DNA of 42,631 bases, taken from a virus. Positions 1-42,631 of this stretch are shown one piece after another. The stretch covers positions 1-42,631 of the IMG/VR virus record IMGVR_UViG_3300032242_001182; one strand, 5' to 3'. Position 1 is the stretch's first letter. Each line of letters opens with the position of its first letter. A program made the translations under genes and the position numbers. The notes under the pieces were generated by a model. The model worked only from the letters and a program-made list of their open reading frames with translations. It was not told the DNA's origin and ran no database searches.

Positions 1-113
1 GGTCATAGTTGACATTTCGTCAGTTATTGTTTTGTACAGATTTAAAGAGCTCTAGCACATCTCTCTACGTGTGGTACTACCATTCTCATTGCAATCAATT
101 CCATGGCATCCCC
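1..113 (-). ncRNA. ssrA: tmRNA (ssrA), 5' part, cut by window edge
   Basis: Read on the minus strand from 113, the sequence begins GGGGATG, the usual start of a tmRNA acceptor stem, followed by TGGAATTGATTGC, which resembles the conserved tmRNA D-like region. Short complementary pieces (AGAG/CTCT and AGAT/ATCT, interleaved) could form the first pseudoknot. At nucleotide 87 of the RNA comes AATAACT followed by GAC; this is the kind of sequence that precedes a resume codon, and the resume codon would be nucleotide 93, close to position 90 in Escherichia coli. The tag would begin (Ala)-Asp-Glu-Met-Ser-Thr-Met-Thr and runs off the window. The RNA would rescue stalled ribosomes and tag their products. 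The D-region is not an exact match to the commonest consensus, and the 3' tRNA-like half cannot be seen. It lies 43 bases after the preceding gene. Confidence 0.66.
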
Positions 114-156
114 ATATAATTATGTAAATATACTAAATTAATTTGAATCTACCAAA

Positions 157-513
157 TTATTTAGAAAATTGTAAAAGATTTGGAAGATACAAACTTATTT
201 TTTGCATCTTTTTTGATACAAAATTTAATGATTTTTTATTTGCATCCATTATTGATTGGTTATCACCAGATATTTTCCAATCTAACTCTGCCCAAATATA
301 TAAAGGTGAAGCTATATACAACGATATAGAATCAGTAGATACTTCATATATAAAAGAATTTATATCATTTACTTTTTGAACAAAATATCTTGTTATATAT
401 CCAATAGCATAATCTTCATCGGTTGGTGATGGGACGTGTGTAATTATTTTTTTACTACGAAACGCATCTTTATTATTTTTATTTACCGTATTGTATCTTG
501 TTACAGAAATCAT
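157..513 (-). CDS. Conserved T4-like phage protein, unknown role (118 aa)
   Basis: A small soluble protein without signal peptide or membrane segment. The N-terminal half has a run typical of a protein seen near baseplate genes of T4-like marine phages (roughly KKIITHVPSPTDEDYAIGYI, residues 22-41), then beta-rich sequence with a tryptophan pair around the middle and a basic C-terminus. The family resemblance is from memory and no function is assigned. It starts 11 bases after the hub-like gene and is the last protein gene before the putative tmRNA, so it probably shares the baseplate transcript. There is no Shine-Dalgarno sequence; the leader is A/T-rich. A role in baseplate or virion assembly is inferred only from position. 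Confidence 0.7.
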   Translation of the reverse strand: MISVTRYNTVNKNNKDAFRSKKIITHVPSPTDEDYAIGYITRYFVQKVNDINSFIYEVSTDSISLYIASPLYIWAELDWKISGDNQSIMDANKKSLNFVSKKMQKISLYLPNLLQFSK

Positions 514-524
514 AATTAAATAAA

Positions 525-3269
525 TTATTTTGGATTAGTAAAAATTTGTCCTCCTGGTTGAAAACTTTGAAATTGATTTGTAAACAAATTGTTAGACTGT
601 AGGAATGGATATCCTGTAACTGATGATGTTTTTAATACATTTATAAAATCTGCATTAATTTCTTCCGCAGTTTTTGGTTTAATAGTAGCAGTTTTTGTAC
701 TACCTTGACTTACTCTGTAATCACCTGTAACGCTGGTGTACCAATTCATTGCCCCCAATGTGTGTTCTACATTTGTTATTTGAAAAATTCCATTATCAGT
801 ATATTGTTTTGGAATTCCGTCTATTACAAACATATCCCCTCTTCTTAAACCAGAAGTACCTAAAACTTTAAAAGTGTATTTGATTGGTAAAGGATGTGAT
901 AATCCACTTTTATCAGAAAATGCATTTTGTTTAAGTACATCTAAATAGGAAGTATCATCATAACAATAAACTCTATAATAATAATTAAAATTACCAATAT
1001 CTTCAGTTGCTCCAATTACAGGTTCGGTAACATCTACCATTGGGTCAGATACTATATCTATTTTTTCTAAATATACCGTTGCATTACTATTTTGTTTTTG
1101 TTTTATATCGTTTTGAATTTTATCATAATTAGCAACTATTTTATCATCACTGGTTATTATCTTTGTACCACCAGCCCCATCTACAATTGTTTGTACAGTT
1201 GCTATTACTTTTCCATCATACATATATTTTTTTACAAAGATACTTGCAATATCTCGGTTTTTTGTTTGGTCTTCTTCTACTACTGTTACGTTTGAATAAT
1301 CAACTCCGTCAATTGTTGTTGCTACTGCATTTTCTTTATCTTTATCTTTATCATCTTTAATATCATTTCCCGCTGCATCTTTTCCGGATTCTGCATAAAT
1401 TTTATCTTGTCCGTTAATTACAACTCCACTTACAAATAGGTCTCTTGTTTTTTTAAAAAATGATGCATCACTTACATTTGTATATCTTTCATCAGGATTT
1501 GTTGCCAATTGTAATCTTCTACAAACTAAATAATTTACTAATTCACCTGTCAATGATAAATCAAGATTTGCTTCTAAAAAAGGAGAGTTTGTACCGGAAT
1601 GTTTAAATCTTGCAATTTGAGTATCACCATCTCCTAAATTTCCAACCCAGTTTTCATCAATTACTGTTAATTTTACATTACCATTTTTTACATCAGAATC
1701 ATCTTCAACTATTTGAAAAAACCAAAATGAATTTACAGCTCCTGTCATTTCATTTAAAATATCTAATAAAACTTCTCTAATATTTTTATTTGGTTGTGTT
1801 ATTTTTTCACAAAACATATCAAAATTTACATAAAGATTTTTTAAGAATCCCCAATATCCACCATTTTCATTAAATAAAATACCTTTTGATAAATCTTTTT
1901 TAATATCATCATATTGTACAAATTCAACAGTTGTACCATTTACAGCTCTATATATTGGTTTATATTCTTGGGTAGTCTTATCAGGATTAGTAGTTATTAT
2001 AGTTCCATCTGCTCTAAATTCATAACTAGCTCCACCAAAAAATAAAGCTCCAAAATTTGGTATAACACCAGCAATAGCTAAAGCACTTTTGTTAGTTGAA
2101 TACATATATGGAAATGCACCTATTCTAGCATTTTGTATATCAATTTTTACATTTACCTGCTTATCACCAATTTTATATGCATCTAAACTACCATTTCTAT
2201 TTAATATTTCCATAGCTAATCGCATAGAAATATATTTTTGTTCGGATTTTAATTTATCTTTTTTAAATGAAGTTTCTGGTATAGTATTTGTTGTAGCATA
2301 TTTCCATTCGGTAATTTTTAAAGCTTCATCTACTACTTCATCCATATTTATAAAATCTTCTTTAACTATTTTAAAAGTAGAATCATCAATAATATTTTTT
2401 ACAATTTTTAATATTTTTTGTGCAGGTAATGAATTAAACATTTTTTTAAACCTTCTTTTTTCTGCAACCGTTTCATCTTTTCCGAGCTCAGCTGGTCCAT
2501 ATTTTGATGTATCTGATTGTGTATCAGTTACTTTTCCAGTTGCTTTATCTATTTGTGTTATTTGTTTATGTGATTGTAAAAATGTTGGTAAACCAGGTGC
2601 TCCTCTTAATTTTACTTCCATAACGTAAGTTTCTCCTTCATTAGATATACTACCACCAACAATAAATCCTAAAAAACAATCCCAATCACCGTGAGAATTT
2701 ACTCTCCAATTATGTAAATCATTATAATCTAAATTTCTTTTTGCAATATTATTTACAATAGAAGTTGCACCAATACTTTTTCCTTCGGATGTTGTTGTTG
2801 GAATCAAAGAAGTTCCTGCTGCATCCGTATTCCAACCAAATTCAACTGCTAGAGAATAACCCGGTTGTAAAAAATAATCTTGCATCATTTCCAATTGTTC
2901 TAATGAAAAACAATTTATTGTTAAAGTTGCTTCTCTAGAAATTTGGTCTTTTCCTTCTTTAACATTAAATCCAACAACTACTGGACTTGGTCTTAATCCT
3001 CTATCCGCACCACCTAAAACTAATTTTCCATCAAAAGTTCTTCCTAAGACACCTGTCATTCTTTCATTACCATATATGGACTCACCAGCTGCTTCAAACA
3101 TTTGTAAATCATTGTTTGATGTTATTATTAAACCGTTTTGTCCATTAACCACTGCACCTGAAAATACTCTTACAAATGTATTAAGCTTTGATGCTTGATT
3201 ATTTTGTCTTTTTTTATTTTGCAGATTTAAATAAATAGAACGGTCTATATTTGTTAATGATGGGAACAT
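525..3269 (-). CDS. Putative baseplate hub protein (gpD/XkdQ/gp27-like)
   Basis: A 914-aa protein. The C-terminal part (about residues 810-870) carries a pattern typical of tail hub proteins: a stretch reading GDMFVIDGIPKQY followed by an ITNVEHTL element and NWYTSVTGDYR, in which a beta-barrel is followed by a 'result in the wider context' strand. The first 260 residues are beta-rich and contain a region like the tube-binding barrel of hub proteins. Around residues 625-655 there is an Asp/Lys-rich low-complexity insertion that looks like a flexible loop. It follows the LysM baseplate gene by 4 bases, the position of the hub gene in PBSX-type tails. At 914 aa it is much longer than T4 gp27 (about 390 aa), so the exact equivalence is uncertain. 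Hub identity is inferred from the C-terminal pattern and gene order. Confidence 0.6.
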   Translation of the reverse strand: MFPSLTNIDRSIYLNLQNKKRQNNQASKLNTFVRVFSGAVVNGQNGLIITSNNDLQMFEAAGESIYGNERMTGVLGRTFDGKLVLGGADRGLRPSPVVVGFNVKEGKDQISREATLTINCFSLEQLEMMQDYFLQPGYSLAVEFGWNTDAAGTSLIPTTTSEGKSIGATSIVNNIAKRNLDYNDLHNWRVNSHGDWDCFLGFIVGGSISNEGETYVMEVKLRGAPGLPTFLQSHKQITQIDKATGKVTDTQSDTSKYGPAELGKDETVAEKRRFKKMFNSLPAQKILKIVKNIIDDSTFKIVKEDFINMDEVVDEALKITEWKYATTNTIPETSFKKDKLKSEQKYISMRLAMEILNRNGSLDAYKIGDKQVNVKIDIQNARIGAFPYMYSTNKSALAIAGVIPNFGALFFGGASYEFRADGTIITTNPDKTTQEYKPIYRAVNGTTVEFVQYDDIKKDLSKGILFNENGGYWGFLKNLYVNFDMFCEKITQPNKNIREVLLDILNEMTGAVNSFWFFQIVEDDSDVKNGNVKLTVIDENWVGNLGDGDTQIARFKHSGTNSPFLEANLDLSLTGELVNYLVCRRLQLATNPDERYTNVSDASFFKKTRDLFVSGVVINGQDKIYAESGKDAAGNDIKDDKDKDKENAVATTIDGVDYSNVTVVEEDQTKNRDIASIFVKKYMYDGKVIATVQTIVDGAGGTKIITSDDKIVANYDKIQNDIKQKQNSNATVYLEKIDIVSDPMVDVTEPVIGATEDIGNFNYYYRVYCYDDTSYLDVLKQNAFSDKSGLSHPLPIKYTFKVLGTSGLRRGDMFVIDGIPKQYTDNGIFQITNVEHTLGAMNWYTSVTGDYRVSQGSTKTATIKPKTAEEINADFINVLKTSSVTGYPFLQSNNLFTNQFQSFQPGGQIFTNPK

Positions 3270-3273
3270 ATTT

Positions 3274-3564
3274 TTATTGTATAAAGTTTCTTATTATTCC
3301 TAAATAATTATTTGGTATTCTTAAAATTGTACCTTCTTTTAATCCTAAAGGAGCGGTGTGTATATTATTTGCAGATGCTATTACCCACCAATAAGATGAA
3401 TCATTGTAATATTGATATGCTAAAGTATCCAATCTGTCACCTGTTTCAGTTGCTACATACACATCATCATCTCTTAATGGTATATTTGGATATATTTTTG
3501 TTTTATATACCAATCTACCATCAGTTGTTTTTTTAATCATATTATTTTGATATCTACTTATCAT
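3274..3564 (-). CDS. LysM-domain baseplate protein (gp53/XkdP-like)
   Basis: A 96-aa protein dominated by one LysM-like domain (residues about 35-85): TGDRLDTLAYQYYNDSSYWW, then VIASANN and a final GTILRIPNN. The 'LDTLAYQYY...YWWVIASANN' pattern is shared by T4 gp53 baseplate wedge proteins and the LysM proteins of PBSX-like tails, where the domain docks baseplate parts to the hub or wedge. No signal peptide is present, so it is not a cell-wall hydrolase component. It lies between the 682-aa baseplate protein and the hub-like gene with gaps of 9 and 4 bases, consistent with translational coupling inside the baseplate operon. The leader is A-rich with no Shine-Dalgarno sequence. Domain confident; exact gp53 equivalence less so. 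Confidence 0.75.
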   Translation of the reverse strand: MISRYQNNMIKKTTDGRLVYKTKIYPNIPLRDDDVYVATETGDRLDTLAYQYYNDSSYWWVIASANNIHTAPLGLKEGTILRIPNNYLGIIRNFIQ

Positions 3565-3573
3565 AATATTTTA

Positions 3574-5622
3574 TTATTTTCCAAAGTTTAATCCACCACC
3601 CAATTTAAATCCATTATTTAAATTAGATTTTAAAAAATTCGTCCCAGTTGGTGCTGCAATATATTTTGATGGTTGTTGATATGTATATGGATTTGGTGAT
3701 TTAATTTTTGGAGCAGAAGAATTATTATTTGTATTTACTTGTGGTTTAGCTTCTTTTCCCGCATCTTCTTTTTTAGGTAAATCATTTTTTACACCGTCTT
3801 TTCCACTATTTGATTTTTTACCATCTTTACCAGTATTTGAAGCACCTTTACCATTTGATGTTCCTCCTGGTTGTGCATTTGGAGAAAGAAAATATCCATC
3901 TGCATTTAATGAATTATCTTTTTCAACTTGATTTGGAACACTCAATGTAGTTTCACCAAATCCATACTTTCTTTTTTGGTATGTATTTCCTTTTTGTTCA
4001 ACAAATTTAAGCGTTACCGCAACATCTACTATTTTTGGTAATTTGTATTGTTTTGTATCAGCATCTATTCCAATTTCCCAGTTATAATTATCATCAATTG
4101 TATAAATTAATGATTCAATAAAACATTCTTTATTTACATACAAATTACCTATTGTTACTTTTAAAAATGGAGGAACAACTCCTCCTGAAGTAGTGTAATC
4201 CTGTGGATATACTAAACCAGATAAAAATTGCAATCTTTCCCAATTGGTTTTTAATTCTGCTGGAGATAATGCATATACTTTAAAATTAAATTGAGCCGTT
4301 CTTTCTACATTATTATATGTATAAAAATTAAATGGATTACCTATCATTTTTTGAGAATCCCATGTTGGAGAAAATGTCTCAATAAGTCCAGTTATAGTTC
4401 CTATAAAATTAGCTGCAGTTTTTTTAGCTACTGAAAAGAATCGTAATGGAATATAATCATAATCATCCAATGTCCAATCATTTCCAATTTTATATCCTTC
4501 ACCGTTTTGGCTCTCATATGGTGTATCTCTATTAATTCTATGAGTATATCCACCTCTTGTTGGTGCATCTTTCCAATCTTGTACCGATGGATTATTCCCC
4601 AACGCCATTTCAGTTAATTGTAATTTTTTAACATATCTATCTTCCCAATTTGTTGAATATTTTAATTGTTTTCTTTTTTCTATTACAGTTCTTTCAGGAA
4701 ATCTATTATCATTGTAAGTATCAATACTAATAAGTGCTGAAGATAAATCATGCCTATCTGTTTCAGTTGGATTTGAAGGGTCTATTGTAGATGTATATGG
4801 TGCTTTATTTGAAGTTTGCCAGTTTCTTAAAATTAAAAGACTACCAAACGATAAAAGATTATCACCAGCTTCTCTATAATTTAATGTAAATGATTTTCTA
4901 TGTACAAATACAGCTGATGTATTACTTTCTTTAGCTGCTATATTCATTCCTTCTTTTCTACTACCTAATAAAATATTTTTAAGAGCGGTTTTACCGGCAT
5001 CAACGGCACCTCCTAATATGTTTTTTCCAAAATCTTCAGGTTTTCCACTAATACCAGCTTTTAATATTTTTCCAAATATACCACCAGCTGCTTTATTTTT
5101 TATTTTTGATAATGTTACAGGTGTATCTAAAACTGAGTTTTGTAATTTGTCTCCAAATCCACCAATACTAAATTCATTATTTAATACTAATTTAGTTGGT
5201 ATAATCGATTGTGGTACTCCTAATACAGAACCAACGGTATCTTTTAATTTGTTTACCGTTTTTAAAACACCACCCAATAAACCACCATTAAATGCACCGT
5301 TTTTATTGTTTCTAGCCGCTTCTACCATAACATCTTTCAATTCGGTAGTTTGAGTGGTTAATCTTAAATTATCAAATCCATATAAAGTTGGTGATGATAA
5401 TGTGTTTAAAACTCTTAATCCAGTTGTTTCTTCTTCAATTAATGTTTCACTACCTAATACACCATTCTTTTTTCTATTTTGATTCCATAATTTAAATGCA
5501 CCACTACCAAACCCATTTTTAGACATTTCAATATCTTTACTATTTTGAACAGCATAGGTTTGCTCTGCGGTTTTACCGTTAGCTAATTTTTTTGTTTTAA
5601 ATAATTCTTCTAATGATGGCAT
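3574..5622 (-). CDS. Putative baseplate/tube-initiator-like protein (682 aa)
   Basis: This protein follows the tape measure gene and precedes the LysM gene, where contractile-tail phages encode baseplate-tube junction proteins (gpU, or T4 gp48/gp54). Residues about 430-550 contain a beta-rich segment with a FNFKVYALSPAEL element, a VPPFLKVTIGNLY strand and a LPKIVDVAVTLKFVEQ strand, resembling tube-like folds that sit between hub and tube. Residues about 580-650 are low-complexity, rich in Gly, Lys, Asn and Ser, and look disordered. Glycine-rich linkers occur near residues 110-220. No enzyme motif was found. The family is not recognised with certainty; the assignment rests on position and the C-terminal beta pattern. 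The start is at an ATG with no Shine-Dalgarno sequence, 12 bases after the tape measure stop. Confidence 0.55.
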   Translation of the reverse strand: MPSLEELFKTKKLANGKTAEQTYAVQNSKDIEMSKNGFGSGAFKLWNQNRKKNGVLGSETLIEEETTGLRVLNTLSSPTLYGFDNLRLTTQTTELKDVMVEAARNNKNGAFNGGLLGGVLKTVNKLKDTVGSVLGVPQSIIPTKLVLNNEFSIGGFGDKLQNSVLDTPVTLSKIKNKAAGGIFGKILKAGISGKPEDFGKNILGGAVDAGKTALKNILLGSRKEGMNIAAKESNTSAVFVHRKSFTLNYREAGDNLLSFGSLLILRNWQTSNKAPYTSTIDPSNPTETDRHDLSSALISIDTYNDNRFPERTVIEKRKQLKYSTNWEDRYVKKLQLTEMALGNNPSVQDWKDAPTRGGYTHRINRDTPYESQNGEGYKIGNDWTLDDYDYIPLRFFSVAKKTAANFIGTITGLIETFSPTWDSQKMIGNPFNFYTYNNVERTAQFNFKVYALSPAELKTNWERLQFLSGLVYPQDYTTSGGVVPPFLKVTIGNLYVNKECFIESLIYTIDDNYNWEIGIDADTKQYKLPKIVDVAVTLKFVEQKGNTYQKRKYGFGETTLSVPNQVEKDNSLNADGYFLSPNAQPGGTSNGKGASNTGKDGKKSNSGKDGVKNDLPKKEDAGKEAKPQVNTNNNSSAPKIKSPNPYTYQQPSKYIAAPTGTNFLKSNLNNGFKLGGGLNFGK

Positions 5623-5634
5623 TTTCTATTATGT

Positions 5635-8061
5635 TTATTGTACTCCTCCTAATTGAAAAAAGTTTCTTGTTGTTTTTGAAACTGCTTGTGCTTGTACCGT
5701 ATTCATTTTGTGCCCATCAACGTATAAATTAGTATTTTGATTCATCAAAGCTGATACCATTTTATCCATTTTACTTGATAATACCGATATTCCATTACCA
5801 CCACTATTACCACCATTTGCTAAAGCGTTTGATAATCCTGGTCTAGCTATTATATCATCTGATTTATCAAATTGATATGCTTGTCCTTTTGCCATAAGTA
5901 CTGGAGAATTATCTCCACTTGCTAATTCAAAATCTCCTGTTGGTTTTACTTCTGATTTAGCACTATTCATTGATGAAAACATAGCTCCTATTATACCACC
6001 CGCTGCTAATAAACCAATAAGACCACCAGTACTAGCCAAACCACCAAATATTTTTGCAGCCGAACTAGCTGCACTTACTTCTGCTTCTTCCGTTGATAAT
6101 AATAAGCCCTCAGTTTTTAATCCTAAATTCCTTGCTTGCATTATCAATATATCTTGTTCCAATGCTGCTCTTACTGCTGTTTGTTTTGCGGCAAGAGCTG
6201 ATTGAATAGCAATAGCGGTTGCATAAACACCCGCTGCTATTAACAAACCTTTTACAATTCCCATATGTTCTGCAAGAAATCCAAACACATCACCCAATTT
6301 TTGCATTATTGGCAAGAATACACTTCCAACTTGTACAACTATCGCTTTAAAGGTATTACCCATTTCAGTAACTTGACCATTAATTTTATTTTGTTTTAAG
6401 AACTCTTCCGTTTTTCCTTTTAAATCACCATCTTTTATTTTACTAATATCCAATCCTAATTCTTTAGCTTTCATTGCAGCTTCTCTTTCTTCTTTTGATA
6501 AATGAGATAATTTATTTCTAATTCCAATTTCTCTATTAACTTCTTCAACAGTCATACCCGCTGCTTCTGCTAATGCTTTTTGTGTAAAATAACTTTGTTT
6601 AGTAAAATCACCACTTCTTTGAATTTGATTTAATGTTTCTTCGGTAGCTTCTGCAAGTTTTCCTTCCATTGCCAAAGCTCTTGCTCTATTAAGATTAAAT
6701 TGCCCACCAACAAATGTTGAAGCAACTAATTCTTTTTCAATACCTTCTTCAAAGTTTAAAAGATGTTCTGCGGTTTTTGCAAGGTCATCTAAAGTTACAC
6801 CTAATTTTCTAGCTTCAATTGCTTGTTTAGCCAATAATTGTATATCTCCATGGAAAAATTTAGAAGTAGTTGCTGCACTGTCTGCAATTTGTTCCAAAGT
6901 TTCTCGAGGTGATACTTTATTTGCAACAGCCAAATCAGTAACCTGTTGTTGAAGACTTGCAGCGGTAGCAGCACTTAAATGTCCAACTTGTTCAAATACC
7001 CCTTGTACTTTTGCTGCATTTTCAGCCGAAAGACCAGTTGCTTCAGTTACAGACGTTAATGCAGTTAAAACTCCTTTATCTAAAGTTGCAGAGGTATCAC
7101 TAAACACGTTTCCTAATTGGTTTGCAACAGAAAATGCTTTTGAAGCATCTAATCCCATTTGTTGAAAATCTTTTTCAATATCATGAACATGTTCTCCAAG
7201 CTCTGCCATCATAGTTCTGGTCATACCAGTATCTTCTCTAAATTTTTGAGCCGATTTATCTAATTCAACAAACACTTCTGCCGCAGCACCTAATAATGCA
7301 AAAGGAAGTAAAAAAGCCGAAGCACCTTTAAGTGCATCTCCAAATTTTTGTGCTTTTTGCACCATTTCTCCGAGTTCAGATGGTAAATCTGCTTGTAATT
7401 CAGAAAAATGTTCTTGAAGTTTATTTCTTCGTTCTTCGTTCTTCGTTAGTTGTTGTTCCGTAATTAAATTTATTCTTGCTAACGCTTGTTGTTCTCTACT
7501 CCACCCTACTATTTTCTTTTCTAATTCTGCACGTTCTTTTTCTTCTGCTGTTAATTTTGAACCAGAATCAACTTGACTTTTTATACTTTGTAAATATGCT
7601 TCTTGTTGTTCTTTAAAAAATTGAAGTTTTTCATTATTTGCTTCTAATTCTTTACCAGTTAATGTTTTACGATTTTTTTCTAAATCGATAATTTCTTTTG
7701 TAAATGCGGCTGTTAAAATTTGTCCATCTTTTTGAGAATTAATTTGTTTTTTTGTTGCCGTATCAAGTTTCCCCCAAGTTTCTACTTGTTCTTCTATATT
7801 TTTTTTAACAGATTCTTCTAATTCTTTCTTTTCTTTTGTTTTTTGTCTTAATTTTTCATTTCTAGCAATTCTTTTATCATCTGCAGAGATTTGGTCTTGT
7901 TTTATTTTCAAATATTTTTTTTCATCCTCTATTTGCGCACGAAGTTGTTTAGCATGTTTTTCATTTGAGATAGCCATTCTCTCATTCATAACATCTATTC
8001 TCTTTTGAGATAATTCAATCTCCTTTAACGCATCTACTCTTGCATCGTTTACTGCTGCCAT
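5635..8061 (-). CDS. Tail tape measure protein
   Basis: An 808-aa protein with the layout of a tail length regulator. Residues 1-240 are almost wholly charged heptad-like sequence rich in Lys, Glu and Gln, indicating long coiled coils. Hydrophobic helices follow at about residues 243-265 (SAFLLPFALLGAAAEVFVEL), 602-625 (GLLIAAGVYATAIAIQSALA) and 672-694 (Gly/Ala-rich). Between them is helical Ala-rich sequence. It sits after the tube and chaperone-like genes and before the baseplate genes, the standard place. At the usual 0.15 nm per residue it would set a tail of roughly 120 nm, somewhat longer than that of T4. No lysozyme or peptidase motif was seen. Identification is by architecture and position; sequence homology to T4 gp29 is not obvious. 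Confidence 0.82.
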   Translation of the reverse strand: MAAVNDARVDALKEIELSQKRIDVMNERMAISNEKHAKQLRAQIEDEKKYLKIKQDQISADDKRIARNEKLRQKTKEKKELEESVKKNIEEQVETWGKLDTATKKQINSQKDGQILTAAFTKEIIDLEKNRKTLTGKELEANNEKLQFFKEQQEAYLQSIKSQVDSGSKLTAEEKERAELEKKIVGWSREQQALARINLITEQQLTKNEERRNKLQEHFSELQADLPSELGEMVQKAQKFGDALKGASAFLLPFALLGAAAEVFVELDKSAQKFREDTGMTRTMMAELGEHVHDIEKDFQQMGLDASKAFSVANQLGNVFSDTSATLDKGVLTALTSVTEATGLSAENAAKVQGVFEQVGHLSAATAASLQQQVTDLAVANKVSPRETLEQIADSAATTSKFFHGDIQLLAKQAIEARKLGVTLDDLAKTAEHLLNFEEGIEKELVASTFVGGQFNLNRARALAMEGKLAEATEETLNQIQRSGDFTKQSYFTQKALAEAAGMTVEEVNREIGIRNKLSHLSKEEREAAMKAKELGLDISKIKDGDLKGKTEEFLKQNKINGQVTEMGNTFKAIVVQVGSVFLPIMQKLGDVFGFLAEHMGIVKGLLIAAGVYATAIAIQSALAAKQTAVRAALEQDILIMQARNLGLKTEGLLLSTEEAEVSAASSAAKIFGGLASTGGLIGLLAAGGIIGAMFSSMNSAKSEVKPTGDFELASGDNSPVLMAKGQAYQFDKSDDIIARPGLSNALANGGNSGGNGISVLSSKMDKMVSALMNQNTNLYVDGHKMNTVQAQAVSKTTRNFFQLGGVQ

Positions 8062-8073
8062 ATTCTTACACTA

Positions 8074-8307
8074 TTATAAATCAGGAATCAATCCATTATC
8101 TTTTAAATATTTCCAAACATCTGGATTTTGTTTTTTTAATTTATTTGCATATGGACGTAATACAGTCATTTGTTGCTCTAAATCTTTATCTATTTTTTTA
8201 AGAACTGGGTCATCATCAACAACTTTTTGAAGTTTAGCAGGTTTTCTCTTACCAAACCATCCCCAAAATTCATTAATATTTCCTTCTGATAGTTTATATT
8301 TTGCCAT
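8074..8307 (-). CDS. Small conserved phage protein, unknown (77 aa)
   Basis: A basic, mostly helical 77-aa protein beginning MAKYKLSEGNINEFWGWFGK and continuing with a Lys/Asp-rich helix (VLKKIDKDLEQQ). Similar small proteins occur in T4-like marine phages, but I know no function. It has its own unit: a terminator-like hairpin at 8354-8394 and then the TATTTATA octamer at 8340-8333 lie directly upstream. It begins the stretch that leads into the tape measure gene 12 bases later. No Shine-Dalgarno sequence; the leader before ATG is A-rich. Possibly a tail assembly factor by position, which is inference. Confidence 0.7.
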   Translation of the reverse strand: MAKYKLSEGNINEFWGWFGKRKPAKLQKVVDDDPVLKKIDKDLEQQMTVLRPYANKLKKQNPDVWKYLKDNGLIPDL

Positions 8308-8332
8308 TTTTATTTGTTTAAACTTATACTTC

Positions 8333-8340
8333 TATAAATA
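8333..8340 (-). promoter_or_regulatory. TATTTATA octamer, candidate late promoter
   Basis: The coding strand reads ATATTTATAG, ending 25 bases before the ATG at 8307. It lies just downstream of the terminator hairpin at 8394-8354, as expected for a promoter that restarts transcription of the tape measure unit. The same octamer recurs upstream of several other genes in the window. It is the reverse complement of the T4 late promoter box TATAAATA, so its role is not certain. Confidence 0.42.
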
Positions 8341-8353
8341 TCCATATACAAAA

Positions 8354-8394
8354 AAAGTTAGGATTTTGAGAAATTATCTCTTTATCCTAACTTT
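8354..8394 (-). terminator. Rho-independent terminator overlapping a CDS end
   Basis: An 11-bp perfect inverted repeat pairs 8354-8364 (aaagttaggat) with 8384-8394 (atcctaacttt); an inner GAGA/TCTC pairing shortens the loop. On the minus strand the stem is followed at once by six T (8356-8351). The upstream arm lies inside the last codons of the 73-aa ORF, so the stop codon at 8376-8374 falls in the loop. It should end transcription coming from the tube/gp26-like unit. Confidence 0.75.
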
Positions 8395-8595
8395 AGATGG
8401 TGTAGAAGCCGTTTTTGCTTGTTCGCTTTCTTTCTTTTTAGCTTCTATTAATCTTTTATAATAAAATAATCTTAATTTTGTTGGCATTTTGTATAGTTCC
8501 ATCATAGTAAATCCATTACCATAATTAACCATATCAAAAATTTGAGAGTGTAAATCTACACTATGATTCGGACTTAGGCCAAAAAAACCCAACAC
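8374..8595 (-). CDS. Frameshift-linked tail assembly chaperone-like ORF
   Basis: A 73-codon ORF overlapping the end of the 252-aa gp26-like gene by 35 bases in another frame. The first possible start is a GTG at 8595-8593, with AGGAGG 15 bases upstream, which is too far for a good ribosome binding site. Conserved-looking sequence (DLHSQIFDMVNYGNGFTMME, then MPTKLRLFYYKRLIE) starts only after the shared T7 run. This resembles the small ORFs that follow gp26-like genes in T4-like marine phages. Its place between tube and tape measure genes is where tail chaperones of the lambda G/GT type are made by frameshifting. It is therefore probably expressed as a C-terminal extension of the 252-aa protein, giving 314-315 residues. 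Independent translation from an internal start is the alternative. Confidence 0.65.
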   Translation of the reverse strand: MLGFFGLSPNHSVDLHSQIFDMVNYGNGFTMMELYKMPTKLRLFYYKRLIEAKKKESEQAKTASTPSKVRIKR

Positions 8596-9319
8596 CTAAA
8601 GTGATAAGAGCCTCCTCTATCTCTCCATCCGCATGTTGGTAATTAAATTTCATATCCATATCTGGTGATATTTTTCTAGCATAATCTCTTAATGCTCTAC
8701 TGTCTCTAGCTAACATATTATTTACATATTTGTTAATACTTGCTAAATCAGTTTTACCATCTACAGATTTAATCATATATCTTAAACGAGTTGTAATATC
8801 GGATGAACTATCTTTGTTTAATTTTTCCAATGCAGCAATATCTTTATCAATTAATTTTTCATCACCATGTGTTAATATCTTAAATGTTAATTTTGTACCA
8901 GATGGTGTTGTAAATTCAAATTCATTTTTATTTTTAAATAATGAAAAATCTATTTCTTTTGTTTGTATTTTGGATAAATCAACACTTCCTTCTATGGTTG
9001 TTTTTGCATAGTTTGAATAAAATTCAAAATTATAATCAGGTCCATATCCTAATAAACGAGTTGCTAATATAATTGCGTTTTTATCACCATTAATAATATC
9101 ATCAACATTTATATTATCTACAATGATTGATTCAAATAACTTATCTAACACTACACCTTTTTTAATAAGATTTGAAGATGATAAGATATCTTCTTCTTTT
9201 GCTGTCATTAATTTAATTGTAATCTGACCTGATGATAATGGATGTTCTTTAGGATAAACTAAACCTTTTGATGGTAGGTCTAATACTTCTACCGGAAAAT
9301 CGTATTCTTTTTGTGTCAT
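8561..9319 (-). CDS. T4 gp26-like baseplate hub/tail chaperone protein
   Basis: A 252-aa protein with the N-terminal pattern of the T4 baseplate family found in marine T4-like phages: LDLPSKGLVYP near residue 13, then IKLMTAKEEDILSSSNLIKK and a NGDKNAIILATRLLGYG segment. The C-terminus ends in GVGFFWPKSES; an FFWP ending is typical of the family. The protein is soluble and acidic. It is usually annotated as a baseplate hub subunit. However, it lies between the tube and tape measure genes, with a second ORF overlapping its end at a T7 run, the arrangement of tail assembly chaperones. Both roles are possible. Transcription probably starts at the octamer 9348-9341, just after the terminator at 9402-9378. 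No Shine-Dalgarno sequence. Confidence 0.75.
   Translation of the reverse strand: MTQKEYDFPVEVLDLPSKGLVYPKEHPLSSGQITIKLMTAKEEDILSSSNLIKKGVVLDKLFESIIVDNINVDDIINGDKNAIILATRLLGYGPDYNFEFYSNYAKTTIEGSVDLSKIQTKEIDFSLFKNKNEFEFTTPSGTKLTFKILTHGDEKLIDKDIAALEKLNKDSSSDITTRLRYMIKSVDGKTDLASINKYVNNMLARDSRALRDYARKISPDMDMKFNYQHADGEIEEALITLGVGFFWPKSES
8581..8590 (-). promoter_or_regulatory. Candidate programmed frameshift site GGGTTTTTTT
   Basis: On the coding strand the overlap of the 252-aa and 73-aa ORFs contains GGG TTT TTT TGG. Seven T in a row let a Phe tRNA re-pair after slipping. Going from the first frame to the second needs a -2 or +1 shift; a -2 shift is known for the Mu tail chaperone. A 6-bp hairpin (AGTGTA/TACACT, 8562-8547) starts 18 bases downstream and contains the first-frame stop codon. 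Confidence 0.55.
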
Positions 9320-9340
9320 AAACTTTATTGTTTTTGTATA

Positions 9341-9348
9341 TATAAATA
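9341..9348 (-). promoter_or_regulatory. TATTTATA octamer, candidate late promoter
   Basis: The coding strand has TGTATTTATA ending 21 bases before the ATG at 9319, directly after the terminator 9402-9378. The surrounding 40 bases resemble those upstream of the gene at 12829, with TTTAAAA..CAAT before the octamer and AAACAATAAA after it in both. Confidence 0.45.
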
Positions 9349-9377
9349 CATTGTTTTAAAAAAATTGAAAATAAAAA

Positions 9378-9402
9378 AGGGATACCTTTTGAGTATCCCT
9401 TA
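9378..9402 (-). terminator. Rho-independent terminator after tail tube gene
   Basis: A perfect 9-bp stem pairs 9378-9386 (aagggatac) with 9394-9402 (gtatccctt) around a 7-base loop. On the minus strand it is followed by a T run (9379-9374 complement, partly in the stem). It lies 18 bases after the tube gene stop and should insulate the abundant sheath/tube message from the genes below. Confidence 0.82.
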
Positions 9403-9420
9403 TTTTTATCTTTATTTTTA

Positions 9421-9909
9421 TTAGTATTCTAAGATAGCGTAATCGTAAGTTAGAGTTAAAGTAATTGTTGCTGGGTCATTTGAACTGAAGTCTAATTCAC
9501 CAAATTGAGCTTGGTTAATATATGCTCCTTTAATTTTCCATTGTTCAACTTTATCACCTACTGGTCCTAATAGATACAAATCGATATCTTTTTTATAGAA
9601 ATCTGCATATCCATCTCTACCAGTGATTGATTCGTGCGATAATCTCACCCACTCCATTACTGATTGTGCCGCTGATGGAACAATTGGGTCATAAAGAGTT
9701 ATTTGGATATCTTGCCATTCACCTTTACCTTTCAATTGTCTTTTTACGTTGATATGGTCTAAAGTTACCTTTTCAAATTGAATTGAAGGTCTATTAGCTG
9801 CTTTAACCATATAACCAGGTACACCATCCCATTCCATGATGAAACGATTTTTCATCTTTGGTTCGAAGTTCGTATAGAACATTTTATCAAACTCTAATAT
9901 TTCTGCCAT
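9421..9909 (-). CDS. gp19: Tail tube protein (T4 gp19-like)
   Basis: A 162-aa protein of the usual tail tube length (T4 gp19 has 163). The N-terminus (MAEILEFDKMFYTNFEPKMK, then NRFIMEWDGVPGYMVKAANRP) and the C-terminal strand run (SNDPATITLTLTYDYAILEY) match T4-like tube proteins. The middle has the WQDIQITLYDPI strand and a GRDGYADFYKKDIDLYLLGP loop. Subunits form the stacked hexameric rings through which DNA passes and which the sheath surrounds. It lies directly after the sheath gene and is followed by a strong terminator. It has a real Shine-Dalgarno sequence (AAAAGGAAC, 5 bases before ATG), unlike most genes here, which fits very high expression. Confidence 0.95.
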   Translation of the reverse strand: MAEILEFDKMFYTNFEPKMKNRFIMEWDGVPGYMVKAANRPSIQFEKVTLDHINVKRQLKGKGEWQDIQITLYDPIVPSAAQSVMEWVRLSHESITGRDGYADFYKKDIDLYLLGPVGDKVEQWKIKGAYINQAQFGELDFSSNDPATITLTLTYDYAILEY

Positions 9910-9933
9910 TTTTTGTTCCTTTTAATTTATATT

Positions 9934-9941
9934 AATAAATA
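9934..9941 (-). promoter_or_regulatory. TATTTATT, near match to the octamer
   Basis: The coding strand reads GAGATATTTATTAATATAAATT, with one mismatch to TATTTATA in the box at 9941-9934, 24 bases before the tube ATG. The position and flanks resemble the exact copies. It could give extra tube message below the sheath gene. Weak on its own. Confidence 0.28.
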
Positions 9942-9962
9942 TCTCTTTGTTACTTTTTTGTA

Positions 9963-12281
9963 TTATGCTGAGAAACTTGCTCCAGTTGGTAAGATGTTGA
10001 AATCAATTACGATGAATTCAGCAGTCTTAGCAGGTTGTAAGTAAATTGCTCCAGCTAATATGTTTCTATCAATCACATCAGGTGTATTGTTTGATTCATC
10101 CATTACAACTCTGAATGCGTATAAACCTTGTCTTTGTTGGATTGCCTCTAAATAAGGGTTTACAGTATTCAAGAACTTCTGACGAGTTGTTGATGTATTT
10201 TGTTCGAACACTAAGTAACGAGATGTAGATGCAATGAATTTCTTCATAGTGATAAGTAATCTTCTAACATTGATTCTATCCAATGCAGATGCTTTATCTT
10301 GTAAAGTCTTTTGTCCAAATGCTACAATACCTTGACCAGGGAAAGTTGCGATTGGGTTTACTTTGTTTTCATATAAAGTATCTCTTTCAGCGTGTGTTAA
10401 TCTATTTAATACACTTACTGCTCCGGTAATACCACCTCTATTTAAACCAGCAGGTGCAAACCATTCAGCCGCCAATCTATCGTTACTTGCAAATACAGCA
10501 GGTAATAAAGTTGAAGGTGGAACAGAAGTTAATTTATTTGTATTAGTATCAATTGTTTTAACCCAAGGATAGTAAGTAGCTACATAGTTAGAATCTACAG
10601 CATTTGCTTGTTCAGTTGCATCGGTGATTAAATCATCAATTGCGTTAAAATCAGCAATGTAGAATGCATCTTGTCTACTTTCAACCATATCAATTACAGC
10701 AGTAGTTACCGCTGGATGTAAACTTCTTACAATACCAGGAGTTGCTACTAAGTTAATATCCCATTCATCAGGATTTGATACAGCGTTTATTGCTTGTGTG
10801 TATGCTAATGTACCAGTAGATGTTCCAGTTGAACAGTTAAATCCTTGTGTGTTAGCTGCACTAATATCCATTCCTTTGTTAATTGGAGTTGTTGGATTCA
10901 TACCATCATATCCTTGTTGGAATGCCAATACAAATTGTCTTTTAACCATATCAGCTGCCGATGAACCAGTCATTACATAGTTCAATTGAGAATCAAAAGC
11001 AAATGGTACATTCGAACCAGTTTCTGCGTTTTGTGGTATAGCTTTAAGATAGTTTGTGTTATCAGTTTCAGTGAAATCAAATCCACTATAATAAATTGGA
11101 GATGATGAAGTATTACCGATTGAGTTAGTTTGATAAGCTACTGCAGGTATTTTTTTTGCTAAAGTACCATTACCACAATAAACTGGGTTTGTGTATTCGC
11201 CATGTCCGAATGGAGCTGCTGAAATTGGATAAGAACCCGGTCCAGCTAAATCTTCATCATTCATTACTTCAACTCTGATATATGCTGATTTATTTGAGTA
11301 ATCACCATGTTCAGTTATTTTACCATTTGAATCAATAGTAATATATCTATCACCAATTTTTCTAGCAATATAGTTTGGAGAAGCAGGGTCTAAGTTTACA
11401 TTGTTAAATGTTTCATATACAACTTTTCTCTTATCATTATCAGCGTATCCTCTAATAGTTACAGTAAATACTGAATAATCAGTTGCACCATCTTCACCAG
11501 CTGCTTTTACATTTGAAATAGCAATTTTAAATTTAGTATTATAAACATCACCATGTCCTAAAGTTACAAACTTAAATAAGTTATATCTTTGACCACTTAT
11601 TAATTGTGATTGAACTACTGGAGTTTCAGCTGCATAATAACCATATGTATAATCTTGTGTAGGTAATACAGTTCCAGTTACTAAAATATCTTCATTAACT
11701 GAACCAGTGTAATTTCCTGCAATATTCTTAAAGTAGTTATATGCGTATGCTTTCTTAGAACCAAATGGGAATTGACCAAATACATCATTTAAATCATTTG
11801 TATCTGATGATAAAATTGATGCTGATGTGAATATACCAGATGCAGATAAAAAGAATGAACCATCTTTTGATTTATCGGTTACAATAGTTGCTCCGGTAAA
11901 ACCATAGTTTTGATATCCTTTATCGGTATTATATAATACACCGATTAATTTTGTTCCTAAACTTGCATTAGTAGAACCACTAGCAAAGATACCTAAAGGT
12001 GCTACTTGTGAGTAACCACCAGTTCCAGCTACTCTTACGATTGTTGCTGTTCCAGCTTCTGCTAAATAGTTTTGTACTGCATATTCAGTATAATAAGTTC
12101 CATCAGGTGTTCCGAAAATATTTTCGAACTCTGATTGTGTTCTCACAATAGTTGGAACAAATGCAGGTCCTTGTTTGAAAGGTCCTATAAATGCTGCTCC
12201 GATTTCTCCTATTCCTTGTTGTAAGAATGATAGGTCATTTTCTCTTGTGAATACGCCAGGTGATACGATTCTTTCTGCCAT
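9963..12281 (-). CDS. gp18: Contractile tail sheath protein (T4 gp18-like)
   Basis: A 772-aa protein. The N-terminus (ERIVSPGVFTRENDLSF, then GEIGAAFIGPFKQGPAFVP and a SEFENIFGTPDG motif) and C-terminus (NVRRLLITMKKFIASTSRYL, later a LAGAIYLQPAKTAEFIVIDF strand) are diagnostic of phage tail sheaths. The middle 450 residues are a variable beta-rich surface region, longer than in T4 (659 aa in total). Sheath subunits form six-start helices around the tube and contract on infection. The tube gene follows after 53 bases. A clear Shine-Dalgarno sequence (GGAGA, 12292-12288, 6 bases before ATG) is present, and a terminator and octamer lie upstream, so this is probably a strong separate transcription unit. 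Confidence 0.96.
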   Translation of the reverse strand: MAERIVSPGVFTRENDLSFLQQGIGEIGAAFIGPFKQGPAFVPTIVRTQSEFENIFGTPDGTYYTEYAVQNYLAEAGTATIVRVAGTGGYSQVAPLGIFASGSTNASLGTKLIGVLYNTDKGYQNYGFTGATIVTDKSKDGSFFLSASGIFTSASILSSDTNDLNDVFGQFPFGSKKAYAYNYFKNIAGNYTGSVNEDILVTGTVLPTQDYTYGYYAAETPVVQSQLISGQRYNLFKFVTLGHGDVYNTKFKIAISNVKAAGEDGATDYSVFTVTIRGYADNDKRKVVYETFNNVNLDPASPNYIARKIGDRYITIDSNGKITEHGDYSNKSAYIRVEVMNDEDLAGPGSYPISAAPFGHGEYTNPVYCGNGTLAKKIPAVAYQTNSIGNTSSSPIYYSGFDFTETDNTNYLKAIPQNAETGSNVPFAFDSQLNYVMTGSSAADMVKRQFVLAFQQGYDGMNPTTPINKGMDISAANTQGFNCSTGTSTGTLAYTQAINAVSNPDEWDINLVATPGIVRSLHPAVTTAVIDMVESRQDAFYIADFNAIDDLITDATEQANAVDSNYVATYYPWVKTIDTNTNKLTSVPPSTLLPAVFASNDRLAAEWFAPAGLNRGGITGAVSVLNRLTHAERDTLYENKVNPIATFPGQGIVAFGQKTLQDKASALDRINVRRLLITMKKFIASTSRYLVFEQNTSTTRQKFLNTVNPYLEAIQQRQGLYAFRVVMDESNNTPDVIDRNILAGAIYLQPAKTAEFIVIDFNILPTGASFSA

Positions 12282-12339
12282 TTTATTTCTCCGATTTGTA
12301 TTTTAAGTTTGTATTTATTATTAGATGTAAAAATACACA

Positions 12340-12347
12340 TATAAATA
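12340..12347 (-). promoter_or_regulatory. TATTTATA octamer, candidate sheath promoter
   Basis: The coding strand has TATATTTATATG, 58 bases before the sheath ATG and 8 bases after the hairpin 12400-12356. The spacing to the gene is longer than for the other copies (17-25 bases). A second AT-rich box (TAATAAATAC, 12320-12311), closer to the T4 late box, lies 29 bases before the ATG and could be the true site. Confidence 0.38.
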
Positions 12348-12355
12348 TAATGAAA

Positions 12356-12400
12356 ATATCCAAAACCATATTTTTGTTATAATAATACAGTTTTGGATAT
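12356..12400 (-). terminator. Terminator-like hairpin upstream of sheath gene
   Basis: A perfect 11-bp inverted repeat pairs 12356-12366 (atatccaaaac) with 12390-12400 (gttttggatat) around a 23-base AT-rich loop. On the minus strand it is followed by a short T-rich stretch (TTTC, then ATTATATTTA). It is weaker than the other two terminators because of the long loop and short T run. It closes the halogenase/132-aa unit. The gap 12282-12430 otherwise holds only the octamer and the sheath ribosome binding site. Confidence 0.6.
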
Positions 12401-12430
12401 AAATTATTAAATATTATGTAAACTCCACTA

Positions 12431-12829
12431 TTAATGTGGAACAGGTGCAACATAATCCGTAGAACCAGAGGTAGGTGACCAAGGCATATCATCAGAAAAT
12501 ACATGTTGATGATTTGTAAGTCTAGCATCGATTTCTTGCTCTATTCTATATGAGATGTGCTCCCAATATCCAGCAGCTGAACCACTTACTGTATTTTTAA
12601 TCCAATCCAATACAATATCAGCTGTAAGTTCTTCATACGGTATAAAACTACCAGTTTCTACTGCTTTTAAATCAAATGGAGTTGCTCCGTGAAAAATACC
12701 GGTGTTACCATCTTCATCTTCTCCGGTTACTTGCCATTGCGTACCAACAATTACATTAGTTAAATCGCCAGTTCTTGAATTTTGTTTTCTTAAGGAATTT
12801 AATTCCCATTTTATGTCTCTAATTGCCAT
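12431..12829 (-). CDS. Conserved small phage protein, probably virion-associated (132 aa)
   Basis: A soluble 132-aa protein beginning MAIRDIKWELNSLRKQNSRT with a following strand pair (VIVGTQWQVTGEDEDGN) and GATPFDL. The pattern 'IKWEL...W.VTGEDEDG...GATPFD' occurs in small proteins of many tailed phages, usually near tail genes, without known function. The helical C-terminal half contains a WIKNTVSG segment and IEQEIDARL. The tail ends with YVAPVPH. It lies between the halogenases and the sheath gene and has its own octamer (12855-12848) 18 bases before the ATG, so it may be transcribed separately from the halogenases. No Shine-Dalgarno sequence. Confidence 0.75.
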   Translation of the reverse strand: MAIRDIKWELNSLRKQNSRTGDLTNVIVGTQWQVTGEDEDGNTGIFHGATPFDLKAVETGSFIPYEELTADIVLDWIKNTVSGSAAGYWEHISYRIEQEIDARLTNHQHVFSDDMPWSPTSGSTDYVAPVPH

Positions 12830-12847
12830 AATTTATTGTTTATATGT

Positions 12848-12855
12848 TATAAATA
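12848..12855 (-). promoter_or_regulatory. TATTTATA octamer, candidate late promoter
   Basis: The coding strand has ATATATTTATAACAT ending 18 bases before the ATG at 12829. The flanks are similar over about 40 bases to those of the copy at 9348-9341, which suggests a duplicated control region and not chance. Confidence 0.45.
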
Positions 12856-12864
12856 TATTGTTTT

Positions 12865-14376
12865 TTAAATTTTTCCATTTTTAATATCTTGTAAAAATTC
12901 ATTATGAGTATAAAACATATCCGGCACATCACTATATAAGGTGTACATATCTTTATACATTGATTTTAAATCCACTTTTAAATTAGCATTATATATAGTA
13001 TCATCTATTGCTTCTTCAGTTATGTGTCCCAAACCTGCCAATAACCAGCTCCAAACACCCCAACCACTTCCAGATATTATTCCTGAAAAATCCTTAAACG
13101 CCAGTACTCTATTCTTGCACAATTTTAATACTTCTATATTTCTATCAGTTATTTCTAAATCATATTTTATGTATTTCCAAAAATTAGTATCTTCTCTTCT
13201 TGTTAAATAATGCATTTGAATAAGGTCTTTATAATCATCAATTGTTTCCGCAAAGTTTTTATTAAAAAGATTTCTATTATAATCAGTTAATGTTTTTTCT
13301 TTTGTATAATGTAAATAACTTGAACAAAATTGTTCTAATGTACTACAAGTATTGTGTATTGATGTTGCTTCCAATGGTTCTAAAAAATGAGAACTTAATC
13401 CAACTGAAAATACATTACCTATCCAAGCTTTATCACATCTACCAGGAGTAAATGGTATTATTCTAAATTTATCTATTTTTCTACCAGTAACTTCTTGCAA
13501 TTCTTTATGTGCTTCTTCATCGGTTATAAACTTATCAGAATAAACATAACCACATCCATATCTTTCCTGAGTAGGTATTTGCCACATCCAGCCATTAGGC
13601 ATTGCTAATGCTAAAGTTTCTGGTACTATTGTTTCGTTTGGTTCAAATTGATGAAAGTATGTCATTGCTTTATTAGTTGGCAACCATTTAGAATAATCAA
13701 CCCAACTACTACCCATAGGTTTTATAAGTGCTCTACGAAATCCAGTACAATCAAACCACATATCAGCCTGAATTACTTCATCTGTATCTTTTAATTGTAC
13801 ACTTTTTAATTCTCCGTTTTCTATTATTAAATTATAAATTTCTGCATCAATATGCTTAACATTATTTTTTAAAGCAACTTCTTTAAAGTATTCACCTACT
13901 TTATGCGCATCAAAATGATATGAATAAGATGCTTTAGGTTGCCCATCCCCTTTATATATAAATGGAACTTTATTTTTTGCCCACAAATGCATACATGGAG
14001 ATGAATCAGTTGCAATTCCATATTTTAAAGCAAGAATATAATCAAAATCTAAATTATCTAAATAGGTTTTTTGCGGTCCCAATGGTTCGTAAAAAGACTC
14101 ATTTTCACCATGCCAATTCTTACAATGTATTCCCATTTTTATAGTTGAATTGGTCTTTTTATGAAAATCTTTTATACTAAATCCTTTGATTTTATTTAAT
14201 CTATTTCTTAAAGTATCAACAAAGCTTCCAGTTGAACCTTCACCAGCTCCTATAATTCCTAATTTAGAACTATCAATTACAGTTATATCATGCAAATTAT
14301 TATCAACTGTTCTATTAGCTAAGAATAACGCAGATAACCATCCAGCCGTACCACCACCTACTATAACAATTTTCAT
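12865..14376 (-). CDS. Flavin-dependent tryptophan halogenase family protein (503 aa)
   Basis: A complete halogenase-fold protein (PF04820 family). It uses FADH2, oxygen and halide to form a hypohalous species that a lysine delivers to an electron-rich ring. Visible motifs are the FAD-binding GGGTAGW (7-13), GAGEGS (43-48), the presumed catalytic Lys80 in STIKMGI (Lys79 in PrnA/RebH), the diagnostic WMWQIP (263-268), and EPLEATS (333-339) with Glu336 at the position of the catalytic Glu346 of PrnA. All key residues are kept, so it should be active. The substrate is unknown. A halogenase (VirX1) is known from cyanophage Syn10. This gene follows the fused halogenase by 4 bases, shares its first 22 residues, and lacks the C-terminal extension. 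No flavin reductase is in the window, so one would have to come from elsewhere. Confidence 0.92.
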   Translation of the reverse strand: MKIVIVGGGTAGWLSALFLANRTVDNNLHDITVIDSSKLGIIGAGEGSTGSFVDTLRNRLNKIKGFSIKDFHKKTNSTIKMGIHCKNWHGENESFYEPLGPQKTYLDNLDFDYILALKYGIATDSSPCMHLWAKNKVPFIYKGDGQPKASYSYHFDAHKVGEYFKEVALKNNVKHIDAEIYNLIIENGELKSVQLKDTDEVIQADMWFDCTGFRRALIKPMGSSWVDYSKWLPTNKAMTYFHQFEPNETIVPETLALAMPNGWMWQIPTQERYGCGYVYSDKFITDEEAHKELQEVTGRKIDKFRIIPFTPGRCDKAWIGNVFSVGLSSHFLEPLEATSIHNTCSTLEQFCSSYLHYTKEKTLTDYNRNLFNKNFAETIDDYKDLIQMHYLTRREDTNFWKYIKYDLEITDRNIEVLKLCKNRVLAFKDFSGIISGSGWGVWSWLLAGLGHITEEAIDDTIYNANLKVDLKSMYKDMYTLYSDVPDMFYTHNEFLQDIKNGKI

Positions 14377-14380
14377 ATTT

Positions 14381-16426
14381 TTAGCTTTCGATGAATACGG
14401 TTAATGTCATTCTACCATCATTAATATCAGTTCCAAATAAATCAGCTGGAGCATGTAATATATCTGATGGATATAATACAAATCTATTGTAGATATTTTC
14501 TGCTAATTTAGTTTCTTTCATATCATCCGAACTAAGTAATGTACCACCATTAGGGTCAGCGTTTGGTGTTAAATAAACTATACCTGCCCAATTTGAAAGG
14601 TCTTTGTGATATCGTATTTCTTCAAAAGAAGGAAAACATTCTGATTTTGTCTTTTCTAATGCGTAATGAAAATGTAAAGATAAAAATTTACCTGCTAATT
14701 TTGGATTTAATTTTGAAATTTTTGAATACATGTAATTTACAAGTTCTGGATATTCTTCCATTGTAATTTCGCCTCTAAATCCTTTCCAACCAACATTTCC
14801 TACTTCTTGATGAGATTTAAATTTATGATTCAATGCTAAGTCTCTAATAGCATCAGGTTGGTCAAAAAAGTTATCTTCAATTATTAAACCTTCAAATGGA
14901 TTATTACTGGTTTTTCGTTGTACTTGCTCTAAAAATTCATTATGAGACCAATATTTTTTCATATCCTTTGAGTAATATGTATATAATTTATTCCAAGCTG
15001 CTTCAGAACCAGTATTTAAGCCATGATTCCACAATGTATCAGCACATACTCTTCGAGTAAGATGTCCTAGCCCACTTAAAATAAAACTAGTAACACTCCA
15101 TCCACCAGAACCAAAATGATTATTAAAATCTTTAAAATTAGGACTTCGGTGTTTACATATTTCAATTACATCAATAACATCATCTAATTTTGGTACATCA
15201 TTTTTATAATATCTCCAAAATTTACTATCTTCTCTTTTAGTCATATAATGGTGTTGTATTAATTCTCTATAAGAATCAATCATATTAGCCACTATTTTAT
15301 TATATTTTTTTTGTGCGGTTGGATATATTGTTTTTTCAGGTTCAGCATCTAAATAAAAATTAGAAAACAAATCCAACTGAACCATAGTTGCATGTATTGA
15401 AGTTGCTTCCAATGGTTCTAAAAAATTAGATGATAATCCTACTGCAATAACATTATTAGTCCAAACATTTTCAACTCTGCCTGCTTGAAATTTTATAATT
15501 CTATTTTGTGTTATTTTTCTGCCTGTAATTTTTTCTAGCTCTTTTTGTGCTTCTTCATCAGTTACAAATTTATCACAATATACATAACCACATCCGTATC
15601 TTTCTTGTGTTGGTATCTGCCACATCCAACCATTAGGCATTGCCCATGCTAAGGTTTGAGGTCTAATTTCTTCACCTTTTTCATATGGCCAAAAATAAGT
15701 CATTGCTTTATTAACAGGTAACCATTTAGAATAATCAACCCACCCACCATCAACTGCATTTATTAATTTTCTATTAAATCCAGTACAATCAAACCAAAGG
15801 TCAGCTGTAATTACTTGATTAGAATCCAGCAAATCAACACTTTCTATATTACCGGTATTTGGATTTACATCAATTTCACCAACTTCCGCATCAATATAAT
15901 TTACACCATTTTTTATTGCAACTTCTTTAAAATATTGTCCAACTTTGTGAGCATCAAAATGATATGAATATCCACCAGTTGGATTAAAATTGATAGAATA
16001 AAATGGAATTTTATTATTTTCCCACATTGGACCTGTTGGTGATGATAAATATGATTCTCCATATGCAGTTGCTAAAAGAAAATCAATATCAACACTTTCT
16101 AAAAATGTATGACTTGGTTGTAATGGTTCAAAAAATGATTTACCATCTCCATTCCAATCTTTGCAATTAATTCCTAATTTTATAGTAGCTCCGGTTTTTT
16201 CAACAAAGTCTCTTTCAGATAATCCTTCTAATCTTTTTAATTTTTTATTTAGAACTTCTAAAAGTAAACCAGTAGAACCTTCTCCTGCACCAATAATTGG
16301 AATTTTAGAACTTTCTATTACTGTAATTTCATGTATTGGCATTTCATCAATTCGTTTATTACGATTTGCCAAAAACAAAGCTGACAACCAACCGGCCGTC
16401 CCTCCACCTACTATAACAATTTTCAT
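14381..16426 (-). CDS. Halogenase fused to a 2OG-Fe(II) oxygenase-like domain (681 aa)
   Basis: Residues 1-505 are a flavin-dependent halogenase: GGGTAGW (7-13), GAGEGS (47-52), presumed catalytic Lys83 in ATIKLGI, WMWQIP (267-272) and EPLEATS (337-343) with Glu340. Residues about 512-681 form an extra domain starting EGLIIEDNFFDQPDAIRDLA. It has the residue spacing of 2-oxoglutarate/Fe(II) oxygenases: His607-Lys-Asp609 in RYHKDLSNWAGIVYLTP, NGGTLL, a distal His658 in DILHAP, and Arg672 before a final strand. It resembles DUF6445-type domains. The fusion would couple halogenation and hydroxylation of the same or successive substrates; this is inference. It lies 4 bases before the second halogenase and 10 after the 91-aa gene. 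The oxygenase role rests on motif spacing only. Confidence 0.88.
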   Translation of the reverse strand: MKIVIVGGGTAGWLSALFLANRNKRIDEMPIHEITVIESSKIPIIGAGEGSTGLLLEVLNKKLKRLEGLSERDFVEKTGATIKLGINCKDWNGDGKSFFEPLQPSHTFLESVDIDFLLATAYGESYLSSPTGPMWENNKIPFYSINFNPTGGYSYHFDAHKVGQYFKEVAIKNGVNYIDAEVGEIDVNPNTGNIESVDLLDSNQVITADLWFDCTGFNRKLINAVDGGWVDYSKWLPVNKAMTYFWPYEKGEEIRPQTLAWAMPNGWMWQIPTQERYGCGYVYCDKFVTDEEAQKELEKITGRKITQNRIIKFQAGRVENVWTNNVIAVGLSSNFLEPLEATSIHATMVQLDLFSNFYLDAEPEKTIYPTAQKKYNKIVANMIDSYRELIQHHYMTKREDSKFWRYYKNDVPKLDDVIDVIEICKHRSPNFKDFNNHFGSGGWSVTSFILSGLGHLTRRVCADTLWNHGLNTGSEAAWNKLYTYYSKDMKKYWSHNEFLEQVQRKTSNNPFEGLIIEDNFFDQPDAIRDLALNHKFKSHQEVGNVGWKGFRGEITMEEYPELVNYMYSKISKLNPKLAGKFLSLHFHYALEKTKSECFPSFEEIRYHKDLSNWAGIVYLTPNADPNGGTLLSSDDMKETKLAENIYNRFVLYPSDILHAPADLFGTDINDGRMTLTVFIES

Positions 16427-16436
16427 ATTTTATATT

Positions 16437-16712
16437 TTATAAGTCAAAACTAGCACTAGTTATCATTTCATGTGTAATTCTAAATGCCGATGCAAATTCA
16501 TTTTCATCTGATTCTAAAACGGGTTCTCCCATACCAATTGCTCCTGCCGCTAAAGATGAACTAAACGATTGAGCCATTCCCATAAATGGTCCTGTCATAC
16601 CTTCACTAACTACAATACCTTTATTAAACATATTTTCAGTTACACATGTCATTTTTTCACTATCAAAGTTCAATTCAAAATAAGAACTTCCTTGTTTGTA
16701 ATATTTTTTCAT
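16437..16712 (-). CDS. Unknown small protein (91 aa)
   Basis: Not recognised. The N-terminus (MKKYYKQGSSYFELNFDSEK) looks like a short beta hairpin. The middle is rich in Gly and Met (GMTGPFMGMAQSFSSSLAAG), flexible or weakly hydrophobic but without a clear membrane helix. The C-terminal third is acidic and helical. One cysteine. It sits between the Tyr/Trp-rich protein and the halogenase fusion with gaps of 14 and 10 bases, so it is very likely co-expressed with both. A carrier, adaptor or small virion protein are all possible; nothing in the sequence decides between them. Confidence 0.6.
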   Translation of the reverse strand: MKKYYKQGSSYFELNFDSEKMTCVTENMFNKGIVVSEGMTGPFMGMAQSFSSSLAAGAIGMGEPVLESDENEFASAFRITHEMITSASFDL

Positions 16713-16726
16713 TTTATATAATTTTA

Positions 16727-17281
16727 TTAATATGCTGTATAATTTTCAACATATATAGTTTCTCCAGAAGATGCTGTCCAATAAGTTTCTCTATATATGT
16801 ATGTTGGTTCGTACACATTAAATAAATATCCTCTATAAGTTGAATATACAAATTTGGTAGATGGAATACCACCATTACCCCAACTTACATTACCATCAAA
16901 ATAAGCGTACATTTGGTCACCAGCTCTTGCTTGGTGTGCGTATGACCATTGATTTGACCAAGCCCAAGCATCTCCTATATAATCATATTGAAAATTCCAT
17001 CTTCTTACACAGGTATCCGCATCACAGCTTCCTTCATATAAATATTGATAAACATTTATATAAGAACAACCATGACAATATCCCCACCAATCACTCCAAG
17101 CATATCCATCATTTGTTTTACTACCTACATATGCACCATAAGGTCTACGTGATGAAGCATCATTTATACCAAAATAGTATTGATTACGAGCATGGTAAAT
17201 TGACATTTCATAATAATAATATCCTCTACATTCTATATTAATGTCAGAAGCCGCAATCGTTGTTCCGTCAGGTAAAGTCAT
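16727..17281 (-). CDS. Tyr/Trp-rich cysteine-containing protein, putative virion protein (184 aa)
   Basis: Extraordinary composition: by hand count 30 Tyr and 9 Trp in 184 residues (21%), including GYYYYEMSIYHARNQYYFG near the N-terminus and SDWWGYCHGCSY around residue 63. Five cysteines include a CxxC (YCHGCSY) and a CxxxxC (SCDADTCV), which could form disulfides or bind metal. There is no signal peptide or membrane segment. The alternating aromatic/polar pattern with many Gly and Asn suggests a beta-sheet fibre tip or adhesin; the end of the 2517-aa fibre upstream has a similar texture. It lies 6 bases after the 143-aa gene and upstream of two halogenases, so it is a conceivable substrate for them. 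No family recognised. Confidence 0.72.
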   Translation of the reverse strand: MTLPDGTTIAASDINIECRGYYYYEMSIYHARNQYYFGINDASSRRPYGAYVGSKTNDGYAWSDWWGYCHGCSYINVYQYLYEGSCDADTCVRRWNFQYDYIGDAWAWSNQWSYAHQARAGDQMYAYFDGNVSWGNGGIPSTKFVYSTYRGYLFNVYEPTYIYRETYWTASSGETIYVENYTAY

Positions 17282-17287
17282 AATTTA

Positions 17288-17719
17288 TTAAATTTCTTGA
17301 CAGCCAGTATAATAATCAGTAGTTAAAAGATGTCTATATGCCTGTGCCATATGGTCTAATTCAGATGGTACTTCTAACATAAATTGACATCTATGGTCCA
17401 TACCAGCAGTACCAATACTAACACCATGTTGATTATCAGATGCATTCATACCAATAAATCCTATTGGTTTTGCATTTGAATCTCTTGCATTTTTATCTTT
17501 CCAAACTGTTACACCAAGTTCGGCAATATATCCAGCTGCCCAATAAACTTCAGTACCTTCTCCTCTATCTACTAAAGTAGCACCATCTGGTCTAGTTGGG
17601 TCTGGTGGTATTGGATGGTCTGCTATTCTTTTTTTGATTGTAATATTTGTTACTACGTGATATGCGTTTTCAGCTATCAAACCAGTTCCAGGTAATTCGT
17701 AATCTCTTAACAGTGCCAT
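17288..17719 (-). CDS. Unknown phage protein of the fibre locus (143 aa)
   Basis: A soluble 143-aa protein starting MALLRDYELPGTGLIAENAY and followed by a HVVTNITIKKR strand, a Pro-rich loop (HPIPPDPTRPDG), a WAAGYIAELGVTVWKD strand pair and a C-terminal helix (DHMAQAYRHLLTTDYY). No enzyme motif. Small proteins of this kind are common beside fibre genes in marine phages and are probably structural, but I cannot name the family. It follows the 2517-aa fibre by 3 bases and has one of the few Shine-Dalgarno sequences here (AAAGGAT, 6 bases before ATG). It precedes the Tyr/Trp-rich protein by 6 bases, so the group is clearly one operon. Confidence 0.7.
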   Translation of the reverse strand: MALLRDYELPGTGLIAENAYHVVTNITIKKRIADHPIPPDPTRPDGATLVDRGEGTEVYWAAGYIAELGVTVWKDKNARDSNAKPIGFIGMNASDNQHGVSIGTAGMDHRCQFMLEVPSELDHMAQAYRHLLTTDYYTGCQEI

Positions 17720-17722
17720 AAT

Positions 17723-20700
17723 TTATCCTTTATTATTAAATATCATTTGTTTTAATTTTTCAATTTCAGCTTTTAATTCTACAATTTGATTTTGTTGTTC
17801 TTTAAATGCTTCAATAAATAATCCCGCAAAGTTTCCATAATGAACACCAAATTCATCATTTACATCATCGTATGTTACAACTTCTGGGAATATTTGGTTA
17901 ACTTCTTGTGCAATAACACCGGTTTCCTTTTTACCAGCATTTGTACCAGTAACATTGTACGTTTCATCTTGTATTCTATCATAGTAAACTCCTCTTAATC
18001 CTAATACCTTATCCAATGCGTTATCAATCGTTATTATATTAAACTTCTTACGTGCATCAGAATACGCCACAATGTTACCAGTTGCATAGATACCACCACT
18101 TACATACATACCATATGAAGGAGATGTAGAAGATGTACCGATACCAATACAGTTATAAGGCCAATAGTGATAATACATCCATCTACCTGCTTCATAATAT
18201 ATACCACCATTACCACCACCATCAAACATTAAGTTTGGTGTATATCCTGCATTTGTTGAATGTCCATAGTATCCATTTCTATTACCATCCATTCTCCATC
18301 CGGTATATGTTGATGCGTAGTTAGGATACCAGTGTGCTCCATTATAACCAGTGTATATACCCGTTGTTTGGATATAGTTCCAGTTATATGTACCCATATA
18401 GTTATTAGTATTTGCTACTTCAAATAATAACGAACCCATATCATGGTTGTTATACATTCTTATACCCTGATAGCCATAATAAGCTCCTAATTTAATACCA
18501 GTATGATATGCAATTCTCACATCAGGATAAGGATAACCCCATCCACCACCTTCTTGGAACATATTATATGCATCATTACCTAAACCAGAATCTCCACCTG
18601 GATAACGGAAACCATATCTTCTACATTCAATAAATTGTTGTTGTGAAGTACTATTTGGGTCAACATACCAAGATGTATCATCTCTATCGTAAATGATATT
18701 TGGACGAGTATCATACAAATAAGTAATATTACCAGAATAGTGGTTGATATATGTTGCGTATCCATTAGTACAATCCAAATGTAAGTTACCATTTGTAGTT
18801 ACTACGGATGTATATGAGTTTGGTCTACCATTTGAACCTACATACATATATTGTCCCCAAGTTGGGTTAGGTCCATGCAATGCACCACCTCTAATTCTTA
18901 ATGCCGCATCGGATGTGGTATTAGGGTCTAAATAATATCCACTATCATTATTATCATAAAATATAGGTGCAAAGAATCCACCACCATAATCCATTTGTGC
19001 TACAACGCCATTATTAAATCTCCACTGCATTATATCCCCAGCATCATCACCCCATCCAATAACTGCGTTATAGTCATTATAATAAGAACCTCTTGAAACT
19101 AATCCAAACATTACACCATCCGAAGAACGAGTTACATGCAATCCATAAGCTTCGGCCGGTAAATACATTGGATATGAACCTAAGAAATGGTCATATCTAC
19201 CAATCCAAGCCTGGTCATACCATGCATATCCACTACTACTTGCTGCTTGTCTTTGTACAATTGCACCTCTAGCTAATAATGAAATACCAGAAGTATTCAA
19301 GTCCATATAGTATGTAGTATCATCACTATCATACTGATATCCAGTTCTTAATTGGTTGTTATAGAATACGGTTGAGAATGCACTTTGTGCGTAAATTTCT
19401 AAACCAGCACTCTGCATTTGGATTCTACCATTATATCCTGTCAATGGTGATAACCACATAAAGTAGTTATTATCATTTGATTGAATTTGTAATGCCGATG
19501 TCCAAGCTCCAGGGTAAGAACCAAAGTTAATTTCACCTTGTCCTTCAGAGTATATTGATAATGCTCTAGTTCCAGATGATGTACCAGAAGTTCTTACTTT
19601 TAGATATCTTAAATATGTGTAATCGGTAGGGTCAACTCTCCAACCACTATCATTTGCATCATAGTAAATTGGTGAATACATTGAGTTACCCGTTTGTAAA
19701 TAGTTGTTTACATTCACATAGTTACCACCACCATAAATTTGCATTGTATCATTTACAGTGTATCCACTACCACCATAGAAATATAAGTTACCAGAGGTAC
19801 TAAATCTCATATAAGATGTACCAAAGTTGGTATTGATTCTACTGAAATAATATCTATTTGTAGAACCATCATTAGTGGTATTTGTAATATTAAATCCAAA
19901 TCCAGCCCAATCCCAAGTATTACCCGGCTCAGATGCCCACATTTGTAAACGAGATTCACCAGTTCCTGCACCATTGGTAGCTGCTCTTAAACTTACACCC
20001 AATGTAGAATCTCCGTGGTTACCCCAAACGTGAAATCTAGTCGATGGGTCTTGTGCACCTACTGCTAATGTTGTAACTCTTGATGTACCAGTTGGGTCTA
20101 CTCTATATCCACTATCATCCGAATCATAGAATATAGGTGCTCTCATTGATGTTGCAGAATACTGCTCTCCATAAGTCCAGAAGTATCCGTTATAATGAGA
20201 CATCATTCCTGTAACTTTACTACCACCATTATATCCTGTCCATGCAGAAGGCATTGCAGGTCCTGAACCTTGTCCAGCAAAAAATGTTTCAGCTCCAACT
20301 GTTGAATATGTACCAAAACCTTGTCCAGCTTGTGAACCATGATTTAAATAGAATATACCCCATCCTCTAGCATTTTCTTGGAATAACCAGTTATTATTTT
20401 CGGATACATCGGATGCTAAAAAAGTACCACCATCATTTTGTTGTCTTAAATAAGAGTTTACTTCAACAACATTCATTCTTGATGTATTGTTACCATCCCA
20501 ATAATATGCTGAACTATTTGAATCTTCTATATAAGGAACATATAAGTTGTTTGAAATTCTAACGTGTTGGTCACCTGCTCCAATACTCATTAATACAGTT
20601 GATGTAACACCAGGAGAATCATTGAATATTCTAGTACCACCATAAGAAGCGTTACCACCAATTTCAACTCCGGTATGCCATCCCATAACTAAACGAGTAT

Positions 20701-23700
20701 GATTTGAATACCCGTTGTTATATGCAGTTTTTGCGTATAATAAATAATAAGGTGTGTTATCACTTCTTTGTCCCCAAGTGATACCATTCATTTGTCCACC
20801 AGGGTTTGAAGGGTCGCCAGTTGCACTTGATAAGTTTATATGACGAGTTGTACCAGCTCCAGTTCCTTTTTGGAATAAGAATGTACCACCATTATCGTAG
20901 TATGTATCAGTATATAAAGAAGGACTTCTTAATGAAGTTACAGCAGTAAAATCACCATTATAGTTTAATTGTGCTTTTGCAGTACTCCAATCTGAACTAC
21001 CTGCTCTAGATGTATAGAATAAAATGTTATGGTTTTCAGAAGATGTGTTACCTACGGTTTGCCAGTGTCCAGCATACAATCTTAAATCGTTACCATAAGT
21101 TCTAATCATACCATCATAGTTGCTAGTAATACCTAATTCAAGTGATGGATAATCACTTAAACCAGATACTTTAATAGCAACAGTACCATTAGCATTACTT
21201 CCACCAGTTGCTGCTAAGAATTTACTATAATTTAATGTGGATGCACCTGCTGCATCTAAAAAATATGTAGTATTATCACTATCGTAATAAATTGGTGAAT
21301 CCATTCTATTATCTGCAATATATTGGAAACTTCTATTTCTAGGATATCTACCACTATCTACTGCACCAAATGATGTTACAAGTGAAATATCCCAACCATC
21401 ATCCCAAGTATCTAATGCAACATTATTAAATGTTGCTTCAAATTCTTCAACAATACATGCAGGATAACTCCAACTAGTATTAGTTTCACCAATCCAAATA
21501 CAACAATAACCTCCCTGATTACCAAATCTAACTTGATATGCAGGTGAACTTAAATCACCTACAACAGATGCTGCCATATTTACCCAATATCCACCACCAT
21601 AATTATATCCACTAATTAAATAAGTCCAAGAAGTTCCATCTGAATAGTTATAGATGGAAACTCTCATTTTCATCATAGTAGAACTATAACCTTGTGGCAA
21701 ACGAATTTTAAATGCCCCAGTTGTACCCCCACCATTATAAGAATAAGATGCTCCACCTGGTCTTAATATTGTTGTTGAGTTTACAGTTGATGATGTACCA
21801 GTTTGTAATCCTAATGCACTATTAATCCATAATCTACTTATATTAGAAACACTTGATGGTTTTAAATTATATGTTGTATTTGCATTATCATAATATGTAC
21901 CCCCTACATACAAATTACCATCAACAGTAAGCCCTACGTTAGTATGGATAGTACCATTCCAGTTAAAATAGTTATTACCACTATTAAAATATATAGCGTT
22001 GGAAGGATAGAAATTAGTTGCATATACCGTATTAAATGTAGGTGAATCAGATGTTCTTACATTCTGATTCATATTATATGCGTAAGCTTGGTCAACACTA
22101 TTTAATAATTGTTGCCAGTTACTCCATGTAGTTGTTGATGTACCAAGTCTAGTCCAAAGTCTTGCATTATCAGTATAAGCAATTTCAAATGGATAACCAC
22201 CACTCATATCGTTACCAGCACCATACTTTCTCCAATACATTACACCATTGTATGTACCACCATCACTTAATCCATTTGTAGAGTTTGTTTTAAAATCAAA
22301 TCTAATTACATTGTTAAATGAGTTTGGATTATCAGCAGTTCCTCTAGTATCTTGTGAGTAAACACTATATGCATATGATGCTTGTAAAGAAGTTCCAGGA
22401 GTATTACCACTTTGGTCTAATATTGTAGTTCCCGCAGAATTCTGAACAACACCACTACTTAATTTTAAATTACCCGCTAATGTTAATGAGTTTAAGTTAG
22501 ATGTTGCGTTATTAATATAATAAGTTGTTGCACCACCTACATAGATTGTATTACCAGTTACATTACCATTTACAAATAAATCAGTATCAGCGTACCATCT
22601 ACTATTAGCTTCATTCCACACAAATTGTCTTGTTGCTGAAGCGTTTCTCTTAACTTCAATACCACTATCAATTATAACAGGAGCACCACTACCGGTTGCT
22701 GATGAGTTAAGAGTTACTATATTATCGTTTAAATAAACATTTGTTGTATTCAAATAAGTTGCAGTACCACTTACAGTAATATTACCAGTAATTGTTGTAT
22801 TACCAACTACCAATAAGTTAGTACCATCAAATGTTAAATTAGAGTTTACTTTAGCATTTGGTGCAGTACCATTTAAAGTAATTACACCATTATTAGTTGT
22901 ACCAGTCAATGATAATAACCCAGATGTACCAGATGTGCCACTTGTCCCTGATGTTCCTGAAGTTCCTGATGTGCCACTTGTCCCTGAAGTACCAGATGTT
23001 CCTGATGTGCCACTTGTCCCTGATGTACCAGATGTGCCGCTAGTCCCTGAAGTTCCAGAAGTTCCTGATGTACCTGATGTACCACTACTTCCACTTATAC
23101 CAGATGTACCAGATGAACCGGAAGTTCCACTACTTCCTGAAGTTCCTGAACTTCCTGATGTGCCACTACTACCCGATGTACCTGCTGAACCAGATGTACC
23201 ACTACTACCTGATGTACCTGATGACCCACTTGTTCCCGATGAACCTGAAGTTCCACTACTTCCACTTACACCAGATGTACCACTACTTCCTGATGTTCCT
23301 GAAGAACCTGATGTTCCAGATGAACCTGAAGTTCCACTACTACCTGATGTGCCTGCCGAACCGGAAGTTCCACTACTTCCTGAAGTTCCCGATGAACCAC
23401 TGGTTCCAGATGAACCACCACTACCACTTACACCAGAAGTTCCTGATGTACCAGAGCTTCCAGATGTTCCACTACTTCCCGATGTGCCACTACTACCTGA
23501 TGTACCTGCTGAACCAGATGAACCTTGTGCTCCACTTGTTCCAGATGAACCTGAAGTTCCTGATGTACCAGATGTACCACCACTGCCATGCGTACCACTT
23601 ACACCAGAAGTTCCTGATGTACCTGCTGAACCCGATGAACCTTGTACACCACTTGTTCCAGATGTGCCGCTTGTTCCCGATGTACCACTACTTCCTGAAG

Positions 23701-25276
23701 TTCCTGAACTTCCTGATGTGCCACTCGTACCTGCCGAACCAGATGAACCTTGTGCTCCACTAGTACCACTACTACCGGATGTTCCTGAAGTTCCTGATGA
23801 ACCCGTTGTTCCAGAAGTGCCACTACTTCCTGAAGTTCCTGATGTACCTGCAGTACCACCACTACCACCGGTTGAAGAAGTACCTGATGTACCAGATGTG
23901 CCACTACTACCCGAAGTTCCTGAAGTACCACCACTTCCTGATGTACCATACGAACCACCTGCACCAGTCACACCACTTGTCCCTGATGTGCCGCTTGTTC
24001 CTGAAGTTCCTGATGTGCCACTTGTTCCAGATGAACCTGAAGTTCCAGATGTACCAGTTGAACCAGATGTGCCACTACTACCTGATGTACCAGAGCTACC
24101 TGAAGTTCCTGATGTTCCACTTATTCCTGAAGTTCCTGAAGAACCCGATGTGCCACTTGTTCCACTACTTCCTGATGTTCCTGAAGAACCTGATGTTCCA
24201 GATGTTCCTGAAGTTCCTGATGTACCAGTTAATCCTGAAGTTCCTGATGAACCGGTAGTTCCAGATGTGCCACTTGTCCCACTACTACCAGATGTTCCAG
24301 AAGTTCCTGATGTGCCACTTGTTCCTGATGAGCCACTCACTCCTGAAGTTCCTGAAGTTCCTGATGTACCTGCTGAACCATCGGTACCAGATGTTCCTGA
24401 TGAACCCGATGTACCTCGAGTACCAGAAGTTCCTGAAGAACCTGAAGTACCGGAGCTACCTGAAGTTCCTGATGTGCCGCTTGTGCCTGAAGTACCCGAT
24501 GTACCAGAGCTACCAGAAGTTCCTGAAGAACCTGAAGTTCCACTACTTCCTGATGTGCCACTTGTCCCACTTGTTCCTGAAGTTCCTGATGTGCCACTTG
24601 TACCGGATGTGCCAGATGTGCCACTGGTTCCAGAAGTACCTGAAGTACCTGAAGTTGCCGCTGCTGTTTTTCTACCTATCTTACCAGTTGTTAAGTTTAA
24701 TACCAATACCTCTTGTGTTGAGTTATCAGTTGGTATTGTATCACCTGTAATACCGATACTACCACTTACACTTAAACTACCTGTAATTTCTTGTTTATCA
24801 TTTGTTGCATCACCAAATTTATTTGAACCCGATGAATAAATGATAGAAGATGAAATATATTGTGCAAAAAATTCATTTGTTTGAATTCTTCCTTGAACTA
24901 TTAAATTTCCACTTACATTTGTATTAACATTAATTTGTAATCCTAAATTTGGAGAAATATTTGCTATTGCCGAGCCCGATTTTAATTGGTTTATATCACC
25001 AATACCAGAAGCTTGAATATTAAACAATCCACTACCATCACCTTTAAATAATGATGATGTTATTGAACCAGAAATGTTTACACTTGAAGTTATTTGTAAA
25101 GGTTGTCCACCTAATGTACCAATTACATTTGTTTGTAACTTTGATGATGTAAAATTGCCAACAATATTTACGGACTCCGATGTTGCATTTAATATAGGAG
25201 AACCGCTCACATAAAGCGATACACTATTTACACTCGTCTGATTTATTCCATTAGGACTTTTACCTTCGAACTTCAT
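17723..25276 (-). CDS. Giant tail fibre with Gly-Thr-Ser shaft and S74 chaperone (2517 aa)
   Basis: A receptor-binding-type fibre. Residues 1-205 are beta-rich with GDGSGLFNI and SGSI motifs. Residues about 207-786 are nearly uninterrupted Gly-X-Y triplets, mostly Gly-Thr-Ser, presumably a triple-helix-like shaft. Then come beta-rich fibre domains with about eight spaced copies of a YYDxxDTxYxxDP motif (for example [18 protein letters not shown]), typical of phage fibres. The end (2400-2517) is a peptidase S74 intramolecular chaperone with the cleavage dyad Ser2406/Lys2411 in YSDARKK, and a final coiled coil. The chaperone trimerises the fibre and cuts itself off. The C-terminal region is rich in Tyr, Trp, Asn and Gly. 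There is no Shine-Dalgarno sequence. The gene shares modules with the 3810-aa fibre. Confidence 0.93.
17726..18076 (-). other. Peptidase S74 intramolecular chaperone domain
   Basis: The last 117 codons of the 2517-aa fibre. The Ser-Asp-x-Arg-x-Lys motif is intact (Ser2406, Lys2411, spacing +5, as in other S74 proteins), followed by the [13 protein letters not shown] and [16 protein letters not shown] blocks and a C-terminal heptad helix. In known members the domain assembles the trimer and is released by cleavage before the Ser. Confidence 0.92.
22919..24656 (-). repeat. Gly-Thr-Ser (collagen-like) repeat, about 580 codons
   Basis: Nine-base coding repeats for Gly-Thr-Ser or Gly-Ser-Ser, with occasional Ala, Val, Gln or Asp. 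Gly is kept at every third residue almost throughout. Codons for Gly, Thr and Ser vary strongly from unit to unit, so the DNA is far less repetitive than the protein. Long reading frames on the plus strand here are shadows of this repeat. Confidence 0.95.
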
Positions 25277-25293
25277 TCAATTAATAATTTATT

Positions 25294-25626
25294 TTATGTC
25301 AACTCTAATACTGAAACGATTACATCTGCCGAATTAGCTAAAGAAGATGTTACTGAAATGTTATCTCCAGTCTTCAATACTAATTTTTGTTCACCACCAA
25401 ATAATACCGTTGTACTTCCTTGTACTATTAAAGCATCTTTTACCAAGTATGCTACTTTATTTGCAGTGTTATCTCTAACCATAGCACTTACAGTAATATT
25501 ATTTGTGTTTGTGTTTGCAATGTTTAATCCAATAACGGTTGTAGTTGTTGCAGTTGGTGCCGTATAAACTACTGCTCCATTTACACCTATTGAACCCGTT
25601 ACACTATTTCTAAATACGTTTGCCAT
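25294..25626 (-). CDS. Small beta-rich virion protein (110 aa)
   Basis: A 110-aa all-beta protein starting MANVFRNSVTGSIGVNGAVV, with VVYTAPTATTTTVIGLNIAN, then a DALIVQGSTTVLFGG strand and KLVLKTGDNISVTSS. The same plan (VY-TxP-TTVIG, later KLVLxxGD, final VSVLE) is seen in the 293-aa protein at 38826-39707, so the two are probably related. Such proteins are common structural components in marine T4-like phages, perhaps decorating fibres or the baseplate. It lies 17 bases before the 2517-aa fibre and 11 after the 93-aa gene. No Shine-Dalgarno sequence. Precise role unknown. Confidence 0.72.
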   Translation of the reverse strand: MANVFRNSVTGSIGVNGAVVYTAPTATTTTVIGLNIANTNTNNITVSAMVRDNTANKVAYLVKDALIVQGSTTVLFGGEQKLVLKTGDNISVTSSLANSADVIVSVLELT

Positions 25627-25637
25627 TTTATTTTATT

Positions 25638-25919
25638 TTATCCTAATGCGATGGAAAATGCCAACGCAGAATCTAATACATTTACTCCGTCTACTAAATA
25701 ACCACCTTGTGTTAAATATATAGAACCAGACATAATCTCCGAACCCGTAACAAATAATTGATTAGTTACATTTAAATTTGTAAAAGTAGCTGTTTGTACT
25801 TCAATTGTACCTTTAAACGAACCGGTCAATGAACCAGTAAACGAACCACTTAAATCCGCATATGCATGAAGTCTGTCTTGAATAATTGAACCTGAAAATA
25901 TGGGACTGTGTATTACCAT
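25638..25919 (-). CDS. Small fibre-like protein (93 aa)
   Basis: A 93-aa protein with the same GSFTGSLTGSFKGTIEV repeat style as the N-terminal parts of both giant fibres, and a TNQLFVTGSEIMSGSIYLTQ strand pair. It reads like a detached fibre module: it may attach to, or cap, one of the fibres. It ends with the helix VLDSALAFSIALG. It begins a new unit, with the octamer 25944-25937 placed 17 bases before the ATG. The next gene starts 11 bases later. No family name can be given. Confidence 0.68.
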   Translation of the reverse strand: MVIHSPIFSGSIIQDRLHAYADLSGSFTGSLTGSFKGTIEVQTATFTNLNVTNQLFVTGSEIMSGSIYLTQGGYLVDGVNVLDSALAFSIALG

Positions 25920-25936
25920 TTACTTTTTGATTTAAC

Positions 25937-25944
25937 TATAAATA
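25937..25944 (-). promoter_or_regulatory. TATTTATA octamer, candidate late promoter
   Basis: The coding strand reads CTATATTTATAGTTAAATC, ending 17 bases before the ATG at 25919 and 15 after the stop of the preceding gene. It would drive the 93-aa, 110-aa and 2517-aa genes and possibly the halogenase block. Confidence 0.45.
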
Positions 25945-25959
25945 TAGAAATTCAAACAA

Positions 25960-26403
25960 TTAAGGTTTCACAGGCCAAAGAATATTAAATGGATTTTCCT
26001 GTGTTGTTATATCTCTTAGTTGTTGTCTATATTCTGTCCACTTTGATTTTGTATCAGATGGAATATCTCCTAATTGTGTCCAATCACATTCTGCTAATAA
26101 TTCATCTCTGGTTTGTCTAATAATAAACCATTGAGATTCTAATCTATAATCAATTTCAGTTTGAGAAGCCGATGTTTGATTCCAACTTTGATACCATTTA
26201 TTATCAATTAATGTTGGTGTTCCTTCTACAATATCTTTTGTATAATCAATTGGTGCGGGAACATTTTCTATTTCAAACACATCCCATTCATTTAAAAATT
26301 CATTATTCATTTCAGCAGGAAAACTCACATTAGGATTATCTTCTCTAAGTTGTTGAATTGTATAAGGATATGTTATAGTATCGTTACTAAATTTTAAATA
26401 CAT
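25960..26403 (-). CDS. Tail assembly chaperone-like protein (147 aa)
   Basis: The C-terminal 55 residues carry the signature of phage tail assembly chaperone/fibre assembly proteins (PF16778-like): RDELLAECDWTQLGDIP, then KWTEYRQQLRDI and a terminal NILWPVKP. The N-terminal 90 residues are a small variable domain with TIQQLREDNPNVSFP. Members usually lie beside fibre genes and help fibres fold or attach. Here the gene is next to both giant fibres, 1 base after the leucine-rich-repeat gene, which implies translational coupling. The hallmark pattern makes the family assignment good; the specific fibre it serves is not known. Confidence 0.8.
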   Translation of the reverse strand: MYLKFSNDTITYPYTIQQLREDNPNVSFPAEMNNEFLNEWDVFEIENVPAPIDYTKDIVEGTPTLIDNKWYQSWNQTSASQTEIDYRLESQWFIIRQTRDELLAECDWTQLGDIPSDTKSKWTEYRQQLRDITTQENPFNILWPVKP

Positions 26404-26404
26404 A

Positions 26405-27313
26405 TTATTTCCAATTTGCAGGTATTGATGAGTAATTTGTTAAATGAGTACAATTAAAAAATGCACCAGTACCAGATGGTGTTGGAGTTCTAGTCCATAA
26501 TGTAGGTGCATTTCCAACCAAAGCATTTGAAGTAGAACTCATATTGTAAATATTAGCATATGTTGTTACTAAATTATTATTTGTAAATTGTAATACATTT
26601 GTTAATTTTTGGCAATTTCTAAAAGTACCTGAAAAGTTTACTACTTGAGTATTTAAATCAAAAAGTGTTGTTGGTACTGATGTTAAATTTGAACATGCAA
26701 AAAAGCAAGATGCAAATGTTGTAGCTTGTGTATTATAATCAAACAATCCACTTGGAACTGTTGATATACTTGTCACACCTGAAAAAGTATCGGTAAATGT
26801 TGTTGCGTTTGGTGAATATGCAAATATATCAGAAGGTACTGCGGTTATTCTTGTACTTCTCATAAAAGAAGCAAATGATAAAACATCCGATAATCCGGTA
26901 TAACCACCCACACCACTTAATGTACCACTACCAGGTATTGCAGTTAAATTATTACATCCATAAAAATTAATAACTTTTAATCCAACGGTTCCCCATTGAA
27001 CTAATTCAGTAATTAAACTTCTAATTGATGCGGAGTTATCGACACGAAATCCTGGCATAAATCCTGTAATAGTTATGATATAAGTTCCTGCTGATGCGTA
27101 TGTATGAATTCTATCCGATGAAGATGATGATGTTATTAATGGTGAACTACTACCATCTCCCCAACTTATATATAAAGATGGAGTCTGTCCACTATAATCT
27201 ACCAATGGACAAGTAAATACAGTATTTGCAGTAGTTGTTGTTACTTTAAATACAAATGGGTATGATGTTGATGATGATGTTTCCACTAGTCTTCTTCCTA
27301 TTGTTGTTGACAT
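26405..27313 (-). CDS. BspA-like leucine-rich-repeat surface protein (302 aa)
   Basis: Residues about 17-105 resemble a PKD-like beta domain (YISWGDGSSSPLITSSSSSD, then HTYASAGTYIITITG). Residues about 115-300 hold BspA/DUF285-type leucine-rich repeats with regular 'F...F..C..LTSVP..LFDxNTQ' units, for example LTSVPTTLFDLNTQVVNFSG. Such repeats are common in bacterial surface adhesins and are seen in phage fibre-associated proteins; they bind proteins or glycans. There is no signal peptide, so it is more likely a virion component than a secreted protein. It sits 13 bases after the 3810-aa fibre and 1 base before the chaperone-like gene, suggesting a fibre tip or accessory adhesin. Confidence 0.82.
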   Translation of the reverse strand: MSTTIGRRLVETSSSTSYPFVFKVTTTTANTVFTCPLVDYSGQTPSLYISWGDGSSSPLITSSSSSDRIHTYASAGTYIITITGFMPGFRVDNSASIRSLITELVQWGTVGLKVINFYGCNNLTAIPGSGTLSGVGGYTGLSDVLSFASFMRSTRITAVPSDIFAYSPNATTFTDTFSGVTSISTVPSGLFDYNTQATTFASCFFACSNLTSVPTTLFDLNTQVVNFSGTFRNCQKLTNVLQFTNNNLVTTYANIYNMSSTSNALVGNAPTLWTRTPTPSGTGAFFNCTHLTNYSSIPANWK

Positions 27314-27326
27314 TTTATATAACTAT

Positions 27327-30300
27327 TTAAATCATATTTTTACCGGTTACAAATCCATAATAAGTTGTACCACCATTATAAGTATAAATTACAATTACAT
27401 CAGTTCCAGATGATGTTAATACAGGAGTAGTACCACCAGCCCATTTAATACCAGGCCATGTGATAGCATAAGCTCCAGCATTTACCATTAATAAAGTAAA
27501 TCCAAATGCATTAGAAGCAGGTGTGTTTGTAATTGTTATAGTTGCTGCTCCATTAAATTGTCTTCTAAAGTTATTACCAGTAGAAAGGTCAATTGCTACA
27601 CTACCACCAGTTCCGTAATCTACAAATGTTTCTCTATATGTTACTGAATTTATATATGAACTTACTGATACATTTCCAGTTACAGTTAATGATGTACCAT
27701 CAAATGTTAAATTACTTTCTACAACAGCAGTTGTAGGTGTATTTTGCCAAGTAAATACTCCATTTTCAGTTGTACCGGTTGTAAGTAATGCTCCAGATGT
27801 ACCAGATGTACCATTTGAACCAGATGTACCGGATGTAATTCCAGGTGCTGAAGTTCCTGATGAACCACTTACTCCAGAAGTTCCCGATGAATATCCAGGT
27901 GCATTTGTTCCAGAAGTACCAGATGAACCAGTTTGTCCTGAAGTTCCACTACTTCCAGAAGTACCAGATGAATATCCAGGTGCGTTTGTTCCTGAAGTTC
28001 CTGAAGAACCGGTTTGTCCTGAAGTTCCTGATGAACCCGAACTAAATCCAGGTGCTGAAGTTCCTGATGTACCAGATGAACCCGCTGAACCAGTTGAACC
28101 TTGTCCACCCGATGTTCCACTTGTACCACTACTACCAAATAATGTACCATTTAATCCTGAAGTTCCTGATGTACCAGATGTACCCGAACTTCCTGATGTT
28201 CCAGAAGTTCCTGATGTACCACTTACTCCAGAAGTTCCTGAACTACCAAATAATGTACCATTCAATCCTGAAGTTCCAGAAGTTCCTGATGTGCCACTAC
28301 TTCCACTTGTTCCTGAAGTTCCTGAAGTACCACTTACACCTGATGTACCTGAACTACCAAATAATGTACCATTTAATCCAGATGTACCCGAAGTGCCACT
28401 CGTTCCAGATGAGCCGGATGTTCCAGAAGTTCCTGATGTACCACTTACTCCAGAAGTACCACTACTTCCAAAATATGTACCATCTAAACCACTTGTTCCC
28501 GATGTACCAGAAGTTCCAGATGTACCATCTAACCCACTTGTTCCAGAAGTACCACTCGTGCCATCTATTCCAGATGTTCCTGATGTACCCGAACTACCAA
28601 AGAATGTTCCATCAAATCCAGAAGTACCAGAAGTTCCCGATGTACCATCAATTCCAGAAGTACCTGATGTACCATCTAATCCCGAAGTGCCATCCAATCC
28701 TGAAGTACCATCTACTCCGGATGTACCACTACTACCAAAATAAGTTCCATCCAATCCTGAAGTACCTGAAGTACCATCCGTACCACTTACACCTGATGTA
28801 CCATCGGTGCCACTCGTACCAGATGTACCATCCAATCCACTTGTACCACTACTACCAAAATAAGTTCCATCAATACCAGAAGTACCAGATGAACCATCTT
28901 GTCCACTTGTTCCAGATGTGCCTGCTGAACCCGTTGTACCGGATGTACCAGATGTACCAGTTGAGCCGGATGTTCCTGATGAACCAAAATAAGTTCCATC
29001 TTTACCACTTGTTCCTGAAGTACCAGTTGTTCCAGATGTTCCTCCACTACCCGCAGTTCCATTTGAACCAGATGTGCCACTCGTTCCTGCAGTACCAGTT
29101 GAGCCGGATGTTCCTGATGAACCAAAATAAGTTCCATCTTTTCCTGATGTTCCACCACTTCCACTTGTTCCAGAAGTTCCTGATGTGCCAGATGTGCCAC
29201 CGCTACCAGATGTTCCAGAAGTTCCTGATGTACCTGCTGAACCAGTTGTACCTGATGTACCACTACTTCCAAAATATGTACCATCTCTACCAGAAGTTCC
29301 CGATGTGCCGCTAGTTCCAGATGAACCCGCACTACCATTGCTTCCTGATGTGCCCGCTGAACCAGTTGTACCTGATGTACCACTACTTCCAAAATATGTT
29401 CCGTCTAATCCACTTGTTCCTGATGTACCACTTGTTCCACCACTTCCTGATGTGCCACTGCTTCCTGAACTACCAGATGTTCCATCACTTCCACTTGTTC
29501 CAGAAGTTCCTGATGTGCCACTCGTTCCATCAGAACCAGTTGTTCCTGATGTGCCGGATGTGCCACTCGTGCCGGATGTTCCTGATGTGCCACTTGTCCC
29601 GTTTGTTCCAGAAGTTCCTGAAGTTCCTGATGTGCCACTCGTACCATTTGAACCAGTTGTACCAGATGTACCTGCTGAGCCAGTTGTTCCCGATGTGCCA
29701 TCAGTACCACTTGTTCCTGATGAACCACTACTTCCTGAAGTTCCTGATGTGCCACTTGAACCAGTTGTTCCCGATGTGCCACTTGTTCCTGATGTGCCAC
29801 TCGTTCCATCACTTCCACTTGTACCGGAAGTTCCTGATGTGCCACTTGTTCCAGAAGTTCCTGATGTACCCGCCGAACCATCAGTACCGGATGTTCCAGA
29901 AGTTCCAGATGAACCTGCTGAACCGGAAGTACCTGATGTTCCAGATGTGCCACTTGTCCCTGATGTACCTGCTGAACCTGTTGTTCCAGAAGTGCCACTT
30001 GTTCCTGATGTTCCAGAACTACCTGATGTGCCACTAGTCCCTGAAGTACCTGATGAGCCGGATGTACCACTACTGCCAGAAGTTCCAGAAGTTCCAGAAG
30101 TTCCTGATGTGCCACTTGTCCCTGATGTTCCCGAAGTACCGGCTGTGCCTGCAGTTCCAGATGTACCATCAGAACCTTTACTACCTGATGTACCACTCGT
30201 TCCAGATGTGCCACTTGTTCCAGAAGTTCCTGATTTACCCGCACTACCTGAAGTTCCTGATGAACCCGAACTTCCCGATGTGCCACTTGTTCCAGATGTA

Positions 30301-33300
30301 CCTGCTGAACCCGTAGTACCTGTGCTTCCTGATGTACCGGATGTTGCCGATGTACCAGAAGTTCCTGATGTACCTGATGTTCCTGATGTACCGGCAGTAC
30401 CACCACTTCCCGAAGTTCCTGATGTGCCTCTAGTTCCCGATGTACCGGAAGTTCCTGATGTACCTGATGTACCACTCGTTGCCGAAGTACCAGATGTACC
30501 ATGAGAACCTGCAGTTCCAGAAGTTCCAGAAGTTCCTGATGAACCCGAAGTGCCTGATGTACCAGAAGTTCCTGATGTACCAGAAGTTCCTGAAGTTCCA
30601 TGTGAACCTGCAGTTCCAGAAGTTCCTGATGTGCCACTACTTCCGCTTGTTCCTGAAGTTCCTGAAGTTCCTCCACTTCCACTACTACCCGATGTTCCAG
30701 AAGTTCCTGAAGTTCCTGATGACCCGGAAGTTCCCGATGTACCCGAAGTACCACTACTTCCTGATGTGCCACTTGTACCTGATGTTCCAGATGAACCGGT
30801 TGTACCAGATGTTCCAGAAGTTCCAGAAGTTCCTGATGTGCCACTACTACCTGATGTGCCACTAGTTCCACTTGTTCCAGAAGTTCCCGATGTGCCACTA
30901 CTACCTGAAGTTCCAGAAGTTCCAGAAGTTCCAGATGTGCCACTACTTCCACTACTTCCTGATGTGCCACTCGTTCCTGATGAGCCAGCAGTTCCACTAC
31001 TTCCAGCAGTACCACTACTTCCAGATGTACCAGCTGAACCAGAAGTTCCTGAAGTGCCATCTTGTCCACTTGTACCGGATGTTCCAGAAGTACCACTACT
31101 TCCAGAAGTACCTGAAGTACCAGTATATCCTGATGTTCCGGATGTACCCGCAGTTCCAGATGAACCTACCGCTGCTGCTACACTTCTATATCCTAATTTT
31201 TTAGTTGTTGGGTCCCAAACTACAACATCCGCAAATGATGCAGATGGTAGTGTATTGAAATAAACATTACTATTTGCTACCAAACTACCACTTACACCAA
31301 TACTACCACTAATTGTAAGATTTGCATTAATTGTTTGGTCTTTATTAATGTTTAAGAATGATGCAGTATCAGTATTTGCCGAATTTAATGCGTATGATGC
31401 GGTATATGAAAAATATGCTAATGAAGCCGTACCAACTAACATTGATGCGGTTTGAGATGTTTGAACAAAATTAGCAGTATCAACATTTGCCGCATTTGCT
31501 GCATAAGCTGCATATGATGTTGAAATTGCGTAAGATGCACTTAACACTGTCATAGATGCAGTTTGTGCAACTTTCACATAATCAGTTAGATTTAATCCAC
31601 TTAAATTTTCAACATATGATGCGGTTAAAGCATGAGATGAAGAAACTGCGCTAAACACACGCATTGAAGCAGTTTGGTCATTTTTTACATATGCATTTGC
31701 ATTTGCTAATGATGCAGATAATGCTGATAAAGATGCCGGGTCAAATCCGGTAACTGCATCAGCTATTGTTGCACGTCTCGCATAAGATGAAGAAATAACT
31801 TCACCAAATACTCTATTACCATCTATTGTACCACTTATTAATGAACCACCACTACCAATTACTGCGTGTCCAGAAGTTAATCCAGCAAACTTAATATTGA
31901 TTGTGTTTTCATCAACTGATTTAATTGTACCCGCCATTATTTGGTCTTCCGAACCAGTTGCGTATATTTGAACTATTGGATAAAGAATGTTTAAGTTATG
32001 TACAATTGTTAAATCACTTACATTACTAAACGGTACAGTTTCAGTTAATGATGTTTCAGGTTGTGGGATAAAATATCCTTGTGTTTCATCAAATCTTAAT
32101 ACTCTATATTCATTACTTGCAGTTGGTCCTACTCCTTGGAAATTATATGTACCTAAGAATGAACCTGTAAATAATTGTGCTTTAATTGTACTACTAGCAG
32201 TTACACTATTTAATCTTGTATTTTGTGAAACATACATATCACCCCAAAAGAACGAAGATGTATTAACTACAAACCCCTTATCAGGTGAAATAGATGCAGT
32301 TACCGAACCACTCTTAATTACATATGTTTCAAATGCTAAATTAGCAATGTTAATATTATATAATCCACTACCATCACCATAGAATGCAGAACCACTACCT
32401 AATAATCTAATATCACTACCAGTTACTATAATACCACCACTTACAATTAATGAACCAGATGAAACAAGCAATGAACCAGAAGTTAATGTTGTTTGTTTAT
32501 TTATTACCAATCCTAAGTTTGGTGAAATTTGTGCTTGTGCAGAACCAGAAACAATTCTATCCAATTTCAAGTCTTGCAATGCATTTGCAGGGATATTAAA
32601 TAATCCACCACCATCACCATAATATTTAGCTGCGGTAATCGGTGTATTTACATCTAAGAAATTAGGGTCAATAACTGCTCTAGCAGAACCAGATTGGATT
32701 CTATCTAATTTCAAATCTTTAAGTGCCGATGCTGGAATGTTAAATAATCCACCACCATCACCAATATAAAGAGATGATGAAAGAGCTCCACTAATTTCTA
32801 CCGAACCAGTAATTTGAATACCAACAGAACCAGATTGAACTGCTGTTACTACTTCAAATATTCTACCACTTTGTACGGATGCAGTTGCCGAACCACTTGC
32901 TATTAAAGGAGCTGCAGCCGCTTGTACATTTGTAATAAATCTACCATCACCAAATAAGAAATCAGTTGCTCTAATTGAACCACTTACTTCAATTGAACCA
33001 GTAAATTTAGAACCAACCGATGAACCAGATTTTGATGTAGTTACAACAAATACATCACCACTTGCTACCGAAGCCGTTGCCGAACCACTTGCAATGAATG
33101 GAGCTGCAGTTGCTATTACATTTGTAATAAATCTACCATCTCCAATAAAAAATTGTGCTTGTAAACTACCACTTAAATCAACACTACCAGTTATACGAGT
33201 ACCAACTTGGTAATTTAATCCAGAACCAGTTGCTGCAGTTGTTACAATAAACGTATCACCACTTGCTACCGAAGCTGTTGCACTACCACTTGCAATGAAT

Positions 33301-36300
33301 GGAGCTGCTGCCGCTTGTACATTAGTAATATATCTACCATCACCTATTAAGAAATCACTTACCGATAACGAACCACTTACTTGAACTGAACCTGTAAATT
33401 GAGAACCGATTTGAGAACCCGTTCTATCAGTAATAACTTTAAATCCAAAATCAGGAGATACTGAGGCTGTTATTGAACCTGATTTAATTTCAGTTGATAT
33501 TAATGCATCTTGTGTTAAAGCAGAACGAGGTATATTTCTTAAATAAGTACCTTCTGCAAATATAACAGAAGATGAATCAATATACAATGCCCCACTATAA
33601 GCGTTTAAGTAAATACTTCCGCTTGTATATAAACTACTACTTACATCATTTAAGAATAAACTTCCACTTAAATTTATTGAACCAGTAAATTGTGAACCAC
33701 TATCTAAAGATTGAACTTTAAATCCAAATTCAGGACTAACTGATGCAGTTATACTACCAGTAGTTATTCTAAATGCTTCTTCCGTTATTGCGTTTCTAGG
33801 AATATCAAATAATCCTCTACCACTACCACTAAATTGTGATGCTGATACAGGATATTGGAATGTTGAAAATGTATTAACTACAAATCCGGTATCAGGCGCT
33901 ATTGAAGCGGTTGTTGAACCACTTGCTATTCTTGCCGCATCACCTACAATTGCTGCTCTTGGTATATCAAATAAACCCTTACCACTACCACTAAACATTG
34001 AAGCGGTAACATTTGATTGTATATAAACACTACCACTTATTGTAGTATCACCTATAAGAGTTATTTCAGCTAATTTTTGATATTTGTCTAAAATATCAAT
34101 TTCACCTTTCATTTGGAAATCCGCCAATGCGTTATAATACAATACCGATTGAGAGGCAGTTGGTACAGTAAATGTTATTGTTCCATTTTGTGTACCATTA
34201 TTAGTAACACCATCGGTAAATTGGTTTGAAGTTCCAGTTGAACTTACTGATTTAATATAAAACGGATGTCCCGGTGCATTTATATTAAATGTATATGTTA
34301 CACCTCTATAAAGAGTTAAAGTAGCATTTGAACCACTAGCTGCACCACTAAACCAATATGCAGTATTTCCGTCATTTATTACATTAAATACAGTATTTAA
34401 AGAAGCCGTTGGTAAATCAATTGTAGATGATGATACTATCAAACTACCACTAATAGTAGAGAATGTATTAACTACAAATCCATAATTAGGTGAAATAGAT
34501 GCAGTTGTACTACCACTTGCAATTTGAGTTGAATTTAATGCATCAGGAGATAAAGCTGTTCTAGGAATGTTTCTTAAATATGTACCTTCACCATAGTATG
34601 CAGATGAAGAACCTAATACCAATGCTCCACTTGTTGCAGTTATAAATAAACTACCAGTTATTTTAATACTACCCGTAAATTGCGAACCACTTGCCGCAGA
34701 TATAACTTTAAATCCAGTATTAGGTGCTACTGAAGCAGTTACCGAACCAGAAAGGATTTCAGTTGAAGTTAATGCGTCTTGGTTTAAAGCCGAACGAGGA
34801 ATGTTATATAATTTATCACCACTACCAGAGAACGAACCACTATAAATCCCAATTACAGAACCAGATACTAAAATTGAACCGGTAAATTGTGAACCACTTA
34901 ATAATGATTCAACTCTAAATCCATATTCAGGTGAAACCGATGCAGTTACACTACCAGTAGCAATTCTATTTAATTCATTTGAAAGTGCTGAGAATGGAAT
35001 GTTTGTCAATCCTGCACCACTACCACTAAATACCGATGCAGATACACCATTTTGGAATACGGCTACACTTTGAACCGATAAGCTAGAACTCAATATAGTT
35101 TTAGCACCACTTACAAATAAACTACCACTTAATTTACTTCCTTGTTGAACTGATGTTACCACAAACCCACTAACCGGGTCAGTAGATGCAGTTACCGAAC
35201 CACTAAAGATTCTAGTTGTATCTAAATTTGAAATTGCAGAAGCTGGAATATCAAATAATCCTTTACCACTACCACTAAATACACCACTACCACTTGGTAT
35301 GTATATACTACCACTTACATTTACACTTCCGGTAAAATGAGAACCAGTTCCAGGAGATACTACAACAAACCCATAATCAGGTGAAACCGATGCGGTTACT
35401 GAACCAGATTTAATTTGTGTTGATATTAGTGCACTTAAGTTAATAGCTGAAATTGGAATATCAAATAAGTTTCTACCACTACCACTAAATGCAGAACCAC
35501 TATGTAATTCAATATTTCCATATGCATAGAAACTACCACTTACATCAATACTACCAGTAAATCTAGAACCAATTTGTGAACCAGTTGCAGTAGTAGTAAC
35601 AACAAAACCAGCATCAGGAGAAACTGAAGCAGTTGTTGAACCAGATATTAATCTAGTTACTTTATCAGCCGTAATATTTGTTAATCCACTACCATCACCT
35701 CTGAATGAACCACTAATATCTGAACCAGATATTTGTTGTGCTACAATACTTCCACTTATATTAACACTTCCCGTAAATTGTGAACCACTTATTGTAGATT
35801 GAACTACAAATCCATATATTGGGTCAACCGATGCGGTTACACTACCACTTGCTAATCTAGTTGCTTTTGGTAAATTATATAATCCACCACCGTCACCATA
35901 ATAAGAACCGGTAAATGAACCAGTAAATGAAGATGCAGATACACTTTGTGCAACTACACTTCCACTAATTTTTAAACTACCGGTTATTTGAACATCCGAA
36001 ATAATTTTTACTAATGGTTCTCTTTGAATTAATGCATTTACAATTTTAATAACACCAGCTGCAGTATTATCAAACTCACTATTATAATATAATGTATCAG
36101 GAGCATTTATTAAACTTGGGGTAAATAATATTGGACTATTTTCTGCTCCATTATTTGTTACACCATCTGCCCAAACATCTCCTTGACCAGTTGTTTGTGT
36201 TGTTTTAATCCAAAATGGATGATTTACAGCATCAATATTGAATACATAACTTATTCCCCTTACTAAAGTAATTGTAGGATTTATTCCAGTTGCAGCTCCA

Positions 36301-38759
36301 CTAAATGAATATGCTTGACTAGGGTCATAATTTACATTAAATACAGTTTGTATAGATTCCGATGCGTAATATGCATATGATGAAGAAATTAATACACTAC
36401 CACTAAATGTTGAGAATGTGTTAACTCTAAAACCTTTATCAGGAGTAATAGATGCTGTCACCGAACCACTACCAATTCTTGAAAGGTCTATATCTTTAAT
36501 TGCTCTAACAGGAATATCATAAAGTTGAGCACCACTACCAGAATAAGAACCAGTATTTAATTTTATTGTACCTTCAAAAAATGCAGATATTCTTTCAAAA
36601 CTTTCACTTGTAAGATACGAACCACTTACATATATACTTCCAGTAAATTGAGAACCACTTATTACCGATTCTACTCTAAATCCATAATTAGGTGAAACTG
36701 ATGCAGTTACACTACCACTTGCTATTCTAAACGCATCGCCACTTAAAGCTGAACGTGGGATATCATATAATCCAGCACCACTACCAGTAAACATTGAAGC
36801 GGATACGGTTGATGTAAATTCTGATTTTACATTTACTTTAAATCCTTCAACAGGAGAAATTGATGCAGTTGCAGAACCACTAAATATTTTTGTTGAATCA
36901 ATTGCTAAATTAGATAATGTAATATTAGAAAGATATCTACCATCACCAACAACATAAGAACCACTATTTACATAAACACTACCACTAAATATTGAACCAC
37001 TTTTTACAGATGTTACAACAAACCCATTATCAGGAGATACCGATGCAGTTACACTACCACTTGTAATTAATGTAGATAATAATGCATCAGGTGTTAATGC
37101 TGAACGAGGAATATTTCTTAAGTAATTACCTTCTCCATAATAAACTGATGAAGAATCTAATATCAATGCTCCACTTGTTGCAGTTACGGTTAAACTACCA
37201 GTAATCGAAACACTACCAGTAAATTGAGAACCGCTATTAGTTGATTGTACTTTAAATCCATATTTAGGGTCTACTGATGCAGTTACCGAACCACTTGCAA
37301 TTCTAGGTGCTACCGTTGATGGTACATTTATTAAATTAGAACCATCCCCATAATAAAATTGTGCAGTTACACTACCACTTACATTTATTGAACCAGTAAA
37401 TTGTGAACCAATTTGAGAACCAGTTGCAGAAGTTTGTACTCTAAATCCATAATTTGGAGATGTAGATGCTGTTACACTACCACTAGCAATTAATGGAGAT
37501 GTTTCAGTTAATGCTGATAAAGGAATATCAAATAACCCTCTACCACTTCCAGAGTAAAATGAACCACTACTTAAAAATATACTACCACTAAAAGTAGAAC
37601 CACTTGCTACCGATGTTACTACAAACCCATTATCAGGTGTAACAGATGCTGTTACTGAACCAGATTTTATTTCCGTTGATATTAAAGCGTCCGGAGTTAA
37701 AGCAGATTTAGGAATGTTTCTTAAGTAAGTACCTTCACCATAATAAACCGATGAAGATTCCAATATTAAAGAACCACTATTAGTATCAACTCTTAAACTA
37801 CCGGTAATTGAAACACTACCAGTAAATTGAGAACCACTATCCGGTGATAACACAACTAATCCAAAATCAGGACTAACTGATGCAGTTACACTACCACTAG
37901 CAATTCTAGGTGCTACTGTTGATGGTACATTTGTCAAATATCTACCATCACCAAAAATATATTCTGAAAATGTTACCGAACCACTTATCTTTATACTACC
38001 AGTTATTTGTGAACCACTATCTGGTGAAATAACTTGAAATCCAAATTGAGGAGATACGGATGCAGTTACACTACCACTTGCTAATCTTGTTGCAGAAGGT
38101 AAATTAAATAAATTAGAACCATCACCATAAAAAGAACCAGTAAACGAACCAGTAAATGATGAACCCGTTATATGATTACCAATTAATTCACTTTGTACTC
38201 TTACCGAACCAGTAAATTGTTGTATATCGGAATCTTTATTTCCAAATATATTTGAACCAGAAGAATAAATAATAGAAGATGATACAACATTAACAATAAG
38301 CTGGTCAGCATATATTGATTTATCAACAACTAAATTTCCATGAATATAGGTATTAGTGTTTACATCTAAATTTCCTTCTTTAAAAGATGCAGTAGATGAA
38401 CCACTTGCTATAAATGTAGATGCCGGTAAGTTAGATAATCCACTACCGTCTCCAAAAAATGAACCTGAAAAAGAACCCGTAAATGAACCAGTAAAACTAC
38501 CACTTAATTGAGCACTTCCACTAAATGAACCTGTAAAATTACCTTTTACATTATCTAAATTTAAACTTCTTACAAATCCTCTATTTCCATCAGAATCCGA
38601 AACTACAATAGCTGGGTTATCATATAATGATGCCGAAAAATTTGGAACACCCAAATTAGGTTCTGCTTGAGATACATCAAGGAACTGATATCGGTCTGCC
38701 GTTACATTTTTTGGGGATACTACCCTTACCCTACCTGTTAAAAGATTACTAATTGCCAT
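27327..38759 (-). CDS. Giant modular tail fibre, 3810 aa
   Basis: An exceptionally large fibre. Residues 1-110 are an N-terminal attachment-like region with FTGSFSGS repeats. Residues about 110-2170 hold some 26 copies of a unit of about 75-80 aa, each with a GDGxxLxNIP motif and a SGSVTASVSPDxGFxV motif, probably beta-structured trimer modules. Two cupredoxin-like domains are inserted near residues 803-909 and 1453-1558. An Ala/Ser-rich helical stretch (about 2300-2480) precedes a Gly-Thr-Ser shaft of about 1125 residues (2530-3655). The last 155 residues are a beta-rich tip. At 0.29 nm per residue the shaft alone would be about 320 nm if triple-helical. There is no S74 domain, so folding may need the chaperone-like neighbour. 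Two octamers lie upstream. Confidence 0.93.
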   Translation of the reverse strand: MAISNLLTGRVRVVSPKNVTADRYQFLDVSQAEPNLGVPNFSASLYDNPAIVVSDSDGNRGFVRSLNLDNVKGNFTGSFSGSAQLSGSFTGSFTGSFSGSFFGDGSGLSNLPASTFIASGSSTASFKEGNLDVNTNTYIHGNLVVDKSIYADQLIVNVVSSSIIYSSGSNIFGNKDSDIQQFTGSVRVQSELIGNHITGSSFTGSFTGSFYGDGSNLFNLPSATRLASGSVTASVSPQFGFQVISPDSGSQITGSIKISGSVTFSEYIFGDGRYLTNVPSTVAPRIASGSVTASVSPDFGLVVLSPDSGSQFTGSVSITGSLRVDTNSGSLILESSSVYYGEGTYLRNIPKSALTPDALISTEIKSGSVTASVTPDNGFVVTSVASGSTFSGSIFLSSGSFYSGSGRGLFDIPLSALTETSPLIASGSVTASTSPNYGFRVQTSATGSQIGSQFTGSINVSGSVTAQFYYGDGSNLINVPSTVAPRIASGSVTASVDPKYGFKVQSTNSGSQFTGSVSITGSLTVTATSGALILDSSSVYYGEGNYLRNIPRSALTPDALLSTLITSGSVTASVSPDNGFVVTSVKSGSIFSGSVYVNSGSYVVGDGRYLSNITLSNLAIDSTKIFSGSATASISPVEGFKVNVKSEFTSTVSASMFTGSGAGLYDIPRSALSGDAFRIASGSVTASVSPNYGFRVESVISGSQFTGSIYVSGSYLTSESFERISAFFEGTIKLNTGSYSGSGAQLYDIPVRAIKDIDLSRIGSGSVTASITPDKGFRVNTFSTFSGSVLISSSYAYYASESIQTVFNVNYDPSQAYSFSGAATGINPTITLVRGISYVFNIDAVNHPFWIKTTQTTGQGDVWADGVTNNGAENSPILFTPSLINAPDTLYYNSEFDNTAAGVIKIVNALIQREPLVKIISDVQITGSLKISGSVVAQSVSASSFTGSFTGSYYGDGGGLYNLPKATRLASGSVTASVDPIYGFVVQSTISGSQFTGSVNISGSIVAQQISGSDISGSFRGDGSGLTNITADKVTRLISGSTTASVSPDAGFVVTTTATGSQIGSRFTGSIDVSGSFYAYGNIELHSGSAFSGSGRNLFDIPISAINLSALISTQIKSGSVTASVSPDYGFVVVSPGTGSHFTGSVNVSGSIYIPSGSGVFSGSGKGLFDIPASAISNLDTTRIFSGSVTASTDPVSGFVVTSVQQGSKLSGSLFVSGAKTILSSSLSVQSVAVFQNGVSASVFSGSGAGLTNIPFSALSNELNRIATGSVTASVSPEYGFRVESLLSGSQFTGSILVSGSVIGIYSGSFSGSGDKLYNIPRSALNQDALTSTEILSGSVTASVAPNTGFKVISAASGSQFTGSIKITGSLFITATSGALVLGSSSAYYGEGTYLRNIPRTALSPDALNSTQIASGSTTASISPNYGFVVNTFSTISGSLIVSSSTIDLPTASLNTVFNVINDGNTAYWFSGAASGSNATLTLYRGVTYTFNINAPGHPFYIKSVSSTGTSNQFTDGVTNNGTQNGTITFTVPTASQSVLYYNALADFQMKGEIDILDKYQKLAEITLIGDTTISGSVYIQSNVTASMFSGSGKGLFDIPRAAIVGDAARIASGSTTASIAPDTGFVVNTFSTFQYPVSASQFSGSGRGLFDIPRNAITEEAFRITTGSITASVSPEFGFKVQSLDSGSQFTGSINLSGSLFLNDVSSSLYTSGSIYLNAYSGALYIDSSSVIFAEGTYLRNIPRSALTQDALISTEIKSGSITASVSPDFGFKVITDRTGSQIGSQFTGSVQVSGSLSVSDFLIGDGRYITNVQAAAAPFIASGSATASVASGDTFIVTTAATGSGLNYQVGTRITGSVDLSGSLQAQFFIGDGRFITNVIATAAPFIASGSATASVASGDVFVVTTSKSGSSVGSKFTGSIEVSGSIRATDFLFGDGRFITNVQAAAAPLIASGSATASVQSGRIFEVVTAVQSGSVGIQITGSVEISGALSSSLYIGDGGGLFNIPASALKDLKLDRIQSGSARAVIDPNFLDVNTPITAAKYYGDGGGLFNIPANALQDLKLDRIVSGSAQAQISPNLGLVINKQTTLTSGSLLVSSGSLIVSGGIIVTGSDIRLLGSGSAFYGDGSGLYNINIANLAFETYVIKSGSVTASISPDKGFVVNTSSFFWGDMYVSQNTRLNSVTASSTIKAQLFTGSFLGTYNFQGVGPTASNEYRVLRFDETQGYFIPQPETSLTETVPFSNVSDLTIVHNLNILYPIVQIYATGSEDQIMAGTIKSVDENTINIKFAGLTSGHAVIGSGGSLISGTIDGNRVFGEVISSSYARRATIADAVTGFDPASLSALSASLANANAYVKNDQTASMRVFSAVSSSHALTASYVENLSGLNLTDYVKVAQTASMTVLSASYAISTSYAAYAANAANVDTANFVQTSQTASMLVGTASLAYFSYTASYALNSANTDTASFLNINKDQTINANLTISGSIGVSGSLVANSNVYFNTLPSASFADVVVWDPTTKKLGYRSVAAAVGSSGTAGTSGTSGYTGTSGTSGSSGTSGTSGTSGQDGTSGTSGSAGTSGSSGTAGSSGTAGSSGTSGTSGSSGSSGTSGTSGTSGTSGSSGTSGTSGTSGTSGTSGSSGTSGTSGTSGTSGTTGSSGTSGTSGTSGSSGTSGTSGTSGSSGTSGTSGTSGSSGSGGTSGTSGTSGSSGTSGTSGTAGSHGTSGTSGTSGTSGTSGTSGSSGTSGTSGTAGSHGTSGTSATSGTSGTSGTSGTSGTRGTSGTSGSGGTAGTSGTSGTSGTSGTSATSGTSGSTGTTGSAGTSGTSGTSGSSGSSGTSGSAGKSGTSGTSGTSGTSGTSGSKGSDGTSGTAGTAGTSGTSGTSGTSGTSGTSGTSGSSGTSGSSGTSGTSGTSGSSGTSGTSGTSGTTGSAGTSGTSGTSGTSGTSGSAGSSGTSGTSGTDGSAGTSGTSGTSGTSGTSGTSGSDGTSGTSGTSGTSGTTGSSGTSGTSGSSGSSGTSGTDGTSGTTGSAGTSGTTGSNGTSGTSGTSGTSGTNGTSGTSGTSGTSGTSGTSGTTGSDGTSGTSGTSGTSGSDGTSGSSGSSGTSGSGGTSGTSGTSGLDGTYFGSSGTSGTTGSAGTSGSNGSAGSSGTSGTSGTSGRDGTYFGSSGTSGTTGSAGTSGTSGTSGSGGTSGTSGTSGTSGSGGTSGKDGTYFGSSGTSGSTGTAGTSGTSGSNGTAGSGGTSGTTGTSGTSGKDGTYFGSSGTSGSTGTSGTSGTTGSAGTSGTSGQDGSSGTSGIDGTYFGSSGTSGLDGTSGTSGTDGTSGVSGTDGTSGTSGLDGTYFGSSGTSGVDGTSGLDGTSGLDGTSGTSGIDGTSGTSGTSGFDGTFFGSSGTSGTSGIDGTSGTSGTSGLDGTSGTSGTSGTSGLDGTYFGSSGTSGVSGTSGTSGTSGSSGTSGTSGTSGLNGTLFGSSGTSGVSGTSGTSGTSGSSGTSGTSGTSGLNGTLFGSSGTSGVSGTSGTSGTSGSSGTSGTSGTSGLNGTLFGSSGTSGTSGGQGSTGSAGSSGTSGTSAPGFSSGSSGTSGQTGSSGTSGTNAPGYSSGTSGSSGTSGQTGSSGTSGTNAPGYSSGTSGVSGSSGTSAPGITSGTSGSNGTSGTSGALLTTGTTENGVFTWQNTPTTAVVESNLTFDGTSLTVTGNVSVSSYINSVTYRETFVDYGTGGSVAIDLSTGNNFRRQFNGAATITITNTPASNAFGFTLLMVNAGAYAITWPGIKWAGGTTPVLTSSGTDVIVIYTYNGGTTYYGFVTGKNMI
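27793..31170 (-). repeat. Gly-Thr-Ser (collagen-like) repeat, about 1125 codons
   Basis: Tandem Gly-X-Y triplets, mostly Gly-Thr-Ser or Gly-Ser-Ser, with scattered Ala, Asp, Asn, Gln, Lys or His. Proline is almost absent, unlike animal collagen. Synonymous codons are strongly mixed between units. The repeat covers residues about 2530-3655 of the 3810-aa fibre. Near its end, four Ala-Pro-Gly breaks occur. Confidence 0.95.
28130..29410 (-). repeat. Eleven GT(Y/F/L)FGSS register breaks in the shaft
   Basis: Within the Gly-Thr-Ser shaft the block (D/N)GT(Y/F/L)FGSSGTSG occurs eleven times by hand count. In each block four residues, not three, separate two glycines (G-T-Y-F-G), so the Gly-X-Y register slips by one. 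The last three copies are near-perfect repeats of one unit of about 36 residues ([17 protein letters not shown] and its continuation). Confidence 0.85.
34086..34400 (-). other. Cupredoxin-like insert domain, second copy
   Basis: Residues about 1453-1558 of the 3810-aa fibre. A TLTLYRGVTYTFNINAPGHP segment, GVTNNGTQNGTITFTVP and a final LYYNALADFQMKGEI follow the plan of cupredoxin-like domains. The usual copper ligand Cys (in YYxC) is Asn here, so metal binding is unlikely. Confidence 0.6.
36033..36351 (-). other. Cupredoxin-like insert domain, first copy
   Basis: Residues about 803-909 of the 3810-aa fibre, with TITLVRGISYVFNIDAVNHP, GVTNNGAENSPILFTP and LYYNSEFDNTAAGVIKI. It is the same fold plan as the copy at 34086-34400, again with Asn at the usual Cys ligand position. 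The two differ enough to be old duplicates. Confidence 0.6.
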
Positions 38760-38778
38760 TCGTATTTTCCAGCTTTGT

Positions 38779-38806
38779 TATAAATATAAAGAATTAACTA
38801 TAAATA
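38779..38806 (-). promoter_or_regulatory. Two TATTTATA octamers upstream of the 3810-aa fibre
   Basis: Exact copies lie at 38806-38799 and 38786-38779, 20 bases apart, the nearer one 19 bases before the ATG at 38759. A weak 7-bp hairpin (38803-38821) overlaps the farther copy. This is the only doubled site in the window and precedes the largest gene. Confidence 0.45.
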
Positions 38807-38825
38807 TCACTCAATGATATTATCG

Positions 38826-39707
38826 TTATTCATTTGCACTTTCTAATAAAGAAAGAATTATACTTAAGTCTGGAGAACCCGAAACAATAAATCCATAACC
38901 ATCTTCAAGTACTAATTTACCCGCAACCACCGGTGAAAGTGAATCTGCAGGTGGTATTGTTACATTTGTTACTAATTGTACAGGGTTTTGTGCTATAAAA
39001 TTGGGATTTTCTACAGTTGTTTTTACAACATTTACTAATTCTGATATTAAGAAGGATGACCCACTTAATAATGAGCCCGTAGTTACATAATTAGAATTAA
39101 ATGATTGAGTTATTGCAGTTTGATATAATCTATCAACACTGGTTGAACCTGTTACGGATTGATTTTGTATAACCTGTTGTGCTAATGTGTTTATATATTC
39201 AATTGTAAAAATTGATGCTGAATATTCTTCTGGATATACAGTTTGAATTATATTAACACCATTTTTTGTAAAAAATGCTTTTGCTTCTTTATTTGTTCTA
39301 ATTGTTGTATTATTTTTTATATCATATGCAATAGCATCGGTTAATGTTAATGCATACGCTTCAAAACGAGAAGATGTAAAAACAAATGGAGTTTCAGAAA
39401 GGTTATTTAAATAACTTGCATATGCTGCAGCTTCTTTTCTTATAAATTGTCTATTCAAAGATAATAAGGCAGATGCACTTGTAAAACTACCTGTTGAATA
39501 TATACCTTCAAAATTAGGTACTGGTAATTCTCTATTTGATGTTACCAAAATTGTAACAGGTTGTGTATTAAAACTATTGTTTGTTACCTGACATGATAAC
39601 ACAATAGAAGATACACCGGTTGGAGTTACATAAATTTCATCTTGCTCGCCAGTCAGATTATATACTACTGACTGGAACCTGTTTAACGGTACGAATACAT
39701 TTGCCAT
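38826..39707 (-). CDS. Phage structural protein (293 aa)
   Basis: Begins MANVFVPLNRFQSVVYNLTG and continues with VTPTGVSSIVLSCQVTNNSF; it ends with GKLVLEDGYGFIVSGSPDLS and a SLLESANE tail. The first and last parts match the plan of the small beta-rich protein at 25294-25626; between them lies a helical insert of about 180 residues (EAYALTLTDAIAYDIKNN and following). Proteins with this ending are common beside YGG-repeat proteins in marine T4-like phages. It follows that gene by 20 bases and has a weak AAAGAAA leader. Structural role inferred from context; exact location in the virion unknown. Confidence 0.74.
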   Translation of the reverse strand: MANVFVPLNRFQSVVYNLTGEQDEIYVTPTGVSSIVLSCQVTNNSFNTQPVTILVTSNRELPVPNFEGIYSTGSFTSASALLSLNRQFIRKEAAAYASYLNNLSETPFVFTSSRFEAYALTLTDAIAYDIKNNTTIRTNKEAKAFFTKNGVNIIQTVYPEEYSASIFTIEYINTLAQQVIQNQSVTGSTSVDRLYQTAITQSFNSNYVTTGSLLSGSSFLISELVNVVKTTVENPNFIAQNPVQLVTNVTIPPADSLSPVVAGKLVLEDGYGFIVSGSPDLSIILSLLESANE

Positions 39708-39727
39708 TTTTTATTTTTCTTTTCGTT

Positions 39728-42631
39728 TTATATTTGAAGTGCCAATGAGAACGGAGTTACTAATGAGAATAGAGATTTACTAAATGTTCTACCCACAAGA
39801 GTACCGGTTGCCTGATTAATACTTAAACCAGTACCAATTCTAAAGTCACCATTTTGGTTACCAGATGTGAAGTAAATTCTACCACCACCCAACTGAGTAA
39901 TTTCATATTGAGGGTCTGCAACACCACTACCACCCTGATTTGGAGGTAATGCTTTAAACGTCACACCAGCACCATTATAAGAGTAGTCAATACCAGTTGC
40001 CACAATCAATGAACCAAATGATTCTAAAGGTGCACCCGCCGCTATAAACTCTGCTCTCGTTCTTAAATATCTGTTAGTCTCTAAAGTCTCTAATTTTTGT
40101 TCATTAACTACAACAGCCGCACTTCCATATTGTCCTTTCCAATATGATTCAGCTACTTTTATACCTCTTTCATTACCACCATATACCAAATCAGTTACTA
40201 ATGCATCTACAATTAATCCTGTATCTCTTGAACAACTAGCTTCGTTGTAAACTAAATAAGGAAATGCTCCATTCGTATATCCAATTGCAGCTCTTTTTAA
40301 TTCGCTCTTAGAACCTAATAATCTAGCTGCAGCCTCTCTAGTCTTTTTATTTGGATATATTAATTGAGTTTGTAATACAACTTTTTCAGATATACCTCTT
40401 GCAAAGTTAATACCATCAACGGTTTGTAATTTTTGTCCAATTGTACCATTATCGGTATATGAAGGTTGAATTGCTACTGAAGGGATTCTATAATAGTAAG
40501 AACCAGCCTCAATACTTCTTTCATTACCACCATAGATAAGGTCAGTTTTAACGGCATCTATAATAAATCCTACATCACGAGAACAACTTGATTCATTATA
40601 AACTAAAGTACTCCAAGACGAACTTAAGAATGCAATTGTTTCTTTTTGAATGAACAATTTATTATTTGTCAATAAATCTTTACCAACTACAAAAGATGCA
40701 GATGGTGATTGGAATGTTGGATTAGTTATTACTTTTTTAGCCAATCTTCCAGCATATTTAACACCAGTAATTGTTGGGTCTAATTGAGTTGCCTCAGATG
40801 GAACACCAGGTAATACTGCTTTAGATGGGAATAAGAAATAGTATGAACCAGCGGTTACACTTCTTTCTTGTCCACCATATAAAAGGTCAGTTGCCGCCGC
40901 ATCTAATAAATAATTAACATCACGAGAACAACTTGCTTCGTTGTATTTAACACTACTCCAAGATGAACTTACATACGCAATAGTTTCAGCTGCAATAAAT
41001 TGTTTATTACTTCTTATTAAATCAAATGATGCCGATGTAGCTAATGATGCGGTTTGAAATTCTATATTTTTTGCTACTTTTTGTGCAATTCTACTTGCAT
41101 AAAGAATACCATCAATAGTTTGTCCTAATTGACCGGCAGATTGTCCATTTCCTAATAAAGTTGCTTTAGAAGGATATTTGAAATAAAACTCACCACTCAT
41201 TACAGTTCTTTCATTACCACCATATAATAAATCCGTTACTACACCATCAATGATATAACCAACATCTCTTTTACATTTTTCTTTATTGTAATTAAAGAAA
41301 CTCCAAGCTGAATCTAACCACGCCATTGTTTCGTTTTGGATAAATCCTCTATTGTTTCTTAATAATTCAACTGATGCGGATACTGATTGAGAGGCAGTTA
41401 CGAATGTTTTGTTTATAATTACATTCTTAGCAGTACCACCTGCAAAATCAATTGCGTTTAATGTAGAATCAATTTGTGAACCAGTTGCTTGTGATGGATA
41501 TTTGAAATAATATTGTCCAGCAGTTGCACTTCTTTGATTTCCTCCGTAAAGAATATCAGTTGCAACGGCATCTATTATTAATCCCACATCTCTTTTACAT
41601 TTAGCTTCATTATAATTTAATGAACTCCAAGAAGAAGATACAAATGCTATTGTTTCAGATTGAATAAATGGTTTATTATCTTTTAATGTTTTATAAACTG
41701 CCGAAGCGGTTGCTGATGCTGTTACAAACAATGTATTCAATACAATTTTTTGAGCTAATTGAGATGCGTAAGAAATACCATCTAATGTTTCATCCAATTG
41801 TGATGTTGTAGCTTGTGATGGATATAAGTAATAATATTTACCATTAATAACAGATGCTGATATTGAATTAAATAATAAATCTTCAGCTGCTCCACTAACA
41901 ATTAATGCAACATCTCTACTACAACTTAAATCATTGTAAGTAAATGCTACATCCGAATTAGAACCAGTCACCCAAGATGAACTAATATATGCTACTGTCT
42001 CAGCTGCGATAAATGGAATATTTGCTTTTAAGTTATTATAAGCGTTTATTACATTAGTATCAGTTGATGCAGTTGTATAAGGAGTAATTGTTGGTAATGA
42101 ACCAATACCATTTGATACAATATCAATAACAATACCAATAAAAGATGCAATAGCTGTTACTTCGTTTTCAGTTGCAGCTATACCACTTATTTGTGGTACA
42201 TTTGTTACCTTAATATTATTTACTGTATTAGATATTGGTTGTGGTGTTGGAATTAAATTACCTTTAATTACTTCTTCACTTAATCTTCTAGCATAATCAA
42301 TTGCTGTGGTTGTTTCTACTAATTGAACATCAGTTGCTAATGATGGATATTTGTAATAGAACTTACCCGCAGTTGCTGCTCTTTGATTTCCACCATATAA
42401 TAAATCAACCAATACTGCATCTACAATATAACCAATATCACGTCTACACTTAATTTTATCATAATATAAATTAGGATATTTTGCGTTTACAAAAGCAACA
42501 GTTTCATCTTGAATAAATGTTTTATTCATAAATAATGATTCTACACTAGCTAATAAATCCGCATCCGTACCATTTTGTGTAAATGTTGTATTATTAGCCA
42601 CATTCATTGCTAATCCTTTAGCGTAATTTAC
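39728..42631 (-). CDS. YGG-repeat virion structural protein, N-terminus outside window
   Basis: The frame stays open to the right edge, with eight more codons upstream of the first in-window ATG at 42607, so the protein is probably incomplete. Seven repeats of about 115-130 residues each contain a C-x-RD-VGxIxDAxxTDLLYGGNxR motif followed by AGxYYFKYPSxAT, a pattern of large structural proteins in T4-like marine phages. The second repeat is degenerate (DLLFNSISAS in place of DLLYGGN). The C-terminal 60 residues hold the GGGRIYFTSGNQNGDFRIGT motif with a following NQATGTLVGRTF, a widespread ending of phage virion proteins. It is likely a tail fibre or baseplate-associated protein that precedes the fibre locus. 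The exact place in the virion is not known. Confidence 0.82.
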   Translation of the reverse strand, partial: VNYAKGLAMNVANNTTFTQNGTDADLLASVESLFMNKTFIQDETVAFVNAKYPNLYYDKIKCRRDIGYIVDAVLVDLLYGGNQRAATAGKFYYKYPSLATDVQLVETTTAIDYARRLSEEVIKGNLIPTPQPISNTVNNIKVTNVPQISGIAATENEVTAIASFIGIVIDIVSNGIGSLPTITPYTTASTDTNVINAYNNLKANIPFIAAETVAYISSSWVTGSNSDVAFTYNDLSCSRDVALIVSGAAEDLLFNSISASVINGKYYYLYPSQATTSQLDETLDGISYASQLAQKIVLNTLFVTASATASAVYKTLKDNKPFIQSETIAFVSSSWSSLNYNEAKCKRDVGLIIDAVATDILYGGNQRSATAGQYYFKYPSQATGSQIDSTLNAIDFAGGTAKNVIINKTFVTASQSVSASVELLRNNRGFIQNETMAWLDSAWSFFNYNKEKCKRDVGYIIDGVVTDLLYGGNERTVMSGEFYFKYPSKATLLGNGQSAGQLGQTIDGILYASRIAQKVAKNIEFQTASLATSASFDLIRSNKQFIAAETIAYVSSSWSSVKYNEASCSRDVNYLLDAAATDLLYGGQERSVTAGSYYFLFPSKAVLPGVPSEATQLDPTITGVKYAGRLAKKVITNPTFQSPSASFVVGKDLLTNNKLFIQKETIAFLSSSWSTLVYNESSCSRDVGFIIDAVKTDLIYGGNERSIEAGSYYYRIPSVAIQPSYTDNGTIGQKLQTVDGINFARGISEKVVLQTQLIYPNKKTREAAARLLGSKSELKRAAIGYTNGAFPYLVYNEASCSRDTGLIVDALVTDLVYGGNERGIKVAESYWKGQYGSAAVVVNEQKLETLETNRYLRTRAEFIAAGAPLESFGSLIVATGIDYSYNGAGVTFKALPPNQGGSGVADPQYEITQLGGGRIYFTSGNQNGDFRIGTGLSINQATGTLVGRTFSKSLFSLVTPFSLALQI

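Follow-up and report, generated by a model that had tools for sequence, protein, structure and literature searches.

Phage-borne transfer-messenger RNAs (tmRNAs), and the mechanism by which they act, are already known: ten were listed in 2014 (PMC4131195), and a 2025 database, in which the commonest tmRNA tag length is 10 aa, holds 79 unique ones (PMC11915505). The mycobacteriophage Bxz1 group and Bacillus phage G carry their tmRNA genes in large genomes, as the phages described here do, and the tmRNA of cluster C1 phages is accompanied by about 30 tRNAs (PMC4131195, PMC3029335). Cellulophaga phage Calle, which infects flavobacteria, encodes 20 tRNAs and one tmRNA with a long tag (PMC8776804); this gene (MT732433:42950-43311) scores 86.6 bits against RF00023, and ARAGORN reads its tag as AQIEANMEAVNAILNLEVAVGV. 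The mechanism of the family that we describe is the known one. Relative to PMC4131195, PMC11915505 and PMC8776804, and as far as these sources go, what is new is the size of the family, its conserved long tag, its degron-poor variants and the presence of group I introns in phage tmRNA genes.

The starting point is a gene at the left end of the window, by which we mean the whole stretch of viral DNA analysed, an IMG/VR record of 42,631 bases that itself stops at the tmRNA. The initial annotation had proposed a phage-encoded tmRNA from a GGGGATG start, a TGG..TTGAT block and an AATAACT-GAC resume region at nucleotide 93, and all three are present on the minus strand of positions 1-113 (the last as AACAATAACT-GAC). 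GGGGATG (107..113, minus strand) forms the 5' strand of the acceptor stem, and the tag frame begins at 1..21 (minus strand) with GAC GAA ATG TCA ACT ATG ACC, seven codons (DEMSTMT) before the contig ends. A cmscan match to RF00023 covers model positions 1-114, including the 5' acceptor strand and the D-like region, as a 3'-truncated hit of 13.9 bits (E=0.0076 with 3 kb searched), which is far under the 47-bit gathering score and weak taken alone, and which would be weak over the entire window. Owing to the truncation, ARAGORN called no tmRNA in the window, and an RF00023 search over its whole length gave no match. The decisive evidence is the comparison with complete relatives: the window differs at two of 113 positions from the complete phage tmRNAs L008 and L023 (111/113 identity). 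In complete relatives GGGGATG pairs 7/7 with a CATCTCC that in the window would lie beyond nucleotide 113, past the contig edge. ARAGORN likewise places the resume codon at nucleotide 93 in L004, L008, L012 and L023. These comparisons confirm a one-piece tmRNA gene (ssrA) whose 5' portion occupies window positions 1-113 (minus strand) and whose remainder is lost at the contig end.

How far does this gene extend among phages? The exact 5' 22-mer of the window gene recurs in 12 other IMG/VR phage contigs, six of which hold full RF00023 matches of 78-93 bits, above the gathering score. The missing 3' end had been predicted to read CATCTCCACCA, pairing with GGGGATG and keeping the G-U alanine signal, behind a TTCGA-type T loop, and the complete close relatives bore this out, their 3' ends reading CATCTCCACCA or CATCTCCAC(CA) after a TTCGA T loop. 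Pooled scans of IMG/VR with the 5' 22-mer, the resume region and a codon-degenerate tag start yielded at least 169 loci, at least 121 of them full length. At least 94 of the full-length genes are distinct, in this single family, against the 79 phage tmRNAs of the 2025 database (PMC11915505). The full-length genes span 307-458 nt, with the resume codon at nucleotides 87-96 (121 genes listed), and their RF00023 scores are modest, at 57-97 bits. Complete copies also lie well inside phage contigs of 155-237 kb, between phage genes.

The relatives share with the one-piece bacterial tmRNA (RF00023) a G3.U70 acceptor stem, a T arm, a resume codon near nucleotide 90, a tag frame with its stop codon and a match above the cut-off. 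The acceptor stem is fully paired (7/7) in 121 of 122 genes, the same 121 that keep G3.U70, and it occurs in a dozen forms, all perfect, among them GGGGATG/CATCTCC, GGGGGTG/CACCTCC, GGGCCTG/CAGGTCC, GGGGCAT/ATGCTCC, GGGGGAG/CTCCTCC and GGGGAAA/TTTCTCC; the T stems take more than 20 forms, nearly all paired 5/5. So much compensatory change argues strongly that the tRNA-like domain works. The PK1-PK4 regions are fitted with several non-standard pairs by the Rfam alignment. A hairpin at the resume codon, UGAC-GAAAU-GUCA in the L008 fold, was rejected, since its columns hardly vary and it is absent from the L016 clade, which leaves it without covariation support. In L016 a terminator-like hairpin followed by T8 comes directly after CCACCA.

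The tag sets these RNAs apart from bacterial one-piece tmRNAs: it is 23-26 aa long across the family, and its core, E-[LMK]-STMT-[FY], was not found in bacteria with the patterns used. Close relatives of the window gene encode tags of 23-24 aa that read DE[MKLV]STMT[FY][DEN][DS][LMV]M.F[VI]G..YA[VLY]AA with small variations (complete tags of L008 and L023: DEMSTMTFDDLMAFVGADYAVAA and DEMSTMTFEDLMAFVGADYAVAA, respectively), and the window's DEMSTMT, opening on the resume codon GAC, falls within their DE[MKLV]STMT. Over 52 distinct 23-aa open reading frames, dN/dS is 0.20 in codons 5-11 and 0.23 in codons 12-23; values of about 0.2 indicate that the peptide, beyond the RNA alone, is under purifying selection. 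The core recurs outside the main clade. L016 and L017, which were found through relatives of a neighbouring 914-aa protein and not through the tag, encode ADVELSTMTFEDAMAWMNSFDYAVAA or a near variant of it, further members read A[DN]VELSTMTF..., and E-[LM]-STMTF is kept across clades with other codons (GAA TTA TCT ACT versus GAA ATG TCA ACT). Within the main clade, tag codons 1, 2 and 4 (window 10-21) are nearly fixed at synonymous sites as well (GAC 112/113, GAA 111/113, TCA 110/113), at positions where the search pattern allowed other synonymous codons.

The C-termini are more variable than the core. Most tags end in YA[VLY]AA (YAVAA, YALAA, YAYAA), the normal degron end, and others in DEATFA (4 contigs), DLAIA or EYAYQMAA; two deletions destroy the tag end altogether, giving DYE and GRLIK (L158, L169). 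The DEATFA, DLAIA, DYE and GRLIK ends do not look like normal degrons, so that the -AA degron appears to have been lost in some members. Beyond the family, a tblastn search of 50,697 phage records gave no match to the tag, and a blastn search of the same records with the tmRNA gave only generic matches to the 3' end, which was the only blastn similarity to the tmRNAs of the Bxz1 group and phage G, whose hosts also differ. Neither of two degenerate nucleotide patterns matched any of 84,980 prokaryotic genomes, although bacterial tags that spell the same peptide in other codons would escape such a search. The tmRNA of Calle, a podovirus, has an unrelated tag and stands outside the STMTF family. 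Neither Flavobacterium phage immuto (Immutovirus) nor Microcystis phage Mel-JY01, the nearest named phages judged by capsid and sheath proteins, gave a tmRNA match, the latter showing only a 17-nt T-arm-like match, and the tmRNA reported for Maribacter phage Panino (PP540027) was unsupported by RF00023 (best score 26 bits).

The surroundings of the window gene are those of a tailed phage. Upstream of the tmRNA, all on the minus strand, lie genes for a 118-aa protein (157..513), a 914-aa protein of the baseplate region (525..3269), a gp25-like baseplate wedge subunit (3274..3564; phrog_7145, E=6.7e-15) and, at 8561..12281, baseplate hub, tail tube and tail sheath proteins (phrog_150, phrog_4542 and phrog_23). 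The 118-aa and 914-aa proteins have no PHROG or Pfam match. By tblastn, the 118-aa gene is present in 61 and the 914-aa gene in 60 of the 169 loci listed, at about 28-77% identity, immediately before the tmRNA and in its orientation, never downstream; relatives of the 914-aa protein precede the tmRNA in L014, L016 and L017, and thus also in the divergent L016/L017 clade. The remaining loci differ in context; tRNA-Leu or tRNA-Met is a frequent neighbour, together with tRNA arrays that reach 20 or more members. GOLLD RNA was found near the tmRNA in L007 (1621-2038, 269 bits), where it sits between the tmRNA and a tRNA array, and in L011 (1-387, 245 bits). Within the tail-gene region of the window we also observed two adjacent tryptophan halogenase genes (12865-14376 and 14381-16426, minus strand; PF04820, 310 and 325 bits), the second with an extra C-terminal part that matches DUF6445.

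The initial annotation had placed the tmRNA in a late-gene cluster beside baseplate genes. The adjacency stands; the late-gene label is left unsupported, as the tmRNA, although it lies downstream of the tail and baseplate block, has a promoter-like sequence of its own, of Bacteroidota type. The Bacteroidota promoter consensus is TTTG / TAnnTTTG, and the sequence upstream of the window tmRNA, TTTG-N20-TATATTTA, resembles it: the -7-like element TATATTTA (125..132, minus strand) stops 11 nt short of the tmRNA 5' end, at about the same distance as in many relatives, and the -33-like TTTG (153..156, minus strand) lies 20 nt before it, just past the 118-aa gene's stop codon. In a sequence as AT-rich as the window the motif is by itself no rarity: the minus strand has seven, against about three expected. 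In about half of the loci (for example L027, L065 and L132), AGTTCTTTAA(C/A).TAT, resembling a boxA antitermination signal, directly precedes the mature 5' end.

Two family members carry group I introns (RF00028, 96-97 bits) in the T loop: L134 (5666-5943, 278 nt) and L222 (2385-3182, 798 nt), the latter in the same record as L129, with L135 as an empty site. By our own count the insertion, GGGTT^CGAATCCC, falls at T-loop position 3. The longer intron, that of L222, contains an antisense 198-aa open reading frame that looks HNH-like by eye and has no Pfam match. A 2025 survey found position-3 tmRNA introns only in Bacteroidia and none above 700 bp (PMC11915505), a maximum that the 798-nt intron of L222 exceeds.

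These introns also bear on the host. The capsid and sheath proteins are closest to those of Microcystis phage Mel-JY01, a 484-kb uncultured phage and Flavobacterium phage immuto, with a relative's capsid protein 50% and the window's sheath protein 41% identical to the immuto proteins. From these identities, the promoter-like sequence and the introns at T-loop position 3 (PMC11915505), our best guess is that the hosts are probably Bacteroidota. Taken together, the comparisons make it highly probable that the window gene belongs to a functional one-piece tmRNA encoded by a large T4-like myovirus whose hosts are probably Bacteroidota. The family is widespread in large, mostly uncultured phages, and its members are predicted to add a long, strongly conserved tag of their own to unfinished proteins.

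Why does the contig stop at the tmRNA? The window's last 45 bases are identical in at least 45 other loci, after which the loci diverge into TTTGATTC, TTCGAAGA, TTTGATGA or TTCGATGA, and in 45 of the 169 loci listed the sequence stops no more than 450 nt downstream of the resume codon, compared with nine upstream of it. Since so many loci share the final 45 bases and then diverge, the break is best read as an assembly branch in a stretch common to co-occurring variants. A genuine genome end was rejected as the cause, because relatives run through this point and the break sits where the variants diverge. The position of the gene exactly at a contig end might otherwise have suggested a host tmRNA remnant, left at the attachment site where a phage had integrated or joined from host DNA by chimeric assembly, and tmRNA genes are indeed common integration sites (PMC3029335, PMC12595487). 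We regard such an origin as extremely improbable: the cited attachment sites use the 3' part of the tmRNA, whereas the 5' end is the part present here; complete copies lie deep in phage contigs of up to 237 kb, among phage genes; the two degenerate patterns went unmatched in the prokaryotic genomes; and the assembly branch accounts for the break.

It is also very unlikely that the RNA no longer serves trans-translation, or that it acts as a decoy that titrates SmpB to block ribosome rescue by the host. RNAs reduced to the tRNA-like domain (TLD) do occur in phages, in DS6A (PMC4131195) and in the two huge phage genomes LR756508 and LR756511, and the deletions in L158 and L169 that destroy the tag end would fit disuse, but a decoy has no need of a tag, and the resume codon, the stop codon and the acceptor and T stems are kept, as is the tag frame, under purifying selection. 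Less remote, though in our view still unlikely, is that the tmRNA works but that its long tag serves mainly as something other than a ClpXP degron: an address recognised by an adaptor or protease specific to the phage, or a mark for another fate. Divergent clades preserve the N-terminal core E-x-STMT-[FY] with different codons, some members lack the -AA end, and a minority lineage has a ClpP-family gene upstream of the tmRNA; against this, most tags retain the YA[VLY]AA of a normal degron, ClpP occurs in few lineages and no ClpS was found.

The analysis shows the gene, its structure, its tag frame and selection on the tag. The functional tmRNA that we favour would probably be transcribed from its own housekeeping-type promoter and mature as a tRNA does. 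Because many members do not encode CCA (it follows the discriminator in only 51 of 122), the host would have to add it. Host alanyl-tRNA synthetase would then charge the RNA with alanine through G3.U70, and host SmpB and EF-Tu would bring it to stalled ribosomes, each of which would move to the GAC resume codon, add A-DEMSTMT... (23-24 aa in close relatives), stop and be released, the tagged fragment presumably passing to a ClpXP-type protease. A search with a positive control detected no SmpB (PF01668) in 12 large contigs, which are fragments; host SmpB is therefore probably used. The likeliest use is ribosome rescue kept going during infection, alongside the phage tRNA set that often adjoins the gene, when degradation may be removing the host chromosome, ssrA included, and broken mRNAs may be plentiful.

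A search of 13 contigs for RF-1-type release factors or ArfB and for ClpS found none, and three of the 13 encode a ClpP-family protein. In L234, L235, L236, L099, L124, L126, L154, L156, L166, L169 and L170 such a gene precedes the tmRNA by 3.2-4.9 kb in the same orientation. It occurs in few lineages (3 of the 75 loci whose upstream sequence exceeds 5.2 kb), and we treat it as a lead. We offer tentatively, as a proposal that is on balance doubtful, that the tag core (E-x-STMT-[FY]-[DEN]-D) may be a phage-specific docking signal to a chosen protease or adaptor, in some lineages perhaps the phage ClpP, or may serve to protect tagged proteins. If so, the phage would control what becomes of incomplete proteins without regard to the host tag. 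A constant N-terminal core combined with a degron end that is sometimes lost points to a function of the core that the model based on E. coli does not foresee.

Some unusual tmRNAs were also observed in huge phages. LR756508 and LR756511 each have, beside a full tmRNA, a TLD-only RNA (L200, LR756508:414804-414915, and L201, LR756511:2250-2386) of 112 or 137 nt, scoring 58 and 50 bits with G3.U70 kept; these resemble the mini-tmRNA of DS6A, which is reported to inhibit tmRNA. The tmRNA L198 (LR756508:92434-92880) may encode a tag of some 36 aa with AAV at its end (GVNNADYESAGFTAEDFAQMDGESLYHGSERKPAAV).
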